Shown here: one piece after another, positions 1 through 64,000 of the stretch
Numbering within the stretch: position 1 is the first letter of the stretch
How the letters are laid out: each line of letters starts with the position of its first letter
NCBI GenBank assembly: GCA_030062745.1
Contig: CP099841.1
Span: 29,329,398 to 29,393,397, forward strand
Length of the DNA stretch: 64,000 nt
Reading direction: 5' to 3'
Origin: Capitulum mitella
Lineage: Eukaryota > Arthropoda > Thecostraca > Pollicipedomorpha > Pollicipedidae
Notes under the pieces: model-generated
What the model saw: the letters and a program-made list of their open reading frames with translations, nothing else
What the model was told of the DNA's origin: nothing
Database searches by the model: none
Made by a program: the position numbers and the translations under genes

Positions 1-239
1 ATCTATTTAAAATGTCATCAACAGTAAGAAATGCGGCGCGCGCAGCACTTCAGGAGTCTCGGCATATACGCTCAACAGTCATTTTGTCGGCGTTGGCCCG
101 GAGGTGGCCGCCGATGTCACCGCCCTGGGCTGCCCTGAACTACCGTGCCGCGTCCCGCGCGTCGGCGCTAGCACGTTCTCCGTGTCATCTGCTTCCTGCG
201 GCGAGCTCCGGGAGGCGTTTTTGCATGCAGAGTTCGTCC

Positions 240-1915
240 GCCGGGCATGGCGGACTCGGCATAGGTGTGTTCAAGGCTTCATTCGACGCAATCAGTGACA
301 TCATTCCCCATCCTGTTAATTCATCTCTGGCTTCTGCAGGATTCCCCGATGTCTGGAAACACTAATATTATCACCCCTATTCTCTAGTCTGAGTCCCTGT
401 TAGATCCATCTTCGTTCCGACCGATAGCATTCATTCCCGCGATCGCCAAAATTGTCGAGAAAGTCATCCAAATTCAACTGTACTGATGGCTTTCAGCTAA
501 CCACCTTTTCTCAAATGGCCGGTACGGATTTCGGCGCGGTCACTTTACTGAAACTGTCCTCGTTTCTGTCACTGATCGTATCATATCAGCCACTGAAGGC
601 GGTAAAATTTCTCTGCTGTGCCTTCTATACCTGAGCAAATGCTTTGATGTTATGTTTGATGTTAATGCTTTGATTGTTGATTACTCAGAATTACTTCCGA
701 AACTTGCTCAGTACGGCGTTGATATTCCTTGGTTTTCTGCCTACCTTCACGGTCACACTTAGTGTCAGCTTCACTGACTTCTGGAAGGAAACACACCTCT
801 AGAAAGCAGCCTAACAGCATGGATGTGTTTCAGGGCTCTCTCTGGGCCCTCTTCTGTACAGCATGTTTGCGAATGATGTCGGCCTTCTCACCGAAAATGC
901 TGACATCATTCAGTACGCGGACGACACACAAGTGCTCGTCAGCGATAAAAAATATTTTCTGCCAGGTCTTACTTCGGTCGTGGAAAGCATCCTTTGCTCG
1001 TTGAACCTCTGGCCTGGCGCGAATTCCTTGATAGTGCACGCGAGCAAAACTCAGCTGATGCTCTTTGGTAGCCAACAAAACCTGCGCAACATCCCCCTAT
1101 TGCGAGGTTCAGAGACGCACTGTTGTCCCCAGTTACCACTGTGACAAATCTCGACTTGATTTTCGACCGTCCTCTTTTTTGGTACCCACATGTCTCGGCC
1201 ATCACTAACCGCGGTACGGGCTTGCCGTTGGGCCTTGTGCACCGGCGAAATCACCTTCTGCACCGGGCGCTGCGCACTGTCGTCCCAGCCCTGGTGTTCC
1301 CCATATTCGGTACTGCCTTGCCGTCTATGGCAGTGACAAAAAACCTGTTTCGGCTACACTGGCGCAGCCAATGGGGGAGGGCCCCGGGGGGCTCGGGCCC
1401 CCTCCTTAGGCCCGCATTTTTTTGCGAAAACCATGGGACATCGTCTTCCCAGCATGCATTTTTCGTATGATTTAGTTCACACTGGGCTCCGGGCCCCCGT
1501 CTTAAGAAAATCCTGGCTGCGCCCCTGCTCGGCTACAAAAAATAAGAATGGATAAATACATAAGCGCAAAAATTTGACCACGTATCCGACCTGCAGCAGC
1601 GCCTAAGCTGGCTCTCCGCGGGCGACATGGTAACGCTCAGAACTCTGACCCTAGCCCACCAGGTCCTCTCCGGTGGCAAGACCGCGGACTAGGCTTCGCT
1701 TTTCATTACAAATGATGAAGCCCGTACTCGCTATAGACGGCGAGACAACCATTCCCACCTCTCTCTCCCGCGTTCAGAGGCAAGAAAACGGATGTTTTCT
1801 TACTGCGCTTGCGGTGGTCTCAACCTGCTTCATCCCAGCTCGCTTTCTCTTTCCGCTTCTCAGTTCAAAGTTACTGTTCTTTCCCATCTCAGGTGCACTG
1901 TCACATAAGCAACCT
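240..1915 (+). mobile_element. Decayed LINE reverse transcriptase (jockey/CR1 group)
   Basis: Translated pieces in several frames read as a non-LTR reverse transcriptase in the correct order. They are FPDVWK near 345, SSFRPIA near 405, a YGFRRGH-like piece near 520, an LSKCFDV piece near 635, YGVDIPWFSAYL near 715, the catalytic YADDTQ near 915-935, and ASKTQLMLFGSQQ near 1,045-1,075. The C-terminal HVSDLQQRLSWL-like and RRRDNHSH pieces lie near 1,580-1,760. The family copies its own RNA into chromosomal nicks. This copy is dead: it needs at least four frame changes, has several in-frame stops, and is interrupted at 1,359-1,528 by a MITE. No endonuclease domain or poly(A) tail was recognised. 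The clade is from motif recollection, not from a search. Confidence 0.85.
1359..1528. mobile_element. 170-bp MITE inside the LINE, with target-site duplication
   Basis: The segment starts ctggcgcagcca and ends tggctgcgcccctgc, so its ends are inverted copies of GGCGCAGCCA. It is flanked on both sides by tcggctaca (1,350-1,358 and 1,529-1,537), and the LINE reading resumes right after it. A perfect 8-9 bp duplication and a CAGGGGCG-like end fit a hAT-type non-autonomous element. Internally it has GC-rich complementary runs and a segment (cttaggcccgcattt, then gcgaaaacca, then catcgtcttccca) that recurs in the inverted arms at 38.64 and 39.19 kb. Confidence 0.8.
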
Positions 1916-1929
1916 TCGCTTTGTTTTTG

Positions 1930-2522
1930 CCGCCGCCAATGACGCGATGAATGACCAATGTGTGTTTAACTGTGTCAACTTCCTAGTTTTTGACTCGGGG
2001 ACTTAATACCCACGACATGTGTTTTATCACTGCGGGCGTCTCCGCAGTGTATAATACAAATACAGGTATAAAGGAACTGGCAACTGCAGTCATGCTTCTC
2101 ATCAAAAGCGACAAATTGAACTTCTGTCAACTATAACTGAATGGTGGATGAGGCTAGATACCCAGTCTCATGTACAGCACAAATCAGGGAAAACAAATAC
2201 CCATCCAGAGTTCACGAGCATACCTGTACCGCATTTTCCGAAATCTAAAACGATCATGTCCGGCTTTTGCTGGCCATTGCTTATCTACAACAGAAGCGGA
2301 TTTCGAATAGGAGGGAGGTGGGGGACACAGCGTGCCGCCTTCCTGCTATCAAAATGTTGTAGTGAGGCTAGTTGTGTGCGCTTTGCATGGGCTCATGTTT
2401 GTCGCCTATTAGTCCTGTGATTGCCTTTGTGGTTATAAACGAAGACAGCAGAGCTCAGGATGCTAGAAGGGTCTGGGTTGTGGTTGTTTGCGCAAGGTCT
2501 GGGCTAGGAAGGAAGGGACAAG

Positions 2523-2576
<54 letters not shown>

Positions 2577-4495
2577 GTTTATTTATTTATTTATATAATG
2601 CACATAATAACAGGCACGTAGTAAGGATTTTCCTCAGGAGGGAGGCCAGATGCCTGATTTTGCCACATGCCACTAGCATATGACAAAATATTTTGTAAAA
2701 AGCAGCAATTTTATGTAATTTACCTCACGTTTAACGCAAAGGAAAAGATGTAACGTTCGCTTTTGCAACATATACGTGATCATTATTACGTATTCCTGCG
2801 AAATCACTATATGTCTGGTTCAGACCACTTGGCTCAGGGGAAGGGGCCATAGCCCCCATGCCTCCCCCCCCCCCTTAGCTTGTCCCTGAACAATAGCGAT
2901 GTTTTTAAAATAAAACGATATTGTTCGCAAAACAGCATTTGCCTTAGTGGGTAACAGGCGTTCATAAACTGCATATTGCAAAGAGGTGAAATTATCGTGC
3001 CAAATGTTTGTATCGATAACTGAAAATTTATCAATCAGCGTGATTTTCGTTATTTAAGCTTGCAAGAATTCTGATGAAGATTTAGACAAAGTAAACGATG
3101 AAGCTGTCGGTCAAAGAGCGCTCGTGCCAAATCACGGAGGATGCTTGGGGCTTCGGCTGAAATCGTTGGCCAACAGCCGTTCATACTTATGGTTATGATA
3201 GTCATAGATGCGAACGTTTCTTTAGCAATCTCGGCACATCTAGAGAGACAACAAAACGAATAATGCGTCTTCACTTATTTCCCTTGGATGACTGAGGTTC
3301 ACCTGACCTAGCTTTCGTTCACTTTGGGGCACCTGTATTCATCATGAATCATGAAGGTCCCCGTTACATTCCCGCTACGTTACATTACCCCGTTACGAAA
3401 TTCTGCATGTTCAGTACCTGACAGCGGTTGGCTTTCATTGACCTAATTCACTTGTACGTAAGGATAAGTATAATAATCACGTAGACTAATTCCCCACAAA
3501 GTTTCGCCGAGATCAGATGAATAGACTTACAGGGAAACATAAAACGCTTTACGTTCATCATTTGATTTTGGTTGACCTCGACTGACCTGAGCCATGCTAA
3601 CTGGGCCTTTTTATTGTGGAATATTCCTCATGGGCCAACACACCACAACGTTTCGTAGCTAGCTGTCCGGCAGAAACTATTTCATATGCATCATAGTGTT
3701 CTGCCTGAGGCCCGGCCCGCGTGGGACCGCCTGCCGCCGACGAAAGATGGACCGCGCGACCGGCCTTTCGACTTCATCGAACGACGGAGAAAAAAGTTAC
3801 GAATTGGGTTTTAAGTCTGAAATTGCAAAAAACGAGCTGCGAGTTCATCCGCAGATACGCAAACTTTCAGCACTCTAGTTTTATTACTGCACATGTTATG
3901 CGCAGAAAAACGCAGATGCTTTTCAATTTATGGCCATGGCCCCTCCAGTGTGGGTTTTAACAATTTATTTTCGCTTCTAAAATTACAATAACATCGAGCT
4001 TGTTTTTCCTAAAAGTATGTATTTACGCTACGTGTGTTCCGTAAATATGCTTTAACAACAACACAGAGGCGCAAACATATTTTATTTTATGTTAACACCT
4101 GATACCTTTGTCGAAATAGGTGACGTCACTTTGCCAGATATTTGGCCCAGGATGAACTTCGATGATTTTGGCCTGTGTGCAGAACCGGATTCGCAATACC
4201 ATGCGAAATATTTCTTGCCCATGAACTACCGCATAAAAATATGAAAACGGCAACTTTTACGAAAAATGTCATATTTTAGCAGATTTAGGTTACTTTAGTG
4301 CCTCTTGAAGGCACATGTTACTGGTCAAAAAATGCACCAAAACTCAAAAGTAAAATTTTGGAAAATCAGAGTGCGTTGGCGGTATGTGATATACTTGCAT
4401 ACCCACAGCGGTGGTGTTTACATCCTTTTTGGTACCTTGGGCCTTGATGGACCCAGCAGGACTAAGCTAGTGACAGGATAGTAAGCTGAAATTTT
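1930..4495. other. Non-coding stretch, no gene recognised
   Basis: AT-rich intergenic sequence. A (TA)n tract sits at 2,525-2,574 and is followed by a short TTTA run. Reading frames are short and show no recognisable domain. Confidence 0.5.
2525..2574. repeat. (TA)n microsatellite
   Basis: About 25 uninterrupted TA units, followed by tttatttatttattta. Confidence 0.95.
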
Positions 4496-4540
4496 ACTCA
4501 TGAAGTGTTATCAAGTTCAGCTGTCTTGTTCCGTTAACAG

Positions 4541-4888
4541 TCTGCAGGGGCAGGACCTTAGTTGCGGTCCCGTGGGTCCGAACGACACAGGGGATCCGGA
4601 CGATACCGGAGATCCGGACAACTGGGATCTGGAAGATAACGGAGATCCGGATACCGGGGATCCGGACGCCGGGGGTCCGGACACCAGGGATGTGGACACC
4701 GAAGATCCGGACAGTACGGCGGGGCCAGCAGGCATCGAAATGTTTGGAAATGATGCCCAATCCCTCCAGTCGGATCCGGACACCGTGCGACGAAGAAACG
4801 CCACAGCTGAACTGAGATCAGGCGACCATGCCGCAGCTAGTCCAGAAACACTGGAAAGCGGCGCGCTGCCACTAAGAGAACGGTTTTG
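4541..4888 (+). CDS. Possible exon encoding acidic GDPDT pentapeptide repeats
   Basis: An open frame contains tandem 15-bp-type units (gatccggacacc variants, 4,590-4,725) encoding GDPD-T, GDPD-N, GDPD-A and related acidic pentapeptides. The tract is followed by a non-repetitive stretch. The frame is bounded by an acceptor-like gttaacag at 4,533-4,540 and a good donor, TTTTG|GTAAGT, at 4,888/4,889, which would make it an internal exon. The opposite strand is also open because of the repeat. No homologous family is recognised and no partner exon was found. It could equally be a repeat array that happens to stay open. Confidence 0.35.
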
Positions 4889-4889
4889 G

Positions 4890-7800
4890 TAAGTTTGGGA
4901 GTCGGCGCAGCGTTGGCGATGATTGCGCTTGATTTGTTTTCATTCTTATGTATATTTCCCAGATTTTTTACATCGGTGAGCTGGCAACACTGACCAAAAA
5001 GGCGTAGGGCTTTTTTCCAAATTTCATTTCCTCAAGTCCAAGCAGAGGTCCAATGAAGCAGAACGCCTGCCGGTTCGGTGGCGCGCCTTGATCAGTAAAC
5101 TGCATACCTGGCTGGCCACAGCACGGCACCACAAAGCCGGGGCCCGACGGCGATGCGGTGAGATCACCTCATTGCCATGCCATGAAGTCATCTAAGTCCA
5201 CGCCGGTCGCCTCCATCGAGCTTACTGATGGAATTTTGACAGGGGAAAGTAATTTGGAGTTCACTGGCCTGCTTACCTCGGAAAACGCGCGAACACAAGC
5301 CATAATGAGTGACTAATGAGATCCAGAATACATGCGAAACGCTAAGTTGAAGTCAATCCGAATCACAGTTGGGACGATGGATGTGCGATGCACCACCGTT
5401 TGGAGATATAACAACATATCGGTGTTTCAAAAGTCGACAGCCTCTCTGAGATCACGAGGGGCCACTGGCCTTAGAAAGCCTCAGAGGGCTTTTATCATGC
5501 CATAGAATAATCCGTGTCGCTGCTTCCAGTGATTACAACCATTTTACCATTTTCAGTTCACTGGAACTTGAGTCTGAGATAATCAAGGAGAGACTGCAGT
5601 CTGGTTTTCACTGGGACGCCTGGTGAAACAGTCTGCCGACCGTAGGACCGGTGCTGGAGGTTTGAAAATGAGTACACAAGTTTTGGGTTCTTCTGGGTGT
5701 TCTTGGGTCCCCATGTTTTCCTTTTTATCAATTCTCTGAACACCGTGCATGACATACATCGGCCGAGATTTGAGTATTTCATTTGTGCCTTTCTTCGGAA
5801 CGCTTTTCACGGATTTCGTTAAGTAGTCATAAAACAAAAGTGGCGTTTATAACCCTCTTACCCACAACTCACCAAGCGGTGTACCACAAAAAAAAATCCA
5901 CGTCATGGCCTTGTTGATTAACCCACCTAATAACACTCTAATCCACAAATCAATTCACTAGCAACAAGCTTCCATGCAAGGGAGTGGTTTTGCTTCCGCC
6001 ACAACGCCAGATTGACCAATCCAACTACCATTGACTAGCTCATCCCATTCAAGAGCTCTCTCGGTTTGTGTCCGTTGCGCGTTACCAGGTCGCCGTGAAA
6101 AACTCCTGCAGTCTATGAGTTTCGCGCCATATGACCGCGCCATTACAGCGCCCTGAAGCCCCAGTCATGTGCGATGAGTTTCACAAACCAACGAGGATGT
6201 ATGCGCCGTATGTATTTGCCCACAAGCGTAACCTCTGTCAAAGCCTTTTTTGCCCGTTTCATCAGAAGTTCGTTGGTTCCAGCTATATCTTTCTAAATGA
6301 TTTTCGTCCACTAAGAGCAATTTTTTCAGTCTTCAAGTCAGTAGATAGTTTAAGACATCAATTACCAACCTTATATGTACAAGGTGTTTTTATTAAAACA
6401 ATACGTTAACAAGCGATGATAACAGTTACTGGCGCAAACAATGCAGAAACGTTGGCATGAAACTTGCTGCAAAATACATATGTTTCGACATAGAGCAAGC
6501 TGGCAGCCTGGTTGTTTTCTCGTTGTCGAGTTAAGCAAGAGGTAACAACACTTTTCTCCCATTATATTGCTTCCAAAGCAAAAAGGAGGTCTGTGAGGAA
6601 GAATTCGAAGAAATCTGATTCGGTTCTATCCATCGTTTTGTTTGCACTAATACTGCTCCTGTGACGAAAAGGTTTGCCAAAAAGCGTGGTTTATCAGCGG
6701 ATAAACAACGCTAACATTGCCTTCTTTTCAAAACTTCCCTCGACCGAGGGACAACTAAGAGTCCTCTGGATGGCCCGCTCTCCGCTTTTGGGCCCAGCTT
6801 GAATTAACGAAAGTCCGACGTTTTCTTCTACAAACAGACGGTGGGGCAAAACATACCCCTTCCTCATCTCTATCTCTCTCTCTCCCTTCCTTTCCCTCTC
6901 TCTCTCTCTCTCTTTCTCTCTGCTGTAAGTGGTGAAACGCGAACACCCCAACCAATGCCAATCAAGTCTGCAGCCTATCCAGACTTGTACTGGATTCACC
7001 CCATGTGAACTGGTCCACCGTCTGATGAAATGAGCTGGGAATCGACTCCGTGGTACACCGCAGTTTCCTCAGAAGCGATTCATTTCTATTCTGGTTCAAA
7101 GCTGAATGACGGAAAGTCACTCACTAAGTTTTTATTCCGATTCAATGCGGTTCTTATGTGGATCGATCTTGATTCTGATTCATGACAAAAGCGCGATGTT
7201 CCTGGATCGGTTCGAAGCGATTCCAAATTCAGCATAAACTTGATTCTACCCCCATAGCAAGGAATCATGAACTGTTAAAGAAAAATGTCTCCTTTCTTCT
7301 CAAAGTGTGCTGGAATTTTACTCCGTTCATGCGCGGCACATCGTACCTTGTAAAACTTGTATTCATTTGCAATAAGCCAAATTGAAAACATCAAGCACCA
7401 ACGTAAACCCTCGGGTAAATCGAGTGCAGAAGCGTCCAATGCGACTGTCAAGACTGATATTGGTATATACACATGAACAGTGCAGGACCTAAAGGCAGAT
7501 ATGGAGGCGGTCGTAGTATCCATCTCCAAGGAGACCTGCCAACATGTTATTGAAGATTTGACCACCCGGATCAAGACATGTCTTTAACACCGTGGAACGC
7601 ATTTCGAGGGGCAATGATAACCGTGTTTGCTCTGAGCTACCCAGACCTGATATTGCATGTCCGCTGTTGTTCTGATGTGAATGCTTTGATGTCCTTGTAA
7701 AATTCCCACGTTTTCTTGTTGCCATGAGGAGTCTCACATTTGTCTGTGTTGAATACAAGCTGATTTGTTCGACTTTAAAAATGTTTCCTTACTTTTGGGA

Positions 7801-8265
7801 CATCCGGTATCTGGGTAGTACTTGGCTAACATGGGTGCCGATCTCTGTCATTGAAACAACATCACAGGGGAAATGAACAACAGGTAGGGATCTTCAGATT
7901 AACTCAGCATTTTTAATCCTCCTCGATCTAGGATTCTAAAAAGAAGTCAGGCTTCTTTTATCTGTTTTCTACGTAGAGGAATACAGAGGTAAAATAAGTG
8001 CCTTAAGGCACAGTCGACGTCTGTATATGCTTAAAGTTAGTGTGACAGACTGTTTAGTATTCTCTGAATAATAATGAAACGAGTCACTCTGCATGCCATT
8101 CGCGGAAGGTCTCTCCAATGTAAGGTACTGCTTTACTTTTTCGTTTCGTTTTGACCAGAGAAGCCCACGCCTACCAAATGCCAAATATACTAAATACGGC
8201 CAAGATACAACGGGCATATGCGGTACGCCAGACATCATGCCGCGGACGCTCCTGAGAGGCTGGTT
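4890..8265. other. Non-coding stretch, no gene recognised
   Basis: Mixed-composition intergenic DNA with only short frames. It contains a (TC)n tract at 6,868-6,921 and a run of degenerate 'gattc' words around 7,075-7,250. Nothing else is supportable. Confidence 0.5.
6868..6921. repeat. (TC)n microsatellite
   Basis: Interrupted TC dinucleotide run (ctctctctctccc, then ctctctctct). Confidence 0.9.
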
Positions 8266-8267
8266 CC

Positions 8268-8580
8268 AGATCAAAAAGTCAAGTGGAAAAAGTCGAAGGG
8301 CGGAAAGTCGAACAGATAAAAAGTAAACGGGAGAAGTTCAAACAGACAGAAAGTCAGAAAGGTAGAAGGCAGGTGGCAAAAGCGAAAAGGACAGAAAGTC
8401 ATATACCAAGATGCCAAATAAAAGCCGTAAGGACAAAAATCCAAATGTGCAAAGTGTTAAATGACAAAAGTCAAAAGGACAGAACTGAAATGAGGAAAAG
8501 TAGAACGGGGAAGAGCCTAACCCTCGAAAAATCGAACAAGAAAAGCCAAATGACAAAAAGCCAAAGCACTAAAAGGCAAA
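8268..8580 (+). repeat. Degenerate short-period repeat, AAAAGTC type
   Basis: About 20 imperfect units of roughly 15-19 bp built on gacagaaagtc / aaaagtcaaa. The frame across it is open but gives only a low-complexity Lys/Ser/Thr/Gln peptide. The complementary version occupies 13,470-13,960, and the left flanks of the two loci also match in part. Confidence 0.75.
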
Positions 8581-8639
8581 TCGTGGATGATGAGTCGGAA
8601 ACTCTAAGCCAATCAGCGACCGCCATTCTTGCAAAACGA

Positions 8640-9270
8640 CGCCAAGAACATGTCGCTGTCGAAACCTAGAAGTCAATGTCAGCAAGCAATGGGGCGATCG
8701 TTGAGCTCCAGTTTTCGCGATGTCTTAAAAAAGACGGCAAAAATCATTCAGACTAAGTGCAGCAGCCATGGAGTTCCCATCAACGTAACAGAAACCTGGG
8801 AGTCTTCATTAGTAGTCGCGGAGAACGCGACCCACCTCTCCCATCAGTAGTCGCGGAGAACGCGAAACATGGCGGGTAGCCATATCCAGATCTCACCTCG
8901 TGGCTCGCGGTTACGAAACAAAGGCAATGCAGGCTGCCGCATGAGGAGACCCAGTGAAACCGGAACCCTCCAGCCGGAAACCGAGTCCCGTCTCCTCCAG
9001 CTTGGGGAAAACCCGGGCTCGCCGCTGGCTGCGAACCGACGCAACGCACCATTCCGAACGAGGAGGCTCCCGGGCGTCGGCGGCCCGCGTCCGCAGGGCA
9101 CACCCCTCCTTAGGAAAATTCTGGGCGCGCTGCTGGATACGTTTGATCGCTAAGAATAGATTTACGTTGGCGTTGTTTAAAAGTACTGCCAACAATTCGT
9201 CTTCTTCCATTTTCCTGGTGCTGTCTTTGCTACCCTTATGCGTATATCATAATTTTAAGTTTCAAATTTT
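8640..9270. other. Non-coding stretch with a 35-bp direct duplication
   Basis: tagtcgcggagaacgcga occurs near 8,813 and again near 8,848, a 35-bp-period two-copy repeat. The rest (GC-rich to about 9,150) has overlapping frames on both strands but no recognisable protein. Confidence 0.45.
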
Positions 9271-9359
9271 ACCCGTACAAATTATGTAAAGCTGTAAATA
9301 TTAGAAACATAGATAACTGCTGGGGAAAACTTGCGTTCCATTGTTAGACGATGTCCTGT

Positions 9360-9697
9360 AAAGGCTTATGAATTTTGAAATTCTGAAAGCGTCAATACTC
9401 ATGACAGCACTTTCACTGTCTACTGATTCATGCTAGTGACAAGAAAATACCTCTGTAACTATAAGACTGTACCGAAGCCAAAAATTCCTCTTTTCCGCCT
9501 TTTCATCACACTGATCTACTTCTGCCCAAAATGTCGAAATTCCGTTGCACAGAAATGTAGTCCACGACACGGCAAATCGAATGCTGCTTCCCGCGAGCAA
9601 ATCGGACCAGTGGTTTTTGAGATACCAAAGCGGCTTCTGAGCCCTCTCCCCATACGGCAATGCGTAAGAGGTTTATGGCTGCTGGAATCGGGTTAAA
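9360..9697 (+). mobile_element. Relic right end of the TTAA piggyBac-like element family (copy E)
   Basis: The sequence aligns by eye with the right third of copy A (12,430-12,605). Shared features are the atgtagtccacg-acacggcaaatcga stretch, the gcgagcaaatcggacc stretch, and the end ggaatcgggttaa at 9,685-9,697. It is strongly diverged and the left part is missing. Confidence 0.6.
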
Positions 9698-11387
9698 GTA
9701 ACATGCAACTTCTCGACATGGCCGTTATGTGGCCATCGCTACCGTCTATGTCTGATAAAGTAAGCGTGCTTCGCTGAGGAAGGTAACTCGAGTTCGTTCG
9801 AAATGAGCCAGACGCTCGCCGCTCGCCAGGCTCTTTTCCGGCACCTTAGACCACACCGCCATAAAAGGGTTCATATGTGCGTCTCACATAAATCGTACAC
9901 ATTGAGTCCAAGGACGTAGTTTTCCAAAAATGACTGTGAGTGCGCGCGGCCAATGGCCTCATCAGGACGCTCAACCAAAGACCTAAGCTACCCCCAAACC
10001 GTGATACCTCCTCGGTTTTGGGCCACTCCATTCTGCGATCAGCTAAAAATTTAAGAAAAATTCAAGTAAATTTTAGGAAAATTGGCAAAAAAGGTGAGAG
10101 CCGTAAGATCTGGGTAAAATAATACTCTAGGATTTTCCGCGCTATTCCTTATTCTTCTAAGCACAAAAGGAAGTGCATATATATATATATGCATATATAT
10201 ATATATATATTTATATAGTCTGCTGGCCAAATATTCCCATATATATATATATATATATAGTTTTCTTCGTTGTTGTTTTCAATAAACAATGCGTGAGGAG
10301 CAATCTGCTTGCAAAATATTATCATATATATATATATATATACCCAAAATATGGGAAACTTATCCAAAAGGGTTATCAAGGGAATAAGGGAATAAAGCTA
10401 ATAAGTTAAGGGAATAAAGCTGCCGTTTTCAATCAGCAATATAATATATATAATAATAATGTGTACAATACAGTATTTGGCCTTATCCAACCTGCCAGTG
10501 GATCCCCAGTCGCAAAACCCCGATGACGCCTCTGTTTCACACCATAAAGTTCAATGAGTGCAATGTTCAAATGTCGCTGATGCCCTTTCCGCCCAAAGCA
10601 AAGCCCTCTGTAACGATTATGTCTGGGCGATTTTCAGCTCAAAACTTCAACAGTTTCTCTGAGACTTGTACATAAGTGCTTCGTTCCCCCATCTTTGAGT
10701 TTGTCGTCTCTTGGATTGGCGTGGGGACAATACGAATATATTTCATGTCTTTATTTTACTCAAGGCTGTTGCAACGACTTAAAAAAAATATATGTAGCCT
10801 CAGCGTGTTGAAGTGGGTGGCATTGGGACTAGAAGTAAGGTAAACCGAGGTTGTTGCACAACCATGACCCCGCCACCTCAAGTGTCCCCTAATGTGGACT
10901 TATTTCACCCCAGGCGTCGAGCCTAATGGCGCTGGAGGGTCTTTATCGTGCCGTGGTCTCCACGACACGGCCTCCCCGTGCGAGGCTGACCCTTTCGGTC
11001 TCGCGCCAAATACAGGTGTCTGTTCGGGGACACGAAGCCAGTGTCTACCACGCAACGGATCTGCTGTCCGGCTCCTTATCCATCAGGGCACGCCGACTAA
11101 CCAATGGAAATTTATCTGGATTCCGACACGATGAATTATCAGTATTCGAATTCGTATTTCATTCGGAAAAATTCAGACGCCGATGAGTAACTGCGTTATG
11201 AAATAGAGCAGTAGATACGTTGGAAACTGAAACATTTGGGCTAAAAGTGGTTTCGTTTTATGCCTTTTCAGAAAGAAATGTGCCTTTGCGTCATTTTTGT
11301 ATACATTCATCCATGTTAAGAGCGAAATAATCCAGAAGTGGACATCCAGTTCATAGTTCGCCACTTTTATGATCGGGGTATCCTCAG
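9698..11387. other. Intergenic stretch with clustered TA tracts
   Basis: TA runs occur at about 10,178-10,214, 10,238-10,259, 10,323-10,342 and 10,441-10,451. Frames crossing them give Tyr-Ile repeats and are artefacts. No gene recognised. Confidence 0.5.
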
Positions 11388-11391
11388 TTAA

Positions 11392-12601
11392 CCCTATTCC
11401 CGGCAGGGGGGGCGGAATCCGCCCCCCCCTCGGGTTTTTTGCTTGCCAATTTCAGGCTTTTTAACGCAGCTTCACGAAACTTGGTGACTTTTCCTAGCTA
11501 TTCCTTCTACGCGCCGTGACAAAATTTCGAAATTCTATTTTGCTCAGGGGCGGAGCCAGGCAACGTTTTTGGGAGGCACCTCAGGTCATTTTTGGCCATG
11601 TTGAGGGTAAAAGGAAAATGTCTGCCAAAAACAGAGTTTTTAAGATAGAACTTAAAACTTTATATGAATATATAGCTAAATAGTTGGGCAATGTGCATAT
11701 GTAATTTTGTTTATCTGAGGTCACTTTACAAGGTAAGGTCAAGGTCAAAAATCAAAATTTGTTTTTTTGCAATAATTTCGGCGCCGTTTTTTCAAATGCC
11801 AAACCCGGAATATATATGACGCAGAAAGATGCCCTCTACTTGTGTACCAAGTTTCAGCTTGATATCAGGTCGGGTCACGGAGCTATGACCTAAAATGTCA
11901 GTAAGCGTAACCTATATCGCAAAAGCCAAAAAATGAATTTTTTGGAATAGAGTGAATTTAATCGATTAAAAACGTTTACAGATAATATTGAATGCACACA
12001 ACATCATTCCAGGTGACCCCAAGGTCACTGGAGGTCATTTAAGGTCAAAAGTCACAAGTTGATCTGAGAAACGTGTGACCATGACAGTTCCCCCTTTCTC
12101 ATGTCCCTGGCACCGCCTATGCTAACATTATACAAACATTGTAATGTGATTTGTACTTCTTTAGCATAACATGACTAGCAGAAGCTAAAAAAGTGTTTTG
12201 GCCTCTTTTGTTCATTCCGTTATTAGAAAACTTATCCCCTTATTTTTGAAACCCTGTGAACGCCCATGAATTTTCTCAAAATTTCAGATTTGCATACCCA
12301 TGGTAAAAGCCCTATCCATAATCTCTCGATCGATGCCAGTTTCATCGAAATCGGTCCATAAACAACGGAGTTATAAGAAGTCAAAAAGTACCCCCCATTT
12401 TGACATTTTTGCCCCCCTGTATCCACAAATTTCAAAATTTTGAAAATTTCTTTTTATCAAAATGTAGTTCACGTCACGGCAAATCGATTGCCGTTTGTTG
12501 CGATGAAATCGGATAAGTAGTTCTCGAGATCTCAGGGGGGGGCCGAATCCGCCCCCCCCTGCCGGGAATCGGCCATACCGTCTAGCCCTCCGGGAATAGG
12601 G
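11392..12601. mobile_element. 1.2-kb non-autonomous piggyBac-like element, copy A
   Basis: Both ends carry TTAA (11,388-11,391 and 12,602-12,605) followed inward by CCCTATTCCCGG, with longer inverted GC blocks (cggaatccgcccccc and its partner) just inside. TTAA duplication with a CCCT-start terminal repeat is the hallmark of piggyBac elements. There is no long open frame, so this is a non-autonomous derivative. Inside, 11,546-12,120 starts aggggcggagccagg and ends ccctggcaccgcct, a second, hAT-like inverted pair, suggesting an older nested element. It is near-identical to copy B at 22,852-24,059. Confidence 0.85.
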
Positions 12602-12889
12602 TTAAATGGTAGAACGGCGCTATGCAATGAAAATGAAAAATTTTTCCCAAAAATATACTAGAATTTCTAGTCTTGGCACGGCATGCCTGAAGAGTATCCT
12701 AGTGATGAGCACAACACTTATCAGTTGATTTCTCAGGAGGACCAAGGGATGACCTCGAACAGGGCGGCGCCACGATTTTTACGTGGGGGGGAGGGACATA
12801 TGAAACTATAATGTTTTAATCCTATTCACGTACCCGTGCGCGCTATGGTACGTGCTAGGGAATGCTAGGGAGCATTCCTTATGAGGGAA

Positions 12890-13455
12890 GGGCTTGTTAG
12901 GCCACCCGCTTGAGATCTCGAGAACTACCCGTGCGATTTCATGGCAACAAATGACAATCGATTTGCCATGACGAAAACTACATTTTTTTATAAAAAGGAG
13001 TTTTCATAATCTTGAAAGAGATAGATAAAGGAGAGGAAGGCGAAAAAGACAAAAATTGGGTCATGTTGGCTTGTTATAAGTTCGCTCCCAACTGACCGAT
13101 TTTGATGAAATTGGCATGTATCAAAGGCTAATTGACGGGAATTTTCCAATTGGCACAAAAGTTGCGAATTTCGCGAATCTTCATGCGCTTCCACAGGGCT
13201 TGGGGAAATGGGTTAGAATGATTTCTTCCACTAAATAAAACCTAGAATATTTTTTGGCTTCTTGTGGTCACGTTATGCTTACGAAGTTCAAATCCCATCA
13301 CATTTTAGGTATATTGTTGGCATAGGTGGCGCCAGGGACATGAAAAAAGTAACTGTCGAATGGTTGGATATCCGTAAGATCAACTTTGAACTTTGACCTT
13401 AAATGACCCCTAATGACCTCAGAGTCACATGGAATGGGCATGGGTTCCGAAAGGC
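12890..13455 (-). mobile_element. Inverted, truncated relic of the same element family (copy D)
   Basis: The reverse complement matches copy A from its right-hand ctcgagatctc motif inward to the aaggtcatttaaggtca motif. The inner end ataggtggcgccagggacatga is seen at 13,323-13,344. It lies 285 bp beyond copy A in the opposite orientation and is much more diverged. Confidence 0.7.
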
Positions 13456-13469
13456 GCAACCCTTACTTA

Positions 13470-13960
13470 TCCCTTCGCCATTTTCCCTGTTCCCCTTATA
13501 TCCTGGTCTTGCCATTTAGCTTCTCCAATTAACATCTTGTCCGTTTAACTTTTATCCTTTAATTTTTAGTACTTTTCGTTATTTGTTGTTTGGCTTCCTG
13601 CTCATTTGACTCTTATCTCCTTGATTTTTCTGATCAAACTTTTGCCACTTGACTTTTGTTCTTTCGACGTTCTGTTCACTTACTTTTATTTCTTTGACTT
13701 TTTCCATTTGACTTTTTCCCTTGGCATTTTGCGCGTTTGATTTTTTTCTTTTATTTCTTGTCATCTGACGTTTTGGCTTTTTTGATTTTTCTTTTTGGCC
13801 ATTTCATTTTTTGTCGTTTTGACTTTTTGTCCGTTTGACTGTTATATCTTTGACTTTTTGTTTTTTTGAAGTTCGTTTGACTTTTTTCCGTCTGATTTGT
13901 TATTCGTTTCACTTTTTTGTCGTTTGACTTTTTGCCAAGTGACTTTTTGTCCGTTCACCT
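13470..13960 (-). repeat. Degenerate short-period repeat, GACTTTTT type
   Basis: About 30 imperfect units built on tttgactttttg / tccgtttgac. It is the complement of the AAAAGTC repeat at 8,268-8,580. Confidence 0.75.
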
Positions 13961-13969
13961 GGGAGACCA

Positions 13970-16100
13970 TACGGGGAATTGCCGCCCGAACAGTGCTGTG
14001 AACTCCGGAGCATTCTAGGTCTCCGTCATTACGATCCGTGAAGCCAGCCCAAACCGGAAGGTAACAAAACCTTTGTGCATGAGAGATAGCATGTCAGAAT
14101 TTCACCAACAGATAAGCAGGGATCATCAAAATCCTTTAAGAAGATTGCAAGCCAACCCCAAATCCTTAGAACCAAAAGGAATGCGATCCAGTCCCAAAAT
14201 TTTGCAATCCTTTCTTCGAAAAGTCAATTATTGCTGAAACAACCACAGCAGTATGCACCCAGGTGTGTATTGTTTGTGATGGGATTTGAACGTCAGCCAT
14301 CGTTCCACAAACTTTGGCCCTTTTATAAATCTCTACTTGGTGAGGAGGCATTAAGCAACAAACATTAGGAAGGGCATTCCCAGATCCGTTTTCCTTCATA
14401 AGTAGGCGGTTTGTTTGGGTTCAGGAAAAACATGATCTCGTTTTTAATGCAGTTCCTTACGCTGTGGCCAACTATTACCATCGTTGAATACATGAGATCC
14501 GAAGCAGGATGCAGGGGCACAAGAGAGATGCCCATTCCCCCCGCCTTTGATGAGGGGGACAGTCCCCCCAACTTTTCTGGTGATGCGTGCCAGCACGGCC
14601 AGCTCCGAGAGAAATCGCTAGCCAAATGTTGACTGACCTCGCTGGCTGTGGTCCGTGGCGTAGCCAGGATTCGGTTTAGGAGGGAAACAATTCAAATTTT
14701 GCTCCCCGTCCTCAGCCAGCCTGAAATTGTGAAAATGTCACAAATTTGTTCCGCTTTATTTTCACAGGTCTGAAAGAAATCTGCCAAATTATAATAAATG
14801 ACATTTTGCGTACTGTTCCTGTGGTGCTACATTGACGGCCGCACGCGACAAGACGACTGAACGGAAGAATTCTTGCTAGTCTTACGAGCAGACCAGGTTC
14901 GATCCTCGATCGTGACATTGGACTTTGTTACCACTTCTGTCTGCTTTCTTGCTTCCACCCTTTTCCTCCCTTTCAACGGCAGGCTGACCTTTGGCCTGGA
15001 AGGATGCCCCCGAACTGACCTCAGTAGAGGGTCGGCAAGCGCCGAACAGTCGGCCACCCAACTCACTGTCTCACGCGTCCGATCAGGGCTTGTCTCTAAC
15101 GAGCAGGGGACAAGAAATTCTACCCACTATCACGACCACAATTACTGCGCACGCTCAGATCGACAGCAAGTCAATTTGACCTCAAAACTGAGTCGTTGGG
15201 TCCTTCGCATGTGTAAAGCCACGTAAGTGACGACCTACATTAAAGTAATTAGCCAATAAACGGCAGTGAGCAAGGATTGCAACAAAGTCGCAGAAAAAGC
15301 GCAATCCAATCCGCAATTCAATCGTCTTTTGAAGATTTCATTCAACCTGCAACCCTTAAAAAAAATTAATCCGGGATTGTAAAGCCTGCAATCTAAATCC
15401 TGATGACTGGTGCGTAAAAGTGATATTTGGTGGGTGTCATTTAGCACATAAAAATGCGAATTTCGGAATGTCGTATTCAAGGATCATTTTTGGCACTGGC
15501 AGCACAGTAAAGACCGACAATGACATATGACCTTTCATTTAGTTGACCTTGGCCTCGAGAGAAAAATTATCACTGGCTGCAGCGACAGACCATGTTAAAA
15601 CCAGCTCGCAGCAAAAGCATTGTTTGCCGCCTGGAACCACTGAGATGACAGCGGACATGGCAACGATGAGGCAGGTTCCTTGTAACCTGGGAGATCACTG
15701 GATGACCTTGGAATCTAGAATGTAGGAAGAGCTGGAAATCGAACAAGGTATCATCTGAAAAGAAAAAAACCTGCTACATTCCCGGCTTTGTTTCGCCGCT
15801 TTTTTCTCGCCTAGGAAAGAACTGGATGGAGGGTGGTAATCAGTTACCTGCCTCCTAGGCCGGGAGCGAAGGTGCAAAACCTTGCGGCTGGCGATGGTCA
15901 GCCCTTCACACAGCCTAATTTGTTGCTAATTTTATATATATATTTACATATATATACTACGTAAACTATATATACTCTATATATAACAATAGTAATAAAA
16001 TGCCCCTGCATTTTTCAAGCCCAATATGAATGGTAATTGCTGAAAACACTCGCCGTGGTCTGTCGTCCGACTTCATCTGCTTGCATCATGATTGAAAGAC
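13970..16100. other. Non-coding stretch, no gene recognised
   Basis: At 14,652-14,670 a gtggcgtagccaggatt motif looks like a hAT-type terminal repeat without a clear partner. An open plus frame at 14,873-15,226 has no recognisable domain. TA-rich tracts lie at 15,933-15,985. Confidence 0.45.
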
Positions 16101-16107
16101 GGCTTTA

Positions 16108-18922
16108 CCCTACCCCGAATGGGGGAAGGGCTTCAAAAGCCCCCCTCGGCTTTTTTCTCGCTGTTCCTATGGTTTTTTAATCAGCTACAGGAAACTTGGT
16201 CACTTTCTCCATTTATTCGTCGTGCGTATTAAGTAAAATTTTCGTATGCTTTATTTTGTCCATGGCTGCTAGCCGGCCCTAGTTTTTGAGAGGTACCTAA
16301 AGCCATTTTTGGCACTGCTGGAGATAAAATAAAAATGTCCGATAAAAATTGGGCTTTTTGGGCGATAGAGCTTAAAACTATATCTTAATGTATACGTAAA
16401 TTAGAGGCAAACCAATGCGTTACACGGTTGGTTTGGGGTTAAAATCGAAGATTATTTGTCGTACGCAGAACTGTGCACCCGCATGGTACCTTTATCTAAA
16501 TAACAGTTAGTACTTTCGTCTAATTAAAAGTACTAAAGTACGTAAGCGTGGATTTACCGCAAACGGACGTCCCCTTTTCCTATTCCATTCCGCCCCCATG
16601 CCATTTCGTTCCCTTGCCGCCCCAGATCCTAGGTCCTACTCACATGGATTGCATCTGACCATTGATGCCCTAAATCCTGCTTGCTATGGATGGCGTTTGA
16701 TTTTGTAGCCCACCACAAAATTTGGCTTCTCCAGCATTAACGGTTCCAAAACAAAAAGCCTGAGTGGCAAAGGGTTACACCTCAGCACGTGCGCCCCGCA
16801 GACACCAGACTGAAGCTCTTGGCGTGCCAGGAGCCGCGTCTGTCAACAGCCACGTATCATGTGCTCCTGCCCGCCAGCTTTCAGCATCCCAGCGGTTGTA
16901 GAATTGCGACAATGGAGGAGGAGTATCGATCCTGGTCACCTCTCGCTTCACGTGCAAGCTGCACCCCGGTTTCCACTTGAATCCATCGGAACTGATCGTC
17001 CGGCTGCCCGTCCGCCTTTCCAAACCATCGTCGCGCCAAACTGCGTCGTCTGCGTCCCGGCAATAGGTCCAAAAGAAACACGGGTGTAAAAGAGGCGCAC
17101 GTGCGCTGCACGTGACCCCTTGTACTATGCCCATTGTGTGGGCTATCGTTGGATAGCCCTAGTCCTGGTCTTTCTAGGCATCGAATTTCAGCCACCTAGA
17201 TCACTTCTGACGTCATTCGGAGGCTCCTGATTCCAAATCGAAAAACGTGACCGCGGATCGCCTCGTGGGTCGCACGTAAGTGCCGACCACAAAAGCATGC
17301 AGCCGCAAATGGGGCCCATGTTGTCACCAAGTCTTGAGTCAACAGCCCCCGCCGTTTATCCATGATTGATTGAATTCTGCAGAGGTCCGGCTCGCGCCAC
17401 GTCGCACGTGCCACACGCCACAAATCGCTCCGACAACCGACACCATAATCTGCCCGTCGAGTCGGCGCACCTGATGGTTGCCACTTGTGTCGCGATCGGC
17501 TGGTGCGTTCGGGCGCTAGGCGCTCGAAACTTTGGACTGACTGACTGATTGACTGATTGACTGAATGGATGACAAACACCTCGACCTGAACCTTTCCGAG
17601 TGACCACCATGTATGAAATCTCACTCGCTTAGAGCGCGCAAAGCGCGCTATCGGCTCCTTCGATTTTGAATAACTGAGCATACATACGAAAATATTTCTG
17701 TTCATCTGAAGTCACTTCACAACGTGAGTTCAAGGTCAAAGTTCACACTCTGGCTTTATGCACACATTTTTGACGCTGATTTTCAAAACAGAATATCCCA
17801 AAGTTGTTTGACTCAGCAGAGCATCCTCTTCTTGTGTTTCAAGTTTTCAGGTTGATGTCGGGTCGCGTCACGGCGCTAAAATGTTCGCACACGGACCCGA
17901 CGTCACGGCAGCCATAAACAGGACTTTTAGAAACAGAACCAGTCAAGATTATTGGAAAAGTTTTCAAACACTATGAAATGGCCTCAAGGCCTTTCCATGG
18001 GACTCTGAAGTCATTCAAGGTCATTTAAGGTCAAACGTCGTAGGGTGACGTGATGAACATCAGACCATGGAAGTTCCCCCTTTTTCATGTCTCTGGTACC
18101 GCCTATCCCAGCATTATAAGAGCCATGCAATACTTAAATATACCATAACTGGTGAAAGCTAAAAAACATTTTTTACTGTTATGTTGGCCCTCGCAATGCT
18201 GGGCCTCTCAGCCCGACGCGCACTGGTGGAAAGGAGAGTATTTTTGTGCCTCGTAGATATCTCCGCCATTTCCCTGATTGAATGACGCAAAATTTGCAAC
18301 AAAGGCAGTACTTCGTGGTCCCAAGACCGAATCCAGTAATAGGTTGCGCGTAATTTTCAAACTTTGAGGTCACATGTGTTCAAATGAGGTCAAATGTCAA
18401 AAGCCTTCAATTTTTTTTCTGAAAAGTGATTTCCGTTGTTAACTCATAGAACTCGTCTAGCTGTACCGAGAAGGGCTAATTTGGGGCGCCGAATCGTATT
18501 CTGATGAGCAAAGCTGAACAAATGTGAGCAAAGCAACATCTTTGACCCAAAGAGGTCAAATAAGTTTATTCGGCAGCCGGAGGACTCAGGCGGGCGGCCG
18601 CAAGCCAGGCGGCCTTATTTAACGTATTTGGATCGAAAGATAGATTGAAAAGTTCGCGATTTATGTCAGCTGCATCAAAATCGGTCCATAAATATACGAG
18701 TAATGACAAGTAAAAAAAAGCGTTTTGTTTTTCGTCTTTGTACACAACCCCTTTAAGATTTTAAAAGCGTCTTTTTTGGAAAAATGCAACTCACGTCAAA
18801 GCAAATCGATTGCTGTTCATTGCAATGAAATAGGACGGGAAATGTTTGAGATCGGGGGGGGGGGGTATAAGCCACCCTCCCTACGAGAATGCACCCTAAC
18901 TTTGTGGATGTGGGAATAGGGT
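16108..18922. mobile_element. Old copy C of the piggyBac-like element, carrying a nested 1.2-kb insertion
   Basis: The left part (16,108-16,425) aligns with copy A's left third, and the right part (about 17,670-18,922) with its remainder, ending gggaatagggttTAAA. The shared aaggtcatttaaggtca, ccctttttcatgtc and gcctat motifs appear in order. Between the parts, about 16,425-17,670 is unrelated CpG-rich DNA with no recognised protein, including a run of 'gactgattgactg' at 17,535-17,565. A further 180 bp near 18,185-18,370 also seems foreign to copy A. Confidence 0.65.
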
Positions 18923-18929
18923 TTAAAGG

Positions 18930-20780
18930 AAAATGACGTCATTTCCTTTCCCGCGCAAATTAAATTACGTTTGAATCACCGACGTAACTTAAAACGAAGA
19001 ATATGCTTGGAATGCTGCCTTTCTTGGCTGCACCTCTTGTGCACTTACGTCACACTTCATCTAAGTCAACCGGTGTGGATTCTGAAAAAAAAAATCTTAA
19101 GTCATTTATCAACTTTCCCCCTTGAGGAAAACTCTGTACAAAACAAAAAAGATTTGCCGGTGGCGGCAGATCCCGTTGAACCGCAGCCAGGTGCGGAACC
19201 GAGAGCAGGAGGCGGGATCGCGCAAAGCAGCCTGTTGAGATTGGAGCGCGGCTCAGCCGGGCTCGGTGGGCTCCTCCCTGCCGGCACGACATTCCCAGGT
19301 GGCCTCGGCCGGTAACGCGAGCAGAGATTTGCCGCGGGCCGTCGCCCGTGGAGCTGGCCGCCGAGCCGGATCCTCTGGCCCGTCCGTCTCTCTGTCTCTG
19401 TTCAAACGGACGGTTACAACACATGCGGCTGGCTGTCGGAGAAACCACAGTGGTTGCCACACGGCACCTAGAGCCCCGACCACTCTTTAGGGAGTCCGCC
19501 AGGGGAGCACGCAGCGGACGCCTTCCTACTTTGGTTCTCTTTCAATTACGTTTATTATTTACGTCCTCTTTAAATTACGTTAATTACGACATTGCATGAT
19601 GGAAGGGAACGCCGCACGTATTAAAATTCCCGAGACTGTCAGCCAGCGTTCCTAGAATTTCTTTCGCGATAAGTGCTGTGTTTCTTTGTCATATGCATGC
19701 GAAGATAAAAACAAATGAGGAGCTGTTGATGTATTTGCGATAAATTCATTGCATGCAACACAGCATGCCAAACGATTAAGTTTTTGCAACTAAATTTGAT
19801 CGGAATGCTCTGCTTGGGTGCTCCCGGATCAAAGTGCACGCTAAGCGGCTCTTGTTGCAAGTACTCTGATCCCTATAGCCGGTCGCACAGTTCAAGGTTA
19901 ACGGCACGAGTTGAAGGCGAAAGTTTGACGTGCCGATATGAAAGACACAGTCTTGCCAAAGCCAGGTCTATAGGTCAGCTGCCATTTGACGTGTGGAGCG
20001 GCGTCAGACGCAGCTGAGCTACCTATTCAAGTTCGCGAAATCCTTCTACAGGCGCCTGTCACCATTTTGCTCACCGGGTCCATCAGTTTATGCCGTTTCT
20101 TTTGATGTGATGTCAACGTAATTCATGGCGCAAAAATTAGCAAGTGCGGTCCCCGGGAAAACATGTACTCCACAGCGTGTTTTCATGCCATGCAACGATG
20201 ACGTGCGACATCTTTCTCGAACGACTGCGGTGGAGAACGCTGGACGTATCGACCCAAACGGCGCATTGAAAAATGATCTTTGGAAGTGGACTGTGGAGAC
20301 GACGCGTGCAAAGGTAGCATATTTATCCACAAGGTGTCTGTGTTTACAGACGTTCAAGTATGGTCACAATCCAGCTGCAAAGAATTCGTTGAAGTAGCTC
20401 CCCATCCCTAAGAAAAAACTGAACTCTGTCTCCGCGCTGGAGTCCGGTTCCCATATCATTAAAAAAACTGTATCATTAAAAGACTGTATGTCGTTTGTGC
20501 TGGATTTTATTTTATTTCAATGAAATTCGCGCCGGCTTTTGTGCATTCCGAGCCCATTAAATTCAAAGAACACCATTTCATTTATCGCCAGTAAGAACTC
20601 ATTCTCCATGGACTTGTGATCCCTGGGAGATTCGTTCAGGGAGAGATGTGTCTGAAATGCCCCCAAACGTGTTTTGTGCTTCAGTTTTTTAAACCAAGCG
20701 CACGATATGCATAAAATGCACATCATAGTACTCCTTTTGACACACTGGATCGAAAGACACTTCGCATTCTGTCTCAGGTC
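18930..20780. other. Intergenic stretch with a GC-rich, CpG-rich block
   Basis: 19,160-19,480 is strongly GC- and CpG-rich and open on both strands, which could be a CpG-island-like promoter or just composition. No protein family is recognised. The remainder is ordinary AT-balanced DNA with short frames. Confidence 0.4.
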
Positions 20781-22029
20781 ATAGGTCACTGATCCTGTCG
20801 GCAGCAGTGTGGCTTAGGTGGGAATGATACTTCAGTCCTCTTAGTGGTCTCGGGGTTCTGGCGACGATGCTGTTCGACGACTTGCAGCAGGTACTGCTTT
20901 TGCCCTTCATCCTTCGTCAGTACCTTGTTGTATACTTGGATAAGAGCCGCAGCTCGTTCGGCGAAGTCGCTAACTACTGCGATCCCGCACAGGACTTCCT
21001 TAGCGTTCGTGAAGCCAGGTGCTGTCTTCCAATCAGCGGGATCGGCAGCAAAGAAGTCCATGTTGATGCCGTAGGCTTTCAGGTTGCCCACCGACTTTGC
21101 AGTAATGAAGTCGACGATGATCTTCCTGGGACGAGAACCTTCTTTTCTGCGAGATCCATCTGCGCTCGCTGGGAGGACTCTCCGATCCCTGTTCGTGGAG
21201 TGCCGCGATCATCCTCGTCTTCATCTCACACGGCACGCCTTCGTCGAAGAACGACACACCAGCCAGTTCTTCGCTGGGGCACCATAATAGGTGATTGTTA
21301 TGATAAATCATATGTCGACTATAATGTCATAATAGATAATAGGTGATCGGCAAACTCCTTGGAGATCCCCTTCGAAATTTCAGCATTCACATCAGGCTTT
21401 GCAGAGCGGTCAGGTCGTGCACGAAAGCGCTGACCGCCGATGAAGAGCAGAACCATGCACTGACGTACAAAACAACCATGAAAGAGACGAAGCGTTTGAG
21501 TGCTCCCAAATCACTGAGAGTCACGGAGAACTGATGGCAAAGCAAGAAGATCTTGATCCCGCAGATTATGCGCCCCATCCATCTGGCGCGATGGAACCAT
21601 CTATCTGGCACGTTGGAGAGCACCTGGCTGGGGAACTTGATTCCCCGTGGAGGCTGTTGACCAAAGGGGATAATCGAGACCTCAAAGAACGACGATAATC
21701 ATCGCTAGGCTGGATTTCGGCGAGCTTCTCACGGCAGAAGGCGACGAAACGATCATTGGAAGAGAAAAACGTCTCGGCCACTGCTGGCTCCAGGTCTTCA
21801 TACACCATAGGTTCAAACTTGTTCCAATCAATGAGCCTCCATCTCTTCTCGAAGCTCTTGAACAAGGAGATCGCGGTCCCGAGGACGGACCGAAGCGCGT
21901 GGAGAAAGCCGCCTCTGCCACCAGTTCGACGATATGATGACGACAAGCAAAGTGAAAAGGCCGTCACTCAAGCCTCTGCTGAAGAAGCGTGTTTGCTCCC
22001 ACAACTTGTCCAGTATTGCTGGAGGTGGT

Positions 22030-22092
22030 TGGGCGCCGAATGACCCTGCAGTCGGTGCGCCCCTAAGGCCCCAATAACCAACCAACCAACCA
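22030..22092 (+). mobile_element. 63-bp truncated retroposon tail
   Basis: It is flanked by a perfect 12-bp duplication, gctggaggtggt (22,018-22,029 and 22,093-22,104). The insert ends in a short repeated tail (aaccaaccaacca), as expected of a 5'-truncated LINE or SINE copy. It sits inside the decayed transposase gene. Confidence 0.7.
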
Positions 22093-22851
22093 GCTGGAGG
22101 TGGTGTCGAAGCTCATGCCGACGACGTTGTCCGAAACCTCTCAGTCTTCCAGACAAAGCGCGACAACGTTGGCTGGCGTTGCTCCGGCTCTACTTGCAAC
22201 TTCCAAACACCGAAGAACTTGGCGGCACTTCTTGGACCGGTTACAATGACAGAGTCGATCCACCTTTTCCTTTCCATCGTCAGTAACAGTTTGCCGTCCC
22301 AGTGGACCACCAGGTTGGGTAACGCGGAGAAAGAATGCTAGATTTCGTCCGCAATGGCTTTCCTCTGCGATCTACGTGCACGCCTGCCCGAGCTTCTGTG
22401 ATCGCCAGTTCAGAGGAGTCGTGGCCGAGAACCGAAGCCGTCGCCGATAGGAAGTGAATTGCAGAGCGATCATTGAGCTTGGTCCGATCGAGGGCTGCTG
22501 CCTGACCAGGAGTGACGATGTTCTTGGCTCTCCTGCAGGACCGCTTCGAAGGCATGGCCATGGGCTGCGGGTCATCCTGATCTGTCAGTTGTGTGTTGTC
22601 GGTAGGCGAGTATTCCAGCTGGGCAGTTGCCTCATGCTCGGTCTGCTGTTTAATCTAACGGCGGGCCCTTTAAAGCTTCGGCCTACTGTTGTCGTTGAAG
22701 AGCTCGCTCCTCCTTCTCAGAAGGGAACTTATCGAATACCACCATGACGCCTCGGCGACCTGGCTCCCCTTGGGCCTAGAGAATGTGTTTATCCTCTTGG
22801 TTTTGATGATCTTAATGGTGCCGACAAGGGCAAGGTCAAAAAGATTGTTAA

Positions 22852-24059
22852 CCCTATTCCCGGCAGGGGGGGGCGGAATCCGCCCCCCCTCGGGTTTTTT
22901 GCTTGCCAATTCCAGGCTTTTTAACGCAGCTTCACGAAACTTGGTGACTTTTCCTAGCTATTCCTTCTACGCGCCGTGACAAAATTTCGAAATTCTATTT
23001 TGCTCAGGGGCGGAGCCAGGCAACGTTTTTGGGAGGCACCTCATGCCATTTTTGGCCATGTTGAGGGTAAAAGGAAAATGCCTGCCAAAAACAGAGTTTT
23101 TAAGATAGAACTTAAAACTTTATATGAATGTATAGCTAAATAGTTGGGCAATGTGCACATGTAATTTTGTTTATCTGAGGTCAATTTACAAGGTCAGGTT
23201 AAGGTCAAAAGTTAACATTTGTTTTTTCGCAATAATTTCGGCGCCGTTTTCTCAAATGCCAAACCCGGAACAAATATGACGCAGAACGGTGCCCTCTACT
23301 TCTGTACCAAGTTTCAGCTCGATATCAGTTCGGGTCACGGAGCTATGATCTAAAATGTCAGTGCGCGTACCCTATATCGCAAAAGCCAAAAAATGAATTT
23401 TTTGGAATAGAGTGAATTCAATCGATTAAAAACGTTTACAGATAATCTTGAATGCACACGACATCATTCCAGGTGACTCCAAGGTCACTGGAGGTCATTT
23501 AAGGTCAAAGGTCACAAGTTGATCTGAAGAACGTGTGACCATGACAGTTCCCCCTTTTTTATGTCCCTGGCACCGCCTATGCTAACATTATACAAACATT
23601 GTAATGCGGTTTGTACTTCTTTAGCATAACATGACTAGCAGAAGCTAAAAAAGTGTTTTGGCCTCTTTTGTTCATTCAGTTATTAGAAAACTAATCCCCC
23701 TATTTTTAAAACCCTGTGAACGCCCATGAATTTTCTCAAAATTTCAAATTTGCATACCCATGGTAAAAGCCCTATCCATAATCTCTCGATTCATGCCAGT
23801 TTCATCAAAATCGGTCTATAAACAACGGAGTTATAAGAAGTCAAAAGTATCCCCCATTTTGACCTTTTTGCCCCCCTGTATCCACAAATTTCGAAATTTT
23901 GAAAATTTCTTTTTATAAAAATGTAGCTCACGTCACGGCAAATCGATTGCCGTTTGTTGCGATGAAATCGGATAAGTAGTTCTCGAGATCTCAGGGGGGG
24001 GCCGAATCCGCCCCCCCTGCCGGGAATCGGCCATACCGTCTAGCCCTCCGGGAATAGGG
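22852..24059. mobile_element. 1.2-kb non-autonomous piggyBac-like element, copy B
   Basis: Flanked by TTAA (22,848-22,851 and 24,060-24,063) with the same CCCTATTCCCGG ends as copy A, in the same orientation. It differs from copy A by only a few bases per hundred by eye, so both moved fairly recently. It is inserted into the decayed transposase gene, dating that gene's death or disruption to before or at this insertion. Confidence 0.85.
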
Positions 24060-24309
24060 TTAAGGTTGTCCCTAAATCCATTCTTCTTGTCAATTTCCGG
24101 GGTGAACCTCCAGAATTTGCCTTTGGTACTGGTCAAGCTTCCTGTTGAGCTTCTTTATCACGTTCCGCGCCAGTGCAGTGAGAATACCGGCTTTGTTTCA
24201 CACCTTCATCATTTCGCGGACGATCTGTGTTTTGACCTACCTCTGGGTAAGCCTATCCACACGGTGGGACTGAAAATATTGCTGCTGCACTTCTCCCCGC
24301 GAAGGCAGT

Positions 24310-25680
24310 TCTGAGCACCGGTCAACCAAAATTCGTTTTTTTTCTCGTGGTGCAGCCATAGTGGCACAGACTTCCGTTATAAAAGGTACTTTCCGCATTG
24401 ACGCAGGTGGTCCTTAAACATCCTGACGTCTAAGAACGCGCGGGAAATTGCCAGACCGGCACCGTGGGTTACCGTGGCATGGCAAGGCGTGGTACTTCAA
24501 ATATATAAGTCACAGTCTGCAAACGATGGCCAGAATATTGGCGAGATGTTGCGGCAGGTTTGATTCTTCCCTAAATGAGACAGTAGGTTGCCTGTCCGGG
24601 ATAGTTTCTGTTGATCTAATCTATCCCCAAAATACATTTTCTCACCGAATTTTGGTCATATGTTTTTCAACACTGCGCAGAAGTGTAAAAGCTGTCCCAA
24701 CACAGGCAGAAGAAACTTCTCCATTTCCAGGTTATCGGCCCCAAAATAAAAAAGTCACCTCAGATTGAAACATTCGCCTTAGGCCCGCCTCAGTGAGATA
24801 TCATCAACATTTGTCACTATCTGCAGTCTGGGCCATGCCATGTTCGTTAAGCAGATGAAGCATGCTCATGGGATGCTCAAACCCATGCACTAGGAGCAGC
24901 AAGATTGACGGTTTTAATAATGACTGATTAAGTTTCCGTTTTCCTCGCTTAAAACTCGGGTTTAACCGCCTAGTTCAATGAAGTTCTACCAATCAGGTAC
25001 TGGGATTTTAGTAGGGTTTTCAGATCAGGATGATTGGTGATAACTACAGCACTGCTGGACTGTTACCGCATTCATATAAACCTTATCTCACCATAGCGAA
25101 ACCGCCCTGCGCACCAGCTCGCCCTTCAGTTTTCTTGCGCTTGAACACATCAAAGATGGTTATCATCATTTTTAACGTGCTTACGATGCAATGAAACGCC
25201 TTGGCCGCTCACCAGACAATCACGGCATCGGGTGCCGACGTACTAATTACGAAACACGTTCGCTAGCGGTTACTAGGTGTGCCTGCATTACGTATTATAA
25301 AGTGATGCTTCTAAGTGTGCTCTCACATTACTCAGTGATTCAACACATCCTTCGTTGATAAGATGCTGCTTTGCGAGCGCAGCGCTTTATGGAATACATT
25401 CCTGGGTACGCTAGTACACCTGGCTGTTTTTTCTTTGCATGGGCAAAGGATCTTGACTGGGGGGGCAAAGTGTCCGACTGGGGGGGCATTTGCCCCCCCA
25501 GTTAACATGTTAAAATAGGCCCTGTTTTACGCTTAAGGTTTCAAAATGAAAAGAGTGGTATCTTTAAGTTAAACCTGGACTTTCACTCAGTTCAGCTGTG
25601 CAGAATAAGGACAGAAACGCTTCAGGTACCATATTTTACATGGTAAACAAACCAGACACATAGCGAGGAGCCGGTCAAGA
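24310..25680. other. Non-coding stretch, no gene recognised
   Basis: Short frames only. A small palindromic G/C-run motif (gactgggggggcatttgcccccccagt) at 25,475-25,501 resembles the ends of short non-autonomous transposons. Confidence 0.45.
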
Positions 25681-25689
25681 GAAGTGGGG

Positions 25690-25930
25690 GGGGGGGGGTT
25701 CTACGAAAGGGGACCTCCTTTAGCCTTACGGGCCTCCCTATAGCATCAAGAGGGCCTTTTATAGCCCCAAGGGACCTCCTAGGGCAGTCCTATAGCAGCC
25801 TGAAGGGCCCGTTATAGCCTCAGGGGCCGTGTTTTAGAAGAATCCCGCAACGTCCAAAGGGGTCAAAGGGGCCCTGACAGAAAAAAGGAACCCCTCGGGG
25901 GCCTCCATTTTTCCTCAGGGGGGAGAGGCA
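25690..25930 (+). repeat. GC-rich GGGCC minisatellite, small block
   Basis: Repeated imperfect units of the type agggcctcctatagc / gggcccgttatagcc. Same family as the blocks at 33.6, 35.2, 36.2-37.9 and 38.4 kb. Confidence 0.65.
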
Positions 25931-25939
25931 CTGCCCTGT

Positions 25940-28900
25940 CCGCCCCCTCTATTGGCCACATGCTTGAAACTGAACAACAGAAAATCCATTTGGTCTGTCC
26001 TAAATCCGCATTTGCCAAACTAAAAACAATTATGTGCGCCATAGCTTCTCGTCTAAATGCGTTAATGCGGAACATGATTTTCCGATACCATCATAAATCA
26101 AAATGATAGACTGTTGTGCTTTGTTCCCAGATTTTCGCGAAATCGTCAAAACATGCCTCCCAGGAACCTCCTTTGGTAGCGCCGTGGTAAAGTAAAAAAA
26201 AAAAAATGATTAGTGTGCAAAAGTGATGGCCAGGAAAGTCATCAGCTTTCACGTCTTTGTCTCAGGCGGGCTTGGAAAAGGCCAGGCGAAAAGCCTCAAG
26301 GGGGAGGGGGAATCCGCCCTCTCACAGAAATAGCGCTGACGCTCGCTAGAGGCCATCTGAGAATTTCACGCACCAATTGAGAGGGGCGCATCCAAAAAAA
26401 CTATGAGAACGTGGAAAACTTTGCTCTCCCCACCACCGTAATCCTTGCCAGTGTTATCCAGGTGGCCAAAGTCTAACGTGCCGTCAAGGATGTGATACAC
26501 CGTGTGGTAAATGGTGCTATGGTAAATGAAATGCACCCCTCATTGATAAATGGTGACATCCCGCGTTTTTTCCCCACAAAAATTTCTTCGTGTGAAAGAA
26601 TGATAGGATGTCAATGTCAGAGCTTCCAGCCTTGTTTATCGACTATTTAGTTACTTATTAACCCTTTCTGGCTTGGAATTAAGCGTCACCTGTAATATAG
26701 AAATCAATAACACACTGATGACGAACCATTTCTCATTATTTTGTCTAAACACCTGCATTTATTACCATTGTTATCAAATTACCAACGCGTCTTCCAAATG
26801 CCATGTTCTTGGGACCTTCAATCCTCAGCTGTTTACAGACCGTAAAGTGAAGGGGAACAGCCATGTTGACAAGGCATGTTTTAATCTCTCGCTTAACTGA
26901 CAAAGAGCTTAACAATCCTTATGAAAGACGCAAGATTTTTACGGTGATATTTCGCCTGTATAAATCCCCGTTGGCGAGGTACAGGACATTAGCAGGCGGT
27001 CCCACCGAGCGCGCGAAATACATCAAAAGTCATGCAGCTTGCGATTCACAGGTTACTCATACTCCAATGGCCATTTCGCTAGGCACATGCCATTGAGCGA
27101 CAATGAATGGCCTGTGTTATCGATCTGTTGCGGTTCGCTCTGTTGTGATGCACCTGAATCGGTGCAACCACGGTGAGTGGTTTCGCCACCTATTCTGAGC
27201 CTTCGCGTGTCCAGCGGCAAATCAGATCAGTTTTGATAGGTAGCAGCACTGGTCGACTTGAGGCCAGACGGCGCCGCCAGCTGTCCCCAGCCAGCTTTCG
27301 GTCTTTTACGATGCATCCGGCATCCAAAAGGGGAATGAAAAGAACACCCACACTTAAGGTTCCAGCAGGATTCTCCCCCACACAACCATTAAAGTCAGAC
27401 GTAAATTCCGGTTGTCGTATAATCGGTGGATTTGGCTTGTTCGCGTTTGATCACGACCATACTTTTTCATTGTTGCTCTTCAGGTTGTCATAGCCTTTGA
27501 TTTGTGCACGCCTCACTTTGAGCCTTGCCTGAGACCTGTGCCGTCTAGGTTTGACGAGATGTTGATGTACGTTTTCGTCTCAACAGTTTGATGAGTTCCA
27601 GAAATCATGGGAGTTCTCTGGACCCTCCGGAATGGCCAAGAGAGATTCATCTGCGATTAATGCGAATAACAACTCGTAAAACGACGGGCCACCATTTTGC
27701 GCGAACCCATGGTTTACATAAACTGGTTGAAAAAAAGATTGTAGAAACAAATCGCGAATCTTCGAAAGCCTTGCAATTTCGGCAGTTTGGTGAACAGTCG
27801 ATCGGACAGCGACTGGATTTTGGTTTTTGTGGCAGATGTGTTAACTCTCGCAATTGTGGACGCCCGAGACACCTTTACATCCGTGGAGGCGGGTTTCTGG
27901 CTATTGAGTGCCGTGCACCAGACATCGGTTCGCACAGAACACATCTAAATATCAATTTGCTTTGATATTGGTATTGTCAGACGCACAATTGCTTCTCCAG
28001 ATAACATAAAGCGATGTAAAATCCTATGTTTTACCGACAACGATGAACACAGCACTGGTATCATATTTCCCTTTATTAAGAAGGGCATAGCAAGAAACAT
28101 AACCTGTACTCCATTCGAATCCCCATTCGTTTGACAAGGGGAGATATAGAATCTTTAACAGTCAGCATGCGAGGTGGAATATCTTTTCTTGAGAAGTTCA
28201 AAATCCTCCAAAAGACAGGTGGAAGATCCCAGGTTTAATGATTTGAATTTGGAATGGAAAGGTTTTTTTGTTCGCAGGTTGGCAAGTTTAAAGATTTCTT
28301 TTCTGTTCATATCGGACTAGATTATTGAGTTATTGATGGTTTGTTTCAAAAGCACGAACATTATGGGTAGCACATGTGTGGAAAATAACATTAATTACCT
28401 TTTTCACTGGTGATGAGAGGGGATATCCTGGCAGATCAGTTTAATGAGTTTTTGCGTAAAATATGAAAGAATGGTACATAGCGTATTACTCTTTTGTTTT
28501 TGCACCTGTTTTGTGGCTTCCAGAACAAAGAAAACATGGCCGCATGCGCCCGCCGATGGGCAACGCCTCTCGGACGCGCCAAACGGGCCGATATCATAAG
28601 ACGTTTCCGAGTATAATTATTACAAATTTAAGCGTGTCGAGAACTTCTTAAAATCATACGACGTTAAGTTGACTGAGGAGGCAGGTACCGAAAGTTTGGC
28701 ACGCCTAAGCCCCAGTCATTTGTCCGTAATTAGCAAAAAAGAGGGTTGGAGGTTTCCTGAGAAACCAGAATCAAAGCGAGAGTTGACAAACGCGCGTTGA
28801 GTTAATGTCCTTACTCGGAGCTCTTGCCACATCTTCTGTTGCCATTGTATTACGGAGCATGCAAAATAAGCACTTAACATTTGCCAGTGTCATAGATATA

Positions 28901-29730
28901 GAAGGGGTATACTAGTATAATCTAAAGCTATAGAAGGCTTATATCATAGATATAACCCTTCTATATCTAACGTCGGTATCATGTAAAACGGTATTTTATA
29001 AAAAGCGGACGTTAAAAAAGTGCATCTTGCGTGGCTTTTAATCGCGCGATCTCGTTTTACACGTTACTGCTACACTTTGACCACAAAATTAGCGTACTGG
29101 CGACATACCTGACAAAAACAGATAGCCAAGTCTGTGCGGCGGGCCAGCTTAGATCTCTATACACGCACGTGACGTTATACAGCGATAAAGGGCTAAATGG
29201 ACCATAACGTTGGCTGAAGCGTTATAGACACCATTAAACCATTAACGGGCTGCACTAGTAGAAAGCAAAATACCGTTACGTTCGACCGTCAGACCAAACC
29301 ATCCACTACCTAAACGGAGGCTTGGCCACGACCAAAATCAACGGGTAACATACTGGCCTGAGGTAGTGGTACATATTCCGACTACGCTGTTGTAAAACGC
29401 GTGCAGGCGGCGTCACAGGCAGCCCGGCAAAACCGGACCGTCAGCCGCCAGCAATGAGCCCTACTCCACGCAGAGAAACATGTCAGGAAATTGGCCATCG
29501 CTCACAGACAACTTTAGTGTTTCAGAAACAAGTCGAAGGCTTATCTTTGTTCGGGAACAGGCCCGATATTTCTAAAAATCGAACACTGATTTTGGTAAAC
29601 AGCACTGTCGCCGCAGTTTGGCAACCCATGGCTGAGTTGACTTTTAGAAGATTTCAACCTACGATTTCAGGAATCGGGTTGGGGGAGTCAGCATTCCGCT
29701 CCTTCTGGACCTGGCCTTCCTGATAACTGT
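25940..29730. other. Long intergenic stretch, no gene recognised
   Basis: Frames up to 125 codons (27,588-27,965, plus) show no recognisable domain. A hairpin with 13-bp arms (agatatagaaggg and its complement) lies at 28,894-28,968. Confidence 0.45.
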
Positions 29731-29737
29731 CTGTGCT

Positions 29738-32318
29738 TCACTTGCCGAGTTTCTCGAGCTTCTTCCGTTGTTGCCTCTGTTTTATCGACAGGAGAAAGGC
29801 GTCTAGAAAGCTGAGGGGCTTCTGGACTGGCTTCGTCGTCGTGGTTACGACAACGGGTGGCGTTGTTGCCGAAGTTGCAGCCGCGGTTGTAGTCGACGTC
29901 GTCGAAATAGATGGAGGGGGTACCGAGGTCGTGAAGTGGGTGGTGGGATCAGTGTGTACAGACGTGGCGGGAACTGTTGGAGGAGGTACAGACGTTGGTA
30001 TCTCCGACGCTTCTTCCGGGTCTTCCGATGCTGGAGACGCTGATGCTTCCTTTCCCGCTGCTGGAAGTTCTGTGATGCTGATCTCTGCCTCGGGCCGCGC
30101 TCTGGTAGGTAACTCTGCTGCGGTGGTCACAGCACCAGCCGCAGGTTTTTCTGTGGACGACGGAACGTCTCCAGGTTTTTCTGAAGAGCTGCCTGGCGGT
30201 TCCGCTGTGACTTGGCGCTGGTCCTTGAGCTTAGTAAATGACAGCTTTAAGTCCTGAAATTGTTGAGACAGGCCCACCAGTTCCTTTTGCATGCGGGACA
30301 AGACTGCAGTCCAGTTTTTAGAACCATTTATGATCGCCCCGTTAACTTGATGAATGGACAATTTAAGCTCACCGACTGTGGCCTCAAGCGTGCCGTTTTC
30401 ACCCAATGTTTCATTGAATCCCGTTTTTAGGTCTTTTACAGATGCAGAGAGCTGAGTTCTGGCCGTTTTTCAGGTTCTCCATATCCGTCTGCATTTTCTT
30501 CAAGAAGCCATGAAGCAAGTTCTGCTTGTCCGCCTGACCGTCCAGAGCAGCCTTCAGAGTGTCGAGGACAGAATTCGATCTATTCTGTCCGTTCTCCAGG
30601 TTCTTCATCTTTGCATGAAGCTCGTCGAAAATACCATTGAGCGTGTTTTGCCCGACCTCCACTTTATTCAAGAGCTCCTGCATGACCTCCATGGAATCAT
30701 TAAGTGAGTCCTGTCCGTCTCCTAAAGGTCGTCAGATTGTTTCTCCAGTCTCTCAAAATAGCTGTTCGTGGAGTTCCGTATCACATCAAAATCTGACAAC
30801 CTCCCATGCACAGCACTTAAGGAGTTTTCCAGTATGCTTTTGTCCACTCGCCAGAATCATCAGCGTTTGTTGTGCCCCTCGGAAAGAGCTGTTTAGAGCA
30901 TTTTGTCCATCCAACAAACTCTTCAGAGTTTCTTGCGTACCGCTGATGGAGCTGTTCATAGTACTTCGTTCATTTTCACAACTCTGCAGGGTCTGCCGCA
31001 TCCCGCTGAGGGAGCTATTTACAGCGTTTTGTCCATCTAACAAATTTCTCAGGATCTGTTGAGACGTGCTTGAGGTCTTGTTCAGAGTATTTTGTCCGCT
31101 TACCAAAGACTTCAGCGCGCCTTGCACACCGCTGATGGAACTGCTTACTGCGCTCTGTCCGTTTTCCAATGTATTCAGCACCGCTTGTAACTTGTGAACA
31201 GACTGTTTCAGTGAGTCCTGGCTGTTCGTGATGGTAATGAGTTGGGACATGGACTCGTTTCTGGCATCAAGCAGGGTCTGTTTATTGTCGATCAGAGACG
31301 CGCCTACTTCAGTTAAGCGCCCATTTGCTGTCTCCATCTGGCCACTGATGGTGTCCAAACCGAGACCCAGATCTTGGCGGACGGCGCCGACTTCCTTCAG
31401 ACTCTCTTCACACGCCGCGCACACAGACTTCGGCTCTGAAACGTTGTGAAGAGCGTCTAGCATCACTCCGTGCGTTACCGCGTTGTCCAGCACTTGCTGT
31501 GTTGTAGAGGATATAAAGTCCAGTTTCTCGTGCTGATCCCGAAGTAAATCATCATTTTCCTTCAACCTTGACATAATCTGTTCGGTCGCCACTCCTTGTG
31601 TCAAAGTGTGATTGAGCAAGTGCGTCTTCAGGTCATCTACATGCGTCCTTGTTTCGTTGAAAACCTTTTGCAGCTGAGCAGCGTTCTTCGGCACAGACTG
31701 ATCAAGTTTTTTCGTCGTGGCAACGTTGAGCGTTACGAGCCGCTGTATGGAGTCCATCTTCTCCTGGAGTCGGTGGCCTTCGTCAACAGAAGCGTTGTGC
31801 AGCCGGGAAATGTCATCACGGACCCGCAGCAGCTGGTCGCCGTTCTTAAAGACGGCACTGGCCAGCTGAGCGGGCGGCAGTAGCGCTCTGAATGCCACCA
31901 GAGCTCGGCTCTGTCTGCGCACCGTACTGGCCAGCTGCTGCAGCTGGGTGCTGCTGCTGCGCAGGCTGCCGTCGGCCAGCTGTCGGCAGGCCCGGCTGTC
32001 CTCGGCCAGCCGGGCCAGCAGCGCCTCCGGCCGACGGTCGGCGACCGCCCGCTCCAGCGTCGCCAGGTGGGCCGTCATGGCGTCCAGACGGCGTCCAGTG
32101 TGCCGGTGGTGCAGCGCCACGGCCGTCTCCAGACGAGCCAGCCGGGCAGCCAGCTCGGCCGGCGGCCGGCGCTGCTGCTCCAGCTGCACCAGCAGCCGCC
32201 GCAGCTGCGTCGTCAGAACCGCCAGCTCGGCGCCGCCGCCAGCTCCTCCCCAGACAGCGGCCGAGAGCTGCAGCAGTGCCAGCAGCTGCAGCGTCCGCAG
32301 CAGACTCCAGCCGGCCAT
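29738..32318 (-). CDS. Secreted coiled-coil glycoprotein with Thr/Pro-rich tail; three apparent frameshifts
   Basis: A single long exon begins at ATG 32,318, where a hydrophobic signal peptide (LLRTLQLLALLQLSAAVWG) fits secretion. Residues 30-130 are Leu/Arg/Ala-rich coiled coil. Later comes a CAAC pair and many heptads, then about seven tandem 21-residue repeats (pattern LLDGQNALNSS-x-x-G-x-Q-x-x-L-x-x), most with an N-x-S/T glycosylation site. More GQN-type coiled coil follows, then a Ser/Thr/Pro/Glu-rich mucin-like stalk (TTTTKP, STTSTTT) and a short basic end (IKQRQQRKKLEKLGK) before the stop at 29,738. The frame shifts by one base near 30,839, 30,725 and 30,456, yet the pattern resumes cleanly each time, so assembly indels or a recent pseudogene are both possible. 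Full length would be about 860 residues. No named family is recognised. A structural matrix, mucus or adhesive role is inference only. Confidence 0.7.
30775..31215 (-). repeat. 63-bp coding repeats (21-residue, three-heptad unit)
   Basis: Diverged tandem units, each giving GQN-x-L/V-N-x-S/T followed by heptad-type Leu and Gln. Seven units can be followed by eye within the coiled-coil gene. Confidence 0.75.
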
Positions 32319-32374
32319 GTCGGAGACCCCGCGCTGGCTGACGTAAGTCTTTGACTCTGCACTTGGCGCCTAGT

Positions 32375-32545
32375 TGTAGTCTGTCACTGGCGCCCGGCCG
32401 TACAGACTGTCACTGACGCCCGACTGTGACTGTCGTTGACGCCCGACCGTAGTCTGCCACTGACGCCCCACCGTAGTCTGCCACTGACGCCCGACCGTAC
32501 AAACCGCCACTAACGTCCACTCGCACACTCACTGACGTTCGGCTG
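32375..32545. repeat. Short tandem repeat upstream of the coiled-coil gene
   Basis: About seven imperfect units of roughly 24 bp (actgacgcccgaccgtagtc). It starts 57 bp upstream of the putative start codon of the minus-strand gene, so it lies in its 5' UTR or promoter. Confidence 0.75.
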
Positions 32546-32559
32546 CACAGTTCATCACT

Positions 32560-33610
32560 GCCACTATGCTTCTAGTGGGTCACTGCTGCAACATCTCGAA
32601 CCCCTGGCCTGCAGACACCTTGACCCAGACTGAACTGGAATTTCAGCGGCGGCCATCTCAAATGATCCGACCGGCGTCGACGCTGACGTCACTACCGGCG
32701 GGAAACCCCATCGGCACAGCGTATACTGTGCGGGCGACAACTGGTTCAATCTTCCTCGGCTTTCGTTTCTAACGAAGTCAGTTGCCACCAGTTCTGTCCT
32801 TGGTTATTGTGTGACGAGCGTGCTTTCCATATTAATGTCGTCATTCTGGCGTCGCGGCTGCTGCATGCTTCCTCCCCCCCGTCCAGAATCCTCTCTGTGA
32901 GGCTGTGCATGTTAGTGTCATCACGGTCGTGGAATGCATACACAAACAAATCAGTTGCCCAATCCTGCTGTAATGCTCCTCCGAGAGGCAACACGGCGCC
33001 CACAAGAAAATTCTGCACAACTTTTGGGCGGTGCGTCCTTTTGCAAAAAATGAGATGTGCCGAGTCGAAGAGCCCGAAACCTTACTATTCAGGTCGTGAT
33101 TTTCGACCGGGTTTTAGCCATACTTTTATGGATTGCAGTTAAAAAACAACGTATCAGAAAGTCGTAATCATCAGTGGCTCACTACATCATCTCATGAGGC
33201 TCATCATCATCTCATCTCATAAGGATCCGTCACGGATGATCTGATGGGTCGGCGCGCCGACGTAGGATGGGCGTGGATTTCGTGAGCTTTCCTCGTCCTG
33301 TCGTGTGGGTTCAGCTGTGCAGCCACGCTAACACAGCCAAGCGCTATGGCTCTGAACACGTGAGCCGCTCGTGAACCAAACGGAAGTCCAACGTAAAAGC
33401 ACTGCACACGGCTGGAAAATAACTGATGGCCTCGGAAATCCGGCAGGTAACCTCGGCGGTTAGCGATACAGACGAGACGGCAAGACGTTCGTCGAGGCAG
33501 CGCCCAGTCCCAGCCGAGCACGAAAATCGCACGCCGTGCCGCAAAGATGCCGAGAAAATTCGGCTACCCCATCTGGCAACGAAAATCTATGACGCCGTAC
33601 CGCGGAAATA
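32560..33610. other. Intergenic stretch, no gene recognised
   Basis: Overlapping short frames on both strands with no recognisable domain. A run of catc/tcatc words lies at 33,185-33,220. Confidence 0.4.
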
Positions 33611-33619
33611 TGTCAGCCT

Positions 33620-33770
33620 TTAAGGCCCCCTGCTGGCCTGTAGGGACCACCTGCCGGTCTGTAGGGTTCCTGTCAGCCTTCAGAGGGTCCCTGCTACCCT
33701 GTAGAGGGGAACTCTGCGGTCCTATGGGCCCCTGACGGCCTATATGGGCCCTCTGTCGGCGAGAAAACAG
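33620..33770 (+). repeat. GC-rich GGGCCCC minisatellite block
   Basis: About seven units of roughly 21-27 bp, e.g. ggccccctgctggcctgtag and gggcccctgacggcctatat. Confidence 0.75.
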
Positions 33771-34385
33771 GAAGCTTAGAGTCATGCTGAGGCAAGAGAT
33801 GATTAAAGAAACTGGAAAACGGCGTCCAAATATTTTCGGATGCCATCAAGACGCAGCTGACATCCCTGTCGAGCAGAAATTGCGAGCTGGAAGAGCACGT
33901 TCGGAACAAAACAGAATTACAGGCGAGTTGGAACGGACTGTGAAAAAAGTCGCGGCTTGGAGAAAAACACAACAAAACGCTACCAATGGAGCAGAAGAGC
34001 ATTCAAAACCTGGGGAGGTGACCCATGTCGGGGGCCTGCAGTTCCAGCGGCCCCTGGCCCAGCTACACAGTAAGGAAGCAAACAGGCGGGAAAATCCGCC
34101 GTCCGGCGTCTGATGTAATCCGGAAGGCCTCTGGGGACGTCCGCCTGGCGCGCGGCCTGTGTGACGCAGCTGACGGCGCTGAGCGGGGACCAGCGCACCG
34201 AGGCCAGACGCCTGGGGCTACCAGTGGCGGCTCGTGCTCTTATACGAACACCTGAGGCACACCGCAGGGACAACACCAGACTGTCTTTATACGGCTGTCG
34301 GTCTTATTTACGTTGTCTGTTAAACCGTAAATGTTATCCGACCTTTGCCAGATGGACGTTTATGAAGGGAATGCTATCACTTCCG

Positions 34386-34560
34386 GTACGTATCATTTTC
34401 GGTGTTTCGTCAGTACCTGTAAAGGAACTGCGCACCACGGCCCTGCCACGACGAGTTCTCGCGACAGAACGCTCACGTTCAGCGCCCCAGGCGGAAAGTT
34501 CTCTTCATCACCACTTTCATTTTCATTTCCACCATCTTTTCATCTTCCTTCATCGTTCTC
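34386..34560 (+). repeat. Direct repeat, first copy
   Basis: Starts acgtatcattttcggtgttt and runs through agcgccccaggcggaaagtt into a CT/ATT-rich tail. The second copy is at 34,766-34,938, about 85% alike by eye. Confidence 0.8.
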
Positions 34561-34765
34561 CTCATCAGTCATTCATCATTTATTCTCATCAATCATTCAG
34601 TCATCATTTGCGCACGGTTCCAAGACATATACCCAGCATTTTAAGCCAATACGAAATGTAGGCATACTTTAATCAATAGTTACCCTACAAACACATTCCT
34701 TTCTTCAGCAATGATGCTGGCTTATTGCCGGACCGAAGTTTTTAGAAGAAACGAAATGTTACACG

Positions 34766-34938
34766 ACGTATCATTTTCGGTATTTTGTCAGTATCTGCAA
34801 AGGAACTGAGCACCACGTCTCCGCCACGACGAGCTCTCGCGACAGAACGTTCGCGTCCAGCGCCCCAGGCGGAAAGTTCTATTCATCATCACTTTTATCT
34901 TCATTTTTCACCATCTCTTCATTTTCGTCATCGTTCTT
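34766..34938 (+). repeat. Direct repeat, second copy
   Basis: Same order of motifs as 34,386-34,560, including the tcatcatcactttt-type tail, 380 bp downstream in the same orientation. Confidence 0.8.
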
Positions 34939-35194
34939 TTGACCATTCACTCGTCATTAGAGCTGAGGATTCGGACAGATTTTGGATTCGAATATTCGGA
35001 TGGATTCATGCGAATATTCGGATCGAATGTTCAAATCTTTTGAACTTTGCGCCATTTCGTCCCGACAGGTACAATAAGAGCAGTATGTAAAAAATCACAC
35101 AAATTCACAATTGCCTTAACAAGTTACTGTTTCAAAGCCGTGGCCAGCGACGATCACCGGGCGGACGGCGACCGGGCGCTGTCGAGGCAGACAT

Positions 35195-35420
35195 CATCTT
35201 ACCGGCCTTTGGGACCTTCCTGCCGATTTGTAGGGCTCCCTGTCGGACCTATGGGGCCCCTGTGAACCTTCGGAAGACCCTGCTGGCCTGCGGAGGGACC
35301 ATCCGCTGTTCTATGGGGCCCTGCCAGGCATGTAGGGGCTCCCTGTCCGCCTCTGGAGGGATTCTTTTACGGCCTGTGGAGGGGCCCCAAGACGGTCTGT
35401 AAGGGTTCCCCCTCATGGCT
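35195..35420 (+). repeat. GC-rich GGGCCCC minisatellite block
   Basis: About nine imperfect units such as gggctccctgtcggacctat and ggggccctgccaggcatgta. Same orientation as the 33.62-kb block. Confidence 0.75.
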
Positions 35421-35853
35421 TGCAGAGGGACTTCCAGACAGCTGAGGACGGCAAAGGTGTAGTTTTCTAAAAAAATGCTGTGGGTACCCAAAAACATACC
35501 ATATTTTATTTTTCAGACACGTAAAATTTTGCTCTCGGCTCCGTGACCCGAATGTCCATGAGGCCGTTCAAATAATTTTTTCGTTTGGTCTTAAGGGCTT
35601 CCCGCCTGTGAGAGCTTTTAGCTTCCGCATGAATTTCTTACGGGATAGTGGTGGGCGGAGCAGGCCGGACTGATGCACCTTTGGTAATGTATTTGCCTTC
35701 GCCTACTCCCCTCCCCTCTCAGAAAAATTATTGGTGCACCTCTGCAGACTATATGTTAGCAAATCGTTCATAACATTTTAGGTTGTGGGCGCTCCAGCTG
35801 TACTGTGGGTACCCATTCCAACTTTGTGGTTGCCTAGGCACGCACGAAAAGAT

Positions 35854-36232
35854 CAGTAGTGTAACCAGGAGGTTCTTAGGAGTCTTAGGAACAACCCCCC
35901 TAAATTTTTTTGGCGTACAAATGGCCCACCCCTGGCACTGGCCTAAAGGGGCTTTCCTAGTCGGGAAAAGGCAAACCCATTCCTCCGCAAAGGGCCCTCA
36001 AACAGAGACCTTGCGCAGCGCGGACCAGATGTGAATGAATATGAATACACATGAAATTCCCGTATGTCTTAGTGCTGTCGGGCATCCTCATTCTTAATGG
36101 CATTGAAACATGAGTACCAAGTACTCCAAGTGTTCTAGCCATGGAGGCTGTCGTAATGTTTAAGGGTTCCTTTCAGTGTTGGGACCCATCCTCTAGACCC
36201 CTCCCTCGAAAAAAATCCCGGTTATGCCACTG
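35854..36232. mobile_element. Possible 380-bp hAT-like MITE
   Basis: The left end cagtagtgtaaccagga and the right end tcccggttatgccactg are imperfect inverted repeats. No convincing target duplication is seen, so the ends are eroded or the call is wrong. Confidence 0.45.
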
Positions 36233-36239
36233 GCGATGG

Positions 36240-37870
36240 TGGCGATCCTTTGGGCCCCTTAAGCCTGAAAGGGACACCTCTCTCACTTCGAAAGGGGCCC
36301 CGTAAGAGCTTCACAGGGTCTCTGTGAAAACCTGACGGGTTCTTGAAGCAGCAAGAGGGCTTCCGGGAGAACTAGATGACCCCTGAGACGAATAAAAGAG
36401 TCCCCCGGGCTGAAACACCTGAAAAGCCCCTGAGAACGCAACAGGACTTCAGTACGGCAAAATACCTCTGAGGCCGCCAGAAGGATCATAGGCCCCTGAG
36501 ACTGCAAAGATGATGACCAAGTCTCTGAGACGGCACAGCAGCCCGTGGAATACCATAAGGGCCCAAATGGGCTTCCCGGGCATGCGTGAAAAGCTGAAGT
36601 TTCTTGATGCAGTCGGAGGGCTTCCGGGAGGGTTAATAAGACCCTGAGACGGCAAGATGGCCTCAGAGATGACTAGAAGGGCCCCTGAAATTCTCCAAGG
36701 CCCACGAGATCACAAGAGGGACCCAAACATGGCAAAGGGACCATGAGACCCCCAAAAGTGCCGGAGGGCCCTTGAGATGGCAACACCTTTAGAGGGTGAC
36801 TAGCACGGCATAAGAAACCCCTGGGTAGCCAGAGGAGGCCTCTGAACGGAGGTTCATTGGTGCATGTCTCAGTCTCAAGAGGGGTCCCAAATGGGCTACA
36901 CTGGTCTTTTTGAAAACTTGAGGTGTTCTTGCTGCAGCCAAGGGGCCCCGGCAATATGAGGTGGGTCCTGAGACGGCAAAATGGGCCTCTACACGGCAGA
37001 AGGCCCCTGAGACCACCAAAAAGGCCAGAGGGGCCTCTTGGGGTAGCAGACGACAAGAGGGTCTCAAGGAAACGGCATGGGGGTCCTGGACGACCAGAGA
37101 GCCCCCAAGTACGTAAAGCGGCTCCTGGCACGAAAAAAGTTTCCCTGAGACTGACTGCGGCCCCTAAAAGCGCCAACAAAGGCCCCTGTTATGGCTAGAG
37201 GGGCCCAAAGACTGCCAGATATACCCCATATAAGCAGGGGAAGACCCCCTGAGACAGTCATGGGGACCACCGGAGACGTTCAGAGGACCATGGCATTGCA
37301 CAGGGGTACTGAGAGTGCTCAAAGATATTTTGTAATTGCCAGAGAACCCTTGAGACGGTAAAGATGTTCCCCATAGATGACAAGAGGGGCACCTCAGACA
37401 ACAAAGGGTCCATTGAGACTATTAGAGTGGGGCATTTGAGACTGGTAACTAGCAGTCTCTAGCAATACGGGCCCCTCAGACGACCAGAGGAACCCTGAAA
37501 CTACTAAACCCTTAGGCGTCCAGACAGCTTCCGGAAGGGCCGAAGAACCTAAAGAATTGCCAGAGGCGCCTCTGTCACGGCAGAAACAGACTTACAGAGC
37601 GCCCTTGTTTCCGCCTGAGGGGGTCCTTAGACGGCAAAAATGTTTTAAAGACGACAGGAGGAACTCCGAGATGGCCAAAGCGTCCGTGACACTGCCAAAT
37701 GGGTCCCTGAATCTGTGCGAGGTTCCCTGGAAACTGACAACAGGGCGCCTGAGACGTTCCGACGGACACGCGAAACTGCAAAAGGAACCTGAGAACACTG
37801 TTTGGCCCTGACATGGCAGACGGCCCGAGACCACCAAGAGTGCCCGGTAAATGCCGGAGGGAGCCTAACC
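36240..37870 (-). repeat. Large GC-rich minisatellite array, about 1.6 kb
   Basis: Dozens of degenerate units of about 20-28 bp on the consensus gggcccctgagacggcaaga. It is the inverse orientation of the 33.6 and 35.2 kb blocks. Several open frames of up to about 170 codons on the minus strand arise from the repeat and have no domain. Confidence 0.75.
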
Positions 37871-38379
37871 TAGCCTGAGCTTGAAAAAAACGTTTCGAGA
37901 AACTACGAGGGAGCAGAGGGACTCCTGGACGGTCCGTGGCCAAATATTTAAACACTGTCAGATGCGGAAACGAGATTTCAGATAGAGGGAGAGAGGCAGC
38001 CGCCTTAAATTCCGCCGTTTTTATCATATTTCGGCCAATTTGTACCGCAACAAAACGCAAAAGATTCTCAAATAACGTGACGCGCTTAAATTTTTGGGTT
38101 GCTTTATATCGTAACAAACGCAAAATTAGGTATTTCAAATATTTCCCCCTCCTGAGTGGATCGATGTTTTTCACATCTGAAGATGAAAAAATGGATGGGG
38201 GCATGAAGGGGCCTACGCTGACCTGTCCCCCCTGGCGACATTCCATATCTGCCCCCGATCTGATGAAGCATACTGTGATTTTTCAAATGGTGGTACCCTA
38301 AGCAAATTCAAACTACAGAAATATTCCCTCGTCCACTTAAGAAAATCATAACCTGAAAGTTCGAAGGCTCTTCAGAAAC

Positions 38380-38515
38380 AGTGAGGGCCCTCTCAAAAGC
38401 TCGAGGGCCCCACAACATGTTCACATTCTTGATGAATTCAAGGAGATACTCTGAGGAATCCAGCGGGCCCTTCTCCGGTTCTTCGAGGTCCCTCCATAAA
38501 CATTCTTAGGGGCGT
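38380..38515. repeat. Small outlying GGGCCC minisatellite block
   Basis: About four units (gagggccctctcaaaagctc and similar) after a 400-bp gap from the main array. Confidence 0.5.
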
Positions 38516-38637
38516 TGAAATATCAACGGACATGTATCGATTTATTTCAGTATTTTGCACGCAGAGAATTGGAAGTTAAAAGGCGCGCGCGGAAATTACA
38601 TTTTCCGCCGTTACGAGCAGTTCCGTTTTACGGCATC

Positions 38638-38759
38638 AACTAGGAACGTAAAATAAGAACTCATGCACCAGCTCACCCAAAGGGTGGCCCGGCCTCCCCC
38701 CCTAGGCCGGCATTTTTGGCGAAAACTATTGTACGTCGTCTTCCCAGGAGGCGGTTTCC

Positions 38760-38765
<6 letters not shown>
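38638..38765 (+). repeat. Inverted-repeat arm a
   Basis: Runs from taggaacgtaaaataagaac to ccaggaggcggtttccgta and pairs with 39,191-39,318. The middle, with its gcgaaaac and cgtcgtcttccca words, matches the internal part of the MITE at 1,359-1,528. Confidence 0.85.
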
Positions 38766-38815
<50 letters not shown>

Positions 38816-38849
38816 TATACATATATATATATATATATATATATTGTTT

Positions 38850-38913
<64 letters not shown>
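38764..38913. repeat. (TA)n tracts
   Basis: Three TA runs separated by two identical ttgtttatac spacers. Confidence 0.95.
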
Positions 38914-38915
<2 letters not shown>

Positions 38916-38920
38916 CATTG

Positions 38921-39119
38921 GGGTTGCACTTATGACACTCCTTGACAGGCGTGTCGTTTTGTGCAGATGATTGAATGATTGGAGGGTGGGCGTGTTTATG
39001 GGGCCCTCTCGTGTTTCCGAGGAGACCAACACCACCCGGGGGTCCTAATTCCTTTCCCCTCAAAAGTGGGCTGCTCATCGGACCTTGTTTTAGTGATGTG
39101 TTGTTTGATCGAGTGCCGA
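38921..39119 (+). repeat. Inverted-repeat arm b
   Basis: Includes cgacag/cgtgtcgttttgtg and gggccctctcgtgtttccga. Its inverted partner is 39,431-39,635. A partial third copy lies at 57,001-57,050. Confidence 0.85.
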
Positions 39120-39147
39120 TATATATATATATATATATATATATATG

Positions 39148-39192
<45 letters not shown>
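39119..39192. repeat. (TA)n tract
   Basis: About 36 TA units with one interruption. Confidence 0.95.
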
Positions 39193-39193
<1 letters not shown>

Positions 39194-39312
39194 GGAAACC
39201 GCCTCCTGGGAAGACGACGTACAATAGTTTTCGCCAAAATGCGGGCCTAAGGGGGAGGCCGGCCACCAGCCCCTTCGGGTGCGCTGGTGCATGAGTTCTT
39301 ATTTTACGTTCC

Positions 39313-39318
<6 letters not shown>
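39191..39318 (-). repeat. Inverted-repeat arm a'
   Basis: Reverse complement of arm a; matches along nearly all of 128 bp, with a few indels in the C-run and near the cttcgggtgcg loop. Confidence 0.85.
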
Positions 39319-39379
<61 letters not shown>

Positions 39380-39382
39380 CGC
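39318..39382. repeat. (TA)n followed by (TG)n
   Basis: About 20 TA units then about 11 TG units. Confidence 0.9.
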
Positions 39383-39430
39383 GTATTTATGTATGTATAT
39401 ATCTATAATTTTGGGGAGAAATGGAAACTG

Positions 39431-39635
39431 CACTCGGCCGAAGTGCCGTTGATCAAACAAGACATTGCTAAAACAATGTCCGTTGAGCAACCCACTTTTG
39501 AGGGGAAAGGAATTAGGACCCCCTAGTGGTGTTGGTCCCCTCGGAAACACGAGAGGGCCCCACAAACACGCCCGCCCCTCCAATCATTTACACAAAACGA
39601 CACGCCTGTCAAGGAATGTCATAAGTGCAACTCCA
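39431..39635 (-). repeat. Inverted-repeat arm b'
   Basis: Reverse complement of arm b, ending at ggaatgtcataagtgcaac. Confidence 0.85.
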
Positions 39636-40290
39636 AAGAAAACCAAAAAGGTGCGCTGCTATTAAGTAGGTAGCTTTAAAGTAGATAACCTACCGCCCGT
39701 GGGCGACAACAGCCAAGTCTTAAACGTAGGCCAAAGGTCCTGACGTTCGGGAGCATTACGAAATGAGCGCAATGAATCCTTGGAAACTTGCTGTTTACGT
39801 CTGGAGCAAGGCTCTTTATATATCGCTGGCGTGTTTTAGCTGACTGGTTTGTCTTTCCCGCATGACTGGACATTTCCGGGAATTATTGTGGGGCTCACAA
39901 AGGATTTCACACCGTTTTCTTGCAGTCATGGCCATGAGTCGAATGTAAAAATCCCTAAATACTGGGGTCCGGACCCCCAACCCCCGGGATCGCCAGTCAT
40001 GCTCCTCCGTCTTTCCCGTATTGACAGTGACGTCATAACAGGCCTTCTCGAAGGCCACGCACGTCTGGTTGACGAGAAAAACACAGCGTAGGGGGGCAAT
40101 CCTTTAGAAGCGAACGCCATAAACCAAGCACACTGGATGACACATATACGGCGCGCGCGTTGGCAAAAGGAGACGTCAGCTGTTGCGAGAAACAACAACA
40201 TTATGTTTCACTGGAATGGCTCCAGGTCCCAGATCAGCCATACGTATTCGCTCTTGTTTTAGGGCACAGGCCCTAGGATTAGGTTTACAG

Positions 40291-40404
40291 GAAGAACCTG
40301 TTGAAGGATTTCGAGTCAAGCTTGCAAACGATGACAACATGTTTTGTTGGGAAGTGGCCATATTTGGTCCTCCACACACACTCTATGAAGGAGGATATTT
40401 TAAG
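40291..40404 (+). CDS. UBE2R: UBE2R exon: EEPVEGF to GGYFK
   Basis: Acceptor aggtttacag|GAAGAA and donor TTTAAG|gtaggt; 38 codons, phase 0 at both ends. The same frame stays open back to an ATG at 40,216, but the residues upstream only weakly resemble the conserved N-terminus, so I place an acceptor here. A contiguous start at 40,216 is the alternative. Confidence 0.85.
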
Positions 40405-43400
40405 GTAGGTGACAATCACATTGGACATTTCACTGGTCATTTGCTGTCTGTCATGTATGTGCCTGTTATTGGATGGAGATGCATGTAAGGCATGTATGAT
40501 GACTGTCATACCAATTCTGTGATAATTTGAGGAGTAAGCCTGAGTTGCTGCATTGGGAAAAATAGTCAAGAACTAACTCTTGCTATACCAGCTCTGTAAA
40601 TGTTCCTGTATTGTTATTCCTATTGATTGTAAAGCTGATATCACACTTAAATCAAAATGAAAATGATGGATTTTGTCATGTGAATTCTGGTAATGTAAAA
40701 AGTGGTGCACAGGTGTCTCAGCAAGTATGCAGACATTTTAGATGTCCTTTAGTTGTTTGAGACCATCACATTTGTTGTTTTGCAAGATGGCAGTGGGGAT
40801 GTCTTGAAAAGGACCATGATGGAAACATCATGGAATCATTTTGTTATGTGAAATACTGGCTTTGAAACACTGGGTGTGGTTTCTGTCTGATTGTACATTA
40901 ACATGGTCCTGTCATACTGCATTTTATGTTTGGTGGTATTTGATGGGTATGGTATCAAGAATGTTCAGTAACTGGAATCCCATTTTTGCACTGCACATGT
41001 TTGTATGACATCAACTAGCATGTTTACTTGCAGCCTGTGGTCACGGGGTTTGCCAAACCAATTTACACACTACAGGGTGACAAGGAATGTGAGCAGTGTG
41101 TACTGCAGGCTGATCCAAACTTTTTGTGGGCATGTTTTTGGGATGCTGTGACACAGACCATAGTATTTGGGACTCCTGCATACATTCATGGGTGAACTGC
41201 CATTGCTGGATATGAGTGTTTATCCCATGGAAACTGCTAGAAAAACAGAGATTTTGTAGTCTCAAAAGGAGCAGGAAGTGATGTGCTGTATAATGTTGTA
41301 AAATTTTCTGCTCCCATTCCAAATGGCATGGCAGCAAATTTTCTGCTCCCCTTCCAAATGGCATGGCAGCTTGGTAACTGAAGCAAGTAAAATTAAAAGT
41401 CAAACAAAATATTAGATGGAAATAAGGAACATTCAAGCACTAATGATTTAGCTGTGGCACAAAAAAATGTTCTTGCACCTATAACCATTCTCATGCAATT
41501 GTATCATTTTTGAGAACTGAGTGGAGTGGGAACTGAATGGAGTTTTAGCCAATGCATTGCCTAGGCTGCATATTTAACATTTTCAATGGCTCTTGTCAAG
41601 GACATCTTTTTCACTATTTCTTTTGACTGGAAAAATTAATTTTTGACTTTGCTGTATGCCACCACTAACAGTTTTGCCTTTTGGGGGGGGGAATTACTAT
41701 AATTTTTCTGCATTTCCCCCATTCAGAACAGATGGAATATGTGGTTGGGTGCTGAAATGGAGCCAAAAAAATATGGCTAATAATTTCCATTCTTGTAGCC
41801 ATGGAGAATCCTATTTTAATACATTGAATTTCACTTAAAATCCATCCATAGGAGGGCCATTTCATCTCTTCTTCAGATATGCCTAAATCCTCTGCTACTG
41901 TAATGTATTGCTCTTCTTCTTGAAAATGGAGGCTGGCATCAGCCCCCTTGCTGTTTCATTCTGCTTCTTGGTTGGCCAGCTACCTCTGGGCACGTCACAA
42001 AGGTGCATCCAGGGCAGCATGTCAGGAAGGCCCCCAGTGGCTTATCATACATACTACACTGCCCCCTCTCATTTGGAAGTCACCACTCCCATTCCCTTTC
42101 CTGGTGCTCATTAACATCATTCATTATGTATTTCCTTGGGATCATCCATTGAAAAACACAGCTAAATTGATTGTGCTGAACCTGCCAGTGGAAGCAAATA
42201 TGAAGACCAGACCACAGCACTAATATCAAATGGTTTCAGTAGAACATAAAAGTTGAGTGGCAAAATGTAGGCTAAGGTATAAAAACTCATCACATTAAGA
42301 TACATTCTATGCTGTGATTTTTCACAAGATGCCTCCTAAGACTGCTTGTGAAACCCACCTGTGTGCATTTAATGATAGTTGCCAGGATGGTGTTGTACAG
42401 ACTATGGGGTCTGAAACTTAATTGGTGTCTGGGGCCTTTTGTTGCATGGAGGAGCATAAAGCTTCTTGTTCTATCATGGAGTTCAATTTGGTTGTCCTTG
42501 TATTACACTGTCCAGTTATTGAATGACTGGCTCCAGGGCATTGCTGTGATTCAGTGGGCCCAGCCATCACCTCTTGACAGATTTTCCTGAGATTGGCTGT
42601 CACTAGTTCTCTCATTCTTCAAAGTCAGCTTCTTAGTCTCAGGCATCATGGCTAAGAGTTGCAGCATGAGTTCTCACAGACACTTCATCTTTCCATGCAT
42701 CCTTTATCTGCTTGGCATCCTGTCTGCCCTCGTCTGGAAACGCACGTGCGGATGTCCCACTGGTTTGACCTGGTCAGGGTGGGAGGGAAATCGATGTGTA
42801 AAACTGTCCCCTCTTTTTATCCTATAGGTGTTCCCCGGCCTGTAGCTGATGATCATGAAGGGCCCATCCCAGCAAGCTTGAAGCATGTCTGGTATTCATA
42901 GATTTGTAAAAATTGTCATGAAAGCTTAGTCTTCATGGTATTAGGTGGCATCCCAAGCTTGTTTTCAGTTTGTTTTTGTTTTGTTTCGTTCAATTCTTTC
43001 ACATCTTTCTTTTCCTTTCTTTCTGACCACGTCCTTATGCACTTGTTTTGGAATATCCACCAGGTTGTTGGCTTAGCATCCCACAGGACACGTATGGCAG
43101 CTTTCCACACCAACTCTGGTTAATTTTGAGCTTTTGGTGCTGTTGCGTGGGAAGATAGCTGTGAAGTGGTTCTTGCCATACCGACTTTGAAAATGTTCCT
43201 ACATCGATACCCCTGATCCTTAGCCTACCTTTGTTCCATGGTATAAAGTCTGCCGAATCTTTATCCATCCTTGCGATCTCCGGAGTTCGTGGTTCGCGGC
43301 GTGTTGAAGAAAGGATGGAGAGCGCCCAGTTGTGCTGCAAGAACCTGACATGCACTGGAAACTGGCGTGGCTCAAGCACCACCCGTCGCCAGCGCGTTCC

Positions 43401-46400
43401 AGCGTAGCACGGACCCGATCGTCTGGCTCACCCGTTCTACGGCACGCTTCGACTGCGGATGAAAGACACGTGTCTTGCTTGTGCCCATTGATTGTGCCAA
43501 CGGCACCAGGTTCCGATACTCATACTGTAGTCCACGGTCGGTTAAGAGTGACTCCTGGAGACCATGACATGGTACACTACAGTCTCGAACACGCTATCCA
43601 GACGGCTGTTTATCATGCCGTGTCGTGAAGAGCAGCAAACTCATCTGTTGGCCTGTTGGTTCTGTTGGTCGCCGACGAAAGTGTCCCATCAGATCATCGG
43701 CGACATGCTGCCATCAGCTGTGGGCTCTGTCGGCATTTGCAGCGGCGCCAGCCGTCAACGCTGGAGGCCATTGGAGTGCCCGTACCGAAACGGCCGGTGC
43801 AGTGGTTTCGGACATCCTGCTCCGTCCCCCACTATACGTATCCTGCCTGTTTTAGCAGCGGGCATGTTCTGGTCGCTCCAAAATGTCCAAACTCGTCATG
43901 CGTCAGATGGATTTTTTTCATGAGTCGCTGGAAACAAAGACATATCTCTTATTAGCTCTGCGTAAAACAAAGCCGCTGTTCTGGTCTATCTCTGGTTAGA
44001 ATCCTCTCTGGCGCCGCTTGCTGCTGAGTCTTCGTTGACGTGCGCGCAGACAAATTTTCCATTTGCAGCGGATTTAGCATTCGGTAGTCTCTGGGCGTGT
44101 GGCAGCTTTTCATTTAGAAACACGTCGGCGTCGTTCGGCTGTGGCTGCGTCGCCGATTGTGCTGGAAAGACGAGAAGTACGAGGCAGCGGTTCAGCAGGA
44201 TTGTTCTCATTCCCGTAACGTGTGGAAAAAACGAATCTATCAATCTCCTCAGCCCACCTGGCATATCGTTCTTTGGAGTCTTTTGTGTTCCACACCCACC
44301 AGAGAACGCACTGATCAGTAAATCAATGAAAATCCCAGCAGGTACGACTGAAATTTTCAGAGTGCCGAAATGAAAGCAAATGCCTCTTTGTTTCCGATGT
44401 GCTACCGTCGTTCACGGTCCTGAAAGGCCGTGTGATCACTTCACTTCAGGTTTCAAGTGACACGGGGTTCGCCGAGGTCTTGTCGCCACCGGGGAGCTCG
44501 CATTGTCTATCTTAAAGCCTGCGCAGTGGGTGCGACTGAGCTTTGCGTCCGCATTTTCAAAAAAAAACATGCTGGTACCTATCTAGAAGCTTCCTGAACG
44601 CTCAGCAAACGGTTTCTCCCATGTTAGCACCGAACAGATGAACTTCGATCGAACCCCATCGTGTCGAGAATCTTGTCTCTTCTGTGGCCACTTTGATATC
44701 CTCGATCGTCCCGATGACTGAATGGATGCGGTGTCACCGGTTCTGGATTTTCAGCAAGATGGTAATCGGTCGTCAACGCCCGACCTAGCAAGGCTTGAGG
44801 TCGGCGGGATACCGTATCGCGTCGTTTGGTGACAGTCCGGATCGAACACCTCATCTCGAGTGGCAGCACCGGAATCCACGGCCTGTGCGTGCACCGCACG
44901 CTCTGAGAACGGGTCCGGCGTGCAGTCGGATGACAGTCGCATACCAGCGGGCTGTTCTGGTGTCCCGCCATTTTTGGCCTCTAAAGGCGCATGGTAACCA
45001 ACGAGATGCAGCACTCGTTCGCTGCAGTCCTGAAAAGTAGCTAAAAAAAAACTGGAGAACATCGTAGACCAGGTTAGCTGGAGGCGATAAGCCGACCGCA
45101 ACGGGTATCTGCACGCTGTCTGCTGATGCGGATCCGGTCCGCGTCAGGATGTCCGCCGAAACATTTCCGACTTGCCTCAAGGCCGGATGGTTGGTGGCGA
45201 TCGGCCGAACGCCAGCCAGGACCAGAAGTAATGGCTTTACTCCGAGAAGCAGACAGTATGCAGCAAAAATACGCAAGTGTGTAAACACAACCTACGAAGG
45301 TGAACGATATAAAAAATGCGGGGGGACATAGCTTCGGTACTGTCGACAGTGACCAAGTAGCCAAGTACTGAGGAGGTTGAAAGTGGTCCAGGCTTAATCA
45401 GCACAGCCCAAACAGTACAACTTGCTTTTTTTCTCTATATTCTAATAGAGATAGTACATCTGTCTGATTCTATGTGACGCAGAAACAAGAAAGGGAAATA
45501 GTTTGGGAACTTCATTTTTGAACAGAAAAAGAGATTGCATGCTGGAAGGCTTGAGGTGTGATTCATGGTGTTATTATGTTGTCTGAGAGGATAACGGAAT
45601 TTCAAGGATAAGATGTCTTGTTTCTCTGCTCATAACGGGAAGCTTTCAGACTAATGTTACATTCAGTTTCGCGTAATATAATCCTTGATACATCTTTGTG
45701 CATTAGTGGACCCCAGTCATGTGGAAATGGATTCCAGCATTACCATTATTTCCAGATTCACAGTCGTAGATAATGGTGAATGCTGCGGCACACGTTTCAG
45801 AATATGGGATTTGTGGAATGCGGTCTTTCGTGCAAAGCACTTAAATCGGATAGTCACGGGGAATGCTGATTTCTGTATACGGACTCCGTATTGTAGGTGG
45901 TAATTTCGTTAAAATGGTTCTGCAGATATTTTTATTCTTTGTTGTCACCTGATTGAAACGTCTGAAGCGGATGTCGAGTGTTCTGTTCCATAGCCTTGAC
46001 ATAATTTGATTGAACCTCGCTGGACGGGAGGGATTTTCACTCGCACCGACGACGAGATGGTTGGTAGGCACCCCTCTCGCCCTTTGGCCCCTCATTGAGC
46101 TAGCGCCTGGGGGCAAAAAGCAATCAGTAGCTGCGTGCCCAAGGAATCCAGCAGTACCCGGGTCGACTCCGCATCGCCAACCAGTGACTTCCCAGGTCAG
46201 GTCAAACTTTATGCTTAGGAACTCTAAATCGATTTTACGGCGTAAGAAACGAGGCATGTGGAGCCAAATATGCCTAACGTCGTCTCGTCTATGATATTCG
46301 GTGCTAAAAATTATTATCTTGAGCATTCTGATGTCATAAAAGGTCGGCTTGGGTCATTGAACTCGTCTGGCCGTGAAAAGATCATTGACCTATCTGAAGT

Positions 46401-49308
46401 GACATTTATGCGTACGTTTTGCCCTGAAACAGTGGAAAACCGACATCGACGTAAAAATCGCTGTGCAATCCTTCAGTAATAACGTGATAGCTCGATGACC
46501 CGAGATGACCTGGTGTCACTCTTGTTCAAAACATGTACAATGAATGTGTCGTCAGCTATGCCAAATTTCACGGCGCTGTCGTGCGATGTTTTGTCTTGGT
46601 CTTGGAAAAGACTGCTTGGAGAGGTGACATCCATCCCCTCGTCCGAGGAGGATTAACATACCATAGTGATTTTCCTTTCTCATGAGACCTATGAAATAAA
46701 GTATCCGGCAACTGGCGTTCATCCGACCACAATCACTGTAATGAGAATACCAAATTAATGGCAGAATGTAGTGTTACACTGAAATTACACACGGGCATGC
46801 AGGGAACAAACTGACTAAAATAAGGAAGTGTTCGATTGATCTTCAGTGCGCCAAATTACGCCAGTGATGTTTTGCCCGAATTTCGAGCCGTTTGACGGCA
46901 ATGACGCAGAAAACCGAGTCGTCAGACTGGCGACGCGAAATGCGTTATTCGTGAAAATGATGGCAGTATGGACTTGTTATTTGTGTGTTAATAACAGACT
47001 ATACATCCGACAAACTGAGGGAGATGTTGCGACGTCCGATGGCATGATAGTAGAAAGAGTCGACAGGTGTCAGAATGCGACACATGGTTTTCGACAGTGG
47101 TCTCTGTGTTTCAGGCCCACTTGAACTTCCCGCCAGATTATCCATACTCACCCCCGACTGTTAAGTTTCTCAGCAAAGTGTGGCATCCAAATGTTTATGA
47201 GGTGAGTAATCCTTGTTTTGCACCTTCCTGTGCATTTTTCTCGATACGCCTTTGCCAGTGTGGGCCAAAAAAAAAATTTGTCGACTCAGTATCAAATGTC
47301 CGATCACGCCCTGTATTTTTGGTGTGTGCGCTGGTGTGTCATAACTGACGTGACCTCAGAAAATCGACATGTGCAGGAATGTCAGTGGAATGATCTGACC
47401 TCAGAACGGTGACCTGTGCATCAGCATCCTGCATCCTCCGACGGACGACCCGCAGAGCGGTGAGCTGCCCTGCGAACGCTGGAATCCCACACAGAACGTC
47501 AGGTACGTCAGTGACAGGTGACAGATGGTATGTGCATGCTGCAGCACATGTTGGAACAGGTGTGACAGACGTGCCAGATGTCATTTTCGTGTCGGAGGAA
47601 GAAGCTAGAACCATGATTGGTGTTTGAAGTGTGTCATCGTGCCGGAATCTGTTGTACGAAGGTATTGCATGAAGTATGTACAGAATTGTGGGTTAAGAGT
47701 TGTTTGACACGTGTGTTATATAAAGTGCGTTGTTTTCAGTTTATTTTTTCATGTAAATCACTTAAAAATCGCATGAAGGTGGGAACGAGAATGTGCTTTT
47801 TATACGATTTATGTATATAGCATGGCGTGCTGGCGTTTTAAACGAATCAAGTCGAATTTGGCGTAGGATGTCCGAATTCGCCCTGTGATGAGACATTGAT
47901 ATTCCAAAGTTCTTGAAACTGACTGTTTGTAGGCCCTGTTTTTACGTTTGTGACGAGTCATTTCCGGGACGATTTTAGGCGCCCTGGTTTGGCTTCGTGT
48001 GCTCGTTTAATATGCAGTTCGTGACATTTGGGAATGTCTCACCGTTAGTTACAAATCGTATATGCGCAGAGTGAATCGTCGATAGCCGCCAGTTTGCTCT
48101 GATGTCATGATAGAAGACTGCGTGCCGGATCGTGTTAAATGTGGTTGTCGAAGCTGCTTTTGTGTCATTTTTGTGCTCGCACTGCCCAGTTTGCAGTGCT
48201 GCTGTGTGGTCACTGTGTCCGGATGGAGCGGTGCTGCTGTGTGGTCGCTGTGTCCGGATGGAGCGGTGCTGCTGTGTGGTCGCTGTGTCCGGATGGAGCG
48301 GTGCTGCTGTGTGGTCGCTGTGTCCGGATGGAGCGGTGCTGCTGTGTGGTCGCTGTGTCCGGATGGAGCGGTGCTGCTGTGTGGTCGCTGTGTCCGGATG
48401 GAGCGGTTGGTCGCTGTGTCCGGATGGAGCGGTGCTGCTGTGTGGTCGCTGTGTCCGGATGGAGCGGTGCTGCTGTGTGGTCGCTGTGTCCGGATGGAGC
48501 GGTGCTGCTGTATTGTCGCTGTGTCCGGGTGGAGCGGTGCTGCGGTGCGGCCACTGTGTCGTGGCCGGAGCGATGCTGTGATGCGGCCACCGTATCCGGA
48601 TGGAGCGATGCTGTGGTGTGACCACTGTGTCGAGCTGGAGCGGTACAACGGCGCGGCCGTTTTCAGGACGATCCTGCTGTCGGTGATATCGCTGCTGAAC
48701 GAGCCCAACACGTACAGTCCGGCCAACGTGGACGCCTCGGTCATGTACCGGCGGTGGAAGGAGTCCCGCGGCAAGGACAAGGAGTACGAGAACATCATCA
48801 GGTGAGAGCGCCTGTGTGACTTCGGCCATTGTATCGTGTTGTATTGTACTGCTACTGTTGTATCGTGTTGTACTGTACTGAACGGTATACATCAGAACAG
48901 TGGCACATTTCTCTGTATCAAAACATCACCAAAAATCCGTTTTAGCGGCTCCGTGGGGAGGTAGCGTGCTGACATCTTGGTATCGCCTCTGTCAATACAA
49001 TCCTCTCTGCAGGGGAAGGTCAGTCACGTGATTGAGTCTTTTGCATCCGGTAGAAAACGATCCTGCGAGGCCGATGGACCGGGCCTGCACTGGTCATGGG
49101 TGTGGGTGTCCGGTTTGATTTGCAGGGTTGATGGCACGCGTTATGTGACGTGGGTGAGGATTAGTTTCCATCTTTCACAGTTTTATTCAGTCCTGTTGAT
49201 ACACGTGCCAAATGTTTTCGTTGCTGTATTGATTTTTTTGACGTTTTACGACCCAAATCAACCTCATTTTTACTAAAGCAATGGTAAATTGCCGGAAATT
49301 AGATCCCC

Positions 49309-49350
<42 letters not shown>

Positions 49351-52185
49351 ATATGTATATATACGTACGACGCTGGAAAGGAAGTACGTTCGCGAAAGGT
49401 TCGAATCATGACGTGGGGCCGTTCCTTGTACAAGAGGGAAATTACTTCTCAAACCATTGCCTTATTTTGGAAAAGGCATTGTCACTGCCACCATAGGGGG
49501 ACAGGAGGCTTCCCATCAACTCGTTCATAAGTGGGAGATGGGTAGAAAAAAATAAGATGGCAGTCCGTCCTGTGTCTAGCAATTTAAGTGTTTGTAAAGG
49601 TCAGACTCGCGTCCTCCGAGCCGATGCGCACCGCGCCTTTGCGTTATCAGGTTGGGGGTGTTCGATGAGACGAAAGGGGCGTGAATAAAGATAAAGACAT
49701 TCCTCTTGTTGCTGATGGACTCAGCACTTAACACGGATTGACACCCGAACATCAGGTGGAAGTGGTGCCGGGACACCCCCATTGGAAAGATATCATTAGT
49801 ATGGTGGTGGCGCCGGAGTCCACGAGCAGCTTGGGATGCCTCTGCTTTCTGTAGCATCTCAAGACAAGTCTTACAGTCTTAAGGTTGTCTCAAGAACATG
49901 TCAGACGTTTGGCGTGGCTCGGGAAGAAAAGGGCGGTTTTTATCCAAGAATATGCATTCGTACAACTTCGTCCAAACGATGTTGTTAGATGTTAAATGCC
50001 AGTATCTTCCGCAGTAACAAGCTGTTTTATTTCACCATTTGTCAACTCGAGAAGTTAAGGGGTTGGTGAGACATGTCAGTGTGCGATATATGGTTGGCTC
50101 CATTTAAATTATTGATATGGAAAACTCGCGTCCTGGCATTCCTCCGTGTCCTGACATTTGATTCAGGTTGCCATATTCTACGTGAAGTTTGCAGAATAGA
50201 CCGACGTGATATGACATTTTATGACCTGCATTTCAGTGCTCTAGTTCTCCGTCTTCCAGGTCAGATAAGCTAGTACGTCCCTTGTCGGCCAGTTTGGGTG
50301 TCGGGTTCCGGGACCGTAATCTCGATGACTGTCGAGAAGGACGAATCCTAATTATTGAAATGGCATTGGGAAAAGAAGATTGGAGAAGACCTAAGGTTAT
50401 GAGGAGATCAGATTGGTCATGCTCACATGGGTTCCTCATACGATCTTCCATGTTATTTGCTTGCCCACAGTGTCCTGGCTCAAAGTCAGTTCAGAAGGAT
50501 GGGCATTAGTCTGTAACGCTTTCCATAGTTCATAATTTACAAAAGTCAATAGAAAATCATGGTTCAGCATGCATATGCATCATTTTAGCAGTGACTGGCA
50601 TGATTGCTTACCATTCGCCTCCTGCGATATCTGGCTTGAGAGGGGACGCGGTGTCAGACGTGCACTCCTTTTCTCTGCTTCCTAACGCCTTGACCAAATG
50701 GCGCAGCGTCGTCAATTTTTCTGCACCCTTCGGCTGATCATTTCTACTCATTTTTCTTAAAACAAAAAAACTGATATCTTCCAAGGTCATGTCGGAATGA
50801 CAGGTGTTTCATGGAATTGCTGTTTTTCGACTGTGTTTGGTCTTTATCGATGTACTGATCGTGCAAGATGGGTGATTGTGCGCTTGATATTTTGTAATGT
50901 TGGTAGGAAACTGTTGATCGTTAGTTTGGCATTTCCATTCGTTGGTGAGGTACAAATGATTGATCACTTGACGTCAGTTTTCCGCGTGCGTCTGTATCTA
51001 TGTAAGACTAAGTGTTGTTGAATTCGTGTAGATCCTTTCATTGGTGCGGACGTGATTGGGCATTATTTTACATGATGCAGGTGACTGAACTTTAGTGTTA
51101 TGCACTAAACTGCGATTATTTATGGTACATTCTTCACCTGGCTTAGCTTGGCATGACATAGAGTAGTAATTAGTTCGCCTCGCTTGGTCTCTCGAAGTGA
51201 TTTCCATTGTCAGACTACGTTAATGTGGTATGTTCATATTTCGGGGGGGGGGGCGGCCGGGGACCCATGGCCCCACTTTTTGGGAAATTCAACATAAGCC
51301 CTATGGGGAAAGGGGTCTCTGCCCCCCCCCCCAATTTTTTGCATGCTCCTACACTCTGAATGTGCTTAGCTGAAGTCGATGACGTGTTAATCATGATGTA
51401 AGATCAGACCTTAGGGACGCCATCTGATCCTAAATGGCTGTTCGTACCACGGATTTATCACGCCTGACATACATCAGTGATAGTAATACAAAAGTAACCA
51501 TTCCAGCACACGTATCTTTATGGGCGTTCATATTTCGGCGTAAAGCAATTTTGTTTCCTCCTGGCCGTTTACCGCACCTGGCATAATCTGAAGCCTTCAG
51601 TAGTATTTGACTGAGACATGTTTCCGAACGCTTTCGAAGTGATCGTGACCAAGGAAAGTTTCGCAGATTCGTCTGATTTCCTTCCTGAAATTGATGTTGA
51701 TACGGGATGTTAAGGTATGTACCGTTACTAACGTGATTCCGTCATGCTCTCAGAGGTCAGCTAGAATAAAAAGCATGGGTTTAGCGACATGATTCCACCA
51801 TGCTCGCAAACATCAGGTAGTAAAATAGCACGGGTTGAGCACGGGTCGGCTGTTTCCCGGCAGGAAACAGGTGTCGTCATCGCGCGTGGAGGCCGAGCGG
51901 GACAGTGTGATCGTGCCGCTCACGCTAGAGGACTACTGCATCAAGACGAAGGCCCGGCCGGACTCCGAGCAGCTGGACATCGCCGACTTCTACGACGACG
52001 ACTACCTGGACGACGACGAGGACGAGTCGTCGGACGGAGGTGCGGCCAGCCGCCGGTCGTCGCAGAGCCAGCAGCGGCCGCCGGCCGAGCGGCGGGCCGA
52101 GCCCGGGCCGAGCACGGCCGGCGAGCAGGAGCGGGCCGCGTCCGCGCCGGACGCCGTCCTCCGGCCGACCACGTCCTCGTCCTGA
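40291..52185 (+). CDS. UBE2R: Ubiquitin-conjugating enzyme E2 R (CDC34 family), five visible exons
   Basis: Exons 40,291-40,404, 47,115-47,201, 47,405-47,502, 48,667-48,801 and 51,864-52,185 join in frame with GT/AG ends to give 251 residues. They cover nearly the whole UBC fold. Visible are the GFRVKL strand, [13 protein letters not shown], the HPN motif, the active-site Cys (NGDLC, codon 47,417-47,419), the family-specific acidic loop ([13 protein letters not shown]), and YRRWKES. The acidic tail ([14 protein letters not shown]) docks on cullin in CDC34, and here it is followed by a Ser/Arg/Pro-rich extension. The enzyme takes ubiquitin from E1 and builds Lys48 chains with SCF ligases in nucleus and cytoplasm. 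The roughly 20-residue start exon was not found upstream. Human UBE2R1 is 236 residues, so the total of about 270 is slightly long. Constitutive expression is expected. The gene is convergent with EIF2S3. Confidence 0.95.
40335..42729 (+). other. CpG-depleted segment at the start of UBE2R's first visible intron
   Basis: Across about 2.4 kb only two CG dinucleotides are seen (41,044 and 41,993), while TG and CA are abundant. The sequence before 40,330 and after 42,730 is rich in CG. This is the footprint expected of long germline CpG methylation. No gene is recognised inside. It contains a tandem 35-bp duplication at about 41,302-41,371. Confidence 0.85.
41302..41371 (+). repeat. Two-copy 35-bp tandem duplication
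   Basis: aaattttctgctcccattcc followed by aaatggcatggcagc is repeated at once with one clear change. Confidence 0.85.
42640..45300 (-). mobile_element. Broken Ty3/gypsy LTR retrotransposon fossil
   Basis: Minus-strand pieces appear in the order expected of a gypsy pol region. The end of the RNase H region lies near 44,280-44,180, the integrase zinc-binding (HHCC) region near 43,920-43,800, and the integrase C-terminal GPY/F module near 42,890-42,740. Sequence up to about 45,300 shares its CpG-rich character, but its parts (RT, protease, gag) are not resolved. No LTRs were delimited. It is broken many times and looks moderately old. It lies inside UBE2R's large intron in antisense orientation to the gene. 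Confidence 0.7.
45360..47114 (+). other. Remainder of UBE2R's large intron
   Basis: No gene recognised. 46,085-46,185 has a weak tRNA-like pair of boxes (tagcgcctggg and gggtcgactcc), which could be a tRNA-derived SINE remnant. Confidence 0.45.
47115..47201 (+). CDS. UBE2R: UBE2R exon: [14 protein letters not shown] to WHPNVYE
   Basis: Acceptor tgtgtttcag|GCCCAC, donor TATGAG|gtgagt, 29 codons, phase 0. It carries the HPN motif that supports the oxyanion hole. Confidence 0.97.
47405..47502 (+). CDS. UBE2R: UBE2R exon with the catalytic cysteine
   Basis: Acceptor ctgacctcag|AACGGT, donor AACGTCAG|gtacgt. It encodes [12 protein letters not shown], the acidic loop, and the start of [10 protein letters not shown]. 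The active-site Cys codon is 47,417-47,419. The intron before it is only 203 bp. Confidence 0.97.
48196..48642 (+). repeat. 35-bp minisatellite, about 13 copies
   Basis: The unit starts gtgctgctgtgtggtcgctg and ends tgtccggatggagcg. Copies 1-6 and 8-9 are nearly identical, copy 7 is 9 bp short, and copies 10-13 decay toward the exon. Because 35 is not a multiple of three, all three plus frames stay open across it, giving a spurious Cys/Val/Trp-rich reading. It lies in a UBE2R intron and ends 24 bp before the next exon. Confidence 0.95.
48667..48801 (+). CDS. UBE2R: UBE2R exon: [14 protein letters not shown] to EYENIIR
   Basis: Acceptor ccgttttcag|GACGAT, donor ATCATCAG|gtgaga. It encodes the conserved helix and the [18 protein letters not shown] block that is diagnostic of the CDC34/UBE2R group. 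Confidence 0.97.
49311..49350. repeat. (TA)n microsatellite
   Basis: About 20 TA units within the UBE2R intron. Confidence 0.95.
51243..51342. mobile_element. Possible 100-bp G-run MITE
   Basis: Begins with an 11-base G run plus cggccggggacccatg, and ends aggggtctctg followed by a C run of about 10. The two ends are roughly complementary. It resembles the GC-run ends of other small elements in the window. Confidence 0.45.
51864..52185 (+). CDS. UBE2R: UBE2R last coding exon with acidic tail
   Basis: Acceptor tttcccggcag|GAAACAG and stop TGA at 52,183-52,185. It encodes [20 protein letters not shown] (conserved) and the Asp/Glu tail, then about 50 Ser/Arg/Gln/Pro-rich residues. It is much more GC-rich than the other exons. 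The extension is unusual against vertebrate UBE2R. Confidence 0.9.
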
Positions 52186-53089
52186 ACCGGCCGCCGGCCG
52201 CTCCCGAACCGGCCCCGCCTCCTCTCCCCGAACCGGCCGCCTCCGGTGTCAGGTGTGGCCTCTGCCGCGGCCCGTCACGTTCATGTGGGACGACAACTGC
52301 CAGGGAGTATCTGTGGTACTCCCCGATAGTCGTATACTATCTATCGTTTGGATACGTATGCGCTCGTTGTAATGCAAGGAAGCAGCGATTTGGGGCCCAC
52401 GCTGTGGCGTCATGGCGTCATCGCTGTGCCGATGTTCGCTAAACGCACTGTCACCGACGGTACGGAGACGTCTGTGAGGAAGCCAGATGAAATTCTGTGG
52501 TTTTTTATCTTCTCCTTGCGACATGCTTCCATCTTTCTGTTTCGTTTCCACGTTCCCCGTAATTTTAGCATGGTCTGTAGGAATGACCATGTTGGTTGGC
52601 AACTGAGCATGGACTCGATAGATGTTTCCTCGACCAAAGGGACTCGTCCAGATTAAGCTCGCGCGGCCCAGTTGGTATTCTTCGTTTGACGGACGTCTGT
52701 GACGGACGCCGGGGTTTGATTATCAGTAATCAGCGCTGTCTCAGTCGCAGCAGGAGCCACCTAGACCTGGACGTGACGGCACGTTAAAGGCCCCTCCGTC
52801 ATCACCATTGGACTCTGCATGGCTCGGGTTTACGGGGACATAGAGAGCGTAGGAAGCAGGTGATGTTAGTGTACTTGGATGCGATGGGGCCTGATGCTTA
52901 AAGTCGTTTTTTGTGAGCAGAATTCTGAGGGTCCCTTGCTGATGTGTGAATGCTTTACCACTACCCCCCACTGCGTCCTTTCGAATGACGTGGAATGCAA
53001 TTCGCCTCTCATCGTCCGACAGACATCTGACCGACCATCATCCGCTCCACGGTCCACCTCTCAGGGTCCGTCTAGCACGTGTCCTCTCG

Positions 53090-53345
53090 GGTCCGTTACA
53101 TTGCCTTGGCCTCGCAGGTCCATTACATTGTCCTGAGCTCACGGGTCCATTGCATTGCTCTGACCTCACGGGGTTCGTTACATTGGTCTGACTTCATGGG
53201 GCCCGTTACCTTTCTCTGACCTTTGCTCTGACCTCACGGGGTCCGTTACATTGCTCTTGCTTTGCTCTGACTTCACGGGGCCCGGTACATTACTCTGACC
53301 TCACGTGCATTGCTGTGACCTCGCAGGGTCCACTGCAGCGCTCTG
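53090..53345 (+). repeat. Tandem repeat in the probable UBE2R 3' UTR
   Basis: About nine imperfect units on ctctgacctcacggggtccg followed by ttacattg, period around 28 bp. Confidence 0.85.
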
Positions 53346-54086
53346 ACGTTTCGGCATCTGTTACAGACGAAGTCGACAATGGTGACGACAGTGGCAACGG
53401 CGAGTTGTGATGTTCGGCGAGGGGCTACGGTTGCAGCGCAGCGGCGGCGCTTGGCGTGGTGCGTCTCAGCCGTCCGTGGGGTCACTGCTGACGGGCTGGC
53501 CGGCCACGGTACAGTGCTGCCCGCTGACGGACTACAGTGCGGTTACTGCACATTACTGCCCGCTAACACCGGGCGGCAGACTGCTATGTGGGCGCCTGTT
53601 CAGTGCTATCAACGGACACCATCTGATGGACTGGTGTGGTCGGCTGCCCATTGCTGTCCGCTGACATCAGCTAACAGACCACAGTGTGGCCGACTGCCGG
53701 CTGGACGGCTGTGGAGACAATCGGTGGTGAAATTGTGACGCCCACGTTGGCGCACTGCTCCGTACGAGCGTGCAGCAATGGTGCAGGTACTTTGTGAAGA
53801 GCACGCGCAGCTGAAAATGCCATGTATGTTAAATACTGTGATGTCAGATATAAAGAAAACGAGTCCTGTGATTAAAAAAGAGATCTGTGTGGTTGCATGT
53901 CGGTTTTTAAGGGATAGAGTAAGGATAACTCCAGTCTGTCTTTTTCGTCAGCTTGTGCAAGTTGGTCTGGCCATCTGAACGCATCTAGTCGGAGACCTCG
54001 GTTTGTTTTTCACGTGACTGTGGCCCGCTCATGAAACGTTGTCCACCGGTTGATATCTGTTTCGTATGTTTGCATCATCGCTGTGG

Positions 54087-54100
54087 AATAAAGAAATAAA
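54087..54100 (+). promoter_or_regulatory. Tandem poly(A) signals, candidate UBE2R 3' end
   Basis: AATAAA occurs at 54,087-54,092 and again at 54,095-54,100. These are the first clear tandem signals downstream of the UBE2R stop. Confidence 0.5.
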
Positions 54101-54120
54101 GTTCCGAATATGTGGCGGGT

Positions 54121-55800
54121 CAGAGCCGCATGTCTTTCTGCCGCTACAGTGGTGAGAGACGAATTCGTAAACGTGAAGATGCTTGAGCTGAAGTAGGGAT
54201 ATGTGCACCGTCCGGTGAACGCCGTCGCCATTCAGTATTTATGGGATCTGTCTGGGATGTGTGCGGCTTGACTCTCGTGACTCCGTGACTCGTCACGGAT
54301 GGATTTGTTGCCGTCAGTCGCCACCGCTCGAGTGTCGGCGCCCTGGCCGTCGCTCTGCGACGTGAGCCGACCGGACGGGGCGTTTGCACCGATTGGGGCG
54401 GTGCCGCCGGCGAGCATCGTTAGCAGGGATGCTGAATTTCTGAGTTGGTACATACCTGCAGCATACGGCACGCAGCATTTCTCCTCTCGCGATGACCTTT
54501 TGGGTTGACCAGTGCTGGCCGAATGTGGCGAAATCACATAGCCCTGTATCCAGGGTTTGGAAGTCAGGAGCGCGGGTAGTCTAATTTGAGATACTCTTGC
54601 ACAGGCTATAGGGAAAATCGCGACACAAACGAGCGAAACGGACGTCCCATAGTGGAATCCTTCGGTTGCGTCTCATGATACGCCGCACGGGTTTAAGCAT
54701 TGCCAAACAACTAAAATCACATGTTTTAAGCATATCTCAAAAAGTTCACAAGAAAAAACGTTGTAATGCATAAAACGTGCTAATGCTCGTGTCAGCATTG
54801 TACTTTATCAAAGCACGCTTTATTTTTTTAGCTATTGCCACGAAGTAGAACTCCGCTTTTCTTCATACTTTCTGAGGCCACAATTCTGCGAGATGGCTCT
54901 AATTTATCTGGTCCATTTGCGGATTACTAGCCTAATTCGGTCTGGAGGATAGACCAAACCTTGAAGTTCGCACACCGTAACTGTCTTAACTGCGCCCCTA
55001 GTAGCCCATCTTATTTCGTGCCCTTGTCACGATTTACGGAGAGATGGTGGGTTTTGCCATGTCCGCTGCGCGCAGTTCTCCACTTAGCCTGTAAAACTGC
55101 TTTGTGCCGTAGGTCGTAAATGTGTCTTGTACGAATGACGACTGTCGGTAATGTAGTCCGAGCTTCTTTTATTCGTGGTTGCCTCCAACATATCGATGAC
55201 GTTTCATTGCGTTGTTTTCAACAGTGAGAAGCGCAAAAAAACACGATTTTTAGCATGTTCGGCTTCATTTGACTTGGTGGATATTGCCCCACGTTACTAG
55301 CTTGCGGAATTCTGCGCAATGTGCATGATCTGTGGAGACTAAACTGCACGTGCTAATTTTATCAGAGTACATTTCCTGATGAGTCTCAAGCTTCCACCTG
55401 AGGAACATGGTTTTCAAAAATAAAATCCAGATGGCCCCACTGGCCGCATACGGATCAGTCTTACCAAGTCCCGTATTACATAATGCAGTAGTAAAGAAGG
55501 GATCCCAGTGTCACGTGATCCGAATCCGGGACGGCAGCCCATTGCCAGGTCCAACATGTAATGTGTTTTCCGGAAGGACAGCCGTTTACCAACAACCATG
55601 GCAGCCTGTCGTCCCATTGTATGAGGTGCTCGGTGGGCGTTGGTTGACGGTGGGCCGCCTTTTTCAGATCTGAATCTAAATCACGTTATTTCTAAAGGGC
55701 GATCCGTGACAGATGAAAGTGCATCCAACAGCATCGCCCCAGAGGCGTCCCCTCCTTCTCGACATTCCTTGCCAGAAAGCTATCACAAGTCCTGGCCTTG
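54121..55800. other. Intergenic stretch between convergent genes
   Basis: Short frames only; no gene, RNA or transposon recognised. Confidence 0.5.
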
Positions 55801-55806
55801 CACCAT

Positions 55807-55812
55807 TTTATT
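55807..55812 (-). promoter_or_regulatory. Candidate EIF2S3 poly(A) signal
   Basis: AATAAA on the minus strand, about 120 bp past the EIF2S3 stop codon. Confidence 0.6.
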
Positions 55813-55933
55813 AAGCAACGCTGCGGCCATGCCCTTAGCCCGGTAAAAGACCCAGCGAAGTGCAGCTGGGAACGCACGGAGCCGGCGTCCAGGCGGCCTA
55901 ACGCGGGCCGATCAACAGCGGCGACTGGCCCCC

Positions 55934-55994
55934 TCACTGCTGGCCGACCGGCTTCACCGTAACACCGCGCCGAATCTCACCCCAGCCGATCAGC
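55934..55994 (-). CDS. EIF2S3: EIF2S3 last exon, 61 bp
   Basis: Acceptor cgtttcag|GCTGATC (minus), reading [19 protein letters not shown] then TGA at 55,936-55,934. It restores the frame after the 57,594 donor exactly. Human ends LIGWGQIRRGVTIKP followed by an acidic tail, so the last few residues differ. Confidence 0.92.
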
Positions 55995-58900
55995 CTGAAA
56001 CGAAACACGCGAACCGCACTGTAACGAGACGCCGTGTCACAGCAGCCACCAGCTGCGGCAGTGACCACCCACAGATGACGCTGGCGAACATCACGCCCGA
56101 CAGAGAACGGTGGATTCGGGCTGACGGCGACTCACATCACATGGTGGCTGCGTCTTCGGTCGCGCTCGTGGCAGACATGCTGATGAACTACGACTGGTGA
56201 TGGGCGATGAAGACCGGAACAGTTTGCGGTTCGGAGGCCTACGTCTGGCGACGTCCGCAGAAACCCCGGACGGCACTGCCCACAGCACGTGGTTCTACGC
56301 CTTACCACAAGATATCGCCCCCGTAGATACCGCAGTCAGTTCCAATACGAAACTCAGACATACAGCTAAACCTTAACCCGGCAGCTGCTGGGCTGTGGCG
56401 CCACCTTCTACTTCTGGTGGGGGGTGACGTTCAACGGCCTCACCCCACTCCACAACCAACAGACCGATTACGCTGATCTAAACGGAAGTCAATAGCCTCT
56501 GATCCTTTAACCCCGACAAACGTAATATTTTTGAGACTGGGGTTGCGGATGACATAGGTGAAGGTCAATCCCCAAGATTTTGAAAAAAAAATTCAACCCG
56601 TTTAACTGCAACTGCAAAGCGTCCGGAGTGAGAACTACACCTGTTGGCATGCTGTACAAAGTCTGCAGTTTCTATTTAGACTAAATAATACCGATGATCA
56701 TCTAACGCCAAGGTCAAGGTCGGGACCAAATGGGATTTTCAACACGAAGTTTTATGATACATGTTTTCTGGGTCAATTTGGGCAGAAGAATCCATAAAAC
56801 GCGTTTAAATGCTCAAATCTGCACAAATGCTCACTACGACGATATATATATGTGTGTAGATATATATATGGGGATACACGATTTTTGTTTGCTAAATGGT
56901 GACAATGAATAACTTAAAAACTTCAGTTTGTAAAAATAGAGGGCTAACTCCGCTGACAAAGCTCCATTTGCAGGAAGGTTAGCTTGCCGGACTTTTGGCT
57001 CGCCCCCCCCTCCCCTCCCCTCCATCATTTACACAAAACAACATCCCTGTCTCCTCATCAGTAAATCGGGGCACAGTATCAGTCGATGCCACCCGCCGTG
57101 GTTTTACGCAAGTCGCCCAGAAATCGCAATGAAACCTGGTGGAGAGTTATTTCACAAAATGCTTGTACTTAGCCCGAAGCAGTAGTGACCTAGGTCAGGT
57201 ATTGCAAATGCCGCATTTTGTAAGAGGGGCTTATGGGAACTTTGAGGGACTTTGACGGCATGATGAACGCAGATGTCTCAATGCATATACAAGCTATGTC
57301 AGATCAACTGAAGTTATCGTCTGTTAAAAAAAAAACTCGGAGAACATGATTCCCCAGTCCCGGCAAATACATCCATCAAAATATGCCGTTTCAACTGCGC
57401 TATATCTCATAAAACCTTGTAGTACAAGCTCAAGTTGGCGCCACAAGAGCTTCCAGCGCCGATGGCCACCACCTGCTCGATCTGAGAACCTTTAAAGAAC
57501 GGCAATAGCGAGGAGAACGAAACGACCGGTAAAAAAGGAACGGTGTACGTGAAAAGTGATAACAGGCAGCGCAGGGGGCCGTTCCGTACTTACCGCCAGT
57601 GTTTTTCCACGCGGCGCGAGAGGGCGATCTTCTCGCCGACTTCGGTGCACACGGGCGAGGTGAGCGATATCTTGGCTAAATCGGCCTTCACGGCCAGCAC
57701 GCGGCAGCCCGTGGACAGGGAGCCGATGTTGACCATAAGCACTTCGTTTTTGGCCAGCTTCTGGACCTGTGAGACGAGGCCAGAGTCTGAGACGATGTCC
57801 GACTGTTCACAACCAACAGGCCGGCGCCGACGTCAGGACCAGTCATCGGCGGTCATCTCGTATATCATCGCATACATTCTCGTTGAACAAACAAAAACAT
57901 TAAATGCACATACGGGATTGGTGCACATATATACCCGAGACAAAGGGAAGGTTTCACCTTGACCAACTTTCCACAGATGTACTTGGTTGGTCTACAAAAT
58001 GTCAGTTACAACGTCGCTAATTATACACCCAAAAATGTTGTGTAAATGCACAAAAAACTAGTCCAAATCATGTCTTCAATCATATATCGATACCACATTA
58101 CCTCAGCGATGTGCAAATGTTCGATGGCCTACGCCTGTGATATCATGAAAAGCCAAAAATAGGACATGGCGGAACAGGACACAGGGAAAAGGCGGGAAAT
58201 CGCTTTCAAATTCAGTCATACGCATACGATGTCCTGAAAATGTCAAAGATATCGAATTCAGGTTCCACCTTCTCTTTGTTTAAAGTGCCACGTCATGAGG
58301 TCTTCGCAATGAAAGCAGTGCCCATGCTTTGCTGTATTTTTCGATTGCGTTCATCTTTCTGCAGTTTCTGGAACTGTCTGTCAAGTGTCACATCTCTGTT
58401 GCGTAACGGAAAATGCGATCTGCATACATCCGTCAAAAGTGTGTCGCGTGCCAGCCATTCGTCACGATAAATCTGAACGCACTGGAATGAGTCCCGGGAT
58501 CGTGACAACCGCGGTGTTCACGTCAGAAAATGCCCGTTCATTCCGGATGTGGCCGGCCTTACCCTGGCTCCCTTTTTGTCGCCCTCCGTGCGCACGCCCA
58601 GCAGCCGACGCAGCAGGAAGAAGGTGATCTCCAGTTCGGTGAAGATGTCGGGCAGCGCGCCGACAGCGCCCAGCACGTGCCCCACCATACGGTCGGCACG
58701 GCACAGGGTCGGGTCGATCTTGGTGCCCACACCTGCGGCCGAGAGACGCAGCGTCCGTCGCTCATGGCGCCAGTGGCTCGTGTTCATAAGCGTCCGCCGC
58801 ATGACGCCAAACATCATTACACACACGCACCGCATACACGCTCCGGCACAACTGCAGAGGCCCACGTCCAATTGGGGGCACGCCAGCGGCTCACATCACA

Positions 58901-61900
58901 CGGACCGCCATAAGACAGCAGACCAAACCCCATCTACAGCCGAACAGTTTCAGTGGGCGCGCCCGCTAACCAGGCTCTCTGAAACAGAGCTGTCGATGAG
59001 TCCCACACAAGTCCCGCAGTCAGCCACCACTGGAGGCGGTCACTGGAGGCGGTCAGACCCTCCCGGCGTGGTGCGGCCACGCGCCGGCCGGTCCCGTCGA
59101 ACGTACCGATCAGGCCGCCCGGCACCGCGAACTGCAGGTCGTTCTGTTCGGCGCACAGCGACAGGATGCGGGAAAAGATCGGTCGACAGCTGAGCTTGCC
59201 GTCCGGCGTCTTCTCGACGATCCCCGGACGCACCTCGATCTCCTGGCCCACCTGTCCAAACGACACTCAAATGTAGTACACCCGGCGGTTAGCACTCATC
59301 GATCCAGCCGAACAACCAAATGCCGAGCCGCGACAACAGCACGCGGTTACTTCACCGTATTCACTTCTACGCGTAATGAAACCGCCGCCATGGCCAGATG
59401 GTTCAGGGGCAAGTTAACAGCGTCCGTTGCGTGGCAGGCATTGGCATCGAGGCCCAAAATACGCACTTGCAATATGCCCAGGACCCAGAGGGGCAGCCGG
59501 CCAGCGAGCAGTCGAGCTGCTAAGTTGCACAGCATGATAAAGATCCTCTAGCGCCACCTGGTTCGGCGCCTGGGGCTAACATACGTAATATTTGGGGCCA
59601 CTTGGGCGGCAGAGTCAAGGACGATGAACAAACTTGGCTTAGCATGGACTCACATCAACGGTAACGACTTCAACATGTTCGAGTTAAATTAACCAAAAAG
59701 GCAGCATGTCAAAAAAAAACAATTAAAAACATTATGACGCAACACTGAAAACCTCATGAACTGGTTCCGCACTTATGGTTATATGAGAAGGTAGTTAGGA
59801 CCATCAGCCCTCAAGCTTTTGTTTGAACCCTCACTCGCCCAAATGAGCCCTGTACATTGACCGATTTCAAGGGCCGGACCCCCCCCCCCCACCATGGATT
59901 TCAAGCAGCCTGCCATATGAAAATTGGTTTCAAAGCTTAGCTGTTGGTCAATGTTGTGGTGTTTTCAGTGGCTAAGCTCAGTCAAAAGGTGTGCCTACCT
60001 AAGGCCCTGAAAGGCCATCCATATCCGCGTTGAATATGGCTAACACAGAAAAAGACCACGAACGACAAGCGACCATTCCAAAGTGCCCCCAGTCATCAAA
60101 ACGGCTCCCTGGAGTTTCAAAAGGGCCTTGCGTTATCAGTCTGGCGCCAAGACCGCCTTTAAAGCTCATGGACCCTTTGAGTCTATTGAAAAGGGCTTTC
60201 ATCTGTCAAAAGTGTATTTGAGGTATTAAATAACTGAGCCTTTCCGTTCATTGTTTTTTTCTGACCGCGTTAAAACCGTTCATGATGAGATCGCCAAACG
60301 TCCAGTACCTATCAGCTGACCAATATGACACATCGACGTCAAAAATATTTATGTGCGTTGAATTTTACCGAAATCAGCACATTAATACCACGATGTCGGG
60401 CGACTTGCGGTCCCGAGTCAGCCGGTGCGCGGCGGGTTTCTTCAGTAGTGTATGTTAATGCTTCGTCATTTCTATTATCAGGTCTGGCAATAACAGGCTG
60501 TTACCCGGACAGCCTAAATATGCTACGGAATACCTTGCAATTGGGATTCAGCACGGAGTCAGATCACACCTTTACGGCCGTAACATGATCAAATCATCTA
60601 ATGGTAACATCTGCATAAATGTACTACATCTAATGCTACCAAAATCACAGTAATCAGACTAAGACTGAAGTATCCACGAACCGACCTTCATTTTACGGAC
60701 CGGCCCGCCGTACGTCCCCGGCCAGGTCGGCTGCCGCCGGGCGCTGGCGGACGGCGCCGGCCAAACCCTGCTCCTGTTCAAGCTATTCATTAGCAATGCG
60801 AGACGAAAGGATTGTTTCGCGATGTGCATGTAACCATAACTTGAAAAAAAAACGCCAGGAGCGAGCGCAGAATCTGAGCAGGAATAAATGGCCACAAGTA
60901 CGACTGCATTATCAGCGTCTGGCCATCCCTGTCACGCATCTGGCCATAACGTCGTAAATGGAAGCAGCAAAACTCTCCCAGGCTGTGCCAGAATGATTTT
61001 TCTTGTACTTACTGCATCATTTCAGATGAGCCAAACTGTCGTATTTCGTCCAATGGCCGTTCAAAACCTCTCATAACACTAATACATCTGCTAGATATCA
61101 TTAAAAGCGTCGCACACTATTCGGTAATAAATTCCGACATTTTCTTTTCTTGCGAAGTCATATGTCAAAAAAGGTCCAGTTTCATATCTTGAGATGAGAA
61201 TGACACGTCCCATCTATTCCAGTCGGAATAATTGAAATCAGGGTCCCAGTTCCTGAGATACCGATGGCGTGTCGATTTTAACCCCCACGCGGCTGCTGGT
61301 TGCGGGATATCTAAGACGGTGCCGTCTAACGCCTTCGGGATCTGCCCAACCATTGGTCACCAGAGTTGGCGAGAACACGGTCCACCAGTCTGGAAACGAG
61401 CACTCCTAACCGTGTCTCCACAACAACCATCGCCCATTTCACTTCGTCTGAACCTTCAATACAAAAGGCATAAAAAGGCGGGTCGCTTTGTACAGGGTGC
61501 CACGGACAGGACAACGTCACTGAGCTTTTACTTCAGATAGGGCGCAATGGCAGACTCGATACCATGACTTCGGTACGCTGCCTCACTAGGGAACCGTCGA
61601 TGCCGTTTTGTAATGCATTTTTACACAGTAAAATACCTAGATGTTGTGGTATAAGACCTTTAAAAGCGTATCACAGCCACGCACTGTGCGATTTTCGGAT
61701 GCAAAACGTTGAACAAATTACCACAACATATTTATGATCATTCCAACAACTGGCCCCTGAAATACTTCTGTACGCAAACTCGCCGTACCCTGGCACGTCA
61801 AAATGGCAGCCTGTGGTGTCTCGGTTGCGGACTGTGCCGGTGAATTCAGCAGACGTCAGGAAGGCGGGGAAAAGGGGGTTACCTTGAGGACGCCGCGCAA

Positions 61901-63072
61901 AATCGAGCCGCCGGCCACTCCGCCCTGGAGGTCTTCCACCTCGCAGCCGGGCTTGTTGACGTCGAACGAGCGGATCACGATTAGACGCGGCGCCGACTGG
62001 AAGTCACGCGTCGGCACCGGGATCTTCTTCACGATGTACTCGCAGATCACCTCAATGTTGTACTTGAGCTGGGCCGAGATCGGGATGACCGGGGCGTTCT
62101 CGGCGACCGTACCTGGCGTCACAAGCCACCAATCACGTCCTGAGCGGCCGGTGCCTAGTGTTGCGGATAGCCAATCACATGCCACGGGGATGGTAACTGA
62201 AAATAAAGCCACCAATGGGCCGCGCGATAGCCGTGCATAGCATCACCATCCACCAATTAGACGCTGTGATGACCGAGCCTGACGTTTACGACCACAAGTG
62301 ACTCACGATCTCTCCCTAGCGTCAACGCCCATCAACCAATGCCAGCCGTACGAAAAGCTGCAAAGCAAACAGTGGATTGATGAGCAACCCATACAACCAG
62401 ACAGGATCATTTGAGCGAGCACACACCTTGCACGAACTTGAGAATCTGTTCGTGCTGCTCCTTGGCCTGGGTCTCTTTGACCAGATCGATCTTGTTCTGT
62501 AGGATAAGGATGTGGCGCAGCTTCATGATCTCGATGGCAGCTAGATGTTCGGACGTCTGCGGCTGCGGGCATGGCTCGTTGCCGGCTGTAGAGAGAAAGC
62601 ACGACAATGTCATCAGCAGCCCCTACCGCCACGGCATGGCGAGCAGGCGCCGGTCGAGCAACAGCCGGGCACGATCCTCTTATACCGGAAAATGCTCATA
62701 GCATTGGTCGCAAACACTCGTCAACGGTTTCGCCGGCCAACAATTCCGTGTATTCGTGGAAGCTAGCCGTAAACAACGCCGACCACACGCGGTCCTTGCA
62801 AAACGTTCTGAACTATACAAAGCGCCGCTTCGTATAGTTTGTCACATATAGCTTTGTCACATTTCCATCCAGATCTCACTGGGCCCAGCAGATCAGCAGC
62901 CATGGCTGCTGGCTGGTCCACAGCGGGGCGGCGCGCCGCTGCCACGCTGAGTGGACGCTCACCGACGAGCAGGAACGCCGCGTCCATCACGGCCGCCCCG
63001 TTCAACATGGTGGCCATGAGGATGTCGTGGCCGGGACAGTCCACGAACGACACGTGCCGGATCAGACGGAAG
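55934..63072 (-). CDS. EIF2S3: Translation initiation factor eIF2 subunit gamma, seven visible exons, 5' end not in view
   Basis: Exons (minus) 63,072-62,963, 62,585-62,427, 62,112-61,883, 59,251-59,107, 58,732-58,563, 57,766-57,594 and 55,994-55,934 join in one frame to give 348 residues. This equals human eIF2 gamma from about residue 124 to the end (472). The protein is the GTPase core of eIF2 that carries initiator Met-tRNA to the 40S ribosome in the cytoplasm. Visible are G3 (DCPGH), G4 (NKID), G5 (SAQLKYN), then domain II ([24 protein letters not shown]) and domain III ([31 protein letters not shown], ending [15 protein letters not shown]). The G1 loop and zinc ribbon, with the start codon, are not seen and probably lie past 64,000. 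Housekeeping expression is expected. Confidence 0.96.
55995..57593 (-). other. EIF2S3 last intron
   Basis: A partial copy of repeat arm b (tccatcatttacacaaaac) lies at 57,020-57,050 after a C-run. No other gene recognised. Confidence 0.7.
57594..57766 (-). CDS. EIF2S3: EIF2S3 exon: [13 protein letters not shown] to RRVEKHWR
   Basis: Acceptor gtctcacag|GTCCAG and donor TGGCG|gtaagt on the minus strand. Encodes domain III strands [11 protein letters not shown] and [15 protein letters not shown]. Confidence 0.96.
58563..58732 (-). CDS. EIF2S3: EIF2S3 exon: GVGTKIDP to EGDKKGAR
   Basis: Acceptor cggccgcag|GTGTGG, donor GCCAGG|gtaagg. Highly conserved [18 protein letters not shown] and [19 protein letters not shown]. 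Confidence 0.97.
59107..59251 (-). CDS. EIF2S3: EIF2S3 exon: [10 protein letters not shown] to PGGLIG
   Basis: Acceptor tttggacag|GTGGGC, donor CTGATCG|gtacgt. Encodes the domain II barrel with [19 protein letters not shown]. Confidence 0.96.
59252..61882 (-). other. EIF2S3 intron, 2.6 kb
   Basis: Contains a C-run at 59,881-59,890 and short frames; nothing else recognised. Confidence 0.7.
61883..62112 (-). CDS. EIF2S3: EIF2S3 exon: [15 protein letters not shown] to RGVLK
   Basis: Acceptor ggcgtcg-type ccag|GTACGG, donor CTCAAG|gtaacc. It carries the G5 SAQL motif, [15 protein letters not shown] and [15 protein letters not shown]. Confidence 0.97.
62427..62585 (-). CDS. EIF2S3: EIF2S3 exon: [15 protein letters not shown] to FVQG
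   Basis: Acceptor ctctctacag|CCGGCA, donor GTGCAAG|gtgtgt. It carries G4 NKIDLV and the eIF2-gamma-specific [16 protein letters not shown]. Confidence 0.97.
62963..63072 (-). CDS. EIF2S3: EIF2S3 exon with the G3 motif
   Basis: Acceptor ttctgtccag|CTTCCG, donor CTCGTCG|gtgagc. It encodes [20 protein letters not shown] and [14 protein letters not shown]. Phe-Leu replaces the usual Leu-Leu in the last helix. Confidence 0.97.
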
Positions 63073-63348
63073 CTGGACAGAACAACACAACTGTCGGCTT
63101 AGCGGTACATACACACAAACCTCTCACAGCCACGTGGAGGCACAGCTTCGTCGCCATTTTCGGTGCAATGACATCGTGACACATGGCAGCATAAGGCACC
63201 ATGCCTGTCCTCATCGCTATCATCCAACAGTGCGTCACAAGGCCTGCCATGTCCTAAGTCATCACAATTGTTTAACGCCATTTCGGCACCGTTTGTATAC
63301 AGTGATGCTGCCGAGGTTGTCTATGTATTATACATGGCATGTATTGTA

Positions 63349-63352
<4 letters not shown>

Positions 63353-63411
<59 letters not shown>
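63353..63411. repeat. (TA)n microsatellite
   Basis: About 29 uninterrupted TA units. Confidence 0.95.
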
Positions 63412-63418
<7 letters not shown>

Positions 63419-63927
63419 CCTTAAGAACCCCTTAATCTCTGATATCCGAAACGATCCGACTTTGCCGCAAAACGGTCGACGAACACTAACGAACAACTGC
63501 GACCAAATATTCAAATGTAATTTGGCGTGGAGTTCCACGGAAACCCGGGCCGCCAAAGGACTCTGCATGCTGATGTCACATGGTCCTCCTGCATGCGGCT
63601 GGACCACAACTTCCTCACTTTGCTGTCGGCACAAATCGCATTTTTCTTTCCAAAAAGTCATGGACCTATACAGAAAAAAGCATCGCGCCATTCACAGTTG
63701 CATTGTAAGACTTCGAAACCCACATGGTGAAACACAGCTAATCCGATATCGTGGAGTACGTCTAATCAGCTCACAATAAAAATAAGCTACCGTTTTAACT
63801 AAAATCTAACATGATGGGGAACCTTGTCTTGAACTTCGTGGGTCTATTACTTTTCTATGCGAGTACAACGCTTTTCGGACAGTGAAACATTAGCAGTGTA
63901 AGATTTACATAGCAAGCGGGCGCTCAG

Positions 63928-64000
63928 ACTGGCCTACGTGTCAGTCCAGTCAGACTCAGCCTACGTCGGTCCGGCCAGGCGCAGCCTACGTCAGTCCGGT
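63928..64000 (+). repeat. Tandem repeat running off the window end
   Basis: Three units of about 25 bp based on gcctacgtcagtccggt; the last is cut by the window edge. Confidence 0.75.

Follow-up and report, generated by a model that had tools for sequence, protein, structure and literature searches.

What could have removed nearly every CpG from some 2.4 kb in the body of a ubiquitin-conjugating enzyme gene, when the DNA on either side still carries this dinucleotide? The question is raised by a 64-kb stretch of the genome of the barnacle Capitulum mitella (C3:29329398-29393397, in an assembly of 477 Mb and 16 contigs), which we refer to as the window and whose coordinates are used here unless another contig or locus is named. 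A first-pass annotation of this DNA had reported two CG pairs in about 2,400 bases, had ascribed their scarcity to germline methylation followed by C-to-T decay, and had considered a block of this kind, with sharp edges and a stop before the later exons, to be unusual.

The CpG desert in UBE2R

An exact count agrees with the first-pass figure: positions 40335-42729 (2395 bp, forward strand) contain two CpG, at 41044 and 41993, and the CpG observed/expected ratio (O/E) of this desert is 0.020 compared with 0.94 for the whole 64-kb window. Under a binomial model, a count this low or lower has a probability of about 1e-47 at the window's frequency of G after C and of 3e-45 at the desert's own G content, and chance is excluded as the source. 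Ranked by length, the CpG-free gaps of the window begin with three that fall within the desert (949, 738, and 715 bp), and the fourth longest measures 215 bp. For the segmentation of the window we used a two-state Viterbi procedure in which the low-CpG state was varied from strict to lax under three switching probabilities. The strictest low state returned 40335-42729, laxer ones returned 40335-43140 or 40335-43253 at each of the three switching probabilities, and the laxest tried returned 40193-43253, while the same approach gave no low-CpG segment in five simulated 64-kb Markov sequences. GC content is 0.41 in the desert, lower than the 0.48 of the window, and GpC stands at an O/E of 1.14. 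The first-pass annotation had named normal TpG and CpA levels as an observation that would speak against its explanation, and both are raised (O/E of 1.55 and 1.62, respectively). Set against the rest of the window, the desert shows a balance of -133 CpG, +88 TpG, and +35 CpA, which is a rough figure because the two compositions differ. Vertebrate genomes have a CpG O/E near 0.2, and if this value holds, the depletion in 40335-42729 is deeper than the vertebrate level.

The desert lies in the body of UBE2R, a CDC34-like ubiquitin-conjugating enzyme gene that is conserved and presumably in broad use. A genome search for the UBC fold placed UBE2R exons at 40285-40407 and 47103-47207. The first recognisable exon (40285-40404, forward strand) has clear homology to a paralogue elsewhere in the genome (LQEEPVEGF...GGYFK) and ends at a gtaggt donor, and its CpG at 40312 and 40329 are the last two before the desert. 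As the first-pass annotation had described, the desert starts inside this exon, taking up its last 70 bp, and runs into the following intron. About 2.3 of its 2.4 kb are intron and hold the two CpG, and introns are therefore not spared. The next exons, also on the forward strand, are at 47109-47201 (31 residues, in CpG-normal DNA), 47408-47500 (31 residues), and 48665-48802 (46 residues), with a further exon stretch at 51865-51939 (25 residues). All of them stand outside the depletion, as had been claimed, in 1-kb bins with a CpG O/E of 0.97-1.05.

Some additional features of the window were recorded. Two tandem 35-bp copies (97% alike) lie inside the desert at 41301-41370, and a 35-bp tandem array occupies 48137-48595, just upstream of a UBE2R exon. 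A repeat of about 650 bp is present in the UBE2R intron at 46006-46661 (1020 first-look candidates, of which 40 were scored, the matches listed showing 67-81% identity). When ten ORFs of the window were scanned against Pfam, none could be given a gene name; one Laminin_II match fell below the cut-off, and the 527-codon open frame to which it belongs (30786-32369, minus strand), located in CpG-normal DNA, is of no recognised family.

The two edges of the desert

The first-pass annotation had called both edges sharp, which is accurate for the left edge only. This edge falls about 50 bp inside the exon and within 50 bp of a structural junction, with two CpG in those 50 bp. Next to the exon lies one arm of a high-copy palindromic MITE-like repeat (40094-40285, forward strand). 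This arm keeps 11 CpG, and the CpG-normal left flank of the desert is thus repeat DNA. A search with this arm gave 551 first-look candidates, 40 of which were scored; 39 of the 79 listed matches (the window itself excluded) end exactly at 40285, and none extends beyond it among the matches listed. Clear homology to the paralogue's exon begins at this same position. The tblastn match of the window exon extends back to 40252, with weak similarity upstream of 40285. For the segment 40252-40285, the score against the repeat arm was reached by none of 3000 shuffles, whereas against the paralogue the protein score was reached by 78 of 2913 random window peptides and the DNA score by 184 of 3000 shuffles. 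The repeat explains this segment better than the paralogue does, yet the tblastn match starts at 40252, and we therefore place the junction near 40285 rather than at an exact base.

Half of a repetitive element is joined to the UBE2R exon at this point, and the N-terminal coding part present in the paralogue is missing or replaced in the window copy. We found no convincing match to an N-terminal UBE2R exon upstream within the window, and a genome tblastn with the paralogue's whole first exon returned two weak places in addition to the paralogue and the window copy. An ATG is located 25 codons before EEPVEGF (24 in the paralogue), in an open frame (40216-40404) that leads from the repeat arm into the exon. 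The window copy of UBE2R may have acquired a repeat-derived start, or it may be losing function. As this case shows, an abrupt change in CpG density can coincide with a rearrangement junction and does not have to reflect a chromatin boundary.

A whole copy of the MITE-like element was identified at L028:134-499, where its loop is a telomere-like CCTAA array and GAACATG flanks it on both sides. This copy lies inside another desert (no CpG in the preceding 133 bp, one in the following 920 bp) and has kept its own CpG (18 in the arms). That it has done so despite a divergence of 6% between its arms counts against the methylation reading and implies that the copy is either young or at present unmethylated. 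Two other observations come from the DNA that precedes the UBE2R junction. Inverted repeats in a nested arrangement, with AT microsatellites, occupy 38714-39641, and at 36001-38000 the CpG O/E is 0.47-0.59 at a GC content of 0.53-0.54, with TpG at 1.2-1.3 but CpA at 0.86-0.95. This second region is unlike the desert, and methylation does not explain it.

On the 3' side, the depletion fades over about 500 bp. The fading zone (42730-43253, forward strand) has 12 CpG in 42730-43250, for an O/E of 0.46 with TpG at 1.24 and CpA at 1.33, and four CpG at 42731-42749 make the right limit imprecise, which we count against the methylation reading. A repeat insertion was considered for this side too and is unsupported, as the sole repeat matches in 42730-47100 are those at 46006-46661; the search skips very common words, and the lack of a match at the right edge is thus not proof.

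Origin of the depletion

The desert contains an old transposon fragment (42102-42472, forward strand) that can be compared with its relatives. Eight other places in the genome match it with 65-85% identity and keep their CpG, whereas this copy has none. Seven of the eight, those with loci, were aligned and counted; the fetched stretches of these relatives have a CpG O/E of 0.77-1.08, and two of them (L006 and L008) have a desert at one end. At sites where at least two of the seven relatives have CG, the fragment kept 0 of 15, with TG at seven sites, CA at three, and another dinucleotide at five (10 of 15 TG or CA). When CG in a single relative sufficed for a site to be counted, none of the 33 sites was kept and 20 are TG or CA. 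The other 15 dinucleotides of the fragment were kept at 44-87%. The desert, as read from these alignments, reflects the decay of CpG and not its original absence.

The loss of CpG with a gain of TpG and CpA, the decay of the transposon fragment, and the recurrence of deserts and the presence of DNMT genes described below together support methylation as the explanation. We consider it very probable that the desert records, as a mutational footprint, CpG methylation that has long been present in the germline over the 5' part of UBE2R, and the cause proposed in the first-pass annotation is in this respect well supported by the TpG and CpA gain, the fragment, the DNMT genes, and the paralogue. We infer both methylation as the cause and its action in the germline. 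With DNMT3 and DNMT1 as the putative agents, methylation would be maintained in germ cells over a domain of roughly 1-3 kb lying just within the gene, exon and intron alike, and methylated C would deaminate to T, so that CpG would turn into TpG or CpA until almost none remained. The promoter side would be unaffected, and the later exons would be little affected or not at all. The left edge of the desert now stands beside a structural junction, where half of a MITE-like repeat meets the first recognisable coding exon, either at its boundary or inside it, and the right edge would be the fading end of the methylated domain.

Other origins have to be weighed against this one. The first-pass annotation had itself pointed to an insert from a CpG-poor source. 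Such an insert could be foreign DNA or a mobile element poor in CpG, and both the abrupt left edge and the lower GC content would suit it. We looked for an insert and found none: the block holds part of a host exon and an old, decayed copy of a host repeat family whose relatives bear CpG, it matches as a whole only itself in the genome, and in the paralogue, too, this exon is covered by a desert even though nothing in the paralogue's intron resembles the block at E 1e-6 (a match of 77 bp at the exon is the only one). An insert is thus highly improbable, and we reject it. A GC content below that of the window could also point to local base composition, or to selection against CpG without methylation, as the force at work. 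This is very unlikely, given that TpG and CpA are raised with GpC still at 1.14, that the fragment has lost all of its CG with other dinucleotides retained, and that NCG codons nearly vanish in the exon stretches of deserts and not outside them (see below).

It is also conceivable that the footprint is purely historical, such that the DNA was methylated for a long time and methylation has since lapsed, with CpG returning through new insertions and mutations. The MITE-like element in the L028 desert, with its CpG intact despite the divergence of its arms, fits a lapse of this kind, as does the half element in the window with its 11 CpG beside the desert. A long lapse, however, should have yielded new CpG, and there are still only two in 2395 bp; DNMT1 and an exon of DNMT3 are also present in the genome. 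We therefore regard a lapsed footprint as unlikely, and favor methylation of long standing over the 5' part of the gene.

Deserts and methyltransferases across the genome

The paralogue mentioned above is a second UBE2R gene on C2 (minus strand), whose exons match PDB UBE2R2 at E 1.8e-34. A desert covers its homologous first coding exon (gene-oriented positions 13030-16076), with 15 CpG in 3047 bp and a CpG-free gap of 1733 bp. The next two exons are in partly depleted bins (O/E 0.38-0.51), so that the depletion has no clean end there, which we count against the methylation reading, and a third segment (17 CpG in 1367 bp) was called when one strand was segmented and was absent when the other was. 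UBE2R and OTUD7 are arranged head to head across 1.1-1.4 kb of CpG-normal DNA that precedes the first exon (C2:26326977-26328388, or L043:6977-8388), and this gap is flanked by two deserts. The second desert has 2 CpG in 2166 bp, or 8 in 2437 bp by the other segmentation, and holds the first recognised coding exon of the divergently transcribed OTUD7/Cezanne gene, which was identified by a UBA_8 match (E 2.6e-5) just below Pfam's cut-off. The later recognised exons of OTUD7 (PDB OTUD7B, E 2e-51) lie beyond the desert in CpG-normal to CpG-rich DNA. The gap is probably a shared bidirectional promoter with putative start sites for both genes and a footprint on each transcribed side. A recent repeat was considered as another origin for the gap, but L043:6977-8380 matched only itself in a search that skips very common words, and a promoter-like gap is preferred. 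In the window, a scan of both strands with five OTUD7 peptides found no copy of this gene.

Deserts are common elsewhere in this genome, and the block is ordinary for it, contrary to the first-pass view. We drew 60 random 10-kb regions from 14 contigs (C6 and C9 were left out), and of the 13 that were fetched, four contain a desert or part of one (5645 of 130000 bp). Among UBE2-family loci, 18 of 30 have a desert, compared with 5 of 39 random 3.2-kb tiles; the Fisher value of 7e-5 for this comparison is a guide only, as neighbouring tiles are not independent. These 30 loci are the best 30 of 54 matches, and the window gene and the C2 paralogue are not among them. In gene direction, six of the deserts are over the matched exon, 12 are on its 5' side, and none is on its 3' side. 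When overlapping loci were merged by hand (four pairs: L018/L036, L026/L033, L023/L024, and L027/L038), 26 places were left, 16 of them with a desert (six over the exon, ten 5', and none 3'). A 5' bias within genes is thus found at the UBE2 loci, and the stop before the later exons, which had been taken as an oddity, is to be expected from a 5'-biased footprint. The remaining 12 of 30 loci have no desert within about 1.5 kb, which we count against this interpretation.

The composition of these deserts resembles that of the window's, with a CpG O/E of 0.084, TpG of 1.57, and CpA of 1.50 in their inner 70%. Across 29 of the 30 loci (L011 was left out, and the stretches of L025 and L026 hold in-frame stops), the six UBE2 exon stretches inside deserts have 9 CpG in 1038 bp and NCG at 2 of 86 NCN codons, compared with 488 CpG in 4917 bp and NCG at 205 of 409 NCN codons for the 23 stretches outside. 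As for the four random deserts, one is located 5' of a methionyl-tRNA formyltransferase-like gene, another 5' of a liprin-alpha gene, and a third has a RING-finger exon inside it, while the fourth (L044) could not be assigned to a gene. At the DNMT2 locus, a desert lies over and 5' of the first matched exon. The four loci that carry two exons of DNMT1, a late one of DNMT2, and that of DNMT3 (L039, L042, L040, and L058) have no desert, which likewise counts against the methylation reading.

The genome encodes DNMT1 (E 5.5e-50), DNMT2, and an ADD exon of DNMT3 (E 2.1e-9; PDB DNMT3A, E 5.2e-8). A maintenance methyltransferase and a de novo methyltransferase are therefore both represented, the latter by the ADD exon, which is the only part of DNMT3 found; a PF00145 search of the genome returned no DNMT3 catalytic exon, a point against the methylation reading. 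The absence of DNMT3 often accompanies weak CpG depletion (PMC8821070).

Several arthropod systems can be compared with this one. In Daphnia, the honeybee, and Nasonia, methylation of conserved, expressed genes peaks close to their start and declines toward the 3' end, and highly methylated sites are mainly in exons 2-4, with Daphnia introns near zero (PMC6097596). The footprint in the barnacle resembles the methylation of these species in its 5' bias, but it departs from the exon-centred type of Daphnia and Hymenoptera in that it spans exon and intron and the block is mostly intron. Gene-body methylation in arthropods has been reported to target conserved and housekeeping genes, and in the crustaceans P. 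hawaiensis and A. vulgare exons and introns differ little, with exon methylation below or only slightly above the genome background (PMC7343188). In contrast to what is described for these two species, the footprints here are very deep, and they are confined within sampled DNA whose O/E is otherwise close to 1. For the copepod Eurytemora carolleeae, CpG depletion was read as past gene-body methylation; it is general (mean gene O/E of 0.5, unimodal), and the account reports DNMT1 and DNMT2 and no DNMT3 (PMC11706791). Depletion in the barnacle is instead confined to short 5' domains, and the DNMT3 ADD exon is present.

Continuous domains across exon and intron are possibly a feature specific to this lineage. 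We tentatively propose that its germline methylation may take the form of an unbroken domain, about 1-3 kb long, which begins just within the transcribed side of the promoters of housekeeping genes and is not bound to exons, and that it may have been so strict and so lasting as to erase nearly all CpG, although we would give this proposal somewhat less than an even chance. If it is true, a gap of normal CpG density between two paired deserts would be the sign of a bidirectional promoter, and mobile elements newly arrived in deserts could be dated by the CpG they retain. Our search of literature listings found no methylome study of a barnacle, which makes this a candidate group for testing the placement and bounds of 5' methylation domains. 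In a genome that is otherwise near normal CpG density in our samples, the start regions of conserved genes are visible from sequence by a near-complete loss of CpG, in introns as well as exons.
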